Positions 1 to 64,000 of a DNA stretch of 64,000 bases are shown here, one piece after another (position 1 is the stretch's first letter; every line of letters starts with the position of its first letter). Location of the stretch: NCBI RefSeq assembly GCF_019049245.1, contig NZ_JAGMUK010000007.1, positions 79,887 through 143,886 of the forward strand, read 5' to 3'. Both the position numbers and the translations under genes were made by a program. The notes under the pieces were generated by a model. The model did not search any database and had not been told where the DNA came from. It was given only the letters and a program-made list of their open reading frames with translations. This stretch comes from Streptomyces sp. AC555_RSS877 (GTDB lineage: Bacteria > Actinomycetota > Actinomycetes > Streptomycetales > Streptomycetaceae).

Positions 1-102
1 GGGTACGACCAGCAGCAGGCCGAACCGCAGGGCGGGCCGGACGACCAGGTCCGGTTCAGGACGCTCCCTCGGTGACAACGAGACTTCCTCACTCTCTCGC
101 AT
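1..102 (-). CDS. Partial protein, N-terminus only (possible membrane protein)
   Basis: This is the first 34 codons of a minus-strand gene that runs off the left edge of the window. The ATG at 100-102 follows a G-rich ribosome-binding stretch about six bases upstream, and its alternative GTG at 106-108 overlaps the stop of the small upstream frame. The visible part is a charged leader (MRESEEVSLSPRERPEPD) followed by the start of a hydrophobic stretch (RFGLLLVV). That fits a membrane or exported protein, but too little is present to name a family. Confidence 0.45.
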   Translation of the reverse strand, partial: MRESEEVSLSPRERPEPDLVVRPALRFGLLLVVP

Positions 103-104
103 GC

Positions 105-320
105 TCACCCCCCGCAGATCTTCCGCAGATTGCTGATCAGCGGGTCGATGGGCGCGGAGCGCATTCCCGGGAGCTTCCCCGTCGCCCAGCTTGTGCCGCC
201 CACCGTCGCCAGGTCGGCTCCGAGCATGTCCCGCGCCCGAGGGAACCACCACATCACGCCGTTGACAAGCCTGCGCAGGTCGGGAATGGGACCGCGTTCG
301 CCCAACGGCAGCAGCGGCAC
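105..320 (-). CDS. Small protein of unknown function, 71 aa
   Basis: A short frame starts with GTG nine bases after the PucR stop, with an AGGGG ribosome-binding site at good spacing, and ends overlapping the next gene's possible GTG start. It contains a Trp-rich stretch (NGVMWWFPRARD) and a C-terminus ending in LRKICGG. I do not recognise the family. Position and coupling suggest it is translated as the middle gene of a three-gene minus-strand unit. It could instead be the remnant C-terminus of a larger decayed protein. Confidence 0.4.
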   Translation of the reverse strand: MPLLPLGERGPIPDLRRLVNGVMWWFPRARDMLGADLATVGGTSWATGKLPGMRSAPIDPLISNLRKICGG

Positions 321-329
321 AGCCAGCCC

Positions 330-1589
330 CTAGGCCACCGTCCGCAAGCCGCCCGCCACCGTCGGGCTCGTCCCCCGCACCACCCGGTGCGCGCAGGCCG
401 CCGTCAGGAGTTCGCCCAGCAGGTCCGGGTCGCCGATCTCCAGCCCGAGCAAGGACTCGATCCGCTCCAGCCGCTGGTAGAGGGACTGCCGGCCGATGTG
501 CAGCAGGGCGGCCGTGCGGGTGGGTGAGCAGCCGTGCCGCAGGTGGACCTCCAGGGTGCGGACGAGGTCGCTGGGGTGGGCCGCCTCCCAGGCCAGCAGC
601 GGGCCCAGGGCGTGCTGGACCAGCCCGGCGAGCCGCTCCCGGTTGGCGTCCACGCCACCCCGGGTCAGCTCCCGTTCCAGGGCGAGGGCGCGCGAGGACG
701 TGACCAGCGCGCCGTCCGGTACGCCCGGTTCGGCGGCCGGCACGGTCAGCGCGAGCTCCAGCGTCGTACGGGCCGCACGCAGCGTGTCGCTCCAGCGCAG
801 CCGGCCTCCACCGGCGGCGACGGCGTGCCCGACCGCGACGGTCAGGCCGGGCTCGGCGGCCGTACGGAAGGCGTCCTGGACGGCCCGTACCGGGTCGCCG
901 GCACGCGAGCCGGGCAGTGACAGCAACGCCAGTACGTCCCCCGGGAACGTCGCCCGGAGCACCCCCGCCCCGCCGAGCAGCCGTACCGCACGGTCCACGG
1001 TGCTCACGTCCCGCGTGCCGTGCAGGGACACCCCCAGCAGGCGGGCGCCGGGGCCCGGGTGGAACCCGGCCAGCGCCGCCCGCGCCTCCACCTCGGGCTG
1101 ATTCAGTGCCGCCCGGTCGGCCAGGTCCGCGAGCAGCGCGGCCGTGTGGTCGTCGCCCCACGGCCGTACCACCGACCGCCCGGACAGGCCCCGGGCCACG
1201 ATCGCCCGGTTCGCGGCCTCCGTGATCCGTACGAAGGGCACGACCCGGTGCAGGGCCAGCAGCGGCAGCCCCACGCGGCGGGCCTCGTCGGTCACCTCGG
1301 CCGGCATCGACGGCAGCGACCGCCCCACCTCCACCGCGAGCCCGGCCGCGTCCCGTGCCGCCAGCTCACGCACGTACCGCCGCCGGACCTCCTCGCCCGC
1401 GTCCGTCAGCCCGAAGCCGTTGGTCAGCAGCAGCTCACCGCCGTCCAGGAAGTTCGCGCCCTCGTACACCTCGCTGGAGTGCACCCAGCGCACCGGGCGG
1501 TCCAGGGCGCTCTCACCTGCCAGCAGTTCGGGCTCGGCGGCCCGCACCGGGTCCAGCTCCAGGATGTCGCGGAGGGTGAGTGCGGGCAC
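330..1589 (-). CDS. PucR family transcriptional regulator
   Basis: This 419-aa cytoplasmic regulator has an N-terminal PucR sensory domain (from about residue 3, TLRDILELDPV, with the typical EVYEGANFLDGGELLLTNG segment) and a C-terminal PucR helix-turn-helix (TLEVHLRHGCSPTRTAALLHIGRQSLYQRLERIE). PucR proteins control purine catabolism and related nitrogen-scavenging genes. The GTG at 1587-1589 is preceded by GGAGG six bases upstream; earlier in-frame codons lack this. It is divergent from the deaminase/oxygenase pair about 100 bp away, so those genes are its obvious target. The effector is not evident from the sequence. Confidence 0.9.
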   Translation of the reverse strand: MPALTLRDILELDPVRAAEPELLAGESALDRPVRWVHSSEVYEGANFLDGGELLLTNGFGLTDAGEEVRRRYVRELAARDAAGLAVEVGRSLPSMPAEVTDEARRVGLPLLALHRVVPFVRITEAANRAIVARGLSGRSVVRPWGDDHTAALLADLADRAALNQPEVEARAALAGFHPGPGARLLGVSLHGTRDVSTVDRAVRLLGGAGVLRATFPGDVLALLSLPGSRAGDPVRAVQDAFRTAAEPGLTVAVGHAVAAGGGRLRWSDTLRAARTTLELALTVPAAEPGVPDGALVTSSRALALERELTRGGVDANRERLAGLVQHALGPLLAWEAAHPSDLVRTLEVHLRHGCSPTRTAALLHIGRQSLYQRLERIESLLGLEIGDPDLLGELLTAACAHRVVRGTSPTVAGGLRTVA

Positions 1590-1688
1590 GGGAACCTCCG
1601 GGGCACTGACAGTTCGTCCGGCTACGGGATGCCCGGAGAGTACTTTCCGCACGTTGCCCTCGTGTTTCCGCCACAGGAGAGTGAAGCC

Positions 1689-2147
1689 ATGGACCCTTTG
1701 GATCAGGCGACGGCCCGCAGCTGGCTCGCCACCGCCGTCGCGGAGGCCCGCGCCGGGCTCGCCGAGGGCGGCATCCCGATCGGCGCCGCCCTCTACGGCA
1801 CCGACGGCACCCTGCTCGGCCGCGGCCACAACCGCCGCGTCCAGGACGACGACCCCTCGACGCACGCGGAGACGGCCGCCTTCCGGAACGCGGGACGGCA
1901 GCGGTCGTACCGCGGTACGACGATGGTGACCACCCTCTCCCCGTGCTGGTACTGCTCCGGACTGGTCCGCCAGTTCGGCATCTCGCGGGTCGTCGTCGGC
2001 GAGGCGGCCACCTTCCACGGCGGCCACGACTGGCTGGCGGAGCACGGCGTGCAGATCGTGCTCCTGGACGATCCCGAGTGCGTCGAGATGATGCGCGACT
2101 TCATCAAGAACAACCCGGCACTGTGGAACGAGGACATCGGTGAGTAA
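1689..2147 (+). CDS. Cytosine deaminase-like nucleobase deaminase (yeast Fcy1 type)
   Basis: This is a 152-aa zinc-dependent deaminase of the CDA fold. The zinc/catalytic motif is H59-A-E61, and the PCxxC motif is C86/C89 (SPCWYC). The C-terminal RDFIKNNPALWNEDIGE closely resembles the end of yeast cytosine deaminase, as does the internal VVVGEAATFHGG. The likely reaction is hydrolytic deamination of cytosine or a related base such as a pterin or purine. It overlaps the downstream oxygenase gene by eight bases, so the two are translationally coupled, and it lies divergent to a PucR regulator. True substrate is uncertain. Confidence 0.85.
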   Translation: MDPLDQATARSWLATAVAEARAGLAEGGIPIGAALYGTDGTLLGRGHNRRVQDDDPSTHAETAAFRNAGRQRSYRGTTMVTTLSPCWYCSGLVRQFGISRVVVGEAATFHGGHDWLAEHGVQIVLLDDPECVEMMRDFIKNNPALWNEDIGE

Positions 2148-3105
2148 GCCCCGCATCCCCACGATCGACCTGAAGCCCTGGGTCGAAGGCACCCCCGACA
2201 CCCGCGCCGAGATCGCCCGTACCGTCGACGAGGCCCTCCAGACCGCCGGGTTCCTGCTGGTCACCGGGCATGGGGTGGACCCTGCCCTGCGGTCCGGGAT
2301 CCGGGAGGCGGCGCGGGCGTTCTTCCGGATGCCGGTCGACGTCAAGCAGCCGTACGCGGCGAAGGTCGGCGGGCGCGGCTGGCTCGGGCCGGGCGCGGAG
2401 GCCAACGGGTATTCGGAGGGGACGGAGACCCCGCCGGACCTGAAGGAGTCGTTGACGTTCGCGACGCACGAGCACTTCGAGGACCCCGTGATCGACGCGG
2501 AGTGGGCGGCGCCGAACGTCTGGCCTGCCGAGGTGCCGGAACTGCGGGAACTCTGCGAGGAGTACCTGGCGCGGATGGCCGGCCTGGAGAAGGAGCTGCT
2601 GTCCCTGCTGGGCGAGGCGCTCGGGCTCGACGCCGGGTTCTTCTCGAAGCACATGGACCGTCCGACGTACGGCTTCAACATCAACTGGTATCCGGGGACG
2701 GAGGTCGTCGGTGAGCCGCAGCCGGGCCAGTTCCGGATCGGCCCGCACACCGACTTCGGGACGGTGACGATCCTCGACCGGCAGGCCGGCAAGGGCGGAC
2801 TGCAGGTCTGGACGGAGCAGGGCGGCTGGGAGGACGCGCCCTTCGACCCGGAGGCGTTCACCGTCAACGTCGGTGACCTGCTGGCCCGTTGGACCGGAGA
2901 CCGCTGGCGTTCGGGACGGCACCGCGTGCTGCCCCCGCCGGCCGACGCGCCCGCCGAGGAGCTGATGTCCCTCGTCTACTTCGGCGAGTGCACGCCGGGC
3001 ACGCTGGTGGAGTCGCTGCCCGCGCCGGTGGGACGGGTGGCGTACGAGCCCGTCGACTCGCACGTGTACCTGCGGGCGAAGCTGGACTCGATCACCGTAG
3101 CCTGA
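2140..3105 (+). CDS. Isopenicillin N synthase-like non-haem iron oxygenase
   Basis: This 321-aa protein has the DIOX_N-type N-terminal half (VTGHGVDPALR around 41-51) and the double-stranded beta-helix core with iron ligands H203, D205 (GPHTDFG) and H261 (SGRHRV). The family uses Fe(II) and usually 2-oxoglutarate to hydroxylate or desaturate small molecules; thymine-7-hydroxylase is a relative. At the place where the family has an Arg-x-Ser co-substrate motif it reads Leu275-Met-Ser277, which is unusual. The GTG start overlaps the end of the deaminase gene. Context with PucR and a base deaminase suggests nucleobase metabolism, but this is inference. Confidence 0.85.
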   Translation: MSKPRIPTIDLKPWVEGTPDTRAEIARTVDEALQTAGFLLVTGHGVDPALRSGIREAARAFFRMPVDVKQPYAAKVGGRGWLGPGAEANGYSEGTETPPDLKESLTFATHEHFEDPVIDAEWAAPNVWPAEVPELRELCEEYLARMAGLEKELLSLLGEALGLDAGFFSKHMDRPTYGFNINWYPGTEVVGEPQPGQFRIGPHTDFGTVTILDRQAGKGGLQVWTEQGGWEDAPFDPEAFTVNVGDLLARWTGDRWRSGRHRVLPPPADAPAEELMSLVYFGECTPGTLVESLPAPVGRVAYEPVDSHVYLRAKLDSITVA

Positions 3106-3215
3106 ATCGTCGGGACGGGTCGAGAGTTTCGTAACACAACGGACATCACCGGGTCTGGCCCGCACCAACTCCCTCTCCTTACCCTGAGGTTGGAGTCTCT
3201 GGGGGGAGAGATGCG

Positions 3216-5327
3216 GTGGGCAGACCGTTGCACGGGCGCGGGGCGCTGTTCGACACCGATCCGGCCGGCCTTGCTCCGCGGCTCGTGGGCCTGCGTCCGC
3301 ATCAGCACCGGGCCACTGCCGTGGAGCATCCGAAGGAGCTGCCCTTCGTGCTGCTGACCGGGGGGCGCGGGCTCGGCAAGAGTGCGGTGCTCGGCGAGTT
3401 GCGGGACGCCTACAAGGGGCACACACCGGTCGCGTCGATCGACTGCGAGGACGTCCAGTTCGCGAGGCCGACCGGGGGGCGGCCCCTGGAGGCCTGGTCG
3501 CCGGTGTCGCAGGCGCTGCTGGTCGTCGCCGAGCAGCTGGCCGAGCCGGTGACCGGGGCCGGGCGGATCGCGTTCCCGCGGCTGATGTCGGGTCTGGTCG
3601 CGGTCGCGGCGGGCGGCTGGGACGACGCGGACTCCGAGCGGATCCGGCGCGAGGTGGAGCGGATCCTGCTGCTGAACGAGGGCGGGTCGTGGGTCGCCGG
3701 GTTCGCGGGGCGGATGGCCGGCCGGGTCACCGCCAACGTCGTCGCGGCGGTGAGCGGCACCGGGCCGCTCGTGGCGTCGGCGATCGAGGCGACCCTGGAG
3801 TCCTTCTCCGACAGTTTCGTCAACCGGCGCCAGCAGCGCGCCTCCGCCTGGTGGCGCGACTACCCGAACGCGGGCGGCGACGCCCGGCGCGGGCTGATCC
3901 TGCTGTCCGGGCACTTCCGGGCCGGCGGCACCTCCCGGGAGCACGCCGAGCGGTATCTCGTACGGGCGCTGCTCGCCGACCTGGCCGACGCGTACGCGGG
4001 GGTGCTGCCGCGGATGCAGCGGCTGGGGCGGCCCCTCGTGCTCATCGACAACGCGCACCAAGCCCCCGGTCCCGGCCTGGCCGACGCCATACTGCGCGAC
4101 CGCGCCGGCGGGATCGCCGACCAGGTCGTGTTCGTCGGCGGTCTGCGCGGCACCGACCGCCCGGTCCTGCGCAGCGCCGTCCGGCGGACCCTGGCGGAGG
4201 TCGCGCGGCGCGGCGACTGGGCGCCGGACCCGGCGGCCCCGTCGTCCCGGGCGCTGCTGGTGGCGCTGCCGCCGCTGAGCCCGGACGACACCCTGCACCT
4301 GGTGGGCGCCGCCTGCGCACAGGCTGCGGTGCCGCCCCAACTGCCGTACGCCATCCACCGGCTGACCGGCGGCAACCCGCTGGGGATCGTCCACCTGGCC
4401 GACTCCGCCGCGCAGAACCTGCCGGGCGCCGCCTCCCTCGGGGAACTGCTGACCGCGGACGTACGGCTGGACGACGACCGCGACGGGCGGCCCACCTATC
4501 TCGAACTCCTCGACCGGCTGGTGCCCGCCGACCGGCTGGACGAGCTGACCGTGCTGGCCGCCGCGCACGACCACGCCTCGGCCTGCGCGCTCGCCGAGGC
4601 GCTTCTGCCGGACGACTTCGGCCCGGCGGACGTGCGGGCGCTGGAGACCCGGCTGGTGGCGGAGGGGCTGCCGGAGGTGCCGGGCCGGTTCGTCGGGGAC
4701 TTCTTCGTACGGACCCTGCTGTTGCTGCGGCTGCACCACCGGGACCCGGACCACGGGCAGTGGCGGCAGGCGCACGAGACGCTGATCCGCTACTACGCGC
4801 ACGCGGCCGACGACGACGATCCGGCCCGCGCCCGCTACCGGCTGCACCACGAACTCGCGCTGGGTGGCGCGGAGTCGGCGGTGGCGTACCTGCGTGACAC
4901 GTTCCCCGCTCTGGACATCCGCGTCTGGCTGCGGTCGCTGCGGTTCATCGCGTCGGCGCCCTACTTCCACGCCCACGACCCCGAGGGCCACGACTTCGCC
5001 GGAGCCGGACGGGACGACCGGCGGGCGGCGGTCGCGCTCGGGCGTACGGACGCCGGGCAGGTCGTGCCGGAGGGTGCGGACGCCGTCCTGCACCTGCGCA
5101 TACGGCGGCTGCTGCACGCCGTGTGGCAGCTGACCGACCCGCTCGCGCTGCCCGACGCGAAGGTGTGCGACCGGCTGCGGTTCGAGCTGGAGCAGCTGTC
5201 CAACCTGCGGCCGGCGGGCAACGCGCTGCTGTGGCGCGCCTCGCGGGACTGGCCCGAGGACGCCCTCGCCGGGCGGGCGTTGCGCGTCCCGGACGACGAC
5301 GAGGACGAAGCGGACGGGGAGGCGTGA
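3216..5327 (+). CDS. P-loop NTPase, STAND-like, coupled to a receptor-like gene
   Basis: This 703-aa soluble protein has a Walker A motif at about 49-56 (GGRGLGKS), a Walker B-like strand at about 272-280 with D278 (RPLVLIDNAH), and a TGGNPLG motif at about 383-389. The GNPL-type motif is typical of STAND and related AAA-type signalling ATPases. The C-terminal third is helical and Arg/Leu-rich without a recognised domain. The GTG start follows a GGGGGGAGAG ribosome-binding site. Its TGA overlaps the ATG of the next gene (ATGA), a binding-protein-like membrane protein, implying a paired function. I cannot name a specific family. Confidence 0.75.
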   Translation: MGRPLHGRGALFDTDPAGLAPRLVGLRPHQHRATAVEHPKELPFVLLTGGRGLGKSAVLGELRDAYKGHTPVASIDCEDVQFARPTGGRPLEAWSPVSQALLVVAEQLAEPVTGAGRIAFPRLMSGLVAVAAGGWDDADSERIRREVERILLLNEGGSWVAGFAGRMAGRVTANVVAAVSGTGPLVASAIEATLESFSDSFVNRRQQRASAWWRDYPNAGGDARRGLILLSGHFRAGGTSREHAERYLVRALLADLADAYAGVLPRMQRLGRPLVLIDNAHQAPGPGLADAILRDRAGGIADQVVFVGGLRGTDRPVLRSAVRRTLAEVARRGDWAPDPAAPSSRALLVALPPLSPDDTLHLVGAACAQAAVPPQLPYAIHRLTGGNPLGIVHLADSAAQNLPGAASLGELLTADVRLDDDRDGRPTYLELLDRLVPADRLDELTVLAAAHDHASACALAEALLPDDFGPADVRALETRLVAEGLPEVPGRFVGDFFVRTLLLLRLHHRDPDHGQWRQAHETLIRYYAHAADDDDPARARYRLHHELALGGAESAVAYLRDTFPALDIRVWLRSLRFIASAPYFHAHDPEGHDFAGAGRDDRRAAVALGRTDAGQVVPEGADAVLHLRIRRLLHAVWQLTDPLALPDAKVCDRLRFELEQLSNLRPAGNALLWRASRDWPEDALAGRALRVPDDDEDEADGEA

Positions 5328-6898
5328 TGGCGGGGAGCGGTGCGGGCGGGGGTTCGGGCAGAGGCTTCGGCACCCGGCTGCGTGAGGGGATCTGGGAGAT
5401 ACCGCTGCGCCGCTGTCTCGCCCTGCTGGTCGCCGCCGCGGTGGTGGCCGGGCTGGTCCTCGGCGTCCGGGTGCTCGCGCACGACGACCGGTCCTGCGCG
5501 GCCGGGGTGGTCCGGCCCGAGGGCAGCGACGAGTGCGTGGGCGTGTCGGCGACGGACTACTACTTCGGCCGGCCCCAGCTGCGGGAGACCGTCAGGGCGA
5601 TCGACCGGGAGAACAGGTCGCTCAAGGCGGACAGCTATGTCACCGTCGCCCTGCTCGAACCCTTCACCTCGACCGACGCCGACAACCTCGGGGACGTCCT
5701 GCACGAGTTGCAGGGCGCGTATCTGGCCCAGTACCAGGCCAACCACAAGTCGGCCGGGCAGACCCCGGCGATCCGGCTGGTGCTGGCCAACCCCGGGGCG
5801 ACCGGCGCCCACTGGGAGCACACGGTCGACCAGCTGGAGAAGATGACCGAGGGCCCGGACCGGCTGCGGGCGGTGACCGGGGTGGGGCTGAGCACCGAGA
5901 ACAACAAGAAGGCGGTCGCCGAGCTGACCCGGCGCGGGATTCCGGTGATCGGCTCCTCCATCACAGCCGACGACCTCGCCAACGGTCAGGACGGCACCGA
6001 TCCCTTCCCGGGGCTGGCCCGGGTCTCCCCCACCAACACCGACGAGGCCCGCGCGCTCGCCTCCTTCGCCAAGGTGACCGCGGGCAACGCGCTGCTGGTG
6101 TACGACAAGCCGGGCGACCCGTACACGACGACGCTGCAGAAGTCGTTCGCCGACCTCATCAAGGGCTCGCCGTACGAGCCGCAGCCCTTCACCCCGCCCG
6201 ACGACCGCAGCCAGGAGGGCACCACCGCCAACACGTTCCGGCAGATCACCCACCTGGTGTGCGACACGGCTCCGGACACCGACACCATCCTGTTCGCCGG
6301 ACGCCACACCCAGCTGCGGCAGTTCATCAACGCGCTCGGCGGGCGCGGCTGCCAGGACCGCAGGTTCACGCTGCTGACCGGCGACGAGGGCTCCTACCTG
6401 ACCGGCGACAAGGACCTCGACCGCAGCGCCCTCACGCACAACCTGTCCGTGCGCTACACCGCCCTCGCCCACCCGGACGCCTGGACGAAGGACCCGGCGA
6501 AGACGGGCGGCTCGGCGCAGGGCGCGAGCGTCCTGAACGGTCTGCTCGCGAGCAGCAAGCGCGAGCCGGTCGGCCCGATCGGCCCGATCACCCTGTCGGA
6601 CGGCCAGCTGATCATCGCTTACGACGCCATGCAGCTGGCCGTCAAGGGCATCCGCGAGGCCACCCCCGACGGCGAGGTGGTCCCGCCGCTCGCCGATGTC
6701 GGCCTGCAGTGGCCGCAGGTCAAGGGCTCGCTGAAGGTGAGCGGGGCGAGCGGCTGGATCTGCCTGGACGTGCACGGCAACCCGTACGACAAGGCCGTAC
6801 CGGTGGTGGAGGTGACCCCGCAGGGCGCCAACCGTTTCGTGAGGATCGCCTGGCCGGAGGGAAAGCCGCCGGCGGAGGAGTGCCTGCCGCCGTCGTAG
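5327..6898 (+). CDS. Membrane-anchored periplasmic-binding-protein-like receptor
   Basis: This 523-aa protein has a short basic cytoplasmic N-terminus, one transmembrane helix at about 31-50 (CLALLVAAAVVAGLVLGVRV), and a long extracytoplasmic region. That region resembles type I periplasmic binding proteins of the branched-chain amino acid type, with alternating Rossmann-like halves (VTVALLEPF, RGIPVIGSSI, ALLVYDKPGDPY). There is no lipobox and no ABC permease or transport ATPase nearby, so a transporter role is unlikely. The ATG overlaps the stop of the upstream NTPase gene. I infer a ligand-sensing receptor working with that NTPase; the ligand is unknown. Confidence 0.7.
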   Translation: MAGSGAGGGSGRGFGTRLREGIWEIPLRRCLALLVAAAVVAGLVLGVRVLAHDDRSCAAGVVRPEGSDECVGVSATDYYFGRPQLRETVRAIDRENRSLKADSYVTVALLEPFTSTDADNLGDVLHELQGAYLAQYQANHKSAGQTPAIRLVLANPGATGAHWEHTVDQLEKMTEGPDRLRAVTGVGLSTENNKKAVAELTRRGIPVIGSSITADDLANGQDGTDPFPGLARVSPTNTDEARALASFAKVTAGNALLVYDKPGDPYTTTLQKSFADLIKGSPYEPQPFTPPDDRSQEGTTANTFRQITHLVCDTAPDTDTILFAGRHTQLRQFINALGGRGCQDRRFTLLTGDEGSYLTGDKDLDRSALTHNLSVRYTALAHPDAWTKDPAKTGGSAQGASVLNGLLASSKREPVGPIGPITLSDGQLIIAYDAMQLAVKGIREATPDGEVVPPLADVGLQWPQVKGSLKVSGASGWICLDVHGNPYDKAVPVVEVTPQGANRFVRIAWPEGKPPAEECLPPS

Positions 6899-6905
6899 GA
6901 CCGGC

Positions 6906-6947
6906 GAAGGCCGGCTCCCATGACTCAGTCACGGAGAACCGGCCTTC
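6906..6947. terminator. Bidirectional terminator between convergent genes
   Basis: GAAGGCCGG at 6906-6914 pairs with CCGGCCTTC at 6939-6947. Inner CTCC/GGAG and the palindrome TGACTCAGTCA extend the stem. It separates the receptor-like gene from convergent resC. Confidence 0.7.
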
Positions 6948-6963
6948 ACCGTAAGGGAGTCGG

Positions 6964-8040
6964 TCACACGCCCGCGTAGGAGTGCTTTCCGCTCACGAAG
7001 ATGTTGACGCCGTAGTAGTTGAACAGCCAGCAGCCGAACGCGAGCAGCGCCAGGTAGGCGGCCTTGCGGCCCTTCCAGCCGGCGGTGGCGCGGGCGTGCA
7101 GGTAGCAGGCGTAGGCGACCCAGGTGATGAACGCCCAGGTCTCCTTGGGGTCCCAGCCCCAGTAGCGGCCCCAGGCGTCGCCCGCCCAGATGGCGCCCGC
7201 GATGATCGTGAACGTCCACAGCGGGAAGACTGCCGCGTTGACGCGGTAGGAGAACTTGTCCAGCGACGCCGAGGCGGGCAGCCGCTCCAGGAACGAGGTG
7301 GCGAACTGGCCGGGCTTTCCGCCGCTCGCCAGCTTGTTCTCGTACGAGTCCCTGAACAGGTAGAGGATCGTGCTGACGGCGCCCACGTAGAAGACCGCGC
7401 CGCACAGGATCGCGGTCGAGACGTGGATGTACAGCCAGTACGAGTGGAGGGCGGGAACCAACTGGTCGCTGGCGGTGTACAAGACGGTGACGGCGATGCC
7501 GAGATCGAGGAGGACCGTCGTGATCAGGAACAGGCCGAGCCAGCGCACGTTCTTCTTCAGCGCGAGCAGCGTGAGGTACACGCCGACGGCGACCGTCGAG
7601 AAGGTGATGTTGAACTCGTACATGTTGCCCCAGGGAGCCCGCTCCACCGAGGCCGCTCGGGCGACGACCCCGCCCAGCTCGATGAGGAACGCGAGCACCG
7701 TGAGGGACACCGCGACACGCCCGTAGAGGTCACCCTGCGCGTCGCCACCGTGCGCGCCGGGCCCGTCGGGCACGTCACGCGCACCGGCCGCGGCCCGCAC
7801 GACCACCTTCGGCCGCTCCAGTACGGCGGTCGAACCGCCCTTCTGCACGGTGACGTCCGGTGCCTTCGTCTCCGTCCGGGAGGTGAGCGCCGCGGCGGTA
7901 CGGCCGATCTTGCTGCGGCCACCGAAGATCCATTCGGTGATGTACGCGAAGAAGGCGAGGGTGTAGACGGCCATCGCGGAGTAGATCAGCGTGTTGCTGA
8001 GGTTCGCGAGGTTTTCGTTGGTGGCGGCGGCGAGTGTCAC
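6964..8040 (-). CDS. resC: Cytochrome c biogenesis protein ResC/CcsB
   Basis: This 358-aa polytopic membrane protein belongs to the CcsA/CcsB family, the haem-handling half of the system II cytochrome c synthase. The signature WGRYWGWDPKETWAFITW motif lies near residue 300, flanked by transmembrane helices. An N-terminal helix and a roughly 90-residue cytoplasmic linker (EAVRTRTETKAPDV region) precede the core. The GTG start at 8038-8040 has a GGAG seven bases upstream. It is the last gene of the resA-ccdA-resB-resC run. It delivers haem to the outer face of the membrane for attachment to CXXCH apocytochromes. Confidence 0.93.
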   Translation of the reverse strand: MTLAAATNENLANLSNTLIYSAMAVYTLAFFAYITEWIFGGRSKIGRTAAALTSRTETKAPDVTVQKGGSTAVLERPKVVVRAAAGARDVPDGPGAHGGDAQGDLYGRVAVSLTVLAFLIELGGVVARAASVERAPWGNMYEFNITFSTVAVGVYLTLLALKKNVRWLGLFLITTVLLDLGIAVTVLYTASDQLVPALHSYWLYIHVSTAILCGAVFYVGAVSTILYLFRDSYENKLASGGKPGQFATSFLERLPASASLDKFSYRVNAAVFPLWTFTIIAGAIWAGDAWGRYWGWDPKETWAFITWVAYACYLHARATAGWKGRKAAYLALLAFGCWLFNYYGVNIFVSGKHSYAGV

Positions 8041-8226
8041 CTCAGCGCTCCTTCGATGGATATCCCGGCAACGTGCGCTCGGGCGGCGAGATCTGCAGGT
8101 AGCGGGTGTTCGTGTTCACCGGGCTGGTTTCAACCCGGCTGGCGTTGATCGTGGAAGACCTGGAGGGCCGCTGGTCCGCCGGGCGGCGTGAGCCAGGAAT
8201 CTCCCTTGTTCCGCGCGGGAGAGGAT

Positions 8227-9945
8227 TCAATTCTCAGCCCCTTCGGCAGATGCGGCGTCGGAGTCGGACACACCGTCCGACTCCGCCCCCGTGTCGGTGG
8301 GGGCGCCCGGTGCCTGGTCGTACAGGATCCCGGCGAGATCGCCGAGTTCCTCGGGCACCTTGGCGGACTCGCTGCGGCCGAGGCCGGCCATCTCGACGAC
8401 GGTGACACCGTCGTCACCCTTGACGGCCCGCACCCACACGCGGCGGCGCTGGATGAACAGGGAGCCGGCCAGACCGAAGATCGCGGTGATCGCGCCGCCG
8501 AGCGCCCAGCCGCTGCCGGGCTGCCGGGTGATCTGGAAGTTGGCCCACTCCTTGGTGGCCTCGTACGTGACCGAGCCGGCGCCGCCCGGGAGCTGCATGG
8601 TCTCGCCGGGCTTCAGGTTCTCCCTGAGCTGCTCGCCCTTGGAGTTCTTGAACTCCTTCAGGTGGCTCTTGTCGAGCTGGTACACGCTCTGCGGGATGCC
8701 CGAGTCGACGCCGAGGTCACCGTGGTAGGCCTCCAGGTTCAGCACCGGGTTGGTGAGCGCCGGGAACTGCGAGGCCACCTCGTTGCCGGGCACGTAGGAC
8801 GGCAGGAAGAAGGCCTGGAAGCCGAGCTGTTCCCTGACGCCCTTGGCGTTGCGGTAGCCGTCCATGACCTTGATCGCACCGGAGGAGGTGACGTTGGAGT
8901 CGAGCGGCAGGAGCGGGACGGCCTGGCTGTAGACGACGTTGCCCTTGCCGTCGCGGACGGTGATGACGGGCGCGTAGCCGTGGGCGGTGAGGTAGACCTT
9001 CGAGTCGCCGATCTCCAGCGGCTCGTTGACCTTGACGATGGTCTTCCTGTCCTTGCCGTAGGCGCCGACGCTGTAGTCGAGGGCCGCCTGGTAGGTGCGC
9101 GGGGTGCCCTTGTTCGGGCCGCTCGTCTCGTAGGTGCCGGTGAAGTCGTCGAGGTGGAAGCTGAACGGGTCCAGGTCGTCCTGGCTGAAGAGGTTGCCGG
9201 ACTTGAAGTCGTCGTACTGCGTGATGGTGTTGGAGAACCCGTCGCCCTCCACCACCAGCTTGTTGCCCTCCATCTTGAAGAGCTGCCCCCACGCGAAGGC
9301 GGTCAGCAGCACGATGAGGGCGATGTGGAAGGCGAGGTTGCCGACCTCGCGCAGATAGCCCTTCTCGGCGGCGACGGCGTCCCCGGCGAGGTGGGCGCGG
9401 AAGCGGCGCTTCTTCAGCAGGGCGAGCGCGGCCTCGCGGACCTGCTCGGGCTCCGCCTCGGTGCGCCAGGTGGTGTAGGCGGGCAGCCGGGTCATGCGCC
9501 GGGGGGCACCCGGCGGCCGGCCGCGCAGCTGGCCCACGAACTGCCAGGTGCGCGGGACGATGCAGCCGATGAGGGAGACGAACAGCAGGATGTAGATCGC
9601 GGAGAACCACACCGAGCTGTAGACGTGGAAGAGGCCGAGCTTGTCGTAGACGTCACCGAGGGTGGGGTTCGCGCTGCGGAAGTCGGCGACCTTCGTCTCG
9701 TCGGTGCCGGACTGCGGGATGAGCGAGCCGGGGATCGCGCCGAGCGACAGCAGCAGGAGCAGCAGCAGCGCGACCCGCATGGAGGTCAGCTGCCGCCAGA
9801 ACCAGCGGGCCCAGCCGATGACGCCCAGGGAGGGCAGGTTGGGCAGCTCCTCCTTGGGGGCGGTGGACAGCTGGGATCCGGCGGTGCCGAGGTCCTGGTC
9901 GTCCGCGGTCGCGTCGGCGGGCGCGCCGGTGGTCGTCTTGCTCAT
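8227..9945 (-). CDS. resB: Cytochrome c biogenesis protein ResB
   Basis: This 572-aa protein is the ResB/Ccs1 partner of ResC in the system II haem lyase. Early helices occur in WFWRQLTSMRVALLLLLLLSLGAIPGSLIPQ and SVWFSAIYILLFVSLIGCIVP, followed by a large extracytoplasmic domain and a final helix (GWALGGAITAIFGLAGSLFI). The acidic C-terminal tail is typical of actinobacterial forms. The ATG is three bases after the ccdA stop. The 186 bp before resC holds no gene; it includes a weak hairpin (CCGGG/CCCGG at 8119-8138). Confidence 0.93.
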   Translation of the reverse strand: MSKTTTGAPADATADDQDLGTAGSQLSTAPKEELPNLPSLGVIGWARWFWRQLTSMRVALLLLLLLSLGAIPGSLIPQSGTDETKVADFRSANPTLGDVYDKLGLFHVYSSVWFSAIYILLFVSLIGCIVPRTWQFVGQLRGRPPGAPRRMTRLPAYTTWRTEAEPEQVREAALALLKKRRFRAHLAGDAVAAEKGYLREVGNLAFHIALIVLLTAFAWGQLFKMEGNKLVVEGDGFSNTITQYDDFKSGNLFSQDDLDPFSFHLDDFTGTYETSGPNKGTPRTYQAALDYSVGAYGKDRKTIVKVNEPLEIGDSKVYLTAHGYAPVITVRDGKGNVVYSQAVPLLPLDSNVTSSGAIKVMDGYRNAKGVREQLGFQAFFLPSYVPGNEVASQFPALTNPVLNLEAYHGDLGVDSGIPQSVYQLDKSHLKEFKNSKGEQLRENLKPGETMQLPGGAGSVTYEATKEWANFQITRQPGSGWALGGAITAIFGLAGSLFIQRRRVWVRAVKGDDGVTVVEMAGLGRSESAKVPEELGDLAGILYDQAPGAPTDTGAESDGVSDSDAASAEGAEN

Positions 9946-9948
9946 CGA

Positions 9949-10722
9949 TCAGATCCCCACAGTGAAGCCGTTGGACCAGTTCTGCATTTCGGAGACGATC
10001 TGGTCCCACGCGCCGGTCAGCAGCAGCACACCGGTCACGATCATCATGGTGCCGCCCAGGCGCATCACCCAGACGTAGTGGCGCTTGACCCAGCCGAAGG
10101 CGCCGAGCGCCTTGCGGAAGGCGACCGCGGCGAGCACGAACGGCAGGCCGAGGCCCAGGCAGTACGCGACCGTCAGTATCGCCCCGCGGCCGGCGCTCGC
10201 CTGGTTGAAGGAGAGTGCCTGCACGGAGGCGAGCGTGGGTCCGATGCAGGGCGCCCAGCCGATGCCGAAGAGGGCGCCGAGGACGGGGGCGCCGACCAGT
10301 CCGGCGGTCGGCTTCCTGTGGAAGCGGAAGTCGCGCTGGGTGAGCCAGGGCATCAGGCCCATGAAGAAGACGCCCATGAGGATCATGAGGACGCCGAGCA
10401 CCTTGGACAGGATGCCCTTCTGCTCCTGCAGCGACTCGCCGAAGTACCCGAACAGGGCCCCGCCGGAGACGAACACGGCGGTGAAGCCGAGCACGAACAG
10501 CGAGGCGCCGGCGACCATCCGCCCGCGCCGGGCCTCGGCCAGGTCGGTGCCGGTGACGCCGGTGACGTAGGAGAGGTAGCCGGGGACCAGGGGCAGGACG
10601 CACGGTGAGAAGAAGGAGACGAGTCCGCCGAGCAGGGCGATGGGCAGGGCGACCAGCAGGGCGCCGCTGAACACGGTCTCGTTGCGGCCCGTCGCCTCGG
10701 CGAGGGTCACCAGCGCGCTCAC
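9949..10722 (-). CDS. ccdA: Thiol-disulfide transporter CcdA
   Basis: This 257-aa six-helix membrane protein of the CcdA/DsbD-beta family carries reducing equivalents from cytoplasmic thioredoxin to extracytoplasmic ResA. The two redox cysteines are in SFFSPCVLP and GWAPCIGPTLASVQ, the expected positions in helices 1 and 4. The GTG at 10720-10722 is one base after the resA stop and gives the standard N-terminus; longer starts would read into resA. It sits between its partner resA and the haem lyase genes. Confidence 0.93.
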   Translation of the reverse strand: MSALVTLAEATGRNETVFSGALLVALPIALLGGLVSFFSPCVLPLVPGYLSYVTGVTGTDLAEARRGRMVAGASLFVLGFTAVFVSGGALFGYFGESLQEQKGILSKVLGVLMILMGVFFMGLMPWLTQRDFRFHRKPTAGLVGAPVLGALFGIGWAPCIGPTLASVQALSFNQASAGRGAILTVAYCLGLGLPFVLAAVAFRKALGAFGWVKRHYVWVMRLGGTMMIVTGVLLLTGAWDQIVSEMQNWSNGFTVGI

Positions 10723-10723
10723 G

Positions 10724-11332
10724 TCACTTCTCCGCGAGGACGGGCTTGAGCATGCTGAGCAGATCCTCTTCACCGAGGGCCTGCAGCGCCCGCGCGGCGA
10801 CCTTGCCGTCCTTGTCGATGACGAGCGTGGACGGGATGAGCTGCGGGTTGAGGGTGCCCTTCTTGAAGCGGAGCATCAGCTTGCCCGTGGGGTCGTACAG
10901 GCTCGGGTAGGTGATGCCGAAGTCCTTCTCGAAGGAGAGCGCGACTCCGGTGCTGGTGTCCCGGGTGTTGATGCCGACGAACTGGACGCCCTTGCCGGCG
11001 TACTCCTTGGAGATCTTGGAGAAGTACTTGGCCTCCGCGCGGCACGGGCCGCACCAGGAGCCCCAGACGTTCAGGACGACGACCTTGCCCTTGTAGTCGG
11101 CGACGTCGAGCTGCTTGCCGGCGATGGTGCCGCCGGAGAGGTCGGGGGCCGCGACCCGCTTGGCCTGCGCGACGGTGTCGATGCCGTTGTTGCCGGTGAC
11201 GAAGTTGGTGTCGCCGCCTCCGCCGGACGTACCGCCGGAGCTGCACGCGGAAAGGGTCAGCGCGGCTGCCGCGGTAACGGCGGTGAGCAGGACGGCACGA
11301 CGACAGGTGCGACTACGGCTGGCGGCACTCAT
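10724..11332 (-). CDS. resA: Thiol:disulfide oxidoreductase ResA-like lipoprotein
   Basis: This 202-aa TlpA/ResA-family thioredoxin-fold protein has a lipoprotein signal ending in LSAC, so it is anchored on the outer face of the membrane. The active site is the CGPC motif (NVWGSWCGPCRAE), followed by FVGINTRDT and a cis-Pro region. It reduces the haem-binding cysteines of apocytochrome c before haem attachment. It is adjacent to ccdA (reductant supply) and resBC (haem attachment). Confidence 0.93.
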   Translation of the reverse strand: MSAASRSRTCRRAVLLTAVTAAAALTLSACSSGGTSGGGGDTNFVTGNNGIDTVAQAKRVAAPDLSGGTIAGKQLDVADYKGKVVVLNVWGSWCGPCRAEAKYFSKISKEYAGKGVQFVGINTRDTSTGVALSFEKDFGITYPSLYDPTGKLMLRFKKGTLNPQLIPSTLVIDKDGKVAARALQALGEEDLLSMLKPVLAEK

Positions 11333-11398
11333 GTGAAAAGTTTCGCATGCCCGTTCTGGGGATCTTGCGCACCCCCCTTGCGGGCGGAAACCCGCATT

Positions 11399-12703
11399 TC
11401 AGGCAGCGTTCGAGGAGGTCCCGGAGGCGGTCGAGGCGGCGCCCTTCAGGAACTCGTTCCAGCCGCCGGCCGGCTGCTGCCCGACGTCGAGCGTCCGCAG
11501 TGTGGCCAGCACCTCCGGCTTCTGCACGTCCATCCAGTCGACGAACTGCCGGAAGGAGACCAGGCGCACGTCCTCGCCCTTCTCCTTCTCCCGCGCGATG
11601 TGCTTCAGGGCCTCCTCGACGGCGTCCATGTAGATGCCGCCGTTCCACTGCTCGAAGTGGTTGCCGACGAAGAAGGGGGCACGGTTCGTCTCGTACGCCC
11701 GCTTGAATCCCCCGATGTACGCGCCGGCGGACTGCTCGCGCCAGGCCGGGTGGTTGTGGGAGGGCGCGTTGGTGGAGTTGACGGACTGGTTGGCGAGCAT
11801 GTTGTAGTCCATCGACAGGACCTCGAACCGGCGGCCGGGGAAAGGTATCGCCTGTAGGGGCAGGTCCCACATCCCGTCCCGCTTCTGCGGCCAGACCTGA
11901 CGGCCGCCGGGCGAGGAGGCGTCGTAGCGCCAGCCGAGTTCGCGGGCGGTGGGCAGCAGGTTGTCCTGGCCGAGCAGGCAGGGCGTGCGGCCGCCGACGA
12001 GTTCCTTGTCGTAGTCGAAGGGCAGCGCGGGCAGATCGGTCCAGCCCGTGTTGGTGCGCCACTCCTTGACGAAGGACTTGGCCTGGTCGATCTCGCTGCG
12101 CCACTGCCGGGGTGTCCAGTTGCCGACGCTTCCGGTGCCGCCGCAGAAGTGGCCGTTGAAGTGGGTGCCTATCTCGTGCCCTTCGAGCCAGGCCCGCCGG
12201 ACGTTCGTCAGCGTCGCCTTGACGTGCTCGTCAGTGAGGTAGCCGATGTCGGAGGCGCCGCGCGGGTTGTTCGGCGGGTCGTAGAGGCGCTTCTTCGACT
12301 CGGGCAGGAGATACAGCCCCGAGAGGAAGAAGGTCATGCTCGCCTCGTGCTCCTTGGCGAGGTCGAGGAAGCGCGGGAAGAGGCCGTTGCCGACCTCGGC
12401 GGCCCCGTCCCAGGAGAAGACCACGAACTGCGGAGGGGTCTGCCCCGGCTCCAACGGCTCCGGCTTCGCGGGCTGGTGGGGCTGCCTGCCGGTGAAGGAG
12501 GTGGAGCCGTCACCGAGGGGGCGGGCGGTGGGCTTCGGGCTGCTCGGACGGCCGTCCCCGGAACCGGAACCGGAACCGGAACCGGAACCTCCGGCATGGT
12601 TGGACCCGTCTGACGAGGTGAGCGTGCCGCACCCCGCCAGTCCTGCGGCGGCCGCGGCGCCCGCGCCGAGTCCGAGTGCTCCCCTGCGGGTGAGAGTGCG
12701 CAT
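11399..12703 (-). CDS. Polysaccharide deacetylase-like lipoprotein
   Basis: This 434-aa protein starts with a twin-arginine-like leader (RTLTRRGALGLG) and a lipobox LAGC, then a Gly-Ser linker and a NodB/CE4-like domain. FVVFSWDGA takes the place of the usual TFDDG strand, and HEIGTHFNGH gives the metal-binding histidines. CE4 enzymes remove acetyl groups from cell-wall glycans; here one aspartate of the DD pair is replaced, so activity is unproven. The ATG at 12701-12703 has GGGG five bases upstream. It is embedded between hemL/phosphatase and the res genes on the same strand. A weak hairpin (GCGGG/CCCGC, 11380-11395) follows it. Confidence 0.8.
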   Translation of the reverse strand: MRTLTRRGALGLGAGAAAAAGLAGCGTLTSSDGSNHAGGSGSGSGSGSGDGRPSSPKPTARPLGDGSTSFTGRQPHQPAKPEPLEPGQTPPQFVVFSWDGAAEVGNGLFPRFLDLAKEHEASMTFFLSGLYLLPESKKRLYDPPNNPRGASDIGYLTDEHVKATLTNVRRAWLEGHEIGTHFNGHFCGGTGSVGNWTPRQWRSEIDQAKSFVKEWRTNTGWTDLPALPFDYDKELVGGRTPCLLGQDNLLPTARELGWRYDASSPGGRQVWPQKRDGMWDLPLQAIPFPGRRFEVLSMDYNMLANQSVNSTNAPSHNHPAWREQSAGAYIGGFKRAYETNRAPFFVGNHFEQWNGGIYMDAVEEALKHIAREKEKGEDVRLVSFRQFVDWMDVQKPEVLATLRTLDVGQQPAGGWNEFLKGAASTASGTSSNAA

Positions 12704-12814
12704 TGCATCCCCGTTCGTCACGTTCTCTGCTGGTCACCCAGTCAGAGGCGGCGACGAACGGGGAGGTTCCTCCGGTACTTACGGATTTCGTAACAGAGAC
12801 ATGCAGAACGGGCC

Positions 12815-13516
12815 CTATGCCCCGAAGGCCTTGCCCTGCCCCTTCACCGGCCTGGCACCGGCGAGGAGATGGGCCGGGACGAGGTCGCGGGCCGGCTCGG
12901 TGTAGCCGACGGACACGATCCTGTCGCCCCGGTACGTGAAGGTCGTCAGGGACGCGAGCGTGCACTGCCGCTTGCGCGGGTCGTGCCACAGTCGCCGCTT
13001 CTCGACGTACGACCGCACGATCCAGATCGGCAGCTGGTGACTGACGAGCACGGCCTCGTGGCCACGCGCCCGGTCCTTCGCCGCGTCGAGCGCGCCCATC
13101 ATGCGGATGACCTGGTCGACGTACGGCTCACCCCAGGACGGCTTGAACGGGTTGACCAGGTGCTTCCAGTTCTCGATCCGCCGCAGCGCGCCGTCCCCGA
13201 CCCCGAAGGTCTTGCCCTGGAAGACGTTCTCGGCCTCGATGAGCCGCTCGTCGGTGGCGATGTCCAGGCCGTGCGCCTTGGCGATCGGCGTCGCCGTCTC
13301 CTGCGCCCGCTCCAGCGGGGAGGCCACGACGTGCGTCACGTCACGGCCGGCGAGGTGCTCGGCGACCCGGTCGGCCATCTGCCGGCCGAGCTCGGAGAGG
13401 TGGTAGCCGCCGAGACGGCCGTAGAGGACGCCGTCCGGGTTGGCGACCTCGCCGTGCCGCATCAGGTGGACGACGGTGATGTCCCTGTTGTCGTTGTCGT
13501 TGTCGTTGCCGCTCAT
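12815..13516 (-). CDS. Histidine phosphatase (phosphoglycerate mutase-like) family protein
   Basis: This 233-aa branch-1 histidine phosphatase carries the catalytic LMRHGEV motif near the N-terminus, with the second histidine in [10 protein letters not shown]. It begins with an unusual NDNDNDNRD run encoded by GTT/GTC-type repeats on the plus strand. The ATG overlaps the hemL stop (ATGA). Family members hydrolyse phosphate esters or act as mutases; position next to hemL is conserved in streptomycetes as far as I recall, but the substrate is unknown. Confidence 0.85.
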
Positions 13517-14832
13517 GCTTGCGTGGCCTCCGCAGCCGCTCGGGCCGCCGCCGGAAGGGCGTCGGCGATCCGCTGGACGGCCCGCTCGTCGTGGGCCGTG
13601 GACACGAACCAGGACTCGAAGGACGACGGCGGCAGGTAGACACCGCCCGCCAGCATGGAGTGGAAGAAGGCCGTGAAGCGGTACGACTCCTGCGCCTTGG
13701 CGTCCTCGTAGTCACGGACCGGGCGGTCCGTGAAGAAGACGGAGAACATGTTGGAGGCGTTCTGCACGGTGTGCGCGACGCCCTCCTTGGTGAGGGCCCC
13801 GGAGACCAGCGCCTGGATCTGCGCCGACACGTCGTTGACCTTCGCGTAGGCCGCGTCGTCGAGCAGCCGCAGCTGGGCCAGACCGGCGGCGGTCGCCACG
13901 GGGTTACCGGAGAGGGTGCCGGCCTGGTAGACAGGCCCGGCGGGCGCGAGGTGCCCCATGACGTCGGCGCGGCCACCGAAGGCGGCGGCCGGGAACCCGC
14001 CCCCCATCACCTTGCCGAAGGTCATCAGGTCGGGCCGGACGCCGTCGATGCCGTACCAGCCGGCCTTGCTGGTCCGGAAGCCCGTCATGACCTCGTCGGA
14101 GATGTACAGCGCGCCGTTCGTCGCGCACGCGTCCTTCAGCCCCTGGTTGAAGCCGGGCATCGGCGGTACGACGCCCATGTTGCCCGGCGAGGCCTCGGTG
14201 ATCACGCAGGCGATCTCGCCGGGGTGGGCCTGGAAGGCCGCGCGCACGGCGTCGAGGTCGTTGTAGGGCAGGACGATGGTGTCGCCGGCCTGGGCGCCGG
14301 TGACGCCGGGGGTGTCGGGGAGGGCGAAGGTGGCGACCCCGGACCCGGCGGCGGCGAGCAGCGAGTCCACGTGACCGTGGTAACACCCGGCGAACTTGAT
14401 CACCTTGGTGCGCCGGGTGAACCCGCGGGCGAGCCGGATGGCCGACATGGTGGCCTCGGTCCCGCTGGACACCAGCCGCACCTGTTCCAGCGGCTCGATC
14501 CGGCCGACCATCTCCTCGGCCAGCGTGACCTCGCCCTCACCGGGCGTGCCGAAGGAGGTGCCGCGCGAGACCGCGTCCCGCACCGCGGCGATGACCTCGG
14601 GGTGGGAGTGCCCGAGGATCATGGGCCCCCAGGAACAGACCAGGTCGACGTACTCGCGCCCGTCGGCGTCCGTGAGGTACGGGCCGCTGCCGGACACCAT
14701 GAACCGGGGCGTTCCGCCCACGGCACGGAAGGCGCGCACCGGGGAGTTCACGCCCCCGGGCGTGACGGTGGCCGCACGGTCGAACAGGGCCTGCGAGACA
14801 GGCGCATCGTATGAATAGGGCAGTTCGCTCAT
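13513..14832 (-). CDS. hemL: Glutamate-1-semialdehyde 2,1-aminomutase
   Basis: This 439-aa PLP enzyme converts glutamate-1-semialdehyde to 5-aminolevulinate, the second step of the C5 haem pathway after HemA. It shows the class III aminotransferase fold: the substrate loop [10 protein letters not shown] at 26-36, the PLP region [24 protein letters not shown], and the Schiff-base lysine K274 in [11 protein letters not shown]. Length matches the family. It is the first gene of the minus-strand cluster leading to cytochrome c maturation genes. HemA, HemB, HemC and HemD lie 30-37 kb to the right in this window. Confidence 0.96.
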
Positions 14833-15405
14833 GTTCTGCGACTTCTCCGACCTTCTCCGACTGCTCGGACTCCGGTTTTGCCAGTGACCTCCTCAGGGTA
14901 GGCCAGGGGGCACCGACGACAGCGGGACCGCTGCCGAGGCGGGGACGGATGCGCTGCTGAGACGGCTACTGACCCGGCAACCAGTCCCCGCCCTCCGTGA
15001 TCTGCGAGACTGGGACCTGATACACACAGCTCACAGGGACGATGTTGTGGTGCGCCCTGTTCAGGGGCTGCGAAGATCCTGCGGTCAGGTGTTTCAACGC
15101 ACGTTTCGGCGGGCGGCCGTGGGGGAGGTCACTGACACGATGATCGGGTTGCGCGGCGGGGGCCACGCGTCCTAGAAAAGCAGTCGGGTGGAGATATGCA
15201 TCGCGGTGGCGGACTGGGCGAGGGGACTGACGGCCTGGGTCCTCGACGTGCCCGGCGGGGGAAGCACCGACGCGACGCGGAGGAATCGAACGAAGCCCGG
15301 CAGGGACACGTTGTACCAGGTGTACCCGGTGGACCGGGTGAGGAGCCGGAGCGGGCCGACCGACGGGTCGACCGGCTGAGGGCGGGGAGCAGGAATGGTG
15401 GTCGG
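14833..15405. other. Non-coding spacer upstream of hemL, with a low-GC3 leader region
   Basis: Between hemL and the next confident coding start there are 573 bp. The part nearest hemL must hold its promoter. 15196-15405 is open in the frame of the following gene, but its third codon positions are mixed (many A and T), unlike the coding sequence after 15406. I saw no tRNA, no convincing riboswitch and no terminator. Confidence 0.5.
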
Positions 15406-15843
15406 GTGGGGGTGACGTACAAGTATTTCGGCGCGCCGGACGGCGCGACCGCAGCCCGCGTGCCGATCTCGATGCGCCCCGAGGAACTCGGCGGCGACGA
15501 GCTCGGCATGAACGGCATGTTCACGAAGATCAAGCCGGAGACCATGGCGGCGATGGTCCTCACCGGCATCGAGGGCGTCCCCCTCCACAAGGTCCCGCCG
15601 CTGGAGCTCGTCGTCCTGCACCCGGACTACGCGGTCGTGAAGCTCCCGATGACCGTGGTCGACCCCCTCCGCGGCATAGGCGAGGAGGCGGTGGGCGCGG
15701 CGGCGTTCATCTGGTCGACGGTGCCGGACCGGGGCGGGCCCCGGGACGCGTTCAACGTGTACCAACTGCTGCACGAGTGGCAGGACTTCTCGCACCGGTT
15801 GCATGAGGCGGGGCATCAGCCGTACTGCCTGGTGTGGCCGTGA
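15406..15843 (+). CDS. Conserved hypothetical protein
   Basis: This is a 145-aa protein of unknown function with a compact globular sequence (VTYKYFGAPDG at the start, IKPETMAAMVLTGIEGVPLHKVPPLE in the middle, NVYQLLHEWQDFSHRLHEAGHQPYC at the end). No signal peptide or membrane segment is seen. I chose the GTG at 15406 because codon bias becomes typical there and an AGGA lies about ten bases upstream; a second GTG is at 15412. An in-frame ATG at 15196 would give 215 aa with an Arg/Gly-rich leader. Confidence 0.65.
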   Translation: MGVTYKYFGAPDGATAARVPISMRPEELGGDELGMNGMFTKIKPETMAAMVLTGIEGVPLHKVPPLELVVLHPDYAVVKLPMTVVDPLRGIGEEAVGAAAFIWSTVPDRGGPRDAFNVYQLLHEWQDFSHRLHEAGHQPYCLVWP

Positions 15844-15890
15844 GCTGAGTCGGCGGTCCTGGGGAGTTCCACGCCGACGCCGCTCCGGGT

Positions 15891-15926
15891 GGTTCGACGT
15901 ATGTCAACATAGATGCATGTCGAACC
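15891..15926. promoter_or_regulatory. Palindromic operator overlapping the arsR start
   Basis: GGTTCGAC (15891-15898) is matched by GTCGAACC (15919-15926), and an inner pair TCAACAT (15904-15910) / ATGTCGA (15917-15923) is nearly symmetric. The right arm covers the ArsR start codon, as expected for autorepression. This is inferred from symmetry only. Confidence 0.5.
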
Positions 15927-16288
15927 CGAAGGTGTTGCCTCTGCTGGAGCCCGCGGCGGCCCCGGAGGTCGCCGTACCGTGCTGCCCGCCGCTGGCCGAA
16001 CGGCCCCTGACCGCCGACGAGGCCGAGCGGACGGCACGGATGTTCAAGGCGCTGGGCGACCCGGTCCGGCTCCGGCTGTTCTCGCTCGTGGCCTCGCACG
16101 AGGGCGGCGAGGCATGCGTGTGCGACATCTCCGACGTCGGCGTCTCCCAGCCGACCGTCTCCCACCACCTCAAGAAGCTCAAGGAGGCCGGCCTCCTCAC
16201 CTCCGAGCGGCGCGGCACCTGGGTCTACTACCGGGTCGAGCCGTCGGTGGTCGCCGCGATGGCACAGATGCTGAGGGTCGCCGGCTGA
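15917..16288 (+). CDS. ArsR/SmtB family metalloregulator
   Basis: This 123-aa winged-helix repressor carries the typical recognition region (VSQPTVSHHLKKLKEAGLL) and the metal-site motif ACVCDIS in the first DNA-binding helix region, related to the ELCVCDL site of arsenic/cadmium sensors. An N-terminal Cys pair (PCCPP) could add ligands. Binding of a thiophilic metal would release the repressor. There is no obvious Shine-Dalgarno, and the ATG lies inside a palindrome. No metal efflux or arsenate reductase gene is adjacent, so it regulates itself or distant genes. Confidence 0.88.
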   Translation: MSNPKVLPLLEPAAAPEVAVPCCPPLAERPLTADEAERTARMFKALGDPVRLRLFSLVASHEGGEACVCDISDVGVSQPTVSHHLKKLKEAGLLTSERRGTWVYYRVEPSVVAAMAQMLRVAG

Positions 16289-16401
16289 GCGGCGACGTGC
16301 CGGTGCCGGTGCCGTCCGGGTACTCGCGTCGGCGGCCCGGGCCGCCTGCTCGCCGCCTGCCCCGCCGTGGCCGGCCGCCCCGCCTCCGGCCCGTTGGACG
16401 G

Positions 16402-17052
16402 TCAGTCCGGCCGCTGGGTGCGGTTCTCGTGGGCGAGGCCGTGCGGTCCTGGGGCCGTGTGCGGGCCGAGGGGAAGGACCAGCGCGCGGAGCACCTGCGG
16501 GGTCGACGGGCGCAGGCTCTCCGGGGCCGACGGGCGGCGGACATGGCCGATGTCCTGCCATCCCCACGACAGGAAGGCGTCGAAGGCCGCGGAGTCGGCC
16601 CGGTCGACCAGCGTCGCCCCGAGGGAGGCGTGATGGTCGGCGAGCAGGCGTTCCTGGAGTCGGCGGGCGAGGTTCCGGTCCATCGTGTGCGGGTGGACCA
16701 GGGTCTCGGTGATCGCGAAGACGTGTCCCGACGCGGTGAGCTGTTCGACGCTCCGGGGAAGGCCGCCGACGAAACCCCGCCACCACGCCCCCTCGCGCCG
16801 TACGGGGAATCCGTAGACGCACCCGACGAAGGCCGTGTCCTCTCCGATCAGCAGGGCGAACCCGGGCCGGCGGATGTCGCCCGTCAGCCGGCGCAGGAAC
16901 CCCTCCCGGGCTTCGCACTCCGTGCCGGGCCGCGCCCGCGAGGACTCCACGTACAGGTCTGCCAGGTCCTCCCGCAGGGTCTCGGCCTGCCAGCGGTTCA
17001 GCCGGCGCAGGCGTACCCCGCCCGCGGGTGACGGTGTGTTGGCCATCGTCAC
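16402..17052 (-). CDS. GNAT-like acetyltransferase domain protein
   Basis: This 216-aa protein has a GNAT-like core: LLIGEDTAFVGCVYGFPV, then HVFAITETLVHPHTMDRNLARRLQERLLAD resembling the acetyl-CoA loop and helix, and a C-terminal tail rich in Pro and Arg. The GTG at 17050-17052 overlaps the stop of the preceding micro-ORF (GTGA), which favours this start over the ATG two codons in. It is the last gene of a four-gene operon beginning with a DUF5994 gene. The acceptor substrate is unknown. Confidence 0.7.
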   Translation of the reverse strand: MTMANTPSPAGGVRLRRLNRWQAETLREDLADLYVESSRARPGTECEAREGFLRRLTGDIRRPGFALLIGEDTAFVGCVYGFPVRREGAWWRGFVGGLPRSVEQLTASGHVFAITETLVHPHTMDRNLARRLQERLLADHHASLGATLVDRADSAAFDAFLSWGWQDIGHVRRPSAPESLRPSTPQVLRALVLPLGPHTAPGPHGLAHENRTQRPD

Positions 17053-17198
17053 AGAACACCACCCGGAGCCGACGCGGCGTGCACCGACGCGGGCGTGACC
17101 GGGGCGTTGTCCCCCACGAGGGCGATCAGGGCACGGGTGGTGCGGCCGGCACGGGCGGTCCGATCGTGCCGGTACACGTTCGGTCGGGGAAGGGTCAT
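17049..17198 (-). CDS. Micro-protein, 49 aa, unknown function
   Basis: The ATG at 17196-17198 has a strong AGAGGA ribosome-binding site five bases upstream, and the TGA overlaps the start of the GNAT gene. The sequence begins MTLPRPNVYRHDRTARAG and has no signal peptide or transmembrane segment. I see no family. Translational coupling on its downstream side is the main support. Confidence 0.45.
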   Translation of the reverse strand: MTLPRPNVYRHDRTARAGRTTRALIALVGDNAPVTPASVHAASAPGGVL

Positions 17199-17226
17199 GG
17201 ATCCTCTCGGGGCCTCCTCGTCGGGC

Positions 17227-17442
17227 CTACGGCTGATCGGGAGCGTCGGCCTCCTGCTGTCCCTTACGGGCACGGCGCGTCTTCCACGGACGGGCCGGCA
17301 CCGGTACCCGGAGTGCGGGGCGGGGGGAACCGTAGTGGAAGGCGCCGATGCGCTCGTCGTGCTGTGCGTTGAGCCGTCGGATGAGGAACACGCCCACGGC
17401 GGTCACCGCCAGGATCACGACCACGGTCAGGATGGCCTCCAT
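17227..17442 (-). CDS. Small single-pass membrane protein, 71 aa
   Basis: A hydrophobic helix at residues 3-21 (AILTVVVILAVTAVGVFLI) is followed by a basic, Pro/Arg-rich cytoplasmic tail. The ATG is five bases after the stop of the DUF5994 gene and has a GAGG-like site in that gene's end. No family recognised; the tight spacing makes it part of the same transcript. Confidence 0.6.
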   Translation of the reverse strand: MEAILTVVVILAVTAVGVFLIRRLNAQHDERIGAFHYGSPRPALRVPVPARPWKTRRARKGQQEADAPDQP

Positions 17443-17447
17443 GGCCC

Positions 17448-17939
17448 TCACCTCCCTGTTGTCGGCTGGTGCTGAGTAGGAAGCGGCACCGTGTTCTCCT
17501 CCGCCATCAACCGGCTCGCGGTCGACGTGCGCCGCGGGTCGCTCGCGGCGGCCATCAGCCGGGCGGCCGCGGCGGGAGTCGTCCGCGGCGGAATCACCAG
17601 CAGGTTCCAGCGGCCCACGCGGTAGGAGAGCAGCAGCAGTTCGTGCGGGTCCTGCTCGCCGTGGAACCAGCCCACCTTCACCACACGGCCGGCAACGGGC
17701 GCCTTGCGCGGGACGGTCGGCCAGTGCGTGGGATTCACCGCTACACGGGTGATCCGCCCCCACAGCGGGTCGAGTACGGCTGCCAGGGCGGGGAGTTCGG
17801 CCGCGAGGTCCCGGGTGCGGGGCCACCAGGCACCGTCCAGGAGAGCCGGCGCGGAGCCGACGGGAGCCAGGGACAGGCGAAGTGAAGGGGCCGAGGGCCG
17901 GTCTTCGAGTGTCGACGGGCGGGTGATGGTCGCAGCCAT
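17448..17939 (-). CDS. DUF5994 family protein
   Basis: This 163-aa actinobacterial protein matches what I recall of DUF5994: a SLRLSLAPVGSAPALLDGAWWPRTRDL opening, an LPALAAVLDPLWGRITRVAVNPTHW middle, and HELLLLSYRVGRWNLLVIPP near the end. It is cytosolic. Streptomycetes encode several paralogues; their function is unknown. It is the promoter-proximal gene of the four-gene minus-strand operon ending with the GNAT gene. Confidence 0.8.
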   Translation of the reverse strand: MAATITRPSTLEDRPSAPSLRLSLAPVGSAPALLDGAWWPRTRDLAAELPALAAVLDPLWGRITRVAVNPTHWPTVPRKAPVAGRVVKVGWFHGEQDPHELLLLSYRVGRWNLLVIPPRTTPAAAARLMAAASDPRRTSTASRLMAEENTVPLPTQHQPTTGR

Positions 17940-18257
17940 GGCGCAGACCTTGCCCCAGGCCGATCGCGACCGGCCCGGCGTCTTCGATCACCGAAAACGA
18001 CACGGGCGTGGAGGCCGGTGCGCGAAGTGTCCTCGGTCTTCTCAGAGTACTCCCCGGACCGGCCGACCGGTCGGCGAAGGAACCGGCACCCCGGACCGGC
18101 GACCGGATCGGCGAAGGGGCCGGAGAGGGACGTACGACCGGACCGGCCGAACAGGCCCACCGAACCAGCCCACCGAACCAGGCGACCGACTCCGCGATGC
18201 CGTCCGCGCGGCCCGAAAGGTCCCCGCGCGCCCCGCACCGGATGCCCGTCCCCCGCC
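17940..18257. other. Spacer without a recognisable gene
   Basis: This 318 bp region between the DUF5994 promoter side and the 3' end of the histidine kinase is dominated by degenerate CCGGACCGG-type repeats, including the local palindrome GACCGGCCGACCGGTCGGC near 18057-18075. I see no tRNA or convincing small gene. It probably holds the DUF5994 operon promoter. Confidence 0.5.
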
Positions 18258-19670
18258 TCAGCCCCCGCCCACCGTGAACCCGATCACCGTGCCGCCCCCC
18301 TCCCGCCGGACGGCGAAGGGCGCTCCCCCGTGCGCGAGTGCCACTTCCCGCACGATGGACAGGCCGAGGCCGGATCCCGGCAGGGAACGCGCGTCGGCGG
18401 CGCGGTAGAAGCGGTCGAAGACGCGGACCAGGTCGGCGTCGGCGATGCCGGGCCCCCGGTCGAGGATCTCGACGCGGACCGGACCGGGCCCGGCCTGACC
18501 GCTGACCTCGATCTCGATGGGCGCGGTGCCGTCGCGGTCGAACTTGGCCGCGTTCTCGACGAGGTTGGACAGCGCCCGCTGGAGCATCCCCGGGCGGCCG
18601 TCGGTCGTCGTGTCACCGCTCGCGCGGACGACGACCTGCCTGCCGGTACGGCGGCGGGCGAGCCCGGCGACGTCCTCGGCGATGTCGGCGAGGTCCACCC
18701 GCTGCGGCGGCTCGGTGTCGGACTGCCCGGCCGCGAGGTCGACCAACTCGTTGACCAGGTCGGTGAGTTCGCGGGCTTCCTGACCGAGATCCGCCACCAG
18801 TTCGTCCCGGGTGCCGGGGGGCAGCTCGTCGATCCTGCGCAGCAGCGAGATGTTCGTCCGCAGGGAGGTCAGCGGCGTACGCAGCTCGTGTCCGGCGTCC
18901 TGCACGAGCCGGCGCTGGTCCTCCTCGGACTGGGCGAGCCGGCCGAGCATGCGGTCGAAGGCGCGGCCGAGGCGGCCGACCTCGTCGTAGCCGGCGACGG
19001 GCACCTGGATGCCGAGCCGGCGGGTGCGGGCGACGTCCTCGGCGGCGGAGGTGAGGATCACCAGCCGTCGGGTGATGCGCCGGGCCAGCCACCAGCCGAA
19101 CAGCCCGGCCGCGACGACGACCGCGGCCATCAGGGCCAGCGTCCGCTGCTGCAGGGCCCGCAGCAGGTCCTCGGTGTCGCTGAACTCCTGCGCGACCTGC
19201 ACCGCGCCCCGCCCGCCGCCGAGCGCGACGGTCGCGACGCGGTAGACGTCGTTGCCGACGTCGACGTCCTTGTGCTCGACCATCGTCCCGGCCACCGGGC
19301 CGGCCGCGATCCGCCGGTCGCCGGCGACGACCGGCAGCCCCGGCCGGCCGGGGTCGACGATCCTGCCGTCCGGCCCGAGCACCTGCACGTCGGTGCGGGC
19401 GGGCCGGACGAGGTCGTGGCCCGGCTCGGTGGAGGAGAAGTCGTCGGGCGTCATCAGGTGCGTGCGCACCTCGCCCCGCAGGTCCTGCACGACCTCGTCG
19501 AACACGGACTCCTGGTCGACCCGGACCAGCCGGGCGGCCGCGTTGTAGGACAGCACGCCGACCAGCAGGGTGACGGCGGCGGTCACGGCCGCGAAGGACA
19601 CGGCGAACGTGGTCCGCAGCGACAGGAGCCGGAGCCTCCGTCTCGCCGGCAGCCGCCCGAGGCGGCCCAC
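18258..19670 (-). CDS. Sensor histidine kinase, HAMP-containing
   Basis: This 470-aa membrane kinase has a first transmembrane helix at about 22-42, an extracytoplasmic sensor domain, a second helix at about 178-196, a HAMP linker, the phosphoacceptor H261 in the H-box (DAGHELRTPLTSL), and an ATPase domain with NLVENAAKF, DRGPGI and GSGLGLSI. It autophosphorylates on H261 and passes phosphate to the regulator whose gene lies three bases upstream. The architecture is like the MprB/TcrY group. The stimulus is unknown. Confidence 0.93.
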   Translation of the reverse strand: MGRLGRLPARRRLRLLSLRTTFAVSFAAVTAAVTLLVGVLSYNAAARLVRVDQESVFDEVVQDLRGEVRTHLMTPDDFSSTEPGHDLVRPARTDVQVLGPDGRIVDPGRPGLPVVAGDRRIAAGPVAGTMVEHKDVDVGNDVYRVATVALGGGRGAVQVAQEFSDTEDLLRALQQRTLALMAAVVVAAGLFGWWLARRITRRLVILTSAAEDVARTRRLGIQVPVAGYDEVGRLGRAFDRMLGRLAQSEEDQRRLVQDAGHELRTPLTSLRTNISLLRRIDELPPGTRDELVADLGQEARELTDLVNELVDLAAGQSDTEPPQRVDLADIAEDVAGLARRRTGRQVVVRASGDTTTDGRPGMLQRALSNLVENAAKFDRDGTAPIEIEVSGQAGPGPVRVEILDRGPGIADADLVRVFDRFYRAADARSLPGSGLGLSIVREVALAHGGAPFAVRREGGGTVIGFTVGGG

Positions 19671-19673
19671 TCC

Positions 19674-20396
19674 TCAGTCCTCCCGCAGCACGTAACCCAC
19701 ACCGCGGACCGTGTGGATCAGCAGCGGCGCCCCCGGCTGGTCGAGCTTGCGGCGCAGGTAGCCGACGTACACGGCGAGGTTCTTGGAACCCGGACCGAAG
19801 TCGTAGCCCCAGATCCGGTCGTAGATGGTGGAGTGGTCGAGGACGATGCCCGCGTTGCGGACCAGCAGCTCCAGCAGCTCGAACTCGGTGCGGGTCAGCT
19901 CCAGCTCCCGCCCGCCGCGCCAGGCCCGCCGCGCCTGGACGTCCATCCGCAGCCCGGCCGCCTCGATGCGGCCCTCGGGAACCTCTGGCGCCTGCGGCGG
20001 CCTCGGCGCACCGCTCAGCGCGCCGACCGGACTGGTCCGGCGCAGCAGCGCGCGCAGCCGGGCGAAGACCTCCTCGACGTCGAAGGGCTTCACCACGTAG
20101 TCGTCGGCGCCCGCGTCCAGTCCGGCGATCCGGTCCTGGGTCTCCACGAGCGCCGTCAGCATGAGGATCGGTGTCCGGTCCCCTTCGGCGCGCAGCACCC
20201 GGCAGACCTGCAGCCCGTCGATGCCGGGCATCATCACGTCCAGGACGAGCACGTCCGGCGGACTTTTGTGGGCCTGGGCCAACGCCTCGACACCGTCGGC
20301 GACCGCGGTGACCCGGTACCCCTCCAGGGTCAGGGCGCGCTCCAGCGCATGACGGATGGCGCGGTCGTCTTCGGCGAGCAGCACAGTTCGGGGCAC
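19674..20396 (-). CDS. OmpR/PhoB-family response regulator
   Basis: This 240-aa regulator has a receiver domain (acidic pair in LLAEDDRAIRH, phosphoacceptor D53 in VLVLDVMMPG, K in DYVVKPFDVEEV) and a C-terminal winged-helix domain (LELTRTEFELLELLVRNAG, VYVGYLRRKLD, HTVRGVGYVL). I chose the GTG at 20394-20396 next to a GAGGA site; an ATG at 20445-20447 would add 17 residues. It is the first gene of a two-gene operon with its cognate kinase. Confidence 0.93.
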   Translation of the reverse strand: MPRTVLLAEDDRAIRHALERALTLEGYRVTAVADGVEALAQAHKSPPDVLVLDVMMPGIDGLQVCRVLRAEGDRTPILMLTALVETQDRIAGLDAGADDYVVKPFDVEEVFARLRALLRRTSPVGALSGAPRPPQAPEVPEGRIEAAGLRMDVQARRAWRGGRELELTRTEFELLELLVRNAGIVLDHSTIYDRIWGYDFGPGSKNLAVYVGYLRRKLDQPGAPLLIHTVRGVGYVLRED

Positions 20397-20475
20397 GTCC
20401 TCAGTGTGCCAAGCCGGCACAGGCGTACGGCGTGATGAACGGCTCACCAGGTGCCCTTCTTACTGCCCTCTCACC

Positions 20476-20507
20476 GGTAGGGGCGCAACCCGGGGCGCGC
20501 CCCTACC
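20476..20507. terminator. Stem-loop terminator after the flavin reductase gene
   Basis: GGTAGGGGCGC at 20476-20486 pairs perfectly with GCGCCCCTACC at 20497-20507 around a 10-nt loop. It lies just past the end of the minus-strand FMN reductase gene. Confidence 0.65.
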
Positions 20508-20514
20508 CGTCCTC

Positions 20515-21105
20515 TCACCCTGCGGTCCGCAGCGCCGCCAGCCGCTCCTCGAACGGCACGACCGCGAAGTCGTCCTTGACGGGCCTGGCCGCCGACAGCC
20601 CGGTCATCAGGGCCGCCAGCTCCCCCGCCGCGCGTTCGATCCGCCCGTCCAGCCCTTCGGCGCCCCAGTCCTCCGAGGCCGCGTACACCCCGGTGGGGAC
20701 GACGACGGCCCGCAGGTGGGCGAAGAGCGGCCGCAGCGCGTGCTCCAGGACGAGCGAGTGCCGGGCGGTTCCGCCGGTCGCCGCGATCAGCACCGGCGTC
20801 CCCGCCAGCGCGTCCTTGTCGATCACGTCGAAGAAGGACTTGAACAGCCCGCTGTACGACGCCGAGAACACCGGCGTGACGACGATCAGGCCGTCGGCCC
20901 CGGTCACCGCGTCGATCGCGGCGGCCAGTTTCCGGCCCGGGAACCCGTTGGTGAAGTGGTGCGCGATCTCCACGGCGAGCTCGCGCAGCTCGACGACCTG
21001 GACCTCGACCGGCAGGTCCCGGCCCACGGCCGCGGCCAGCCGGTCCCCCAGCAGCCGGGTGGAGGACGGGACGCTCAGTCCGGCCGAGACGACGACGAGC
21101 CTCAT
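20515..21105 (-). CDS. NADPH-dependent FMN reductase family protein
   Basis: This 196-aa flavodoxin-like reductase (CE1759-type) has the phosphate-binding start VVVSAGLSVPSSTRLLGDRL, the flavin-contact segment VTPVFSASYSGLFKSFFDVID, and ATGGTARHSLVLEHALRPLF. It should reduce FMN with NAD(P)H. Its ATG overlaps the stop of the upstream luciferase-like monooxygenase gene by four bases, so it most likely supplies reduced flavin to that enzyme. Confidence 0.9.
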   Translation of the reverse strand: MRLVVVSAGLSVPSSTRLLGDRLAAAVGRDLPVEVQVVELRELAVEIAHHFTNGFPGRKLAAAIDAVTGADGLIVVTPVFSASYSGLFKSFFDVIDKDALAGTPVLIAATGGTARHSLVLEHALRPLFAHLRAVVVPTGVYAASEDWGAEGLDGRIERAAGELAALMTGLSAARPVKDDFAVVPFEERLAALRTAG

Positions 21106-22193
21106 GCGACGTCCACTCCCTTCGATGCGGCCGCGAGCAGGGACTGGTGGGTCGGCGCCTGAGGCACCCCGGCCGGACGCCTCGCGGCGAACTCCCTGCG
21201 CAGCACCGGCACGACCTCCTCGCCGAGCATGTCGAGCTGTTCGAGCACGGTCTTCAGCGGCAGCCCGGCGTGGTCGACCAGGAACAACTGGCGCTGGTAG
21301 TCGCCGGCGTACTCGCGGAAGGACAGGGTCTTCTCGATGACCTGCTGCGGGGAGCCGACGGTCAGGGGGGTCTGGTCGGTGAAGTCCTCCAGCGAGGGCC
21401 CGTGTCCGTAGACCGGGGCGACGTCGAAGTAGGGCCGGAACTCGCGCACCGCGTCCTGCGAGTTGCGCCGCATGAAGACGTGGCCGCCCAGGCCGACGAT
21501 CGCCTGCTCCGGGGTGCCGTGCCCGTAGTGGGCGTACCGGCTCCGGTAGAGCTCGACCATCCGCTTGGTGTGGTCGGCCGGCCAGAAGATGTTGTTGTGG
21601 AAGAACCCGTCGCCGTAGTAGGCGGCCTGCTCGGCGATCTCGGGCGAGCGGATCGAGCCGTGCCAGACGAAGGGCGGTACGCCGTCCAGCGGGCGGGGCG
21701 TGGACGTGAACCCCTGGAGGGGGGTGCGGAACTTCCCGTCCCAGTTCACGACGTCCTCGCGCCACAGCCGGTAGAGCAGGGCGTAGTTCTCGACGGCGAG
21801 GTTGATGCCCTCCCGGATGTCCTGGCCGAACCAGGGATACACCGGGCCGGTGTTGCCACGCCCCATCATCAGGTCCACCCGGCCGTCGGCCAGGTGCTGG
21901 AGCATCGCGAAGTCCTCGGCGATCTTCACCGGGTCGTTGGTGGTGATGAGGGTGGTGGAGGTGGAGAGGATCAGCTTCTCCGTGCGCGCGGCGACGTACC
22001 CGAGCATGGTCGTCGGGGACGACGGCACGAAGGGCGGGTTGTGGTGCTCGCCGGTCGCGAAGACGTCGAGCCCGACCTCCTCGGCCTTCAGCGCGATGGC
22101 GACCATGGCCTTGATGCGCTCACGCTCGGTCGGCGCACGGCCCGTGGTGGGGTCCGGCGTGACGTCGCCGACGCTGAAGATCCCGAACTGCAT
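21102..22193 (-). CDS. LLM-class flavin-dependent oxidoreductase
   Basis: This 363-aa bacterial-luciferase-fold enzyme (CE1758-type) has the N-terminal strand FGIFSVGD, the ATGEHHNPPF active-site segment, LSTSTTLITTNDPVKIAEDFAMLQHLADGRVDLMMGRGN, and a C-terminal LLM region. It uses reduced flavin and oxygen to oxidise an unknown substrate, possibly a sulfonate, aldehyde or amine. It is paired with an FMN reductase downstream. The promoter region before the ATG contains AT-rich GTTGACC/GTTGAAC repeats (near 22215-22228), a possible operator. Confidence 0.9.
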   Translation of the reverse strand: MQFGIFSVGDVTPDPTTGRAPTERERIKAMVAIALKAEEVGLDVFATGEHHNPPFVPSSPTTMLGYVAARTEKLILSTSTTLITTNDPVKIAEDFAMLQHLADGRVDLMMGRGNTGPVYPWFGQDIREGINLAVENYALLYRLWREDVVNWDGKFRTPLQGFTSTPRPLDGVPPFVWHGSIRSPEIAEQAAYYGDGFFHNNIFWPADHTKRMVELYRSRYAHYGHGTPEQAIVGLGGHVFMRRNSQDAVREFRPYFDVAPVYGHGPSLEDFTDQTPLTVGSPQQVIEKTLSFREYAGDYQRQLFLVDHAGLPLKTVLEQLDMLGEEVVPVLRREFAARRPAGVPQAPTHQSLLAAASKGVDVA

Positions 22194-22306
22194 GGTCGCT
22201 CAACCTCCAAATTTGTTGACCGTTGAACTATATCGGAGAACGGTCACCCGCGCCGCCGTATTCCGCCCGCCCGGCGACTGTCAGTGCCCCGTCCTACGAT
22301 CGGTCC

Positions 22307-23110
22307 ATGGCCCCCGTACGCCGTGACACCCGAGGCATCGTCGATGCCGCGGAGCTCTTCACGCACGTGGACTTCCGCCGCGTCGAGCCCGCCGAGCCGC
22401 TGCGCCGGTATGTCGAGCAGTACTGGCTGATCGACTGGAACCTCTCCGAGCCGTACGTCTCGCACGTGGTCCCGCATCCGGCCGTCAACATCGTCTTCCA
22501 GCGGTTCACGGACCAGGAGCCCTTCGTCGAGGTCGCGGGCATCCAGCACGGCCTCTTCGCGCAGAAGCTGGAAGGCCGGGGCCGGGTCTGCGGCATCAAG
22601 TTCCGGCCGGGCGGCTTCCGCCCCTTCGCCCCCGAGTACCCCGTCACCCACTGGACGGGCCACCGGATCCGCTCCCCCGAGGTCCTCCCGGACGCGGACC
22701 CCACGGCGATCCTCACCCCGGACGAGGAGAAGGCCCGGATCGCGGCCCTCGACGCCTTCCTCCTCGGCCTGGATCCGCGGCCCGACCCCCAGGCCGACCT
22801 CGCCGCGGCCCTGGTCGACCGCATCCACACCGACCGCACGATCCGCCGCGTCGCCGACTTCGCCCGCTCCGAGGGCATGTCCGTACGACTGCTGCAGCGC
22901 CTGTTCGCCGCGTACGTCGGTGTCGGCCCCAAGTGGGTCATCCTGCGCTACCGCATCCACGAGGCGCTGGAACGGGCGGAGACCGACAAGGCGGTGGACT
23001 GGGCAGCCCTCGCCGCCGACCTCGGCTACGCCGACCAGGCCCACCTGGTGCGCGACTTCGCGGCCACGGTGGGCGTACCACCGACGGCGTACGCGCAGGC
23101 AGTGCACTGA
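22307..23110 (+). CDS. AraC-family transcriptional regulator
   Basis: This 267-aa protein has an N-terminal DUF6597-like sensor domain (LRRYVEQYWLIDWNL, VVPHPAVNIVFQR, RVCGIKFRPGGFRPF) and a C-terminal AraC helix-turn-helix pair (RRVADFARSEGMSVRLLQRLFAAYVGVGPKWVILRYR, then DLGYADQAHLVRDFAATVGVPPTAY). The ATG at 22307 opens the recognisable domain. It is divergent from the LLM monooxygenase gene with about 110 bp between, so it may regulate that pair; no effector is evident. Confidence 0.9.
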   Translation: MAPVRRDTRGIVDAAELFTHVDFRRVEPAEPLRRYVEQYWLIDWNLSEPYVSHVVPHPAVNIVFQRFTDQEPFVEVAGIQHGLFAQKLEGRGRVCGIKFRPGGFRPFAPEYPVTHWTGHRIRSPEVLPDADPTAILTPDEEKARIAALDAFLLGLDPRPDPQADLAAALVDRIHTDRTIRRVADFARSEGMSVRLLQRLFAAYVGVGPKWVILRYRIHEALERAETDKAVDWAALAADLGYADQAHLVRDFAATVGVPPTAYAQAVH

Positions 23111-23307
23111 CCTCGACGGCCGGCCTCCTCCAGGGCACCGCACTCGGTCTGACCCTCTGATCCCCTGTCGGTCGGACCACCATGGCCTGCCCGGCCCCCG
23201 GGCGCGACCGCCGCCGGAAAATAGCCCCGGCCGCCCTGTCACACTTCCGCCCCGCTCCCCGTCAACCCGGTGAACGCACCGCAGCCCACCGATACGAGGA
23301 GCACCCC

Positions 23308-23655
23308 ATGTCCGTCGCCCACACCGTCGTCACCCTGCTCGCCGCCGCCATGGCGGGTTACTCCGGGATCGTCGTCCTCACCCGGGCCGAATGGATCACC
23401 AAGGCGCTGACCGACTACCGGGTGCCGACCTCGTGGTGGCCCTGGCTCGGGGCGGCGAAGACCGCCGGGGCCGTGGGTCTGCTGGCCGGCCTGTTCGTGC
23501 CGGTCATCGGTATCGCGGCCGGGATCGGCCTGGTGCTGTACTTCACCGGGGCGGTCGTCACCGTGGCGCGGGCGCGCTGGTACTCCCACATCCCGTTCCC
23601 GCTGGTGTACGCCGCCCCGGTGGTCGCCGCGATGACACTGGGCGCGCCGGCCTGA
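23308..23655 (+). CDS. DoxX-like small membrane protein
   Basis: This 115-aa protein has four predicted transmembrane helices (TVVTLLAAAMAGYSGIVVL, AAKTAGAVGLLAGLFVPV, GIAAGIGLVLYFTGAVVTV, FPLVYAAPVVAAMTLGA). The pattern fits the DoxX/DoxX-like family, linked to membrane redox or thiosulfate metabolism. A GAGGAG site lies seven bases before the ATG. It is convergent with the quinone reductase gene 16 bp away. Confidence 0.82.
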   Translation: MSVAHTVVTLLAAAMAGYSGIVVLTRAEWITKALTDYRVPTSWWPWLGAAKTAGAVGLLAGLFVPVIGIAAGIGLVLYFTGAVVTVARARWYSHIPFPLVYAAPVVAAMTLGAPA

Positions 23656-23671
23656 CCCGCCCGGCCGCCGC

Positions 23672-24562
23672 TCAGGGGATGAGCACCAGCCGTCCCCGCA
23701 CCCCGCCCTCCGCGAGCCGGGCGTGCGCCTTCGGGGCCTCGTCCAAGGCGTACGTCTCGGCCACCCGGAGGGTGAGCACCCCCTGATCCACCAGCGCGCC
23801 CAGCTCCGCGAGCCGGGGCCCGTCGGCGCTCACCTCCACCGCGCCGACCCGCACCCCCCGCACCGGAGCGGGAGCCGCCTTCGGGATGACGCCGGCGAAG
23901 GCGCCCCCGTCCCGCACCCACGCCAGGGCCCGCTCCCCGAGCACCGCCGCGTCCAGCACCGCGTCGACGCTGCCCGGCTCGACCGCCCCGGCGGTGAAGG
24001 ACGAGGCACCCAGCGACCGTACGAGCTCCGCGTCCCCCTCACGGGCCAGCGCGGTGACGGACACCCCCCGGTGCGCGGCGAGCTGGACGGCGAACCCGCC
24101 GACCGCGCCCGCGGCCCCCGTCACCAGCAGCGACTGCCCGGACGTCAACTCCAGCAGATCCAGGGCCTGTACGGCGGTCAGCGCGTTCAACGGCAGGGTC
24201 GCCGCCGCCACCACGTCGACCGACCTCGGCGCGCGCGCCACCGCGTCCGTGTCCACGACGACGTACTCGGCGTGCGTACCCAGCGGCTCGACCACGCCGT
24301 AGTGGAGCGCCACCACCTCGTCACCGACGCTCCAGCCCCCGGCCGCGCCCACCGCGTCCACCGTCCCGGCCACGTCCCAGCCGAGCCCGAGCTGCTTGCC
24401 CGCGCCACCGAAGACCCCCGCCCGCACCCCGGCGTCCACCGGGTTCAGCGCGGCCGCCGCGACCTTGATCCGCACCTGCCGCGCCGCCGGTTCGGGCAGC
24501 TCGGTCTCCACGACCCGCACGACCTCGGGCCCGCCGAAAGCGGTCACCACCACTGCTCGCAT
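23672..24562 (-). CDS. Zinc-independent quinone oxidoreductase (MDR family)
   Basis: This 296-aa medium-chain dehydrogenase/reductase lacks the catalytic zinc ligands and matches NADPH:quinone reductases: MRAVVVTAFGGPEVVRVVE, ALNPVDAGVRAG, LGLGWDVAGTVDAVG, and the dinucleotide motif GAAGAVGGFAVQLA. It is slightly shorter than the usual 310-330 aa. The ATG at 24560-24562 was preferred to an upstream start because it opens the conserved domain. A divergent HxlR regulator gene about 125 bp away is the likely controller. Confidence 0.9.
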   Translation of the reverse strand: MRAVVVTAFGGPEVVRVVETELPEPAARQVRIKVAAAALNPVDAGVRAGVFGGAGKQLGLGWDVAGTVDAVGAAGGWSVGDEVVALHYGVVEPLGTHAEYVVVDTDAVARAPRSVDVVAAATLPLNALTAVQALDLLELTSGQSLLVTGAAGAVGGFAVQLAAHRGVSVTALAREGDAELVRSLGASSFTAGAVEPGSVDAVLDAAVLGERALAWVRDGGAFAGVIPKAAPAPVRGVRVGAVEVSADGPRLAELGALVDQGVLTLRVAETYALDEAPKAHARLAEGGVRGRLVLIP

Positions 24563-24629
24563 GTCCGTCAACTCCGCATACGTCACTGCTTGCTCAGGTA
24601 TCTCCTCAGCTGTCGGCAACCCTAGGAAG

Positions 24630-24656
24630 AGTTACTATCCATCGGGAAGTAGTTAC
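24630..24656. promoter_or_regulatory. Possible HxlR operator, AGTTAC direct repeats
   Basis: AGTTAC occurs at 24630-24635 and again at 24651-24656, spaced 21 bp (two helical turns), in the spacer between the quinone reductase and HxlR genes. Placement fits control of both divergent promoters. Inferred from the repeat only. Confidence 0.4.
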
Positions 24657-24688
24657 CCAAGAGTGCGTACGTACCCCGGAGGTGAGCC

Positions 24689-25099
24689 ATGGCGACCATG
24701 ACAGCGGCCCAGCGGCGGAATCAGGCCCGCGCCGAGTACGACGCGTTCATCAAGGGCTGCCCCACCAACCAACTCCTGGACCGGCTCAGCGACAAATGGG
24801 TCAGCCTCGTCGTCGCCGCCCTCGTCCCCGGCCCCCAGCGCTACAGCGACCTCGGCCGCAAACTCGCCGGCGTCAGCCCCAAGATGCTCACGCAGACACT
24901 GCGTTCACTGGAACGCGACGGCATCCTCTCCCGCACGGTCACCCCGTCCGTCCCCGTCCGCGTCGACTACGAACTCACCGACCTGGGCCGCAGCCTGAGC
25001 CTGCTGCTGCTCGCGGTGAAGGACTGGGCGGAGACCCACATCGAGGAGGTCCGGGAGGCACGCGAGCAGTACGACGCCGAGGACGCGACGGCTTCCTGA
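24689..25099 (+). CDS. HxlR-family transcriptional regulator
   Basis: This 136-aa winged-helix regulator of the HxlR/DUF24 family has the conserved N-terminal cysteine (KGCPTNQLLDRLSDKWVSLVV), the recognition region RYSDLGRKLAGVSPKMLTQTLRSLERDGIL, and YELTDLGRSL. In characterised members the cysteine senses electrophiles, quinones or aldehydes. The divergent quinone oxidoreductase gene fits such a role: sensing quinone or carbonyl stress and inducing its reduction. Confidence 0.92.
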   Translation: MATMTAAQRRNQARAEYDAFIKGCPTNQLLDRLSDKWVSLVVAALVPGPQRYSDLGRKLAGVSPKMLTQTLRSLERDGILSRTVTPSVPVRVDYELTDLGRSLSLLLLAVKDWAETHIEEVREAREQYDAEDATAS

Positions 25100-25232
25100 C
25101 GAGCCCTCACCCGGCTTCCGGGTCACCCCGTCCACCTCTCCTCAGCGCTGCGCAGAGATCGCCCGGCCGACCCGCCCGGGACGGGTGCGGCGCCGGCGCC
25201 TGTCCGGAGCACCGCTGCATGTCCGGAACTGA

Positions 25233-25709
25233 TCAGAAGTGGTACTCGTCCCCCGTGTCCAGGACCAGCACCCGCCGCCGGTCGTTGTCGCGGTTACGGT
25301 CCACCGCCCCGCCGCTCCACACCGTGTCGATCTCCAGCAGCACCTCCGACGGCGCCCCCCGCAGCCAGACCCCCACCTCGATCCGCTCGCCCAGCCCGTC
25401 CGCGGCCAGCGCCCCGACGCGGCACAGCACCACCCGCAGCCCCGACCGCGCACACCCGTCCGGCAGCGTCTGCCGGAACGCCAACGGATGGGACCAGCGC
25501 AGCCGCACCGTCGCGTCCGGCACGGCGGACGGCCCGTGATTGCGCGGCGTGAACCCCACGTCGACCCGGCCGGAGGCCATCGCCGCGGACCCGTGATAGG
25601 CGAGATCGGCCTCGGGCCCCTCCGCGGCCGAGGCGACCGGAGCCACCCCGCCCACCGCCACCACCACGGCACCCCACACCGCAAGCCCCCGCAGAACCCG
25701 CTCCCGCAT
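25233..25709 (-). CDS. Secreted protein of unknown function
   Basis: This 158-aa protein has a Sec signal peptide ([21 protein letters not shown], cleavage near ASA-AE) and a beta-rich mature part ([27 protein letters not shown]) resembling a DUF11-type immunoglobulin-like repeat. Two cysteines ([13 protein letters not shown]) could form a disulfide. No catalytic motif is visible. Convergence with other genes gives no functional clue. Confidence 0.65.
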
Positions 25710-25833
25710 GCCACCACTCCTCAGTCCGCAGCCAGCCGTGGTCGTACGGGATGTATCCCACGCACGGCGCACCACAGGCGCAGCCCAACAGGTGACACCC
25801 GGCCGCCCGCACGCGCATGGCAGGCTGGCCCGC

Positions 25834-26169
25834 ATGCTCGTCCTCCGCTCCGCCGCCCTCTTCGTCGTCGCCGCGCTCTTCGAGATCGGCGGCGCCTGGC
25901 TGGTCTGGCAGGGCGTGCGCGAGCACCGCGGGTGGCTGTGGATCGGCGCGGGCGTCCTGGCCCTCGGCGCCTACGGCTTCGTCGCCACGCTCCAGCCGGA
26001 CGCCGACTTCGGCCGCATCCTCGCCGCGTACGGCGGTGTCTTCGTCGCCGGTTCCCTGGCCTGGGGCATGGCCGCGGACGGCTACCGCCCGGACCGCTGG
26101 GACGTCACGGGCGCGCTGATCTGCCTCGCGGGCATGGCGGTGATCATGTACGCCCCGCGCGGCAACTGA
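25834..26169 (+). CDS. YnfA family (UPF0060) membrane protein
   Basis: This 111-aa protein with four transmembrane helices shows the family landmarks [21 protein letters not shown] and [27 protein letters not shown], which match the YnfA family. These proteins resemble small multidrug resistance transporters in size and topology. Function in Streptomyces is untested. It lies divergent from the secreted protein gene. Confidence 0.92.
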
Positions 26170-26191
26170 GGGATTGCGAGACGGGGACGGC

Positions 26192-26626
26192 TCAGGACGG
26201 CTCGTCGGACAGCAGACCCAGCTGCCCCAGGAAGTCCATCTCGTCGAAGTAGAGCCGGTAGTCGACGATCCGGCCGTCCGCCACGGTGGCGATGTCCACC
26301 CCGCGGATCCTGATCTCCTTCTGCGTCGGCGGCAGCGTCTCCCCGTTGGGAAGCTGCAGCGGCCCGGTGTTCCTCCCGCTGAAGAACCCCTCGTCGATGG
26401 CCGTGTCACCGACCTCGTACGAGTGCAGCGTCTCGTAGGTGGCCTCGGGGACCGCCTCCGTCATCTGCCGCCAGTACTCGACGATCTGGTCGCGCCCGCG
26501 GATCTCCCCCTCGTCGGGGGTGAAGGCGACCGCGTCGTCGGCATACAGCTCACCTATGACCTCGATGTCGTGGTGCGCGGTCAGCGCGTCCGTGAGCCGG
26601 TCCATGACCTCACGTGCCTGTCCCAT
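26192..26626 (-). CDS. NTF2/SnoaL-like protein
   Basis: This 144-aa alpha+beta-barrel protein of the SnoaL/NTF2 superfamily shows LTDALTAHHDIEVIGELYADDAVAFTPDEGEIRGRDQIVEYWRQM at its start and RIRGVDIATVADGRIVDYRLYFDEMDFLGQLGL at its end. Members include polyketide cyclases, isomerases and non-catalytic binders. Nothing nearby fixes a substrate. A GGTGGA site lies upstream of the ATG. Confidence 0.85.
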   Translation of the reverse strand: MGQAREVMDRLTDALTAHHDIEVIGELYADDAVAFTPDEGEIRGRDQIVEYWRQMTEAVPEATYETLHSYEVGDTAIDEGFFSGRNTGPLQLPNGETLPPTQKEIRIRGVDIATVADGRIVDYRLYFDEMDFLGQLGLLSDEPS

Positions 26627-26780
26627 TGATCCACCTCCGGTGAAACCAAAGGATCACCCACCTCATTCTCTCACCGCGCCCCCGCCCGAGCAGACCGGAG
26701 GACGAGACGCCCGACCGCCCGGGCACCGGGCCTGCCTATCCTGGCCGAACAGGTTTCTGACCACGCCCGAGGAGCAGCCC

Positions 26781-27557
26781 ATGGCCACCGCCGCACCGTC
26801 CGCCGCCTCCCGCATCGCCGTCGTCACGGGTGCGAGCAGCGGAATCGGCGCCGCCACGGCACGCCGGCTCGCCGAGGCCGGCTACCGCGTCGTCCTGACC
26901 GCCCGCCGCAAGGACCGCATCGAGGCGCTGGCGGAGGAGATCAACGCGGCCGGCCACCAGGCGACCGCGTACGCCCTCGACGTCACCGACCGCGCCGCGG
27001 TGGACGAGTTCGCCACCGCGTTCCCCGCGATCGGCGTCCTGGTCAACAACGCGGGCGGGGCCCTCGGCGCCGACCCCGTGGCCACCGGCGACCCGGCCGA
27101 CTGGCGCTCGATGTACGAGACGAACGTCATCGGCACCCTCAACCTCACCCAGGCCCTGCTCCCCAAGCTCGACGCGAGCGGTGACGGCACCGTCGTCGTC
27201 GTCTCCTCGACCGCCGGCCACGGCACCTACGAGGGCGGCGCGGGCTACGTCGCCGCCAAGCACGGCACCCACGTCCTCGCCGAGACCCTCCGCCTGGAGA
27301 TCGTCGGCCGCCCGATCCGCGTCATCGAGATCGCCCCCGGCATGGTCAAGACGGACGAGTTCGCCCTCACCCGCTTCGCCGGCGACCAGGAGAAGGCGGA
27401 GAAGGTCTACCAAGGCGTGGCAGAGCCCCTCACCGCCGACGACGTGGCCGACACCATCGCCTGGGCGGTCACCCGCCCCAGCCACGTCAACATCGACCTC
27501 CTGATCGTCCGCCCGCGCGCCCAGGCGTCGAACACGAAGGTCCACCGGGAGTCGTGA
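26781..27557 (+). CDS. Short-chain dehydrogenase/reductase
   Basis: This 258-aa classical SDR has the cofactor motif TGASSGIGAAT, NNAGG, and the catalytic Ser and Tyr-x-x-x-Lys (VVVSSTAGHGTYEGGAGYVAAKHG). Arg residues after the second strand (LTARRKDRIE) suggest NADP preference. YdfG-like serine/3-hydroxy acid dehydrogenases have this overall form. The gene overlaps a 40-codon membrane-protein gene at its 3' end (GTGA), so both are co-translated. Confidence 0.9.
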   Translation: MATAAPSAASRIAVVTGASSGIGAATARRLAEAGYRVVLTARRKDRIEALAEEINAAGHQATAYALDVTDRAAVDEFATAFPAIGVLVNNAGGALGADPVATGDPADWRSMYETNVIGTLNLTQALLPKLDASGDGTVVVVSSTAGHGTYEGGAGYVAAKHGTHVLAETLRLEIVGRPIRVIEIAPGMVKTDEFALTRFAGDQEKAEKVYQGVAEPLTADDVADTIAWAVTRPSHVNIDLLIVRPRAQASNTKVHRES

Positions 27558-27676
27558 CGGCGGAGAAGGACCCCCACAACGAACGCCAGATGTGGTGGTG
27601 GCTCGCCTACTTCCTCTTCGGCATCCACATCGTGGCCTTCGTGATGATCTACGCGATGGCGCACGCGCCGAAATAG
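27554..27676 (+). CDS. Very small single-pass membrane protein, 40 aa
   Basis: The GTG overlaps the SDR stop codon. The 40-residue product has a polar N-terminus (VTAEKDPHNERQ), then one hydrophobic helix (MWWWLAYFLFGIHIVAFVMI) and ends MAHAPK. It may belong to the DUF6126 group of tiny actinobacterial membrane proteins, but that is a weak recollection. Strong codon bias and coupling support translation. Function unknown. Confidence 0.65.
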   Translation: MTAEKDPHNERQMWWWLAYFLFGIHIVAFVMIYAMAHAPK

Positions 27677-27714
27677 GAAGCACCCGGCGCGGGCGGGACA
27701 TAGGGTCCGGGTCC

Positions 27715-28971
27715 GTGGACAGACACCTACCGTTCTCCCGGCTGCACAACTTCCGCGACCTGGGCGGCTACCCGACCCCGGACGGACTCCGCGTCCGTCC
27801 GGGCCGCCTCTACCGCGCCGACTCCCTCGGCAAGCTGAACACCGGCACCCCCGACTGGGACCGCTTCCTGTCCCTCGGCATCCGCACGGTCATCGACCTC
27901 CGCCACTCCTGGGAGGCCGACGCCAGTGGCCGCGTCCCGTCCCACCCCTCCTTCACGTACCACAACCTCAGCATCGAGCACCGCCCCTACGACCAGGCGG
28001 TCCAGACGCCGGACGTGGACCCCGCCCCCTACCTGGTGCAGCGCTACCTGGAGGTGGCGGAGGACGGCACGAAGGAGATCCGCAGGGCGCTGGAACTGAT
28101 AGCGGAAGCGGACGCCCCCGTGGTCTTCCACTGCGCCTCGGGCAAGGACCGCACGGGCCAGCTGGCGGCCCTGGTCCTGGCCCTCCTGGGCATCCCGGAC
28201 ACGACCATCACGGAGGACTTCAGCCTCACGGAACTGGCGACACCGGCCCTGCTCGCCGACTGGAAGGCACGCCACAACGGCCGCACCCCGGCCTGGCCGG
28301 GCTTCGGCCGGGCTCCCGAGGCGGTGATGCGCCTGTTCCTCGCCTCGATGAGGTCCCGCTACGGCTCGGTCGAGGCGTACGTCACCCAGGCCCTGGGCAT
28401 GGACGCGCGAGCCCTCTCGGACACCCTCCGCACGGCCCTCCTCGAACCGCTTCCCACCACCCACCCGACCCTGACCTACCGCAAGGCCACCCCGGCCGAC
28501 GCGCAGCTCCTGGTCCGCCTGCGCGACACGTCGGCCCTGTGGCAACTGGCCCGCGGCATCCCCCAATGGCAGCCGGGCGAGAAGGACGAGACCCACTTCC
28601 GCACGTGCATGGAGACGGGCGAGGTCTGGCTGGCCCACGCGGCAGGAAGCCTGACCGGCGCGTGGGAACTCTGGTGGACCGACGAGGCCGCCTGGGGCAC
28701 CCGCCCACCCGACGCGGGCTACATCCACCGACTCATGACCACCCCGCACACGTCCCCGCCCGGCACGGGCCGCCGCATGCTCGCAGAGGCGGAATCCCGC
28801 ATCACGGCAACAGGCCGCCCCTACGCCCGCCTCGACTGCCTCACCTCCAACCCCCGCCTCCGCGCGTACTACGAGTCGGCCGGCTACACGGCCGTAGGAG
28901 AACAACGCGAAAAGAAGGGCGGACCGGGCACCCCGTACGCGGTGACACTGCTGGAGAAGCGGCTGCGGTGA
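27715..28971 (+). CDS. Tyrosine-protein phosphatase fused to a GNAT acetyltransferase
   Basis: This 418-aa protein has two domains. Residues 1-240 form a tyrosine/lipid phosphatase-like domain of the PtpB type, opening NFRDLGGYPTPDG with the P-loop HC140-x5-R146 (HCASGKDRTG). Residues about 247-418 form a GNAT domain (LTYRKATPADAQLLVRLRD, HTSPPGTGRRMLAEAE, RAYYESAGY). The GTG at 27715 follows AGGG at good spacing. A single frame with even codon bias argues for a real fusion. The substrates of each half are unknown. Confidence 0.85.
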   Translation: MDRHLPFSRLHNFRDLGGYPTPDGLRVRPGRLYRADSLGKLNTGTPDWDRFLSLGIRTVIDLRHSWEADASGRVPSHPSFTYHNLSIEHRPYDQAVQTPDVDPAPYLVQRYLEVAEDGTKEIRRALELIAEADAPVVFHCASGKDRTGQLAALVLALLGIPDTTITEDFSLTELATPALLADWKARHNGRTPAWPGFGRAPEAVMRLFLASMRSRYGSVEAYVTQALGMDARALSDTLRTALLEPLPTTHPTLTYRKATPADAQLLVRLRDTSALWQLARGIPQWQPGEKDETHFRTCMETGEVWLAHAAGSLTGAWELWWTDEAAWGTRPPDAGYIHRLMTTPHTSPPGTGRRMLAEAESRITATGRPYARLDCLTSNPRLRAYYESAGYTAVGEQREKKGGPGTPYAVTLLEKRLR

Positions 28972-29014
28972 CGCGACGAGGGTCCGAGTCTCCTCGGGCC
29001 CTCCCGCCTGACCG

Positions 29015-30208
29015 TCAGCCCTTCACACACACGACCTGCTTCAGCTTCGCCACGACTTCGACAAGGTCCCGCTGCTGGTCGATGACCTGCTCGATCGGCT
29101 TGTAGGCTCCCGGGATCTCGTCCACGACGCCGGAGTCCTTACGGCACTCCACGCCCCGCGTCTGCTCCTCCAGGTCCTTCGTCGAGAAGCGACGCTTCGC
29201 CGCGGTCCGGCTCATGCGCCGACCGGCGCCGTGCGAGGCCGAGTTGAAGGACTTCTCGTTTCCGAGACCCTTCACGATGTACGAACCGGTTCCCATGGAA
29301 CCGGGAATGATCCCGTACTCGCCGGAACCCGCGCGGATCGCGCCCTTGCGCGTGACGAGCAGGTCCATCCCCTCGTAGCGCTCCTCGGCGACATAGTTGT
29401 GGTGTGCGCTGATCTCCGGTTCGAAGACCGGCTTGGCCTTCTTGAACTCCTTACGGATCACGTCCTTGAGGAGCGCCATCATGATCGTCCGGTTGTATCT
29501 GGCGTACTCCTGCGCCCAGAACAGGTCGTTGCGGTACGCCGCCATCTGCGGGGTGTCCGCGATGAACACGGCGAGGTCGCGGTCGACCAGGCCCTGGTTG
29601 TGCGGGAGCTTCTGGGCGATGCCGATGTGGTGCTCGGCCAGTTCCTTGCCGATGTTGCGGGATCCGGAGTGGAGCATGAGCCAGACAGAACCGGTCGTAT
29701 CCGTGCATATTTCGACGAAATGGTTGCCGGATCCGAGCGTTCCCATTTGTTTTCCAGCACGTTCGTGCCGGAATTTGACCGCTTCAGCCACTCCGTCAAA
29801 CCGCCCCCAGAAGTCGTCCAACCCGCCGGTCGCGAACCCGTGCAGCCGACCCGGATCGACGGGACTGTCATGCATCCCCCGCCCCACCGGAATCGCCTGC
29901 TCGATCTTCGACCGCAGACGCGAGAGATCCCCCGGCAGATCGTTCTCCGTGAGGGACGTCTTGACGGCAGACATGCCGCACCCGATGTCCACTCCCACCG
30001 CCGCCGGACACACGGCCCCGCGCATCGCGATGACCGACCCGACCGTCGCACCCTTGCCGTAATGCACATCGGGCATGACCGCCAGGCCCTTGATCCACGG
30101 CAGCGTCGCCACGTTCCGCAACTGCTGCATCGCGCCGTCGTCGACCGCCGCCGGGTCGGCCCACATACGGATGGGCACCTTCGCGCCAGGCATTTCCACG
30201 TACGACAT
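29015..30208 (-). CDS. rtcB: RNA ligase RtcB
   Basis: This 397-aa tRNA-splicing-ligase-type enzyme joins 2',3'-cyclic phosphate and 5'-hydroxyl RNA ends using GTP and Mn. The metal ligands are D74 and C77 (VGVDIGCGMS), with LGSGNHFVE, LMLHSGSRNIG and the guanylation-region HGAGRRMSR near the C-terminus. It is about 397 aa, shorter than the E. coli-type archetype but normal for this bacterial clade. No archease or RtcA gene is adjacent. A stretch around 29690-29780 uses A/T-ending codons, unlike the rest. Confidence 0.95.
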   Translation of the reverse strand: MSYVEMPGAKVPIRMWADPAAVDDGAMQQLRNVATLPWIKGLAVMPDVHYGKGATVGSVIAMRGAVCPAAVGVDIGCGMSAVKTSLTENDLPGDLSRLRSKIEQAIPVGRGMHDSPVDPGRLHGFATGGLDDFWGRFDGVAEAVKFRHERAGKQMGTLGSGNHFVEICTDTTGSVWLMLHSGSRNIGKELAEHHIGIAQKLPHNQGLVDRDLAVFIADTPQMAAYRNDLFWAQEYARYNRTIMMALLKDVIRKEFKKAKPVFEPEISAHHNYVAEERYEGMDLLVTRKGAIRAGSGEYGIIPGSMGTGSYIVKGLGNEKSFNSASHGAGRRMSRTAAKRRFSTKDLEEQTRGVECRKDSGVVDEIPGAYKPIEQVIDQQRDLVEVVAKLKQVVCVKG

Positions 30209-30411
30209 ATCTTCCTCATTCCCCCGAAGTCACAACAGAAGTCTCACAACGCAAAAGCGGCGCCTAGGTCGACGTAAAGGACAACGGACCGGCGTCCACG
30301 GCCATGCGTGCGATACACATTGTCTGCAGGGCACGCCCCCGTGCGGCAAGCGATTAACCAGCGGGGACACTGAAGAACCCGGCACCAAGCCCCCTCGAGA
30401 GGAGCCTGACC

Positions 30412-31290
30412 GTGCAGCGGAAGGCGTACGTACCCGGCGTCGCCGCGCTCCTCGCGGCCCTGCTGGCCGGCTGCACCGGCAGCTCGGGAGACACCGGTAC
30501 GACGGACGACGCGAACCCCGGCGAGGCCGGCACGGCATCCGCCGTGGCCGAGCCCGGCAGGTACCGCGTGCTCCCGGAACCCTGCGGCGCGGTCAGCCAG
30601 GGCACCCTCGACTCGCTCCTGCCCGGCATCCGACAGCTCGCCGACGAGGCGCAGCAGGAGATCGCGTACGCGGGCGAGGCCACGCCCACCTACGACACCG
30701 ACCGCAAGGTCGGCTGCCGTTGGAAGGTGGAGTCCGCGGACGCCACCGACCACCTGCTCGTCGACTTCGAGCGGGTCGTCTCGTACGAAACCTCGGTGAG
30801 CGACGACACCCAGGCCCAGCAGCTCTTCGCGACGAAGGAGGAGGTGGCCGACCTCCCCGAGGCGGCGAGCCCCAGCGTGGCGTCCGACGTCGAAACAGGC
30901 GGGACAGGCGACACGAGCACCGCCACGCCGACGGACTCCGCCTCGGCGTCCCCCTCCCCTTCCTCCTCGGCCCCTTCCTCGGCCCCTTCCTCCTCGGCCC
31001 CTTCCGGCTCGGGCTCGCCCTCCTCCACGGTCTCCGCCACCCCGACCGACCTCCAGCCCCGTCTCCTCGACGAACTCGGCGACGAGGCGTTCCTGGACGA
31101 CGCGTTGAGCAGTTCCGGTTCAACGGCCCAGCAGCGCACGGTGACTGTGGCGTTCCGCACGTCGAACGTCATCGTGACGATCGAGTACGTGGAGCAGCCG
31201 GCGACGATCGGCGTGGCCCCGGACAGCAAGGAAATGCAGGACAAGGCCAGGAAACTGGCCGTTCAGCTGGCGGACTCGCTGGCCGGCTGA
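30412..31290 (+). CDS. DUF3558 family lipoprotein
   Basis: This 292-aa lipoprotein has a lipobox LAGC near residue 20 and a DUF3558 domain marked by LPEPCGAVSQGTLDSLLPG and the second cysteine segment KVGCRWKVES. A Ser/Pro-rich linker (residues about 165-205) separates it from the C-terminal part. The GTG has a GAGAGGAG site. DUF3558 proteins are actinobacterial surface lipoproteins of unknown role. A second, related lipoprotein gene follows in tandem. Confidence 0.85.
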   Translation: MQRKAYVPGVAALLAALLAGCTGSSGDTGTTDDANPGEAGTASAVAEPGRYRVLPEPCGAVSQGTLDSLLPGIRQLADEAQQEIAYAGEATPTYDTDRKVGCRWKVESADATDHLLVDFERVVSYETSVSDDTQAQQLFATKEEVADLPEAASPSVASDVETGGTGDTSTATPTDSASASPSPSSSAPSSAPSSSAPSGSGSPSSTVSATPTDLQPRLLDELGDEAFLDDALSSSGSTAQQRTVTVAFRTSNVIVTIEYVEQPATIGVAPDSKEMQDKARKLAVQLADSLAG

Positions 31291-31408
31291 CGGCCCTTCA
31301 CAGCCCTCTCACGCTCGCGCACAAAGCGGCCGAAGCGAGACCGCACATCTCCCTCACCGCGTACCGTGGCCCCTCGGACCAGATCCGACGGCAGGAACCA
31401 CAAGCGTC

Positions 31409-32341
31409 ATGAGTGAAGGAACCATGCAGCGACCAGCACAGGCAGAGCAGCGTGACGAGCGAGACCAGCGGGCGAAGCGCCTCCACCGCGTACTTGTCTG
31501 CGCGGCCGCAGTCCCCGTGATGCTGATCGCCGCCGGCTGCTCCTCGGACTCCGGCTCCGACGACACCGGCGGCAAGAGCGCGGACACCGCCGCGTCGGCT
31601 TCCGCGAGCCCCTCACCGACGGTGCAGGCGGCGGCGTACAAGTCGCTTCCGGAGCCGTGCGCGGTGTTCGGGAAGAAGACCTTGGGCGAACTGGTGCCGA
31701 AGGCGCCGAAGTCGGGCAAGCAGGGCACCTCGGACGACACGTCGGCGCGTGCCAGCTGCTCCTGGAGCAGCCTCGACAACAACGGCGTGAAGGGCTCCCA
31801 GTTCCGCTGGCTGAACGTCTCCCTGCTCCGCTTCGAGTCGGACGTCTCGCGCGGTGCGGGTGCCGATCAGGCGCAGACGTACTACGAGAAGCAGCTCCAG
31901 GACGCACAGGCGGTGGAGGGCGCGAAGAGCGTCAAGTCGCAGCCGGTGAGCGGCACGGGTGACGCGGCGACGACGGTGACGTACGACCTGAAGAAGAAGG
32001 AGGGCTCCTTCAGGCAGCAGACGGTCGTCACGCGCGTCGAGAACGTCGTCATCACGCTCGACTACAACGGCGCGGGCCTGGCCGGGGAGAAGACCCCGAG
32101 CGCGGCCTCCCTGACGAAGCTCGCCCAGAAGGCCGCCAAGGAGGCGGTGGCGGCGGTGTCGTCGGCGAACGGCGAGGGATCCGGGTCGGGGTCCGGGTCC
32201 GGATCGGAGGGCTCGGGTTCGACGAGCCCCTCGCCGTCCACGTCGGCGTCGAAGTCCGCGTCGAAGTCCGCGTCTCCGTCGGCGTCCGAGTCCGCGTCGA
32301 AGCCGGCCTCTGCGTCCGCCTCGGCCGCGAAGAAGGACTGA
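31409..32341 (+). CDS. DUF3558 family lipoprotein, second copy
   Basis: This 310-aa lipoprotein has a hydrophobic leader ending IAAGC, DUF3558 cysteines in LPEPCAVFGKKTLGELVP and ARASCSWSSLD, and a low-complexity Ser/Gly/Ala/Lys-rich tail from about residue 250. It is paralogous to the gene upstream. Two starts are possible: ATG 31409 or ATG 31424, the latter with an AAGGA site four bases away. Function unknown; the tail may span the cell wall. Confidence 0.83.
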   Translation: MSEGTMQRPAQAEQRDERDQRAKRLHRVLVCAAAVPVMLIAAGCSSDSGSDDTGGKSADTAASASASPSPTVQAAAYKSLPEPCAVFGKKTLGELVPKAPKSGKQGTSDDTSARASCSWSSLDNNGVKGSQFRWLNVSLLRFESDVSRGAGADQAQTYYEKQLQDAQAVEGAKSVKSQPVSGTGDAATTVTYDLKKKEGSFRQQTVVTRVENVVITLDYNGAGLAGEKTPSAASLTKLAQKAAKEAVAAVSSANGEGSGSGSGSGSEGSGSTSPSPSTSASKSASKSASPSASESASKPASASASAAKKD

Positions 32342-32405
32342 CGGACCTCACTCGGTGCCCCCGCTGTAGCCGGTGTGCCGCGCCCGGGTCGGGCACGGAC
32401 GCAGG

Positions 32406-33836
<1,431 letters not shown>

Positions 33837-33900
33837 CTAGACCCGAAGGAGAGCGGCCGATTCCTACCGGCCACGCGTACGAAGCACATCTGTGCCACCC

Positions 33901-33914
33901 TGTTGCGCGCAACA
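33901..33914. promoter_or_regulatory. Perfect 14-bp palindrome between divergent promoters
   Basis: TGTTGCGCGCAACA is a perfect inverted repeat located 73 bp before argG and 25 bp before the DUF2637 gene. Its symmetry and position suggest a dimeric repressor or activator site. The cognate regulator is unknown. Confidence 0.45.
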
Positions 33915-33938
33915 ACACGCATCGGGAGGGGAGTACGG

Positions 33939-35270
33939 GTGGCCGCGCCACTGCAGCTGACACGGATGCACCGGATTCTGATCGGCGTGGTCGTCGCCGG
34001 TGCGGTCGTCATCGCCGGAATCGGCTTCGCCGGCTCGTACGCCGCCGTCCGTGAACTCGCTCTCCAGAAGGGCTTCGGGAACTTCAGTTACGTGTTCCCG
34101 ATCGGCATCGACGCAGGCATCTGCGTCCTGCTCTCCCTCGACCTGCTCCTGACCTGGGTCCGGATCCCGTTCCCCCTGCTGCGCCAGACGGCGTGGCTGC
34201 TGACGGCGGCGACGATCGCCTTCAACGGCGCGGCGGCCTGGCCCGACCCGCTGGCCGTGGGCATGCACGGGGTGATCCCCATCCTGTTCGTGGTCTGCGT
34301 CGAGGCGGCCCGGCACGCGATCGGCCGCATGGCCGACATCACGGCCGACAAGCACATGGAGGGAGTCCGCCTCACCCGCTGGATCCTGTCCCCCCTCCCC
34401 ACGTTCCTTCTGTGGCGGCGCATGAAGCTGTGGGAGCTGCGCTCCTACGAACAGGTCATCAAGCTCGAACAGGAGCGCCTCGTCTACCAGGCCCGCCTGC
34501 GCTCCCGCTTCGGCCGCGCCTGGCGCCGCAAGGCCCCGGTGGAGTCCCTGATGCCGCTGAGGCTGGCGAGGTACGGCGTCCCGCTGGCCCGCACCGCGCC
34601 GGCGGGCCTGGCAGCCGCGGGCATCGAGCCGGCGCTCCTGCCCCCGGCCCCGCGGCAGGAGGACGGGGACACGGCGCCGAACGCCAAGGCTGTCCCGTCG
34701 GCCGCCGCGGTGACACCTCCCGCCGAGCAGCGCCTGGAGCTCGACACCACCCCGAACGGGCCGAAGGCGCCGGACGCGCCGGAAGCGCCCGCGGAGGAGG
34801 AGAGCCCTTGGTTCAGGCCTCCGCAACAAGTCGACTACCAGGGCGGCTACGACCCCGCCTATGACCCGCCGGAGCAGTACGAGCAGTGGTACGAGGAGCA
34901 GCAGCACGCCGAGCAGTACCTGGAGCCCCCGCACCAGGAGACCCAGTACCAGGAGACCCAGTACCAGGAGCCCCTGCGTGAGCCCTCCGGGGAGGAGACC
35001 GGCAGCTTCCCCATCCCGGTGAGCCCCGGCCGCACCCGCGAGCTGGGCGAGGGCGGCGGCACACCGGTCACCGAGCCGGACGAAGAGTCGTACTACCAGA
35101 TATTCAAGCAGTCGTCGATGAGTGGCAGCGGTTACCCGACGCCGAGCCAGTTCAGCTACGACGTGGAAGCGACCTACGGCTCCCCCATCCCGGACTCCGA
35201 GGCCAAGCGCATGGTCATGCGCTTCCAGAACCGTCACGCGGCGGAACTGGAGGAGGACCACATCGCCTGA
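33939..35270 (+). CDS. DUF2637 family membrane protein
   Basis: This 443-aa protein has four N-terminal transmembrane helices (ILIGVVVAGAVVIAGIGFAGSY, FPIGIDAGICVLLSLDLLLT, QTAWLLTAATIAFNGAAAW, GVIPILFVVCVEAARHAIG), which define the DUF2637/SpdB-like family. A basic region follows, then an acidic low-complexity tail rich in Gln, Glu and Tyr with QETQYQETQYQEP repeats. The GTG start has a GGGAGGGGAG site. Related proteins occur on actinobacterial chromosomes and conjugative plasmids. Role unknown. Confidence 0.82.
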   Translation: MAAPLQLTRMHRILIGVVVAGAVVIAGIGFAGSYAAVRELALQKGFGNFSYVFPIGIDAGICVLLSLDLLLTWVRIPFPLLRQTAWLLTAATIAFNGAAAWPDPLAVGMHGVIPILFVVCVEAARHAIGRMADITADKHMEGVRLTRWILSPLPTFLLWRRMKLWELRSYEQVIKLEQERLVYQARLRSRFGRAWRRKAPVESLMPLRLARYGVPLARTAPAGLAAAGIEPALLPPAPRQEDGDTAPNAKAVPSAAAVTPPAEQRLELDTTPNGPKAPDAPEAPAEEESPWFRPPQQVDYQGGYDPAYDPPEQYEQWYEEQQHAEQYLEPPHQETQYQETQYQEPLREPSGEETGSFPIPVSPGRTRELGEGGGTPVTEPDEESYYQIFKQSSMSGSGYPTPSQFSYDVEATYGSPIPDSEAKRMVMRFQNRHAAELEEDHIA

Positions 35271-35286
35271 CCCACCCGGGTACGGC

Positions 35287-35324
35287 GGAGGGGGCGCCCG
35301 GTGCCGACACCGGGCGCCCCCTCC
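35287..35324. terminator. Strong bidirectional terminator
   Basis: GGAGGGGGCGCCCGGTG at 35287-35303 pairs perfectly with CACCGGGCGCCCCCTCC at 35308-35324 across a 4-nt loop. It lies between the convergent DUF2637 and lysS genes. Confidence 0.85.
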
Positions 35325-35340
35325 GTCGTGGAACCCTGGC

Positions 35341-37077
35341 CTACTCCCCGAGCAGAACCCGCACCCGCTCCTGCCCGACCGCCAGCAGCAGCGTGGGCAG
35401 CCGCGGACCGGTGTCGCGCCCGACGAGCAGGTGGTACAGCAGGGCGAAGAAGGTCCGCTGGGCGGTCTTGATCTCCGCGGGCAGCTCCTTGGGCGTCGCG
35501 TCCGCCGCGAAGCCGGCCTGCACCTTGGGCACGCCGTACACGAGGTGGGTCAGCCCGTCCAGGGACCAGTGCGAGGCCAGCCCGTCGAGGAGCAGCCGCA
35601 GTGACCCCTGCGCCTGCTCGTCGAGGGACTTCAGCAGCTCGGCGTCGGGTTCGTCGCGCACGATGGTCCGCTGGTCGGCGGGCACCTGCGTGTTGATCCA
35701 CGCCTCGGCCTTGTCGTACCGCGGGCGGGCCTCGTCGAGGGATCCGAGCGGGTTCGACGGGTCGAGCTCGGACAGGATCCGCAGGGCCTGGTCCTCGTGC
35801 CCGGCGGTGATGTCGGCGACGGAGGCCAGCGTCCGGTACGGCAGCGGCCGGGGCGTCCTCGGCAGCTCACCGCCCGCGGTTCCCACGGCACGCGCGTGCG
35901 CGGCCACGTCACCGGGCAGGGCGGACCGGTCCGCGACCTTCGCGTCCAGCTTGTCCCACTCGTCGTAGAGCCGCTGGATCTCCTGGTCGAAGGCGATCTT
36001 GAAGGACTGGTTGGGCCGGCGCCGGGCGTACAGCCACCGCAGGAGCTGCGGCTCCATGATCTTCAGGGCGTCACCGGGGGTGGGCACACCGCCCTTCGAC
36101 GAGGACATCTTCGCCATCCCGCTGATGCCGACGAAGGCGTACATCGGCCCGATCGGCTGCTTCCCGCCGAAGATCCCGACGATCTGCCCGCCGACCTGGA
36201 AGGACGATCCGGGGGACGAGTGGTCGACGCCGCTCGGCTCGAAGATCACGCCCTCGTACGCCCACCGCATCGGCCAGTCGACCTTCCAGACCAGCTTGCC
36301 GCGGTTGAACTCGTTCAGCCGGACGGTCTCGGAGAAGCCGCAGGCGGTGCAGGCGTACGTCAGCTCGGTGCTGTCGTCGTCGTAGGCGGTGACGGTGGTG
36401 AGGTCCTTCTCGCAGTTGCCGCAGTAGGGCTTGTACGGGAAGTACCCGGCCGACCCGGAGCTGCCGTCGTCCTCGCCTGCCGCCCCCGACCCCTCGGCGG
36501 CCTCCAGCTCGGCCTCGTCGAGAGGCTTCTGCGACGGCTTCTTCCCGGGGGCCTTCTTGGTCCGGTACTGGTCGAGGATCGCGTCGATGTCCCCGCGGTG
36601 CCTGATCGCGTGCAGGATCTGCTCGCGGTAGACGCCGGAGGTGTACTGCGCGGTCTGGCTGATCCCGTCGAACTCGACGCCCAGCTCGGCCAGCGACTCG
36701 ACCATCGCGGCCTTGAAGTGCTCGGCCCAGTTCGGGTGCGACGAGCCCTTCGGCGCGGGCACGGAGGTCAGCGGCTTGCCGATGTGCTCCTCCCAGGCCT
36801 TCTTGTCGACCCCGGCGACGCCTTCTGGCACCTTGCGGTACCGGTCGTAGTCGTCCCAGGAGATCAGGTGGCGCACCTGCCGGCCCCGCCGCCGGATCTC
36901 GTCGGCGACGAGGTGCGGGGTCATCACCTCGCGGAGGTTCCCCAGGTGGATGGGTCCGGAAGGCGAGAGCCCGGACGCGACGACGACCGGTTTGCCCGGG
37001 GCCCGACGCTCCGACTCCTCGATGACCTCATCCGCGAAACGGGAGACCCAGTCGGTGGTCTCGGTGCTCTGAGCCAC
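35341..37077 (-). CDS. lysS: Class I lysyl-tRNA synthetase
   Basis: This 578-aa enzyme charges tRNA-Lys. It is of the class I (archaeal/spirochaete-like) type, with a Rossmann fold carrying PIHLGN as the HIGH motif and KMSSSKG as the KMSKS loop. A zinc-ribbon-like insertion has two cysteine pairs (CGNC, CTAC). The GTG at 37075-37077 has AGAGGA about ten bases upstream; the other GTG nine bases earlier is too close to that site. It is divergent from argS, a common actinobacterial arrangement. Confidence 0.95.
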   Translation of the reverse strand: MAQSTETTDWVSRFADEVIEESERRAPGKPVVVASGLSPSGPIHLGNLREVMTPHLVADEIRRRGRQVRHLISWDDYDRYRKVPEGVAGVDKKAWEEHIGKPLTSVPAPKGSSHPNWAEHFKAAMVESLAELGVEFDGISQTAQYTSGVYREQILHAIRHRGDIDAILDQYRTKKAPGKKPSQKPLDEAELEAAEGSGAAGEDDGSSGSAGYFPYKPYCGNCEKDLTTVTAYDDDSTELTYACTACGFSETVRLNEFNRGKLVWKVDWPMRWAYEGVIFEPSGVDHSSPGSSFQVGGQIVGIFGGKQPIGPMYAFVGISGMAKMSSSKGGVPTPGDALKIMEPQLLRWLYARRRPNQSFKIAFDQEIQRLYDEWDKLDAKVADRSALPGDVAAHARAVGTAGGELPRTPRPLPYRTLASVADITAGHEDQALRILSELDPSNPLGSLDEARPRYDKAEAWINTQVPADQRTIVRDEPDAELLKSLDEQAQGSLRLLLDGLASHWSLDGLTHLVYGVPKVQAGFAADATPKELPAEIKTAQRTFFALLYHLLVGRDTGPRLPTLLLAVGQERVRVLLGE

Positions 37078-37252
37078 GATCGGCACGTCCTCTTTTTGAT
37101 GGTTCCTGAAGGTTTCACACGAGCAGCCGGTACGGCCGCACGGCTGACGATCCATTCTCCCAGACCACCTCGCGCCCAGGAAAACCGCTTTACGCCCCGT
37201 GGGATACTGGGCGGGCCCACCTATTCCCACGAGGAGAACGGCACCCACTCCT

Positions 37253-39022
37253 ATGGCCCCGGTCACGTCCCTCACCGCTTCCGTCAACCAGCGCCTCGCG
37301 TCCGCCCTCTCGGCTGCTCTGCCGGAGGCCGGCTCCGCCGACCCGCTGCTGCGCCGAAGCGACCGGGCGGACTTCCAGGCCAACGGGATCCTGGCCCTCG
37401 CGAAGAAGGCGAAGGCGAACCCGCGGGAGCTGGCGACGCAGGTCGTCTCCCAGGTGGTCACCGGTGACGTGATCAAGGACATCGAGGTCTCCGGCCCCGG
37501 CTTCCTGAACATCACGCTCACGGACGGCGCGATCACCGAGAACCTGGCCGCGCGGCACGCGGATGCCGACCGCCTCGGGGTCCCCTTCGCCGAGAACCCG
37601 GGCACGACGGTCATCGACTACGCCCAGCCGAACGTGGCGAAGGAGATGCACGTCGGCCACCTGCGTTCCGCGGTGATCGGCGACGCGGCGGTCAGCCTCC
37701 TGGAGTTCGCCGGCGAGACGGTGGTCCGCAGGCACCACATCGGCGACTGGGGCACGCAGTTCGGCATGCTCATCCAGTATCTGGACGAGCACCCGCACGA
37801 GCTGGACCACAAGGACACCCAGGTGTCGGGCGAGGAGGCGATGTCGAACCTCGACCGCCTCTACAAGGCGGCTCGCAAGCACTTCGACTCCGACGAGGAG
37901 TTCAAGACCCGGGCCCGCCGCAGGGTGGTCGACCTCCAGGCCGGCGACCCGCACACGCTCGCCACCTGGCAGAAGTTCGTGGACGAGTCGAAGATCTACT
38001 TCTTCTCCGTCTTCGAGAAGCTGGACATGGAGGTCCGGGACCCGGACATCGTCGGCGAGTCCGGCTACAACGACATGCTCGCGGAGACCTGCCGCCTCCT
38101 GGAGGACTCAGGTGTGGCGGTCCGCTCCGAGGGCGCCCTCTGTGTCTTCTTCGACGACGTCCTGGGCCCGGACGGCAACCCGGTCCCGCTGATCGTCAAG
38201 AAGTCGGACGGCGGCTACGGCTACGCGGCGACCGACCTCTCGGCGATCCGCGACCGCGTCTTCAACCTGAAGGCGGACACGCTCGTCTACGTCGTCGACG
38301 CCCGCCAGTCCCTCCACTTCAAGATGGTCTTCGAGACCGCCCGGAGGGCCGGCTGGCTGGGCGAGGACGTCAAGGCGGTCCAGCTCGCCTTCGGCACGGT
38401 CCTCGGCAAGGACGGCAAGCCGTTCAAGACGCGTGAGGGCGAGACGGTGAAGCTGGTCGACCTCCTGGACGAGGCGGTCGAGCGGGCGACGGCCGTCGTC
38501 CGCGAGAAGGCCGAGAAGGTGGGCCTGAGCGAGCGGGAGATCGTCGAGAACGGCAGGTACGTCGGCATCGGCGCCGTGAAGTACGCGGACCTGTCCACCT
38601 CCGCCGTACGGGACTACAAGTTCGACCTGGACCAGATGGTGTCGCTGAACGGCGACACGTCCGTGTACCTCCAGTACGCGTACGCCCGTATCCAGTCGAT
38701 CCTCCGCAAGGCCGGCGAGGCCCGCCCCGCCGCGCACCCGGAGCTCGAACTGGCCCCGGCGGAGCGCGCACTGGGGCTGCACCTGGACCAGTTCGGCGAG
38801 ACGGTCCTGGACGTGGCGGCGGCGTACGAGCCGCACAAGCTGGCCTCGTACCTGTACCAGCTGGCGTCGCTGCTGACGACGTTCTACGACCAGTGCCAGG
38901 TGCTGTCGGCCGACAACGCCCCGGAGGTCGTCGAGAACCGCCTGCTCCTGGTGGACCTCACGGCCCGCACCCTCCACCAGGGCATGGCCCTCCTGGGCAT
39001 CAGGACGCCCGAGCGCCTCTGA
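37253..39022 (+). CDS. argS: Arginyl-tRNA synthetase
   Basis: This 589-aa class I synthetase has an N-terminal Add1-type domain, the HIGH motif as HVGHLRS ([15 protein letters not shown]), the [12 protein letters not shown] segment, and the C-terminal DALR anticodon-binding domain ([15 protein letters not shown]). It charges tRNA-Arg and, like most ArgRS, has a degenerate KMSK loop. The ATG is at the conserved start [15 protein letters not shown]; a GAGGAG lies rather far upstream. It is divergent from lysS. Confidence 0.95.
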
Positions 39023-39046
39023 CCTCCCGTCACCGGCGGACAGGCG

Positions 39047-39073
39047 GGGGCAGCCGCTGTCAGTGGCTGCCCC
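39047..39073. terminator. Stem-loop after argS
   Basis: GGGGCAGCC at 39047-39055 pairs with GGCTGCCCC at 39065-39073 in the short spacer before the DUF4253 gene. It may act as an argS terminator; it overlaps the next promoter region. Confidence 0.55.
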
Positions 39074-39086
39074 TACAGTCACCGGC

Positions 39087-39950
39087 ATGGCGACACTTCC
39101 CAACCCCCTGCCGCGACTTGCGACGCTCGGCCTGCGACTCCCGCCCGGAAGCCTGGTCGACGAGACGTCCGACGGCCCCTGGCACGAACCCCTGCTGTGG
39201 TACGCCGAGCAGCCCCCGTCCCCCGGCGACTGGGCGGCCCTGGCACCGCCCGCCGCCCGGCACGGGCTGCTTCCCGTACTCGTGGACACCTACGGCGCCG
39301 ACGGCGGCGGCCCGGAGGGCTGGGCACTGGACCCCGAGCTGATGTCGTACCCCGGGGACCACGACGCCGAGGAGGTCCTGGCGGAGTTCTGGGAGGAACA
39401 CACGGCGGACGATCAACCCCCGCCCGAAACCGAAGCGGCCGAAGCCACCGAAGCCACCGAGCAAGCCTCCCCCTCCCACGACGACCCGCTCGCCCCCTTC
39501 GGCCCGGCCTGGCCCGGCCTCGCCCCCGCGGGCCGGGAGGAAGCCGACCCGGACGTGCGGGCGGCCGAGGTCGCCGACTCGGTGCGCGGCGGCCGGGGCT
39601 CCGCGTTCCACCACCCGCGGCTCGCCCTGGTCCCGGCCCGCCGCTCCGCCGACATACCGGCGGCGATCGGCTGGACCGGCCCGCTCAACCACGAGAACGA
39701 CGTGGCGCGGCTCTGCGCGGTCCTGCGTTCCTGGGAGGACCGCTTCGGCATACGGGTCGTGGCGCTGACCTCCGACACGCTGGTCGTCTCCGTAGCCGCC
39801 CCGCCCAGCACTCCCGCCGAGGCCGAGGCGGTCGCCGCCGAGCACGTCGCCTTCTGCCCGGACACCCTCATGCAGGGCGACCTCGACGACCTGCGCACCT
39901 ACGCGAAGGAGCTGATCGGCGAACCCGCCTGGTCCTTCTGGTGGGACTGA
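39087..39950 (+). CDS. DUF4253 domain protein
   Basis: This 287-aa cytosolic protein has a variable acidic N-terminal half (DDQPPPETEAAEATEATEQ linker) and a C-terminal DUF4253 domain (FGIRVVALTSDTLVVSVAAPP and AAEHVAFCPDTLMQGDLDDLRTYAKEL, ending WSFWWD). The function of the family is unknown; it is often encountered as a stand-alone actinobacterial gene or near immunity-type genes. The gene sits after argS and is convergent with the N-acetyltransferase gene. Confidence 0.85.
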   Translation: MATLPNPLPRLATLGLRLPPGSLVDETSDGPWHEPLLWYAEQPPSPGDWAALAPPAARHGLLPVLVDTYGADGGGPEGWALDPELMSYPGDHDAEEVLAEFWEEHTADDQPPPETEAAEATEATEQASPSHDDPLAPFGPAWPGLAPAGREEADPDVRAAEVADSVRGGRGSAFHHPRLALVPARRSADIPAAIGWTGPLNHENDVARLCAVLRSWEDRFGIRVVALTSDTLVVSVAAPPSTPAEAEAVAAEHVAFCPDTLMQGDLDDLRTYAKELIGEPAWSFWWD

Positions 39951-39963
39951 CCTGGCCCGCCTC

Positions 39964-40803
39964 TCACGGCAGCAGGGTCGCCCCCTCCGGAGCCACGATC
40001 CCGAACTCGTCCTCCAGAACCCGACGCGCCTGTGCCTCGTCCGTCAACTCCCGCTGCCTGACCGTGCCGTCGGCCTTCGTCTCGGTGAACACGCGGCCGA
40101 CGAGGACGAAGTGCCGTCCGGGGGCGACCCGCTGCACGAAAAGGCGCTGGGTGAAGGGCGAGCGCGGGTTCGTCGCGATGTGCCAGTTGATGACCTCGAA
40201 GTCGGGCTTCTCGAACGGCTCCAGGGTGAACGCGTACTGCGCCTCCCACTGGCCGCCCCCCTTCTCCGGCGCGTACGCCTCGAGCACCCACATCTGCGAC
40301 GGCCCTCGATGCTCCGGCGCGTGCACCAGCCGGTGGCGCCGCTCCGCGTCCCGGAACTCGGTGTCGGCCACCAGCGGCACCGGCTCCAGCAACGACCCGA
40401 GGGCCCCGAAGCCGACGTCGGCCAGATACGGCCCGGGTTCGCCCGGCACCTCGACGAGCAGGGCCATGTGCGTGCGCGGCCGGCTCTCGATGCGGTCCGC
40501 GCCCACGACGACGCGGGCGGTCAGCCGGGTCACGCCGAAGCCCAGCGCCTCCAGGACCAGCGAGAACAGCGAGTTGTGCTCGTAGCAGTAGCCGCCGCGC
40601 CGGCTGTCGACCAGCTTGGCCACGAGGTCGACGGGGTCCAGGGAGGGAGCCCGGCGGCGCAGGGCATCCAGGTTCTCGAAGGGGATGGCCCGCGTGTGCG
40701 CGAGATGCACGCCCTTCAGCGTCGCCACATCGGCCCGCCGCTCCCCTTCCCAGCCGATCCTCTCGAAGTACTTCTCCACGACATCCGACATTGACCGCAC
40801 CAT
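39964..40803 (-). CDS. Arylamine N-acetyltransferase
   Basis: This 279-aa NAT-family enzyme transfers acetyl from acetyl-CoA to arylamines, hydrazines or amide-synthase substrates. The Cys-His-Asp triad is C73 (RRGGYCYEHN), H112 (RTHMALLV) and D129 (LADVGFG). Length is normal. The ATG at 40801-40803 has GGTGG seven bases upstream; a second ATG at 40789-40791 would shorten it by four residues. No polyketide genes are adjacent, so a detoxification role is more likely than ansamycin closure. Confidence 0.92.
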   Translation of the reverse strand: MVRSMSDVVEKYFERIGWEGERRADVATLKGVHLAHTRAIPFENLDALRRRAPSLDPVDLVAKLVDSRRGGYCYEHNSLFSLVLEALGFGVTRLTARVVVGADRIESRPRTHMALLVEVPGEPGPYLADVGFGALGSLLEPVPLVADTEFRDAERRHRLVHAPEHRGPSQMWVLEAYAPEKGGGQWEAQYAFTLEPFEKPDFEVINWHIATNPRSPFTQRLFVQRVAPGRHFVLVGRVFTETKADGTVRQRELTDEAQARRVLEDEFGIVAPEGATLLP

Positions 40804-40825
40804 AAGCAGACCACCGGCACGGAAC

Positions 40826-42046
40826 TCAAAGAATTTCCGACCCCGCCTCGCGCAGCCCGGCTCCCAGCCGCCGCAGCCCCTCCCCGATCTCCTCCGGCGT
40901 CTGCGTCACGAAGCACAGCCGCAGCGTCGACCGATCCGGCTCACCGGCATAGAAGGGCGCCCCCGGCACATAGGCGACGTCGTGCCGCACCACCCGCGCC
41001 AGCAGCTCGGTCGTGTCGTACGAAGCCGGCAGCCGGGCCCAGAGGAACATCCCGCCCTCCGGCCGGCTCCAGGCCGACCCCTCCGGCAGCGCGTCCCCGA
41101 GCCCCGCGAGCATGGCGTCCCGGCGTTCCCGGTACACCCCGGCGACCCGCCGGACATGCGCGTCCAGGTCCCGGTGAGCCACGTACCGTGCCGCGGCGAG
41201 CTGGTTGACGGTCGGCGTGTGCAGATCGGCGGCCTGCTTGGCGACCACGCACGCCCGCCGCAGCTCACCGGGGGCCCGCAGCCACCCCAGCCGCAGCCCC
41301 GGCGCCATCACCTTGGAGAAGGAGCCGAGCAGGACCGTACGGTCCTCCGCCCCCGGGTACGTGGCGATCCACGGCACCCGCTCGCCCTCGAACCGCAGCT
41401 CCCCGTACGGGTCGTCCTCGACGATCCACAGCCCCCGCCGGGCGGCCACGGCGGCGACCGCAGCCCGGCGCGCGGCCGGCAGCGTACGGCCCGTCGGGTT
41501 CTGGAACGTCGGCACGGTGTACAGCAGCTGGGGCCGCTCCCGCACCACCAGCTCCTCCAGCGCCGCCGGGTCCAGCCCGTCCCCGTCCCCCGGCACGGCC
41601 AGCACCCGCGCCCCGGCGAAGCCGAAGGCCTGAAGTGCCGCCAGGTAACAGGGACTTTCGACGAGAACCGTGTCCCCGGGCTCCACCAGCGCGGTCGCGA
41701 GCAGGGACAGAGCCTGCTGCGACCCCGTGGTGACCAGGACGTCGTCGGCCTCGGTCGGCAGCCCCCGCACCGACATCCGTGCCGCCAGCGCGCCCCGCAG
41801 CCCCGGCTCGCCCTCGGTGGTGGAGTACTGCAACGCCCGCGCGGGCGCCTCCGCGAGGACGGCCCGGTACGCCTCCGCGATGCCTTCCGCGTCGAACAGC
41901 TCCGGCGCCGGCAGCCCGCCCGCGAAGTTGATCACCTCGGGGCGGGCGGTGACGGCGAGGATGTCCCGCACGGCCGAGCCGCCGACCGCCCGGGTCCGAG
42001 CGGCGAGCGGCGGCACGGGCGCGGTTTCCACCTCGGTGACGGTCAT
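40826..42046 (-). CDS. PLP-dependent aminotransferase, class I/II
   Basis: This 406-aa fold-type I aminotransferase shows VINFAGGLPAPELF at the start, LQYSTTEGEPGLR, VTTGSQQALSLLA, YTVPTFQNPTG, and the Schiff-base lysine in LLGSFSKVMAPGLRLGW. The pattern resembles 2-aminoadipate/kynurenine aminotransferases and the catalytic part of MocR proteins, but it has no N-terminal GntR domain. The ATG has GGAG eight bases upstream. Substrate unknown. Confidence 0.9.
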   Translation of the reverse strand: MTVTEVETAPVPPLAARTRAVGGSAVRDILAVTARPEVINFAGGLPAPELFDAEGIAEAYRAVLAEAPARALQYSTTEGEPGLRGALAARMSVRGLPTEADDVLVTTGSQQALSLLATALVEPGDTVLVESPCYLAALQAFGFAGARVLAVPGDGDGLDPAALEELVVRERPQLLYTVPTFQNPTGRTLPAARRAAVAAVAARRGLWIVEDDPYGELRFEGERVPWIATYPGAEDRTVLLGSFSKVMAPGLRLGWLRAPGELRRACVVAKQAADLHTPTVNQLAAARYVAHRDLDAHVRRVAGVYRERRDAMLAGLGDALPEGSAWSRPEGGMFLWARLPASYDTTELLARVVRHDVAYVPGAPFYAGEPDRSTLRLCFVTQTPEEIGEGLRRLGAGLREAGSEIL

Positions 42047-42160
42047 GGCGGCGACTCCTTCGACTACGGCGGACGAACGGCAACGCATGCCACGGCACCC
42101 TAGAGACATACATGCCGTCTACAAGCAGGTTTCCGCGATACGGACGGAACCAGCCCCCCG

Positions 42161-43063
42161 TCAGGCCTTCGTCCCCACCGCCGCGTACACGTTGATGTCC
42201 GCGTCCGTCACGTCGTTGATGTCGGCGTACCGCACCTTCTCGATGTCGTCGAGCCCCGCCAGGTACGACGCCTCCGGCTGCTCCGGCACCGGCGCCGCGC
42301 CGTCCGCCCGCCACCGGTGGGCCGGTACGACACCCGGCTCGACCAGCTCCAGTGAACTCTCGGCGAAGAACCGCTCGACCTCACCCTTCGTCCGCAGCAC
42401 GAAGGTGAACCCGCGCTCGGTGTACGTCCGTTGCACCGCCCGGATGTTCTCGGCGTTGAGGTCCTCGGTGAGATGGCTGAGGACCAGCCGGCTCCCGGAG
42501 GGCAGCGCGTCGACGAGTCCGCGCACGATCGGGTACGCCTCCTCGTCCTCGACGAAGTGCAGGATCGCCACCAGGCACAGAGCGATCGGCTGGTCGAAGT
42601 CCAGCGTCTTCGCGGCCTGTTCGAGGATCTGCGCCGGGTCCTTGAAGTCGGCGTCGATGTAGTCCGTACGCCCGTCGGGCCCGCTCGTCAGCAGGGCACG
42701 CGCGTGCGCGAGCACGACCGGATCGTTGTCGACGTACACGACCCGGGAGTCCGGCGCGGTGCGCTGGGCGATCTGATGGACGTTCTCCGCGGTGGGCAGG
42801 CCGGTGCCGATGTCGAGGAACTGCCGGATGCCGTCCTCCCCGGCGAGCGTGTTCACGGCCCGGCGCAGGAAGTCACGGTTGTGGCGCACGTCGAGGTAGC
42901 CGCGCGGGTTGGCGGCGAGCGCCGCGGCGGCCGCCTCACGGTCGACGGGGTAGTTGTCCTTGCCGCCGAGGAAGACGTCGTAGACACGGGCCGGGTGCGC
43001 CCTGGTGGTGTCGATCCTCCTTCTCAGCTCGGCGGGATCCAGGCTGAGGGCGTCACCGGACAT
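42161..43063 (-). CDS. SAM-dependent methyltransferase (DUF574 family)
   Basis: This 300-aa Rossmann-fold protein has RIDTTRAHPARVYDVFLGGKDNYPVDR near its N-terminus and the SAM site FLDIGTGLPTAENVHQ. The sequence VVYVDNDPVVLAHARALL and the C-terminal half match the large Streptomyces DUF574/Methyltransf_19 family. Many copies per genome exist, several near regulatory genes; targets are mostly unknown. The ATG has a GAGGAG site. Confidence 0.88.
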   Translation of the reverse strand: MSGDALSLDPAELRRRIDTTRAHPARVYDVFLGGKDNYPVDREAAAAALAANPRGYLDVRHNRDFLRRAVNTLAGEDGIRQFLDIGTGLPTAENVHQIAQRTAPDSRVVYVDNDPVVLAHARALLTSGPDGRTDYIDADFKDPAQILEQAAKTLDFDQPIALCLVAILHFVEDEEAYPIVRGLVDALPSGSRLVLSHLTEDLNAENIRAVQRTYTERGFTFVLRTKGEVERFFAESSLELVEPGVVPAHRWRADGAAPVPEQPEASYLAGLDDIEKVRYADINDVTDADINVYAAVGTKA

Positions 43064-43287
43064 CGGCGTCTCCTCGAAGAGTCGGCGGAAGAGAGTCAAC
43101 AACCTAACTCCCGGCGGTACTTGATGGTGCCCGCCACCGCATTTCCCCGGTCCCCGCCCTACGGCGTCCCGCACGGCGTCCCACGATCACGACATCCCCG
43201 CAGGTCATCCGGCGTCCCATCGCCCCGGCGTCCCGAATCCCCCGCGAATCCTGGCCCCCGCGGCCGTCCACCCCGCACGCTGTCTCC

Positions 43288-43419
43288 ATGCCCGCCCGAA
43301 TCCGCTGCCTCCTCGCCACCACCGCCCTCACGCTCCTCGCGCTCGTGCTGACGGGCTGCGAGGACGGAACGGGCGTACGCGACGAGGGCCCGTCCACCGC
43401 GTCCTCGACGACCCCCTGA
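43288..43419 (+). CDS. Very small lipoprotein, 43 aa
   Basis: This short frame encodes a basic N-terminus (MPARIRC), a hydrophobic leader (LLATTALTLLALV) and a lipobox LTGC at about residues 22-25, leaving a mature peptide of about 19 residues (CEDGTGVRDEGPSTASSTTP). It has strong G/C third positions. There is no clear Shine-Dalgarno. Function unknown. Confidence 0.55.
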   Translation: MPARIRCLLATTALTLLALVLTGCEDGTGVRDEGPSTASSTTP

Positions 43420-43428
43420 ACAAACCGA

Positions 43429-43456
43429 GAGGCCGCCCGGACAGCCGGACGGCCTC
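43429..43456. terminator. Bidirectional stem-loop
   Basis: GAGGCCG at 43429-43435 pairs with CGGCCTC at 43450-43456. It separates the small lipoprotein gene from the convergent DUF805 gene. Confidence 0.6.
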
Positions 43457-43479
43457 GAAGCACAGCAGGTATCCCGACG

Positions 43480-43836
43480 TCAGACGAGAGCCGGCGCTTC
43501 CTTCGGGTTCGCGCCGAACTTGTTCGCTCCCGACTCGCCCTCGCTGCACAGGAAGACCAGCATCACGATGGCGCCGACGAGCGGGACGAGCCCGATGAGG
43601 ACCCACCAGCCGGTGCGGCCGGTGTCGTGCAGACGGCGAACCGTGACCGCCAGGCTCGGCAGGAGGATCGCCAGGTAGAAGACGACCGCGATCAGCGGCT
43701 GCTTGGTGACGGCGGCGAGGATCGCCAGCACGATGTAGATGATCGCGACGAACAGCGTGTACATCCAGTATTCCTTGCGGCGCGCGCGCCCACTGAACAC
43801 CGCGTACTTCTTCAGCGCCTCGATGAACCAGCTCAT
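43480..43836 (-). CDS. DUF805 family inner-membrane protein
   Basis: This 118-aa protein has the family start WFIEALKKYAVFSGRARRKEYWMYTLF, three or four transmembrane helices, the conserved LAVTVRRLHDTGRTGWW, and a C-terminal FLCSEGESGANKFGANP. DUF805 proteins (YhaH/YhaI-like) are widespread membrane proteins without a known activity. The gene stands alone. Confidence 0.9.
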   Translation of the reverse strand: MSWFIEALKKYAVFSGRARRKEYWMYTLFVAIIYIVLAILAAVTKQPLIAVVFYLAILLPSLAVTVRRLHDTGRTGWWVLIGLVPLVGAIVMLVFLCSEGESGANKFGANPKEAPALV

Positions 43837-44134
43837 TGCGTTCCCCCCAGGGATCGACGTAAGACCCCTCCGAACGGATCAGGCCAGGCGCAGAAGATAA
43901 GGACCCTGACGGGGACTCGTCAATTCGTTACATCGCCCCAGTTCCTGTCCCCGTACTCGCCGAATCGCCCAACCCCCGACCGTCGTTTTCCGGACAGACC
44001 CACAGAAGATCACCCCAGGAACTCCGGAAAACCACCAGACCACCACAGGCCACCCCCCGGACGTTCCCCGGAACGAGTTCCAGCCGTAGCCGGACCGACT
44101 TCGAACCGTTGCGTCCCGGGGGCGCCCCAGGGCC
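43837..44134. other. Spacer with no gene seen
   Basis: This 298 bp region lies between the DUF805 promoter side and the 3' end of hemB. It contains an A/T-enriched patch near 43880-43930 compatible with a promoter, and a GTTTTCCGG segment. I see no RNA gene or strong terminator. Confidence 0.4.
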
Positions 44135-45127
44135 TCACAACAACCGCTGCGCGACCTCGGTCGCCCAGTACGTGAGGATGTTCTGCGCACCGGCTCGCTT
44201 GATCCCGGTCAGCGACTCCAGGATGGCCCGGTCCCGCTCGATCCAGCCCTTCTCGGCGGCGGCCTCGATCATCGAGTACTCCCCGGAGATCTGGTACGCG
44301 GCCACAGGAACGTCCACGACGTCCGCCACCCGCGCCAGAATGTCCAGGTAGGGCCCGGCCGGCTTCACCATGACCATGTCGGCGCCCTCTTCGAGGTCGA
44401 GCGCCAACTCCCGCAGGGACTCCCGCGCATTCGCCGGATCCTGCTGATACGTCTTCCGGTCGCCCTTCAACGACGAGCCGACGGCCTCCCGGAAGGGCCC
44501 GTAAAAGGCGGACGCGTACTTCGCCGTGTACGCGAGGACGGCGACATCCTCCCGCCCGATCTGGTCCAGAGCGTCCCGGACGACCCCGATCTGCCCGTCC
44601 ATCATGCCGCTGGGTCCCACCACATGGGCCCCGGCGTCGGCCTGGACCTGCGCCATCTCGGCGTACCGCTCAAGGGTGGCGTCGTTGTCGACCCGCCCCT
44701 CGGCGTCCAGCACCCCGCAATGCCCGTGGTCGGTGGTCTCGTCGAGACACAGGTCGGACATGACGAGCAGTTCGTCGCCCACCTCGGCCCGCACATCACG
44801 GATCGCGACCTGCAGAATCCCGTCCGGGTCGGTCCCCGGCGTACCCACCGCGTCCTTCTTCGACTCCTCCGGCACGCCGAACAGCATGATCCCGGAGATC
44901 CCCGCCGCGACCGCCTCCGCGGCGGCCTTCTTCAGCGTGTCCCGGGTGTGCTGCACCACGCCGGGCATCGCCGCGATCGGCACCGGCTCGGCAACGCCCT
45001 CGCGCACAAAGGCCGGAAGGATGAAATCTGCGGGATGCAGCCGGGTCTCGGCGACCATCCTCCGCATGACGGGGGTGGTCCGCAGCCGCCGAGGCCGCGT
45101 GCCGGGAAAGGATCCGTACGTCGTCAT
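44135..45127 (-). CDS. hemB: Porphobilinogen synthase (5-aminolevulinate dehydratase)
   Basis: This 330-aa enzyme condenses two 5-aminolevulinate molecules to porphobilinogen. The two active-site lysines are K203 ([17 protein letters not shown]) and K255 ([11 protein letters not shown]). The metal loop reads C127-L-D129-E-T-T-D-H-G-H-C137, a mixed form that keeps two of the three zinc cysteines and has Asp in place of the middle one. It is a single gene between other haem-pathway genes in this window. Confidence 0.96.
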
Positions 45128-45283
45128 ACACCAACGCTACGCCCGCCCCAGCACCCCCTTTGCCGACGCCTAGTCGGCTGTCCTCCCACCGGAGAAGGCG
45201 CGCAGCGCGCCCCTCCGGCACCACCCAGCGGCACGACGCGGCCGGGCGCACACCCCGGCAGCCGCGTACGGCGGCAAGGGGCC

Positions 45284-45383
45284 GTGTCGGGGGGTGCCCG
45301 CCCGCAGCGGTTGGCGCGTCAACACCGGCACCTCGATGGCCAACCGATTCCGCGCCGTTCCGAGGACGGACACCCCCCGACAC
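45284..45383. repeat. 13-bp inverted repeat in the spacer upstream of the FAD oxidase gene
   Basis: GTGTCGGGGGGTG (45284-45296) is matched by CACCCCCCGACAC (45371-45383) with 74 nt between. It sits in the 351-bp spacer between hemB and the FAD oxidase gene, which otherwise shows no gene. It could form a long hairpin in the oxidase leader. Confidence 0.5.
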
Positions 45384-45478
45384 AGCCCCGGCCACCCCCA
45401 CCACAAGGCGCACAGCATGCGCCCCGCACCCCACAGGTCCAAGCTGAAAGGACAAGCCTCCCACCCCCGGAGGACGAG

Positions 45479-46873
45479 ATGACGTCCACGCACCACCCCC
45501 ACCCCACCCCCGACCTCTTCGCCCTCTCCGACGTCAAGGGCCCGGTCCTGCGCCCCGGCGACGACGGCTACGCCGACGAGGTCACCGGCTTCAACCTGTC
45601 CGCCCTGCACACCCCCGACGTGGTCATCGGAGCAACCGGCGCCGACGACATAGTCGCGGCGATGCGCTGGGCCACCGCCACCAGCACCCCGGTGGCCGTC
45701 CAGGCCACCGGCCACGGCGCCAACTTCCCCATAACCCACGGCCTGCTGATCACGACCACCCGCATGACGGACGTACAGATCGACCCGGCCACCCGCACTG
45801 CGACAGCCGCCGCAGGCGCGAAGTGGCGCCACGTCGTCGACGCCGCGGCCCCCCACGGCCTCGCCCCCCTGACCGGCACCTCCACGGACGCGGGCGTCGT
45901 CGGCTACACCCTCGGCGGCGGCCTCCCCGTCCTCGGCCGCACTTACGGCTACGCGGCCGACCTGGTCCACTCGTTCCAGGTCGTGACCCCCGACGGCGCC
46001 CTCCGCGAGGTGAACCGGAGCACCGAACCCGAGCTCTTCTGGGCCCTGCGCGGCGGCAAGGGCAACGTAGGCATCGTCACGCAGCTGACCTTCGACCTGC
46101 TCCCCCTCGCCCGCATCCTCGGCGGCGGCATCTACTGCCCCGGCGAGCACACCGAGCCCCTCCTCCGGGCATGGGCGGACTGGACACGCACCGTGCCGAA
46201 CGAGATGTGCAGCGCGTTCAGCCTCCTGCGCCTCCCCCCGATCCCCCAGATCCCCGAACCGCTGCGCGGCGGCTTCTGGGCAAGGGTGGCGATCGCGTGG
46301 ACGGGCGACACGGCGGAGGGCGAACGCCTCCTGGCCCCGATCCGCGAGACCGCCCCCGTGGCGGTCGACATGGTGGAGGAGATGGACCACGCGGCGGTGG
46401 ACCGCATCTACATGGAGCCGCAGGACCCGCTCCCCGCCCGCGAATCCTGCGCCCTGCTCCGCGACCTGACCCCGGACGCCATCCGTACGTTCCTGGACCA
46501 GGTGGGCCCGGACAACCCCGACTGCCCGCTCCTCCTGGTGGAGATCCGCCACATGGGCGGAGCCCTGTCCGACCCGCCGACGGTCGAGGACGCGATCTGC
46601 GCCCGCGACGCGGAGTACTTCCTGGAAACGGTGGCGGTCCTGGCCGCCCCGCCGGCCGCCGAGGCCGTGGAACAGGCCACGACAGCCCTGCAGACCGCGA
46701 TGGCCCCGTACGGCACGGGCCGCACGATGGTCAACATCCACGGCACCCCGGGCGACGAAGCGGACCGGGCCCGGGCCTGGACCCCGGAGGTCTACGCCCA
46801 CCTGCAACAGGCCAAGTCGACCTACGACCCGGACAACCTCCTGCGCTACGGCCACGCGGTGACCCCAGCCTGA
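45479..46873 (+). CDS. FAD-binding oxidoreductase, berberine-bridge-enzyme type
   Basis: This 464-aa protein has a PCMH-type FAD domain: TPDVVIGATGADDIVAAMRWA, the histidyl-FAD site in QATGHGAN, the LTGTSTDAGVVGYTLGGGLPVLGRTYG pyrophosphate loop, and LFWALRGGKGNVGIVT. A C-terminal BBE motif follows (STYDPDNLLRYGHAV). Such enzymes oxidise sugars, alkaloids or secondary metabolites using oxygen. No signal peptide is visible. The ATG has a GGAGGA site. It is not obviously linked to haem synthesis. Confidence 0.88.
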   Translation: MTSTHHPHPTPDLFALSDVKGPVLRPGDDGYADEVTGFNLSALHTPDVVIGATGADDIVAAMRWATATSTPVAVQATGHGANFPITHGLLITTTRMTDVQIDPATRTATAAAGAKWRHVVDAAAPHGLAPLTGTSTDAGVVGYTLGGGLPVLGRTYGYAADLVHSFQVVTPDGALREVNRSTEPELFWALRGGKGNVGIVTQLTFDLLPLARILGGGIYCPGEHTEPLLRAWADWTRTVPNEMCSAFSLLRLPPIPQIPEPLRGGFWARVAIAWTGDTAEGERLLAPIRETAPVAVDMVEEMDHAAVDRIYMEPQDPLPARESCALLRDLTPDAIRTFLDQVGPDNPDCPLLLVEIRHMGGALSDPPTVEDAICARDAEYFLETVAVLAAPPAAEAVEQATTALQTAMAPYGTGRTMVNIHGTPGDEADRARAWTPEVYAHLQQAKSTYDPDNLLRYGHAVTPA

Positions 46874-46880
46874 CAAAACC

Positions 46881-46940
46881 GCCCAGCCCAGCCAGCCCAG
46901 ACGGTCCGAACCAGCCCAGCCCAGCCCAGCCCAGGCCAGC
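46881..46940. repeat. CCCAG tandem repeat
   Basis: The 76-bp gap between the FAD oxidase and cobA/hemD genes is largely made of CCCAG/CCAG units, in two blocks (46881-46900 and 46911-46940). It could be a slipped-strand simple repeat. I see no stem-loop terminator here. Confidence 0.75.
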
Positions 46941-46950
46941 CGGCTCAAAA

Positions 46951-48672
46951 TCAGGTAGTCGTACGCCTACGCCGAGCCCCCGGCCGCCGCTCACTCGGCC
47001 GAGTAACCGCGTCCCCGGCCTCCAGCGCGGCAGTCCTCCGCCGCAACCCGAAGTCGGCCAGAGCCTCGGCCAGCTTGAGCACGGACGGCTCGGGAGCCAT
47101 GACGTCCACCCGAAGCCCATGCTCCTCGGCGGTCTTGGCCGTGGCGGGCCCGATACACGCGATGACGGTCACGTTGTGCGGCTTGCCGGCGATGCCCACA
47201 AGGTTGCGCACCGTGCTCGACGAGGTGAACAGCACCGCGTCGAAGCCCCCGCCCTTGATCGCCTCCCGGGTCTCGGCCGGCGGCGGCGACGCCCGCACGG
47301 TCCGGTAGGCGGTGACGTCGTCGACCTCCCACCCGAGCTCGATCAGCCCCGCCACCAGCGTCTCGGTGGCGATGTCGGCACGCGGCAGGAACACCCGGTC
47401 GATCGGGTCGAAAACCGGGTCGTAAGGAGGCCAGTCCTCCAGCAACCCGGCCGCGGACTGCTCCCCGCTCGGCACAAGATCGGGCTTCACACCGAAGGCG
47501 ATGAGCGCCTTGGCGGTCTGCTCCCCCACCGCGGCGACCTTGATGCCGGCGAAGGCGCGAGCGTCGAGCCCGTACTCCTCGAACTTCTCCCGAACGGCCT
47601 TGACCGCGTTCACCGAGGTGAAGGCGATCCACTCGTACCGCCCGGTCACCAGCCCCTTGACCGCCCGCTCCATCTGCTGCGGCGTCCGCGGCGGCTCGAC
47701 GGCGATCGTCGGCACCTCGTGCGGTACGGCCCCGTAGGACCGCAGCTGGTCGGAGAGCGAAGCCGACTGCTCCTTGGTCCGCGGTACGAGCACCCTCCAG
47801 CCGAACAGCGGCTTGGACTCGAACCACGAGAGCTGCTCACGCTGAGCCGCGGCGGATCGCTCACCGACCACGGCTATGACCGGCCGCGCACCGTCCGGGG
47901 ACGGCAGCACCTTGGCCTGCTTCAGCGTCTGGGCGATGGTCCCCAGAGTCGCGCACCAGGTCCGCTGCCGAGTGGTGGTACCGGCGACGGTGACGGTCAG
48001 CGGCGTATCGGGCTTGCGCCCCGCGGAGACCAGCTCTCCGGCCGCGGCGGCCACGGAGTCGAGGGTCGTCGACACCACGACCGTCCCGTCCGACGCCCCC
48101 ACCTCCGTCCAGCACCGGTCGGAAGCGGTCCGCGCGTCGACGAACCGGACGTCCGCGCCTTCGGCGTCACGCAGCGGTACCCCGGCGTAGGCGGGCACTC
48201 CGACGGCGGCGGCGACCCCGGGGACGACCTCGAAAGGCACCCCCGCGGCGGCGCACGCCAGCATCTCCTCGGCGGCGTACGCGTCGAGCCCGGGATCCCC
48301 GGACACCGCACGTACGACCCGCCTGCCGCCCCGCGCGGCCTCCATGACAAGATGTGCGGCATCCCGCACGACGGGGACACTCACGGTTGTCGACGCACCG
48401 TCAACAACCTTTAGTTGAGGCGCGCCTGTACCCGGAGTCGGGCCGGAGGACGGATCCCCGGAGGGGTCCGAATCCGTGTCGACGACGGCCACGTTGGCCC
48501 TGGCGTGCGTACGTACGACGTCGAGCACTTCGTGCCCGGCGACGAGAACGTCCGCGCGCGCCAGCGCCTCGACGGCTCGAAGAGTCAGCAGTCCCGGATC
48601 CCCGGGTCCGGCACCAAGGAAGGTGACGTGCCCGTGTTCCAGACCGGCGGCGGGAAGGGTGGTGGGGCTCAC
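46951..48672 (-). CDS. cobA/hemD: Fused uroporphyrinogen-III C-methyltransferase / uroporphyrinogen-III synthase
   Basis: This 573-aa two-domain enzyme has an N-terminal SAM-dependent methyltransferase domain (HVTFLGAGPGDPGLLTLRAVEAL, RRVVRAVSGDPG, VVPGVAAAVGVPAYAGVPL) and a C-terminal HemD domain (WRVLVPRTKEQSASLSDQLRSYGA, EWIAFTSVNAVKAV, VTAYRTV, DAVLFTSSSTVRNLV). It closes the tetrapyrrole ring and can methylate it toward the sirohaem/B12 branch. The GTG at 48670-48672 overlaps the hemC stop. Confidence 0.94.
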   Translation of the reverse strand: MSPTTLPAAGLEHGHVTFLGAGPGDPGLLTLRAVEALARADVLVAGHEVLDVVRTHARANVAVVDTDSDPSGDPSSGPTPGTGAPQLKVVDGASTTVSVPVVRDAAHLVMEAARGGRRVVRAVSGDPGLDAYAAEEMLACAAAGVPFEVVPGVAAAVGVPAYAGVPLRDAEGADVRFVDARTASDRCWTEVGASDGTVVVSTTLDSVAAAAGELVSAGRKPDTPLTVTVAGTTTRQRTWCATLGTIAQTLKQAKVLPSPDGARPVIAVVGERSAAAQREQLSWFESKPLFGWRVLVPRTKEQSASLSDQLRSYGAVPHEVPTIAVEPPRTPQQMERAVKGLVTGRYEWIAFTSVNAVKAVREKFEEYGLDARAFAGIKVAAVGEQTAKALIAFGVKPDLVPSGEQSAAGLLEDWPPYDPVFDPIDRVFLPRADIATETLVAGLIELGWEVDDVTAYRTVRASPPPAETREAIKGGGFDAVLFTSSSTVRNLVGIAGKPHNVTVIACIGPATAKTAEEHGLRVDVMAPEPSVLKLAEALADFGLRRRTAALEAGDAVTRPSERRPGARRRRTTT

Positions 48673-49628
48673 TGTGCTCGCTCCCCCATCAGACCGGCCG
48701 CGCCCTGGGCAAGCATCTCGGCAGCGAGCTCGCAACCGAGCGCCATTGCCCGGTCGTACGTCTCGGGCACGGGACCGGTGGTGGACAGCTGCACCATCCG
48801 CGTGCCGTCGGTGGTACCGACGACTGCGCGCAGGCGCATTTCCTTGACAATCTGCCCGTCGGCCAGCAAGTCGGCCAGCGCGCCCACAGGGGCACTGCAA
48901 CCGGCCTCCAGGGCGGCGAGCAGGGACCGTTCGGCAGTCACGGCGACCCGCGTGAACGGGTCGTCGAGCTCACCGAGCGCGGCGATCAGGTCCGCGTTGT
49001 CTGCGGCACACTCGATCGCGAGTGCCCCCTGGCCAGGGGCGGGCAAAACCGTGTCGACCGACAGGAAGTCGGTCACTTCGTCACCGCGGCCGATGCGATT
49101 GAGGCCGGCCGCGGCCAGCACCACCGCATCCAGCTCGCCGTCGCGCACGAACCCGATGCGCGTATCGACGTTGCCCCGGATCGGAACCGTCTCGATGTCC
49201 AGCCCGTGGCCGCGTGCGTACGCGTTCAGCTGGGCCATCCGCCGGGGCGAACCCGTACCGATGCGCGCGCCGCGCGGCAGGTCGGTGAACTTGAGCGCGT
49301 CCCGGGCGACGATCACGTCCCGCGGGTCCTCGCGCTGGGGTATGGCGGCCAGCGCCAGCTGGTCGGGCTGCCCGGTCGGCAGGTCCTTCAGCGAATGAAC
49401 CGCGAAGTCGACCTCCCCCTTCAGCAGCGCCTCCCGCAGCGCGGTCACGAAGACGCCCGTGCCGCCGATCTGTGCGAGCTGTTCGCGGGAGGTGTCGCCG
49501 TAGGTGGTGATCTCGACGAGCTCGACGGGCCGTCCGGTCACCTGGCTCACGGCGTCCGCGACCTGCCCGGACTGGGCCATGGCGAGTTTGCTCCGCCTGG
49601 TCCCGAGCCTCAATGCCTTGCTACTCAT
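48669..49628 (-). CDS. hemC: Hydroxymethylbilane synthase (porphobilinogen deaminase)
   Basis: This 319-aa enzyme polymerises four porphobilinogens. The dipyrromethane cofactor is carried by C244 (EAGCSAPVG), with the catalytic Asp in AVHSLKDLPT and arginine-rich substrate sites at RRSKLA, GTGSPRR and RGNVDTR. It overlaps hemA upstream and cobA/hemD downstream by four bases each, so the operon is tightly coupled. Confidence 0.96.
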   Translation of the reverse strand: MSSKALRLGTRRSKLAMAQSGQVADAVSQVTGRPVELVEITTYGDTSREQLAQIGGTGVFVTALREALLKGEVDFAVHSLKDLPTGQPDQLALAAIPQREDPRDVIVARDALKFTDLPRGARIGTGSPRRMAQLNAYARGHGLDIETVPIRGNVDTRIGFVRDGELDAVVLAAAGLNRIGRGDEVTDFLSVDTVLPAPGQGALAIECAADNADLIAALGELDDPFTRVAVTAERSLLAALEAGCSAPVGALADLLADGQIVKEMRLRAVVGTTDGTRMVQLSTTGPVPETYDRAMALGCELAAEMLAQGAAGLMGERAQ

Positions 49629-51400
49629 GCCGGCCCTCGGTTCTTGCTGTTCTCAGGTTCGTCGTCGGCGCCGTCGGCCCGGGAGACGGCGGCCACCGTC
49701 TCGGGGTCGAGGTCGAACAGGGTCCGCAGCGCGTCCGCGTACCCGGCGCCGCCGGGCTCGGCCGCGAGCTGCTTGACCCGTACGGTCGGCGCGTGCAACA
49801 GCTTGTCGACGACGCGCTTCACGGTCTGGGTGATCTCGGCGCGGTGCTTGTCGTCGAGTCCGGGCAGCCGCCCGTCGAGCCGGGCGATCTCGCCTGCGAC
49901 CACGTCGGCTGCCATCGTCCGCAGCGCGACCACGGTGGGCGTGATGTGCGCGGCCCGGAGCGCCGCCCCGAAGGCCGCGACCTCGTCGGCGACGATACGG
50001 CGGACCTGGTCGACGTCGGCCGCCATCGGAGCGTCGGCCGAGGCGTCGGCCAGCGACTCTATGTCCACGAGCCGCACCCCGACCAGCCGGTGCACGGCCG
50101 CGTCGATGTCGCGGGGCATGGCCAGGTCGAGGAGGAACAGGGTCGGCTCGGGCCGCGGGATCCCGGCGACGGGCTCGGGCCTGCGCCGCTCGGGCACCCG
50201 GCCGACGGTGGCAGCGGCGGCGGCCAGCGCGGCGATGGTGTCCGCCTCCTCGGCCGGGTCGAGCACGGTGACGGCACCCGCGGGGGCGGAGGTCTGCTGG
50301 CGCTGGGTGCCGTTGTCCACCCAGGCGGCGTGCTGTTCCAGGTCGGCGGCGGCCATCCCGGCCACGGCGCCCTCGCCGAGTACGGAGAACCCGGCGGTGG
50401 CCGCCTGCGCGGCCGGCAGGTCGAGCGGACAGCCGTCCTCGGCGCCCAGGCTGGTGGGCGGCAGCTCGCCGGGCCCGGCCTCCGTCACTGCCGTACGACC
50501 GGCGCCTGCGTCGGACAGTGCGGGGGAAACGGTCCCGCTCCCCGCGGCGGCCCCTCCCGAACGGCCCTCGACCGCCCCCGCGACCGCCTCGGCCGTCAGC
50601 ACCAGGCCCGTCGCCCCCGTACAGGAGACGGCAAGATCGGCACGTGTCAGCTCGACCGGCACCGACTCCATCGGTACCGCGCGGGCCAGCACGTCCGTGT
50701 CGTCGCCCTCGGTCAGGATCTGGACCAGCCGCTCGGCGCGGTCGGGCGTGCGGTTGGCGACGACGATCTCGGCGACCCCGGCACGCGCGAGCGTGGCCGC
50801 GGCCAGCGAGGACATCGAGCCGGCGCCGATGACCAGGGCCTTCTTGCCGCGGGCCCACTGCTCGACGGCGCTGCCGGCGGACAGTTGCTCCAGGCCGAAG
50901 GTGACCAGGGACTGCCCGGCCCGGTCGATGCCGGTCTCGGAGTGGGCGCGCTTGCCGACGCGCAGGGCCTGCTGGAACAGGTCGTTCAGCAGCCGCCCGG
51001 CGGAGTGGACGTCCTGCGCCTTGGCGAGGGAGTCCTTGATCTGGCCGAGCACCTGCCCCTCGCCGACGACCATCGAGTCCAGCCCACAGGCCACCGAGAA
51101 GAGATGGTGGACGGCCCGGTCCTCGTAGTGCACGTACAGGTACGGAGTGAGCTCCTCGAGCCCCACCCCGCTGTGCTGGGCGAGCAGCGTGGACAGCTCG
51201 GCGACACCGGCGTGGAACTTGTCCACGTCGGCGTACAGCTCGATGCGGTTGCACGTCGCGAGCACCGCGGCCTCGGTGGCGGGCTCCGCCGCGACGGTGT
51301 CCTGGAGCAGCTTGAGCTGCGCGTCCGCGTTCAGCGCGGCCCGCTCGAGCACGCTGACGGGGGCGCTGCGGTGGCTCAGCCCGACAACAAGAAGACTCAT
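49625..51400 (-). CDS. hemA: Glutamyl-tRNA reductase
   Basis: This 591-aa enzyme reduces glutamyl-tRNA to glutamate-1-semialdehyde with NADPH, the first step of the C5 haem pathway. The catalytic C50 lies in LATCNRIELYAD. VIGAGSMSSLAAATLARAG is the NADPH site, and a C-terminal dimerisation domain follows. It is about 170 aa longer than typical enzymes because of a Gly/Ala/Pro-rich insertion at about residues 270-400. It overlaps rex upstream and hemC downstream. Confidence 0.95.
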   Translation of the reverse strand: MSLLVVGLSHRSAPVSVLERAALNADAQLKLLQDTVAAEPATEAAVLATCNRIELYADVDKFHAGVAELSTLLAQHSGVGLEELTPYLYVHYEDRAVHHLFSVACGLDSMVVGEGQVLGQIKDSLAKAQDVHSAGRLLNDLFQQALRVGKRAHSETGIDRAGQSLVTFGLEQLSAGSAVEQWARGKKALVIGAGSMSSLAAATLARAGVAEIVVANRTPDRAERLVQILTEGDDTDVLARAVPMESVPVELTRADLAVSCTGATGLVLTAEAVAGAVEGRSGGAAAGSGTVSPALSDAGAGRTAVTEAGPGELPPTSLGAEDGCPLDLPAAQAATAGFSVLGEGAVAGMAAADLEQHAAWVDNGTQRQQTSAPAGAVTVLDPAEEADTIAALAAAAATVGRVPERRRPEPVAGIPRPEPTLFLLDLAMPRDIDAAVHRLVGVRLVDIESLADASADAPMAADVDQVRRIVADEVAAFGAALRAAHITPTVVALRTMAADVVAGEIARLDGRLPGLDDKHRAEITQTVKRVVDKLLHAPTVRVKQLAAEPGGAGYADALRTLFDLDPETVAAVSRADGADDEPENSKNRGPA

Positions 51401-52164
51401 GCCGGCATCACGGCGGGGACGTCCCCGTCTGGGCCCTTGTCGGCGGACTGCTTGCGGGCGACGGCGTGCGGCACCGCGCCGTCGGCAAGGGCGGCGGCCT
51501 CCTCGCCGGCCTTGCGCTGCTCGTGGAAGGCGAGGATCTGCAGCTCGATGGAGAGGTCGACCTTGCGCACGTCGACGCCCTCCGGCACGGACAGCACGGT
51601 CGGCGCGAAGTTCAGGATGGAGGTCACCCCGGCGGCCACGAGCCGGTCGCAGACCTGCTGGGCGGCACCGGCGGGCGTGGCGATGACCCCGATGGACACG
51701 CCGTTGTCGTCGATGATCCGTTCCAGCTCGTCGGTGTGCTGGACGGGGATCCCGGCCACCGGCTTTCCGGCCATCGCGGGGTCGGCGTCTATGAGAGCTG
51801 CGACCCGGAATCCACGCGAGGCGAAGCCGCCGTAGTTGGCGAGGGCGGCGCCGAGGTTACCGATACCGACGATCACTACCGGCCAGTCCTGGGTCAGGCC
51901 CAGTTCACGGGAGATCTGGTAGACGAGATACTCGACGTCGTAGCCCACACCACGCGTTCCGTACGAGCCCAGGTACGAGAAGTCCTTGCGCAGCTTCGCG
52001 GAATTGACCCCCGCGGCGGCCGCGAGCTCCTCGGAGGAGACCGTGGGCACCGAGCGCTCCGACAGTGCGGTCAGGGCACGGAGGTACAGCGGAAGGCGGG
52101 CGACGGTGGCCTCGGGAATCCCTCGGCTACGGGTCGCCGGTCGGTGAGATCGGCCAGTTGCCAC
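51397..52164 (-). CDS. rex: Redox-sensing transcriptional repressor Rex
   Basis: This 255-aa repressor has an N-terminal winged helix (ARLPLYLRALTALSE, AAGVNSAKLRKDFSYLGSYGTRGVGYDV) and a Rossmann domain that binds NADH (VIVGIGNLGAALANYGGF). NADH releases it from DNA, so it senses the NADH/NAD ratio and oxygen limitation. The GTG at 52162-52164 has GGAG five bases upstream. It is the first gene of rex-hemA-hemC-cobA/hemD, with its own operator upstream. Confidence 0.96.
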   Translation of the reverse strand: MATGRSHRPATRSRGIPEATVARLPLYLRALTALSERSVPTVSSEELAAAAGVNSAKLRKDFSYLGSYGTRGVGYDVEYLVYQISRELGLTQDWPVVIVGIGNLGAALANYGGFASRGFRVAALIDADPAMAGKPVAGIPVQHTDELERIIDDNGVSIGVIATPAGAAQQVCDRLVAAGVTSILNFAPTVLSVPEGVDVRKVDLSIELQILAFHEQRKAGEEAAALADGAVPHAVARKQSADKGPDGDVPAVMPA

Positions 52165-52240
52165 GGTGCTCCTGCGGGTAGAGCGGGGCTGCAGGCGGTC
52201 ACACGTTCCCAGACCGCCCCGTCGAAAGCAGGCTATGTCT

Positions 52241-52258
52241 TTGTGAACGCGTGCACAA
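52241..52258. promoter_or_regulatory. Rex operator (ROP) of the rex-hem operon
   Basis: TTGTGAACGCGTGCACAA matches the Streptomyces Rex consensus TTGTGAAC-GC-GTTCACAA at all but one position and is nearly symmetric. It lies 77 bp before the rex start codon, consistent with autoregulation. Confidence 0.9.
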
Positions 52259-52445
52259 AGATGGTGTCCGATTTGCCCGGCCAACGTGACCGGGGTCACG
52301 CGCCCCCGGCGCACCTGTACGGAACCGGCGCACGCCCTCCACCGTTCCTCTTCTCTTGGGGGCAAAACCGCACACGCTCCTCTACGATTCCCGCCCCCGA
52401 GACCAAGTCGCCTTCGATCCTAAGCGACGTTCCGGACCAGTTGGA

Positions 52446-52724
52446 CTACTCGGTCAGTGCCTTGCGGAGGCGGCCCTCGTCCACCCGCCAAAAGGTGTGC
52501 TGCGCTCCGTCGACGAGCACGACGGGGATCTGTTCCCAGTACTGGTCGTGGAGTTGGGGATCCTGGGTGATGTCCTTCCGCTCCCAGGGAACGCCGAGAT
52601 CGGCACACACCTTCTCGACCACGATCTGTGCGTCATCACACAGATGACACCCGGGTTTGCGGACGAGAGTGACGAGCCGGTCCTGTGGGGGCCTTGGGGC
52701 GTTGCGCCGAAAGAGGGGAGTCAT
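52446..52724 (-). CDS. Glutaredoxin-like protein
   Basis: This 92-aa thioredoxin-fold protein has the redox motif CHLC (VRKPGCHLCDDAQ) and the cis-Pro segment IPVVLVDG. It matches the glutaredoxin-like/DUF836 family (C-terminal GAQHTFWRVDEGRL). A slightly earlier ATG at 52731-52733 is possible. It lies directly upstream of rex on the same strand, which is a frequent arrangement in streptomycetes. Confidence 0.88.
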   Translation of the reverse strand: MTPLFRRNAPRPPQDRLVTLVRKPGCHLCDDAQIVVEKVCADLGVPWERKDITQDPQLHDQYWEQIPVVLVDGAQHTFWRVDEGRLRKALTE

Positions 52725-52838
52725 GTCGGCCATTCTCACGCCGACGGGCCGACTCTTTAACGACTCGGTCGCCGAGAGTTCACACCCTCCGAACCTCGCG
52801 ACTCCGGAACCACCGAACAGACTGGCTATGCTCACGCC

Positions 52839-53750
52839 ATGGCCGCTCTCGGATGGCTCACTCCCCGTAGGCGCTCCGCCACGGCGCGGAGCGTGTTGGC
52901 AGGCGAGGCCTCGGCGGAGGCCGCGCGCAAGTCCACGCAGGAGACTGCCGGTGAGGAACCGGTATTCCCGGTGCACGGCGACGCGCATGCCGCCGCCTTC
53001 TTCGACCTGGACAACACCGTCATGCAGGGCGCTGCCCTGTTCCACTTCGGGCGGGGGCTGTACAAGCGGAAGTTCTTCGAGACCCGCGACCTCGCCAAGT
53101 TCGCCTGGCAGCAGGCGTGGTTCCGGCTGGCCGGCGTCGAGGACCCGGAACACATGCAGGAGGCCCGCGACTCGGCGCTGTCGATCGTCCAGGGCCACCG
53201 CGTCTCCGAGCTGATGTCGATCGGCGAGGAGATCTACGACGAGTACATGGCCGAGCGCATCTGGCCCGGCACCCGGGCCCTGGCCCAGGCGCACCTGGAC
53301 GCGGGCCAGAAGGTGTGGCTGGTCACGGCCGCCCCGGTGGAGATCGCCCAGGTCATCGCCCGCCGTCTCGGCCTGACCGGCGCGCTCGGCACGGTCGCCG
53401 AGTCGGTCGACGGCGTCTACACGGGCAAGCTGGTCGGCGAACCCCTGCACGGCCCGGCGAAGGCGGAGGCGGTCCGCGCGCTGGCCGCGGCGGAGGGCCT
53501 GGACCTGACCCGCTGCGCCGCCTACAGCGACTCGCACAACGACATCCCGATGCTCTCGCTGGTCGGCCACCCCTACGCCATCAACCCGGACAGCAAGCTG
53601 CGCAAGCACGCCCGCCGGCTGGAGTGGCGTCTGCGCGACTATCGCACCGGGCGCAAGGCGGCGAAGGTCGGCATCCCGGCGGCCGCGGGCGTGGGCGCGG
53701 TGGCCGGCGGCACGGCGGCGGCGATCGCCCTGCACAAGCGACGTCGCTGA
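52839..53750 (+). CDS. HAD-IB family hydrolase
   Basis: This 303-aa phosphatase-like protein has motif I FFDLDNTVMQGAA, motif II WLVTAAP, motif III lysine near GPAKAEAV and motif IV SDSHNDIPML. It resembles PSP-type and lysophosphatidate/acyl-phosphatase HAD-IB proteins. The C-terminus has a short glycine/alanine hydrophobic run (AAAGVGAVAGGTAAAIA), a possible membrane-associated tail. It is divergent from the glutaredoxin gene. Confidence 0.88.
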   Translation: MAALGWLTPRRRSATARSVLAGEASAEAARKSTQETAGEEPVFPVHGDAHAAAFFDLDNTVMQGAALFHFGRGLYKRKFFETRDLAKFAWQQAWFRLAGVEDPEHMQEARDSALSIVQGHRVSELMSIGEEIYDEYMAERIWPGTRALAQAHLDAGQKVWLVTAAPVEIAQVIARRLGLTGALGTVAESVDGVYTGKLVGEPLHGPAKAEAVRALAAAEGLDLTRCAAYSDSHNDIPMLSLVGHPYAINPDSKLRKHARRLEWRLRDYRTGRKAAKVGIPAAAGVGAVAGGTAAAIALHKRRR

Positions 53751-53885
53751 CGCCGGGCGTCACAACACGTCACGCCCGGCGCGCCCGGCCAATCCCGGGG
53801 TCGTACCCCGTTACCCCGCTGTCCAGTCCCGTTGGCTGCACACGGCCACAACACGCCCCGGACCCAGACGGAACACGACTTTTTT

Positions 53886-53920
53886 CGATCAAGTACCGAT
53901 CACTGACGGGTACTTGATCG
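53886..53920. promoter_or_regulatory. 12-bp perfect inverted repeat upstream of bldN
   Basis: CGATCAAGTACC (53886-53897) and GGTACTTGATCG (53909-53920) are exact inverted repeats around an 11-nt centre (GATCACTGACG). The centre contains TCACT, the reverse of the AGTGA half-site bound by BldD. A T-run precedes it, but none follows on either strand as a terminator would need. It sits about 170 bp upstream of the bldN start within the 340-bp spacer, so an operator role is likely. Confidence 0.6.
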
Positions 53921-54090
53921 GGCGTCATTCGGTTACAGAAGCGACGTAATCGGTGATTTTAGCAACTGCGTGTAGCAGCGCCTGCACTAAGCGTTATTCT
54001 CCTCAAACGCAATCCGGTACCCCTTCCGTCGCTACGACGGGTGAACGGTCCCGCACTGCACGTGATGGAAGCTCTGCCTCTGGGAGTCCC

Positions 54091-54864
54091 GTGTACCCAC
54101 ACGTCGGGGTTGACGCCTCGGGCCTGGCTACGCTGCGCGCAACGGTCCAAGACCTGTTGCGGGGCTTCGTCCCCACCGCGTACGCCATCCCTGCCCTCGC
54201 CGTTGCCACCACCCCCGTCGGCCCGTGCTACGCGCTCGCCGACGGCAGCGCCGCCGTCGGAAGACGAGGGCGTTCGACCGGTGCCACAACCACCCGCCGT
54301 CCCGCCGCGGACAGCGACAGCGCCCGCATGATGGATCTTGTGGAGCGCGCTCAGGCCGGCGAGGCCGATGCCTTCGGCCGTCTCTACGACCAGTACAGCG
54401 ACACCGTGTACCGGTACATCTACTACCGAGTGGGAGGCAAGGCCACCGCTGAGGATCTCACCAGCGAGACGTTCCTGCGCGCACTGCGCCGGATCGGCAC
54501 GTTCACCTGGCAGGGCCGCGACTTCGGCGCGTGGCTCGTCACGATCGCCCGCAACCTGGTGGCCGACCATTTCAAGTCGAGCCGTTTCCGGCTGGAAGTC
54601 ACCACCGGCGAGATGCTCGACGCCAACGAGGTCGAGCGCTCCCCCGAGGACTCCGTACTGGAGTCTCTTTCGAACGCCGCCCTCCTAGATGCCGTACGAC
54701 GGCTCAATCCCCAGCAGCAGGAGTGCGTGACACTCCGCTTCCTCCAGGGGCTCTCCGTCGCCGAGACCGCCCGCGTGATGGGCAAGAACGAGGGTGCCAT
54801 CAAGACCCTCCAGTACCGCGCCGTACGAACGCTGGCCCGGCTCCTCCCGGAAGACGCCCGCTGA
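54091..54864 (+). CDS. bldN: ECF sigma factor BldN
   Basis: This 257-aa extracytoplasmic-function sigma factor has an N-terminal pro-region of about 85 residues (VYPHVGVDASGLATLRATVQD at its start), as in S. coelicolor BldN, which is made as an inactive precursor. The region-2 domain (YDQYSDTVYRYIYYRVGGKATAEDLTSETFLRALRRI) and region 4 (LNPQQQECVTLRFLQGLSVAETARVMGKNEGAIKTLQYRAVR) are clear. The GTG has GGGAG five bases upstream. BldN directs chaplin, rodlin and bldM transcription during aerial growth. The rsbN anti-sigma gene follows. Confidence 0.95.
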   Translation: MYPHVGVDASGLATLRATVQDLLRGFVPTAYAIPALAVATTPVGPCYALADGSAAVGRRGRSTGATTTRRPAADSDSARMMDLVERAQAGEADAFGRLYDQYSDTVYRYIYYRVGGKATAEDLTSETFLRALRRIGTFTWQGRDFGAWLVTIARNLVADHFKSSRFRLEVTTGEMLDANEVERSPEDSVLESLSNAALLDAVRRLNPQQQECVTLRFLQGLSVAETARVMGKNEGAIKTLQYRAVRTLARLLPEDAR

Positions 54865-54938
54865 CAGAACACCCTCGGTAATACCCAACTCGCAGTCAGT
54901 GAAAGTCCGTTGACTTCCCGATCCGCTCGACCGTCGTC

Positions 54939-54967
54939 CGTAACCCAAGTGCCGCGCCGCTCGTTGT
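54939..54967 (+). promoter_or_regulatory. Likely sigma-BldN promoter of rsbN
   Basis: CGTAAC at 54939-54944 and CGTTGT at 54962-54967 are separated by 17 bp. This resembles the reported sigma-BldN consensus (CGTAAC, about 16 bp, CGTTGA). It lies about 130 bp upstream of the rsbN GTG, so rsbN would be activated by the sigma factor it inhibits. Confidence 0.6.
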
Positions 54968-55097
54968 GCGGGATGCAGGCTCCCAGTGGTCACTCCCTGG
55001 CCGACTTCGATCACTCGATCGAGTGCTTGTGGTCAGGGCGTGCAACCCTCAGGACCCCCTGGGGAGTCGACCGTCTTGACGAGAGGAGGTGCCGCCA

Positions 55098-56330
55098 GTG
55101 ATCGCGAACGTATCGGCGCACCGGCGGGCGAACGCCTTCGCCCAGGCCCTGGAGGAGCAGTCCGGCCAGGGCACGGCGGCCGAGCAGTCCGACGGACCAC
55201 CGCCGTCCCCGGCTGCTGCGGAACAGACCGAGCAGGGCCGCCTCACGGCCCTCGCCACCGGTCTCGGCGAGCTGCCCAAGCCACAGCTGGACCCTGCGGT
55301 CAAGGTCGTCCAGCGGGCCCAGCTCGTGGCCGCCATGGAGGCCATGCTGCTGGAGGGCACCGCGGGAGGCGAGACAGACCGTTCGGTGCCGGAGCAGCGC
55401 TCCCGGTCCCGGGGCGCCCACCGGGCGAGCCCCCTGGGCAAGCTCCGACCGCGTTCCCGGCTCACCAAGGGCCTCGCCGCGGGCGGACTCAGCGTCGGTG
55501 TCGCCGCCGGCGCGTTCGGCGGAGTCGCCGCGGCGAGCTCGGACGCCCTGCCCGGCGACTCCCTCTACGGCCTCAAGCGAGGCATCGAGGACTTCAAACT
55601 CACCTACATGTCCGACGGGGACGACGAGCGCGGCGTGGCCTACCTCGACCAGGCCTCCACCCGCCTCAGCGAGGCCCGTCGGCTGATGGAACGCGACCGC
55701 GGCGGCCCACTCGACCACGAGTCCCTCGGCGAGGTCCGCCGCGCCCTGTCCGGCATGACCCACGACGCCTCCGAGGGCCACCGGCTACTCACGGCGGCGT
55801 ACGAACGCGACCCGGACTCCCTCGGCCCCATCCAGGCCCTGGACACCTTCTCGCGCTCGCACCGGGAGGCCTGGGGAGCGCTCCGCGACCGGCTGCCCGT
55901 CCAGCTCGGTGACGTCAGTCAGCAGGTGTCGTCGGTCTTCGACGCCATAGACGAAGAGGTCGCCCCGCTCCAGTCCCTCCTCCCGAAACCCCCGGCCCCG
56001 GGCAGCGGCAACGGTCAGCGCCAGGAGTCCGGGCCGGCATCCTCCGACACCTCGACCGGTTCCGGCCGTTCGTCGGCGCCCAGTACCGGCGACGGCGGCT
56101 CCTCCGACGGCAGCGGCACCGGCAGCAACAGCCCCAGCAAGTCGGCCGGCTCCGGCACCGAGGACGACGGCCTCCTGGGCGGCAACACCGGCGGCCTCCT
56201 CGACCCGCCCGAGGACACCGGCAGCTCCTCCCCGCCCGCCACGACGCCGACCACCCAGCCCGACGTCACCGTCCCGCCGCTCCTCCCCGGCCTGCTGCCC
56301 GGCCTGGGCATCGACTCGGAGGACGAGTAA
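55098..56330 (+). CDS. rsbN: Anti-sigma factor RsbN
   Basis: This 410-aa membrane anti-sigma factor binds and holds sigma BldN. It has a cytoplasmic N-terminal region of about 115 residues, one transmembrane helix near 120-140 (GLAAGGLSVGVAAGAFGGVAA), and a DUF5667-type domain outside (DALPGDSLYGLKRGIEDFKL). A Ser/Gly/Pro-rich tail follows. The GTG at 55098 has GGAGG nine bases upstream. There is no HCC zinc motif, as expected for this family. It follows bldN on the same strand. Confidence 0.93.
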   Translation: MIANVSAHRRANAFAQALEEQSGQGTAAEQSDGPPPSPAAAEQTEQGRLTALATGLGELPKPQLDPAVKVVQRAQLVAAMEAMLLEGTAGGETDRSVPEQRSRSRGAHRASPLGKLRPRSRLTKGLAAGGLSVGVAAGAFGGVAAASSDALPGDSLYGLKRGIEDFKLTYMSDGDDERGVAYLDQASTRLSEARRLMERDRGGPLDHESLGEVRRALSGMTHDASEGHRLLTAAYERDPDSLGPIQALDTFSRSHREAWGALRDRLPVQLGDVSQQVSSVFDAIDEEVAPLQSLLPKPPAPGSGNGQRQESGPASSDTSTGSGRSSAPSTGDGGSSDGSGTGSNSPSKSAGSGTEDDGLLGGNTGGLLDPPEDTGSSSPPATTPTTQPDVTVPPLLPGLLPGLGIDSEDE

Positions 56331-56336
56331 TCGTCC

Positions 56337-56386
56337 GTACGACTACGGGGGCGCCCTTCTCAGGAGGGGCGCCCCCGTCGTCGTAC
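56337..56386. terminator. Strong bidirectional terminator
   Basis: GGGGGCGCCC (56347-56356) pairs with GGGCGCCCCC (56367-56376), extended by GTACGAC/GTCGTAC outer arms. It separates rsbN from the convergent acyltransferase gene. Confidence 0.85.
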
Positions 56387-56406
56387 ACGGGCCTTGGTCA
56401 GGTCTC

Positions 56407-57468
56407 TCAGAAGAAGACCGACCGACGCTGCACCAGCAACTTGTAGAGCGTGTGCTGGATCTGTTCGCGGACCTGGTCGGTCAGGTTGAACATCAGCATC
56501 GGGTCCTCGGCAGCCTCCGGCGGATAGCCGTCCGTCGGGATCGGCTCCCCGAACTGGATGGTCCACTTGGTCGGCAGCGGGATCCCGCCCAGCGGGCCGA
56601 GCCACGGGAAGGTCGGCGTGAGCGGGAAGTACGGGAAGCCGAGGACCCTAGCGAGGGTCTTGGCGTTGCCGATCATCGGGTAGATCTCCTCGGCCCCGAC
56701 GATCGAGCACGGGATGATCGGGGTGCCCTGGCGCAGCGCCGTCGAGACGAAGCCGCCGCGGCCGAACCGCTGGAGCTTGTAACGCTCGCTGAAGGGCTTG
56801 CCGATGCCCTTGAAGCCCTCCGGCATCACCCCGACCACCTCGCCCTGGGCCAGCAGCCGTTCGGCGTCCTCCGCACAGGCCAGCGTGTGGCCGAGCTTGC
56901 GGGCCAGCTCGTTGACCACCGGCAGCATGAACACCAGGTCCGCCGCCAGGAGCCGCAGATGCCGGTTGGCGGGATGATGGTCGTGGACGGCCACCTGCAT
57001 CATCAGGCCGTCCAGCGGCAGCGTCCCGGAGTGGTTGGCGACGATCAGCGCCCCGCCCTCGGCCGGGATGTTCTCGACGCCCTTCACCTCGACCCGGAAG
57101 TACTTCTCGTACACCGGGCGCAGCAGGGACATCAGGACCTGGTCGGTCAACTCCTCGTCGTAGCCGAAGTCGTCGACCTCGTAGTCACCGGTGAGGCGGC
57201 GGCGCAGGAAGGCGAGCCCGCCCGCGACACGGCGTTCGAGGCCGCCGTACGCACTCTCCTCCGGCGGCTGCTGGGGCAGCTGTTCCTCACGGGTCACAAG
57301 AACATCATCCTGCGCGGGCGCCCTGCTGGGCAGGGGCTGGACCTCACGGACCTGCGCCGATTCCGTGCCCTTGCGCCGGCTGCCCGCGCTCCGGCGCCGC
57401 GGCGGGCGCTGCACGGCGCTCCCGCGGGACCGGTCGTCGTCGAACGGAATGACCTTGGCGTCCGCCAT
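56407..57468 (-). CDS. PlsC-type lysophospholipid acyltransferase
   Basis: This 353-aa protein has an N-terminal Arg/Pro-rich extension of about 100 residues and then a PlsC domain: the catalytic H-x4-D in NHSGTLPLD, VVGVMPEGFKGIGK, and the proline-rich CSIVGAEEIYP acyl-acceptor region. The likely step is acylation of a lysophospholipid or related acceptor. Its gene starts 14 bases after the epimerase stop, so the two are co-transcribed. Confidence 0.9.
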   Translation of the reverse strand: MADAKVIPFDDDRSRGSAVQRPPRRRSAGSRRKGTESAQVREVQPLPSRAPAQDDVLVTREEQLPQQPPEESAYGGLERRVAGGLAFLRRRLTGDYEVDDFGYDEELTDQVLMSLLRPVYEKYFRVEVKGVENIPAEGGALIVANHSGTLPLDGLMMQVAVHDHHPANRHLRLLAADLVFMLPVVNELARKLGHTLACAEDAERLLAQGEVVGVMPEGFKGIGKPFSERYKLQRFGRGGFVSTALRQGTPIIPCSIVGAEEIYPMIGNAKTLARVLGFPYFPLTPTFPWLGPLGGIPLPTKWTIQFGEPIPTDGYPPEAAEDPMLMFNLTDQVREQIQHTLYKLLVQRRSVFF

Positions 57469-57482
57469 CGTTGATGCGCTCC

Positions 57483-58544
57483 TCAGTTGGCGCTCTGCGT
57501 CGGGGGGTGGCCGCTGCCCGCCAGCGGCAGCGCGGCGATCCGGTCGACGGCCCCCGCAAGGGCCTCCGGCGGCAAAAGCCCCGGTCCGCGACTGCGCGCG
57601 AACTCCGCGAACGTCTCCGCCGTCGTGTACTTCGGCTTGAATCCGAGCGTCTCACGCATCTGGGTCGTCGACACGACCCGGCCGTGGGTGAGCAGCCGGA
57701 TCTGTTCGGGCGAGAAGTCCGTCATGCCCAGCGTACGCACCAGGGATCCGGCCCAGGTGACCGCGGGAAGCAGCAGCGGCACCGTGGGCCGCCCCAGTCG
57801 CCGCGAGCACTGAGACAGCAGCAGCACCCCGTCCCCGGCGATGTTGAAGGTCCCGCTGTTGAGCGTGCCCCGTGCCGGTTCGTGCGAGGCGATCCGCAGG
57901 ACCTCGATCACGTCGTCCTCGTGCACGAACTGCAGCCGGGGGTCGTAGCCCAGCACGGTCGGCAGGATCGGCAGCGAGAAGTACGCGGCGAGCGGGGTCT
58001 CCGCCGTCGGGCCGAGGATGTTGGCGAAGCGCAGCACGCACACGGCGACGTCCGGCCGCCGCCGGGCGAACCCGCGCACATACCCCTCGACCTCCACCGC
58101 GTCCTTGGCGAACCCGCCACTGGGCAACGACTTCGGCGGGGTGGTCTCGGTGAAGACGGCGGGATCGCGCGGCGCGGATCCGTACACGTTCGTACTGGAC
58201 TTGACCACGAGCCGCTTCACGGTCGGCGACTTCTGACACGCCCCCAGCAGCTGCATGGTCCCGATGACGTTGGTCTCCTTGACGGAGGTCCGGCTGCCGC
58301 TGCCCAGCGCGGTGCCGGTGACGTCCATGTGGACGACCGTGTCGGCGGCCGTCTCGGCGAGCACACGTGCTATCCCGGGCTGCCGGATGTCGGCCTGGAT
58401 GAAGTCCGCGCCGCCCAGATGGTGCTCGGGCGGAACCGCGTCCACGGCGATCACCCGGTCCACCTGCGGGTCACGCTGAATGCGTCGTACGAAACGGCCC
58501 CCCAGTTGACGGGCCACTCCGGTCACGAGCACGACCTTGCCCAA
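57483..58544 (-). CDS. NAD-dependent epimerase/dehydratase family protein
   Basis: This 353-aa extended SDR-type protein has VLVTGVARQLGGRFVR at its start (a looser version of the usual TGxxGxxG motif), VVHMDVTGTALGSGSRTSVKETNVIGT, and a C-terminal substrate half. There is no clear YxxxK (the region reads SSTNVYGSAP). It may be a dinucleotide-binding or atypical epimerase; its substrate is unknown. It is co-transcribed with the PlsC gene. Confidence 0.85.
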   Translation of the reverse strand: MGKVVLVTGVARQLGGRFVRRIQRDPQVDRVIAVDAVPPEHHLGGADFIQADIRQPGIARVLAETAADTVVHMDVTGTALGSGSRTSVKETNVIGTMQLLGACQKSPTVKRLVVKSSTNVYGSAPRDPAVFTETTPPKSLPSGGFAKDAVEVEGYVRGFARRRPDVAVCVLRFANILGPTAETPLAAYFSLPILPTVLGYDPRLQFVHEDDVIEVLRIASHEPARGTLNSGTFNIAGDGVLLLSQCSRRLGRPTVPLLLPAVTWAGSLVRTLGMTDFSPEQIRLLTHGRVVSTTQMRETLGFKPKYTTAETFAEFARSRGPGLLPPEALAGAVDRIAALPLAGSGHPPTQSAN

Positions 58545-58716
58545 GATCAGCGCCTTCCTTCCAGCCCATCCGGCACTCGTAGCCTGCCGCGTTCCCCGTG
58601 TGCGGCCAACCTAGCGGGTTGATGTTGCGCTGTGATGACTGCCCAATGCAAGAAGTGACGACATCAAGCCCCCGAGTGACGATCCGAACCCCCGGACGCG
58701 CGTACCCGGATACGCG

Positions 58717-58750
58717 TGTGGCCCCCCACCATCATGGGTGGGGGGCCACA
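58717..58750 (-). terminator. Terminator of the bS22 gene
   Basis: TGTGGCCCCCCACC at 58717-58730 pairs with GGTGGGGGGCCACA at 58737-58750, a perfect 14-bp stem. It lies 21 bp past the bS22 stop. Confidence 0.8.
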
Positions 58751-58771
58751 AACGCGCTCTCGCGGTGTCGC

Positions 58772-58870
58772 CTACTTCTTGTTGCGACGCTGAACGCGCG
58801 TGCGCTTGAGCAGCTTGCGGTGCTTCTTCTTGGCCATCCGCTTGCGCCGCTTCTTAATAACAGAGCCCAC
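58772..58870 (-). CDS. Ribosomal protein bS22-like, 32 aa
   Basis: This 32-aa, extremely basic peptide reads [19 protein letters not shown] and ends VQRRNKK. It matches the actinobacterial bS22 (AURKAIP1/COX24 domain) protein bound to the small subunit in mycobacterial ribosome structures. The GTG is at 58868-58870. It is a gene too short for most length cut-offs. A perfect terminator follows it. Confidence 0.9.
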
Positions 58871-59024
58871 GACTACCCTCGCTCACTTCTCATCACTCGG
58901 TGCTGGGCGCCATGGGCCCATACGACCTACGAGGGGCTAGCCTACCCGCCCGAGCGCTGAGGTTGTAATCGAGGTGCCGGGGTGATCCCTGACCTTGCCC
59001 TGAGGATCCCCCCGGCCACCGTCG

Positions 59025-59234
59025 TCAGGCGGTTTCCACCCCCACATAGCTCTCGCGGAGGTATTCGTGAACCGCGTTCTCGGGGACACGGAAGGACCGC
59101 CCCACCCTGATCGCGGGCAGATGACCGCTGTGCACCAAGCGGTACACGGTCATCTTCGACACTCGCATCACCGAGGCGACTTCCGCCACGGTAAGGAACT
59201 GAACCTCGCTCAGAGGCCTCTGCTCAGCAGCCAT
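59025..59234 (-). CDS. Excisionase-type helix-turn-helix DNA-binding protein
   Basis: This 69-aa protein is almost all one MerR/excisionase-type winged HTH: LTVAEVASVMRVSKMTVYRLVHSGHLPAIRVGRSFRVPENAVHEYL. It resembles BldC-sized actinobacterial regulators that bind DNA as small oligomers. The ATG at 59232-59234 gives the conserved start; upstream in-frame codons would add a Lys/Arg-rich leader. The gene sits between bS22 and a putative phosphatase. Confidence 0.85.
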   Translation of the reverse strand: MAAEQRPLSEVQFLTVAEVASVMRVSKMTVYRLVHSGHLPAIRVGRSFRVPENAVHEYLRESYVGVETA

Positions 59235-59363
59235 GACACACCTGAACCTTCCGCACTCGACGGCCACCGGCTTCCCCTTCCGGTGACTCTTCGTCGCTGC
59301 GTGCTCACTCCCCAATGTAGGGGCGGGTGATGCAAGTGGGGAAGAGGTGCACCCATCGGCGGC

Positions 59364-60179
59364 CTACTGTGACAGACACGCTCGATTGAGTACGTAGCGG
59401 GTCAGCGGCCGGTAGTAATCAGACCGCACAGCGTCATCAAGTGGAACGACGACGGACACGACCCCCTCCGCCTCCCCCACAAAGAGCGCGGGGTCATTCG
59501 TATCCGCCAGCCCAATGGCCTCACACCCCAGCTGACCTGCTCCGCAGACCCATCCGTGGTCTCCGATGACGAGCTCGGGAAGAGGCCCGCCGGCGTCCGC
59601 GGCCGCGGCCAGCGCGACCCGAACCGGGAGCGGTGAGTGCGTGTGCGCGCCGGTCGCACCACCGGAGCTCGGCGCGCCCGGTTCCCGCACCAGCGCGACT
59701 CCTCGTACGTAGTCAAGGTTGTACGTGCGTAGACCGAACCGGGTCGTTATGTCGACAGAGTGACCCTGCGCCGGGGTGAGGACGGTACACCCCGCCGCCG
59801 ACAACGCGTCCGCCAAGGCGGCGTAGAAACCGAGCAGTCGATGGGGATGTCCGGTCCCGAGGAGGACCGTGGCGCCACGCCGGGCGGCCGCCTCGATCCG
59901 CTCGGCGAAGGCGTCCAGGGCGGCCAGCGTTCGCTCTGGATCGATCACATCATGGCCTTCCACGTGCCGAGGATCGCCCGAAACGCCACACTTGTCCGCC
60001 ATCAATCCGATCAAATCCCGCTGCCCCCAAGTCCACTGAGGATCAAGCCCGATCAGCACCCGAGGATCCCGAGCAGCGAACAACCGATAACTCCGCAGAC
60101 TCTCCTCCCGCGAGGTCGCCACCGTCCCGGCCAACCCCGCAGCAAGCAGATGGGCACGCAGCGCCCCGACGCTCAACAC
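59364..60179 (-). CDS. Putative phosphatase
   Basis: This 271-aa protein has RAHLLAAGLAGTVATSREESLRSYRLFAARDPRVLIGLDP at its start, a GATVLLGTGHPHRLLGFYAALADAL segment, the HSVDITTRFGLRTYNLDYVRGVALV stretch, and the GDHGWVCGAGQ motif. Streptomyces homologues are often labelled phosphatase; I see no classical phosphatase signature. The GTG at 60177-60179 was chosen for the conserved opening, without a strong Shine-Dalgarno. A start at 60255-60257 is possible. Confidence 0.7.
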   Translation of the reverse strand: MLSVGALRAHLLAAGLAGTVATSREESLRSYRLFAARDPRVLIGLDPQWTWGQRDLIGLMADKCGVSGDPRHVEGHDVIDPERTLAALDAFAERIEAAARRGATVLLGTGHPHRLLGFYAALADALSAAGCTVLTPAQGHSVDITTRFGLRTYNLDYVRGVALVREPGAPSSGGATGAHTHSPLPVRVALAAAADAGGPLPELVIGDHGWVCGAGQLGCEAIGLADTNDPALFVGEAEGVVSVVVPLDDAVRSDYYRPLTRYVLNRACLSQ

Positions 60180-60716
60180 GCTGCGATGCTGACGGAAATC
60201 CCCCGCCCCTGCGACACGAATCCCCAAACACCGCACAGTCGGCCTAACCCCACCCACCCCGACCCGTTGGAGAGGAAGACCCTTCGGTCAGATGGCCGAG
60301 GGGCTTCGAGGAAAGGGGGTGAGCGGGGCACGGTCGCAGCCAGGGGCGGGGACCCTCGCGGGGCTCTCGTCACCGTCTCCAACGGCGCCTCTCGGGCCCG
60401 GTGGCACCACCTCCAGGTCTCCCTCCGACAGGGGGACAGTCATTGCGGGCTCGGACACCGACGACCCTCTTGCAGGACCGCGGCAGGGAACGCGGCCCCC
60501 CACCCACGCGCAGGACGGTGCCCTACAACGGGTGAGAGGAGCCCAGCCTCGCAGCCCCGCCGGGAATCCAGGGGCTCAGCCCCACCGACAGCCCACCCCG
60601 CCCATCCCCAGGGGCGCAGCCCAGCCCCTGGCGGGGTCGAAGGGGCAGCGCCCCTGGGGATGGGACGGGTAGGGGCGGCGGGGGCGAGAAACACCCCCGG
60701 CCAACCCCACCACCCC
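60180..60716. repeat. Palindrome-rich spacer (REP-like)
   Basis: This 537-bp spacer lies before the phosphatase gene and after acuC. It contains stacked GGGGCxxxGCCCC hairpins, for example GGGGCTCAGCCCC around 60570-60582, and ends in the 17-bp inverted repeat listed separately. I see no gene. Such GGGGCGCAGCCCC elements recur between genes in streptomycete genomes. Confidence 0.6.
60601..60664 (-). terminator. Large inverted repeat, likely acuC terminator
   Basis: CCCATCCCCAGGGGCGC at 60601-60617 and GCGCCCCTGGGGATGGG at 60648-60664 form a perfect 17-bp stem with an inner GCCCC/GGGGC pair. It is about 50 bp beyond the acuC stop on the minus strand. Confidence 0.7.
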
Positions 60717-61889
60717 CTACGCCAACATCCCCCGCAACGGAAACACCGCCCGCCGAGCCGCCAACACCGCCTGATCCAACCGATCCGCAGGGTCGTACCC
60801 CGCCTCCCAGGAAGCCCACCCCACAGGCCACCGCCCATCAGTCATCCGCCCCGGCCCCAACTGCCGCGTCCGAGCGAACACCTCCTGCCGCCACCCCTCA
60901 GGAATCAGCGCCGTAGGCTCCACCGCCCGCCCCGCCGCGATCGCCACCAGATGGGTCCACGAACGCGGCACCACATCCACCACCGCGTACCCGCCTCCAC
61001 CCAAGGCGACCCACCGCCCGTCGGCGTACTCGTGCGCGAGGTCATGACAGGCCACCTGCACAGCCCGCTGCGCATCAAGAGACACGGCCAGATGAGCCAA
61101 CGGGTCCTCGAAATGCGTATCGGCCCCATGCTGAGTCACCAGCACCTGCGGACGAAAGTCGGCGATCACCTCCGGCACCACCGCATGGAACGCCCGCAAC
61201 CACCCCGCGTCCCCGGTCCCCGCCGGCAGCGCGACATTCACCGCCGCACCCTCCGCGCTCTCCGCCCCCGTCTCCTCCGGCCACCCGGTCTGCGGAAACA
61301 ACGTCCGAGGATGCTCGTGCAGCGAAATCGTCAGAACCCGCGGATCCTCCCAGAACGCCGCCTGCACCCCGTCCCCGTGATGCACGTCCACATCCACATA
61401 GGCGACCCGCTCAGCACCAAGCTCCAACAAGCGGGCAATGGCAAGCGACGCGTCGTTGTAGATGCAGAACCCCGACGCAGCCCCCGGCATCGCATGATGC
61501 AACCCGCCCGCGAAGTTCACCGCATGCAGCGCGTCCCCCCGCCACACAGCCTCCGCGGCGCCCACCGACTGCCCCGCGATCAGCGCGGACACCTCATGCA
61601 TCCCGGCGAACGCCGGATCATCCATGGTCCCCAGCCCGTACGACGCGTCAGCCGCCCCTGGATCCACGGAGGCCGCCTTGACGGCCTCGATGTAGTCCTC
61701 CCGGTGGACCAGCCGTAGCGTCGACTCCCCGGCCGGCTTGGCGGCCACGACCGACATCTCCCGGTCAAGCCCGAAGGCCTGGACAAGCCTCCAGGTCAGG
61801 TCCAGCCGGACCGGATCCATCGGATGATCCGGACCGAAGTCATAGCCCGTTACTGCCTCGTCCCACATCAGCTGTGCGCGGCCGCTCAT
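60717..61889 (-). CDS. acuC: AcuC-type histone-deacetylase-family protein
   Basis: This 390-aa arginase/deacetylase-fold protein shows LHHAMPGAASGFCIYNDASLAIARLLE and the zinc/catalytic centre DVDVHHGDGVQ, then QHGADTHFEDPLAHLAVS and LGGGGYAVVDV. Bacterial AcuC deacetylates acyl-CoA synthetases (acetyl-CoA synthetase control). The ATG at 61887-61889 sits inside the 3' end of the MFS gene (50-bp overlap), so it is coupled to it. Confidence 0.92.
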   Translation of the reverse strand: MSGRAQLMWDEAVTGYDFGPDHPMDPVRLDLTWRLVQAFGLDREMSVVAAKPAGESTLRLVHREDYIEAVKAASVDPGAADASYGLGTMDDPAFAGMHEVSALIAGQSVGAAEAVWRGDALHAVNFAGGLHHAMPGAASGFCIYNDASLAIARLLELGAERVAYVDVDVHHGDGVQAAFWEDPRVLTISLHEHPRTLFPQTGWPEETGAESAEGAAVNVALPAGTGDAGWLRAFHAVVPEVIADFRPQVLVTQHGADTHFEDPLAHLAVSLDAQRAVQVACHDLAHEYADGRWVALGGGGYAVVDVVPRSWTHLVAIAAGRAVEPTALIPEGWRQEVFARTRQLGPGRMTDGRWPVGWASWEAGYDPADRLDQAVLAARRAVFPLRGMLA

Positions 61890-63054
61890 GCCCGCCACCG
61901 TATCGGTCCGGTTGAGCGGCGAACGACCGGGCGTACACGAGCGTCACCAGCACCAACACCATCGGCACGAGCATGGCCCCTCGATAGGTCCAGGCGTCCC
62001 CCAACGCCCCCACCAACGGCGACCCAACCAGGAACCCGACGTAGTTGAAGACATTGAGCCGAGCCACGGCCGCATCGGACGCCCCCGGGAACAACCGCCC
62101 CGCCGCCGCGAAGGTCTGCGGCACCAGCACACACAACCCGAGGCCCAGCAGCGTGAACCCGAGCATCCCGACCCACGGCCCGGGCGCCACCGCCACCACC
62201 CCGAACCCGACCGCCGCCACCAACGCCCCCGCCCGCACGACCGCGACCGCCCCGAACCGCCCTACCCCGAGGTCCCCGAGGGCCCGCCCCACCAACGTGG
62301 TCACCATGTACACGTTGTACGGCACGGTCGCCAGCTGCTCACTGCTTCCCAGCACGTCCTGCAGATACTTCGCGCTCCAGTTGGAGACGGTCGAGTCCCC
62401 GATGTACGCGAAACACATCACCAGACACAGCGGCAGGAGCAGCTTGAAGGCGAGGGCCCCACCCTCGCCCTTCTCCTCCACGACATCGGCGTCCCCACCC
62501 CCGTCGACGTACCAGCGACTCCCCACCAGCGCGGCCGGCAACAACACCAGCACCACCGGCACATACGACACCCACAACGCGAGATGCCAGTGCGCCCCCA
62601 CCCAGGCGAGTGAGGCCCCCAGAATCCCGCCCAGGCTGTACACGGCATGGAAACTGAGCATGATGCTGCGCCGGTACGCCCGCTGCAGACTCACCCCGAG
62701 CATGTTCATCGACGCGTCCAGCGCCCCCACGGCGAGCCCGAAGGCAGCGAGCGACACGCCCAGCTGGAGCATCGACTCCCCCGCCCCCACCCCGAGCAGC
62801 GCCAGGAGCACGACGGGTTGGGACCAGCGGAGCACCCGGCTGGGCGGTATTCGCTTCACCAACTGCTCGGTACTCACGCTCCCGACCCCGGCGAGGATGG
62901 GCACGGCCGCGAGAAACGCGGGCAGCAGCGCGTCGGAGACCCCGTATCGGTCCTGGATGGCCGGGATCCGCGTCACGAGCAGGGCAAAGGCGACACCCTG
63001 CGCGAAGAAGCTGAACGCCAGCGAGGCCCTACCGCGCCGCAGCACATCAGTCAT
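61840..63054 (-). CDS. MFS transporter
   Basis: This 404-aa protein has about 12 transmembrane helices, with the ALDASMNMLGVSLQRAYRRSIMLSFHAVYSLGGILGA segment typical of FucP/fosmidomycin-resistance-like major facilitator proteins. A Glu/Asp-rich cytoplasmic loop (DADVVEEKGEGG) marks the middle. Substrate unknown. Its C-terminus is basic and extends 50 bp into the acuC reading frame. Confidence 0.9.
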   Translation of the reverse strand: MTDVLRRGRASLAFSFFAQGVAFALLVTRIPAIQDRYGVSDALLPAFLAAVPILAGVGSVSTEQLVKRIPPSRVLRWSQPVVLLALLGVGAGESMLQLGVSLAAFGLAVGALDASMNMLGVSLQRAYRRSIMLSFHAVYSLGGILGASLAWVGAHWHLALWVSYVPVVLVLLPAALVGSRWYVDGGGDADVVEEKGEGGALAFKLLLPLCLVMCFAYIGDSTVSNWSAKYLQDVLGSSEQLATVPYNVYMVTTLVGRALGDLGVGRFGAVAVVRAGALVAAVGFGVVAVAPGPWVGMLGFTLLGLGLCVLVPQTFAAAGRLFPGASDAAVARLNVFNYVGFLVGSPLVGALGDAWTYRGAMLVPMVLVLVTLVYARSFAAQPDRYGGGHERPRTADVGRGSNGL

Positions 63055-63189
63055 GGCGGCGAGCGTAGGGCCCCGGCGTACTCGTGGGTAGATCCAGCCA
63101 AAGATGAGTTTCCCTCAGCTTTACTCGTCACCGGGCGTCGGCAGCACCAGAACGCCCTCTGGCACGAGCCGCGCACGGCGCGGCGGAGG

Positions 63190-63834
63190 TCAGACCAGCA
63201 GGTCAGCCAACTCGCCCATGTCCGAGAAGAGTTGAGTGGCACCCGCCAGCCGCTCAGCAGGAGTCATGGCGGTGAACCCGTACACATCCATCCCGGCCGA
63301 CACAGCCGCCCGCACTCCCAGCGGACTGTCCTCGATGACGACACACCGCTGGGGCGCCACCGCCATCCGCTCGGCCGCGTACAGGAACAGGTCCGGCGCC
63401 GGCTTGCCCCGCCCCACATCCTGCGAACTGAAGATCCGCCCCTCCTCGAACCACCGGTCCAGCCCGGTCTTCCGATGCCCCACCCGAATCCGCTCATGGC
63501 TCCCGGAAGAGGCGACACAGTACGGCACCCCGTCCGCGGCCAACTTCTCCAACACCCCGACGGCCCCGGCCACCGGTTCCAGCTCCCGCTCAAAGGCCGC
63601 GAACACCCGCCCATGGAAGACGTCGTCGAAGTCCCCGGGAAGCCGCCTGCCCGTACGCTCCCGAACAAGGTCGTGGATCCGATGCATCGCGGAGCCCATG
63701 TAGTCCCGGATGGAGTCCTCGTACGACGTCGGGTGCCCGAGCTCGGTCAGATAGCCGGCCAGGAGCCGGTTGGAGATGGGCTCGCTGTCGACGAGGACAC
63801 CGTCGTTGTCGAAGATGACTAGGTCATAGCGCAT
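63190..63834 (-). CDS. HAD-IA phosphatase
   Basis: This 214-aa haloacid-dehalogenase-type phosphatase/mutase has motif I VIFDNDGVLVDSEPISNRLLAGYL, motif II CVASSGS, motif III lysine GRGKPAPDLFL and motif IV VIEDSPLGVRAA. The DxDG pattern is of the beta-phosphoglucomutase/phosphoglycolate type (sugar phosphate or glycolate phosphate). It is the last protein gene before the rRNA operon. Confidence 0.92.
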   Translation of the reverse strand: MRYDLVIFDNDGVLVDSEPISNRLLAGYLTELGHPTSYEDSIRDYMGSAMHRIHDLVRERTGRRLPGDFDDVFHGRVFAAFERELEPVAGAVGVLEKLAADGVPYCVASSGSHERIRVGHRKTGLDRWFEEGRIFSSQDVGRGKPAPDLFLYAAERMAVAPQRCVVIEDSPLGVRAAVSAGMDVYGFTAMTPAERLAGATQLFSDMGELADLLV

Positions 63835-63863
63835 GCCCCGACCCTAAACGACTCGGAAAAACA

Positions 63864-63896
63864 GAAAACCCCCGCGCCAATGGCACGGGGGTTTTC
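63864..63896 (-). terminator. Terminator of the rRNA operon
   Basis: AAAACCCCC at 63865-63873 pairs with GGGGGTTTT at 63887-63895 around a 13-nt loop, just beyond the 5S rRNA 3' end on the minus strand. Confidence 0.8.
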
Positions 63897-63905
63897 TCAA
63901 AAATT

Positions 63906-64000
63906 GTTCGGCGGCGTCCTACTCTCCCACAGGGTCCCCCCTGCAGTACCATCGGCGCTGTAAGGCTTAGCTTCCGGGTTCGGAATGTAACCGGGCGTTT
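63906..64000 (-). rRNA. 5S rRNA (partial, 3' part)
   Basis: Read on the minus strand, the edge carries the 3' 95 nt of a Streptomyces 5S rRNA: the CGAACCCGGAAGCTAAGC block, GCGCCGATGGTACTGC and the 3' end GTAGGACGCCGCCGAAC. The 5' part and the rest of the operon lie beyond the window. Confidence 0.95.

Follow-up and report, generated by a model that had tools for sequence, protein, structure and literature searches.

Overlapping Streptomyces genes for a predicted STAND-type NTPase and a single-span flytrap receptor probably encode one transmembrane signalling unit

The window analysed here, a stretch of 64,000 nucleotides from a 10.4 Mb Streptomyces genome, carries two co-directional genes for a 703-aa STAND-type NTPase and a 523-aa receptor with a single membrane span (Table 1). 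A 321-aa gene lies upstream in the same direction, and cytochrome c biogenesis-like genes, whose identity was judged by eye, follow downstream on the opposite strand. The frame, length and motifs (GGRGLGKS, IDNAH and TGGNPLG) that an earlier note on this DNA had given for the P-loop protein were all recovered. The same note had described the genes as overlapping by ATGA; they do overlap, but through TGATG with one shared base. The ATGA type is the commoner form in relatives, since the gap between the two genes, as placed by a simple gene caller in 78 paired named orthologues, is -4 in 36 and -1 in 19.

Table 1. Coordinates of the gene pair and of its features in the window
Feature	Position	Strand	Basis
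STAND-type NTPase gene, 703 aa	3216..5327	+	ORF; GTG start preceded by GGGGGGAGA
Walker A GGRGLGKS, residues 49-56	3360..3383	+	sequence; Lys in 76/79 orthologues, 3 gaps
Walker B strand LVLIDNAH, residues 274-281	4035..4058	+	sequence; second acidic position is Asn
GxP-type motif TGGNPLG, residues 384-390	4365..4385	+	sequence
Stop/start overlap TGATG of the two genes, shared base 5327	5325..5329	+	sequence
Single-span receptor gene, 523 aa, ATG start	5327..6898	+	ORF; AF2 pLDDT 83.6
Conserved cytosolic juxtamembrane stretch, residues 18-30	5378..5416	+	alignment; candidate NTPase contact
Predicted transmembrane helix, about residues 32-51	5420..5479	+	model helix 24-51; charge
Stalk C57 to C70, conserved Cys pair outside the span	5495..5536	+	alignment
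Type I periplasmic-binding-protein (flytrap) domain, residues 103-515	5633..6871	+	predicted structure
Pocket Ser189	5891..5893	+	aligned with mGluR5 stretch GPGSSS
Pocket Thr213	5963..5965	+	aligned with Thr of mGluR5 SATS
Pocket Tyr266	6122..6124	+	aligned with Tyr of mGluR5 NYGESG
Candidate amine-binding Asp353	6383..6385	+	conservation; putative equivalence

The NTPase carries a predicted STAND fold, its confident structural model having a STAND-like arrangement with the NBD, helical and winged-helix core present. Profile searches had been suggested for both proteins: AAA_16 matches the NTPase at E 6e-6 and 27.3 bits, below the Pfam cut-off of 32.6 bits (a database listing gives PF13191 to a protein identical to it), and Pfam returned nothing useful for the receptor. 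The Pfam scan found no NACHT (PF05729) in the NTPase and, in either protein, no effector domain and no caspase or cNMP cyclase domain; an NCBIfam scan of both proteins gave nothing useful, and a PADLOC scan of the pair no match. The GxP motif is a hallmark of STAND proteins, and within TGGNPLG residues G386 and P388 are conserved in 94% and 85%, respectively, of 72 aligned rows. The Walker B motif of STAND proteins reads hhhhD followed by a second acidic residue. Here residue 279, next to D278, is N in 74 of the 79 orthologues, D in 2 and a gap in 3; judging from this substitution, the protein may have little or no NTPase activity.

The second open reading frame was likewise confirmed, and the type I periplasmic-binding-protein outer part attributed to this single-pass protein appears in its predicted structure as a two-lobed flytrap fold. 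Structure comparison places LIV-type binding proteins as the closest solved folds, Foldseek also finds ectodomains of the class C GPCR and natriuretic-peptide receptor type, and comparison with an mGluR5 profile gave E 2e-6. Peripla_BP_6 has no match in the window receptor; against a cut-off of 31.7 bits it scores 24-28 bits in relatives and 44 bits in the fused L121. Four predicted pocket residues are invariant in all 79 orthologues, and in 107 other receptors Ser189 is S in 105, Thr213 T or S in 100, Tyr266 Y in 99 and Asp353 D in 38, the last being a candidate equivalent of the amine-binding acid of mGluR and LIV proteins. The flytrap domain would bind an amino-acid-like ligand. Among aligned receptor relatives the mean net charge is +2.4 before the span and -2.3 after it. 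Outside the span, C57 and C70 are each present in 78 of 79 orthologues and in 98 and 104, respectively, of the 107 other receptors, and would form a disulfide. On the predicted cytosolic side, L18, R19, E20, W23, I25 and R29 each recur in 46-50 of the 50 relatives aligned (conservation is lower over residues 1-16 than over 18-30, partly since some alignment rows begin late), and this L18-R29 stretch may contact the NTPase.

The likeness to LIV-type proteins, after which some sources name relatives of the receptor, would suit the solute-binding protein of an ABC amino-acid importer with the NTPase as an unrelated neighbour. A profile search of the genome detected 37 BPD_transp_2 permeases, all on other contigs and none on that of the window, in agreement with the earlier statement that no ABC permease is near. 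Whether receptor homologues usually keep company with ABC permeases had been named as a check on the pair idea, which survives it: the LIV-type permease profile, able to detect a left-out permease in a control, had 2 matches among the 2402 proteins called in 237 fetched loci, both of them encoded on the opposite strand from the pair. Six of the 57 neighbours with at least four predicted spans were identified by Pfam and include no LIV-type permease, the rest being covered by the LIV-type profile only. Among those six are a BPD_transp_1 permease at a distance of two genes from the L093 pair, as an importer might have it, and an ABC2_membrane protein encoded near L161. Given also the NTPase adjacency at unrelated loci and the receptor fusions to kinase and HTH domains described below, an importer is barely credible, and the ABC transport reading was dropped.

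The association of the two genes is widespread. Among 150 Streptomyces genomes, NTPase matches occur in at least 64 and receptor matches in at least 113, both being lower bounds because scoring was limited to the 7 and 9 best candidates, respectively, of each genome. At 65 of the 71 NTPase loci in these genomes (64 from the search tables, and G102 (L051) by profile) a receptor gene stands beside the NTPase gene. The six loci without one are those of G084, G105, G106, G023, G125 and G136, of which that of G136 is at a contig end and those of G023 and G125 encode NTPases shortened to 319 and 367 aa. The named orthologous loci, the best 80 of 227, are paired in 78 cases, with the receptor of L187 at a contig edge and L247 without an NTPase in simple gene calls. 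The fetched loci were drawn from lists of receptor and NTPase hits, so that the counts do not represent random samples. In the Streptomyces-centred set, which includes a few loci from other genera, 95 of 97 separate receptor genes (650 aa or less) have the NTPase gene directly before them, L106 and the HTH fusion L110 being the exceptions; the same order holds in 78 of 80 cases in the named orthologous set, in 12 of 17 genes outside the genus (exceptions: L163, a second tandem receptor copy, and L151, L155, L162 and L164, which lack the NTPase) and in the single case at the window. One partner is a short fragment at L156 and L158, and L154 has no receptor in simple gene calls. The question of co-occurrence, also raised beforehand, is thus answered in favour of the pair.

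Each window protein, used as a query, has a single match in its own genome at E <= 0.01, and because of this and of the conservation of the pair across the genus, the arrangement is more than chance. The histories of the partners also run largely in parallel. For 90 NTPase-receptor pairs the correlation of tree distances is 0.75, against a maximum of 0.11 in 500 permutations; of 61 supported splits in the NTPase tree, 38 are also present in that of the receptor, 15 NTPase splits are contradicted by a receptor split with support, and nearest neighbours agree for 58 of the pairs. Adjacency is kept at many unrelated loci, and the pair therefore likely consists of a surface receptor and an internal switch.

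The wider neighbourhood is stable across the named orthologous loci, where three cytochrome c biogenesis-like genes are kept at 77-79 of 80. This could be taken to mean that the pair serves these genes, for instance in redox or haem sensing. Such genes adjoin 8 of 113 other receptor loci, however, and are absent among the neighbours examined at the remaining 105; at the window they lie on the other strand, all of which makes a dedicated role of this kind very unlikely. A SpoIIE-like cluster was noted by eye near 16 loci, a figure that mixes syntenic loci and may reflect chance, and in one genus three receptors have an M3 peptidase gene next to them (Pfam on two of the three), which was taken as coincidence.

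Long receptors with an extra part ahead of the span number 30 in the Streptomyces-centred set and 3 outside it. In 23 of the first 25, forming three groups, the N-terminal part aligns with the NTPase profile (hhalign E 1e-23, 3e-10 and 1e-22, one comparison per group), and the P-loop pattern is found in none of the 25. Alignment is weakest for the middle group, whose topology is uncertain because its N-terminal part contains an extra hydrophobic stretch. The two outside these groups, L109 and L124, include one that begins with an HTH (L109, span at 276) similar to that of L110, which itself opens with HTH_31 (E 2e-7, above cut-off), followed by a predicted span at about 127 and the flytrap. 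In a class-wide search that scored the three best candidates per genome, and so gives lower bounds, the L110 protein has matches in at least 48 of 393 genomes and at least 15 of 124 genera. L152 begins with a protein kinase (Pkinase, E 1e-45; span at 416), and at L151 a kinase-FHA gene adjoins the receptor. Fusions of this sort, to a kinase, an HTH or a degenerate NTPase-like part, suggest that the flytrap-span unit is a sensor module able to change its cytosolic partner, and they back the pairing of the receptor with a cytosolic signalling partner.

A sister branch of the family adds a third gene. Its NTPase reads GxHGxGR(S/T), and directly upstream lies a gene of about 1073 aa. Domains of its product were read by Pfam in two members, L055 and L071, and comprise NNH1 (E 1e-45 and 4e-48) and NACHT (E 2e-27 and 7e-26); L055 additionally has an LRR that passes the cut-off (E 3e-7). 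With the two best candidates scored per genome, the sister-branch NTPase occurs at E <= 1e-100 in at least 22 of 392 Streptomyces genomes, and a homologue of the L055 NLR lies beside it in 21 of the 22 (six loci plus 15 of 16); the exception, G536, is the least similar (49%). A reciprocal search with the L055 NLR, scored in the same way, gave 21 NLRs with at least 67% identity, exactly at the cassette loci, and the others among the matches listed have at most 52%. Because the flanking genes vary between several locus groups, the NTPase, receptor and NLR genes appear to travel together, and the sister-branch pair most likely feeds the NNH1-NACHT-LRR NLR encoded just upstream. In the nearby branches L051, L053, L069, L073 and L309, a 227-328-aa protein of one family takes the position of the NLR. 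A search for NNH1 that matched 8 of 12 genomes gave no match in the genome of the window, so the window pair is a two-gene form.

The cassette, together with the STAND-like fold, might point to an anti-phage or self-destruct conflict system, with the receptor as detector of phage or envelope damage and the STAND protein as trigger of cell death, and the EACC1 caspase conflict system is reported to include TM-PBP domains (PMC7159879). We consider this improbable for the window pair, given that Pfam found no effector domain in either protein, PADLOC found no match, the genome lacks an NNH1 match and the neighbourhood is stable in orthologues. Phage sensing at this locus, raised in the earlier note, stays speculation, with an NLR gene carried by the sister branch.

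The main rival to a switch, because the nucleotide site erodes in relatives, is that the NTPase-like protein serves as an adaptor or scaffold, binding the receptor tail and an effector while losing its nucleotide site. Among 107 non-orthologous partners, 29 have R and 14 have A at position 55, that of the Walker A Lys, which is replaced by Arg in 21 of 21 NLR-cassette NTPases; the absence of the P-loop pattern in the long receptors and N279 in the orthologues can be read in the same way. On the other hand, 76 of the 79 window orthologues retain K55 and as many retain D278 (the other 3 being gaps in both cases), Walker B of the 21 cassette NTPases is DD in 16, DE in 1 and DN in 4, that is DD or DE in 17, and the NTPase model has the STAND-like arrangement. 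A scaffold appears the less likely reading.

We therefore favour the view, already advanced in the earlier note and supported by the adjacency, the want of a permease link and the fusions, that the two overlapping genes probably encode one transmembrane signalling unit of a receptor and a STAND switch. The predicted flytrap would bind an amino-acid-like ligand outside the cell, and its closing would alter the oligomeric state or the stalk (C57/C70) of the receptor; the signal would cross the single span to the predicted NLR-like STAND NTPase, which is presumably touched by the conserved tail and might then open and oligomerise with nucleotide bound, hydrolysis being slow or nil. It is possible, and we offer it tentatively, that an amino-acid-sensing flytrap controls an NLR-like STAND protein across the membrane in general, with the two-gene form as the core unit, the sister-branch pair triggering a complete NNH1-NACHT-LRR NLR from outside the cell, and the receptor as a plug-in module that has taken on a kinase, a DNA-binding domain or a fused pseudo-NTPase in place of its cytosolic partner. 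If true, multicellular actinobacteria would have a class of surface-to-NLR signalling that is new, and bacterial NLR signalling would have a cell-surface arm. The pair is common in the sampled Streptomyces genomes, and a soluble flytrap domain makes a direct ligand screen possible.

In most known STAND and NLR proteins the sensor is part of the protein itself and the signals detected are intracellular, and a separate flytrap receptor paired gene-for-gene with a STAND protein would be a distinct outside-to-switch coupling in bacteria. Unlike STAND NTPases such as NLR resistosomes, the CED-4/Apaf-1 type, MalT and Avs, the window NTPase has no effector domain found by the Pfam scan, a Walker B ending in DN and a sensor that is apparently a separate membrane protein. 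The bacterial NACHT NLRs (bNACHT) are approached by the sister branch through its upstream gene, but the window NTPase is without a NACHT match in Pfam, and its genome without one to NNH1. The receptor differs from LivK and LivJ in its N-terminal span and cytosolic tail and in the lack of a LIV-type permease on its contig and, apart from the two opposite-strand cases, in the fetched loci of relatives. AmiC of the Pseudomonas amide sensor AmiC-AmiR holds an RNA-binding regulator, and in contrast to the window receptor is cytosolic. The ectodomains of class C GPCRs and natriuretic-peptide receptors share with the window receptor a flytrap fold that serves as a membrane receptor, but the latter has a single N-terminal span, and its apparent partner is a STAND NTPase rather than a 7TM/G protein or cyclase. 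No description of the receptor-NTPase pair was found in a literature search, and the nearest printed precedent that it yielded is the TM-PBP domain of the EACC1 caspase system (Kaur et al. 2020, PMC7159879). There a caspase or cyclase protein carries the PBP as a fused domain, unlike the window receptor, whose partner is a separate STAND NTPase; as described there, EACC1 is nevertheless, like the window pair, an actinobacterial two-gene, membrane-associated system, some members of which carry a TM-PBP domain.

In 21 of 392 Streptomyces genomes, an NNH1-NACHT-LRR NLR, a STAND protein with arginine in place of the Walker A lysine, and a flytrap receptor form a three-gene cassette, the flanks of which vary between loci. 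In nearby branches, the NLR position upstream of the NTPase-receptor pair is occupied by a protein of one unnamed family (227-328 aa), for which nothing matched in Pfam (L051 and L053 scanned) or NCBIfam (L051 scanned).

At the cytochrome c locus the NTPase is present without the receptor in L031, L032, L035 and L036, and is truncated in L035 and L036. The receptor without NTPase adjoins, in three genomes of one genus (L155, L162, L164), a gene of 655-664 aa, which in L155 and L162, the two scanned, is a peptidase M3 by Pfam. At L163, one NTPase gene is followed by two tandem receptor genes.

A long receptor of about 960 aa, containing a degenerate NTPase-like part, occupies a single conserved Streptomyces locus, with neighbours resembling, by eye, hrcA and hemW. 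Outside Streptomyces, a Ser/Thr kinase, span and flytrap are fused in one protein (L152), and a flytrap receptor is adjoined by a kinase-FHA gene (L151). The HTH-span-flytrap proteins are possibly membrane-bound transcription factors.

Receptor and NTPase arrangements in fetched loci of relatives (coordinates within each locus)
Feature	Coordinates	Further loci
NLR-STAND-flytrap cassette	L055:1257-8424	L251, L252, L294-L308
227-328-aa family genes	L051:6870-7766; L053:9177-10049; L069:8696-9379; L073:8675-9565; L309:5561-6547	
NTPase without receptor	L031:3687-5774; L032:6847-9045	L035, L036
NTPase, tandem receptors	L163:5565-9012	
Long receptor, ~960 aa	L050:2824-5700	L112, L113, L116, L117, L125, L127, L129, L130
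Kinase-span-flytrap fusion	L152:5165-7873	
Receptor with kinase-FHA gene	L151:4748-7382	
HTH-span-flytrap proteins	L110:5644-7503; L109:4794-7133
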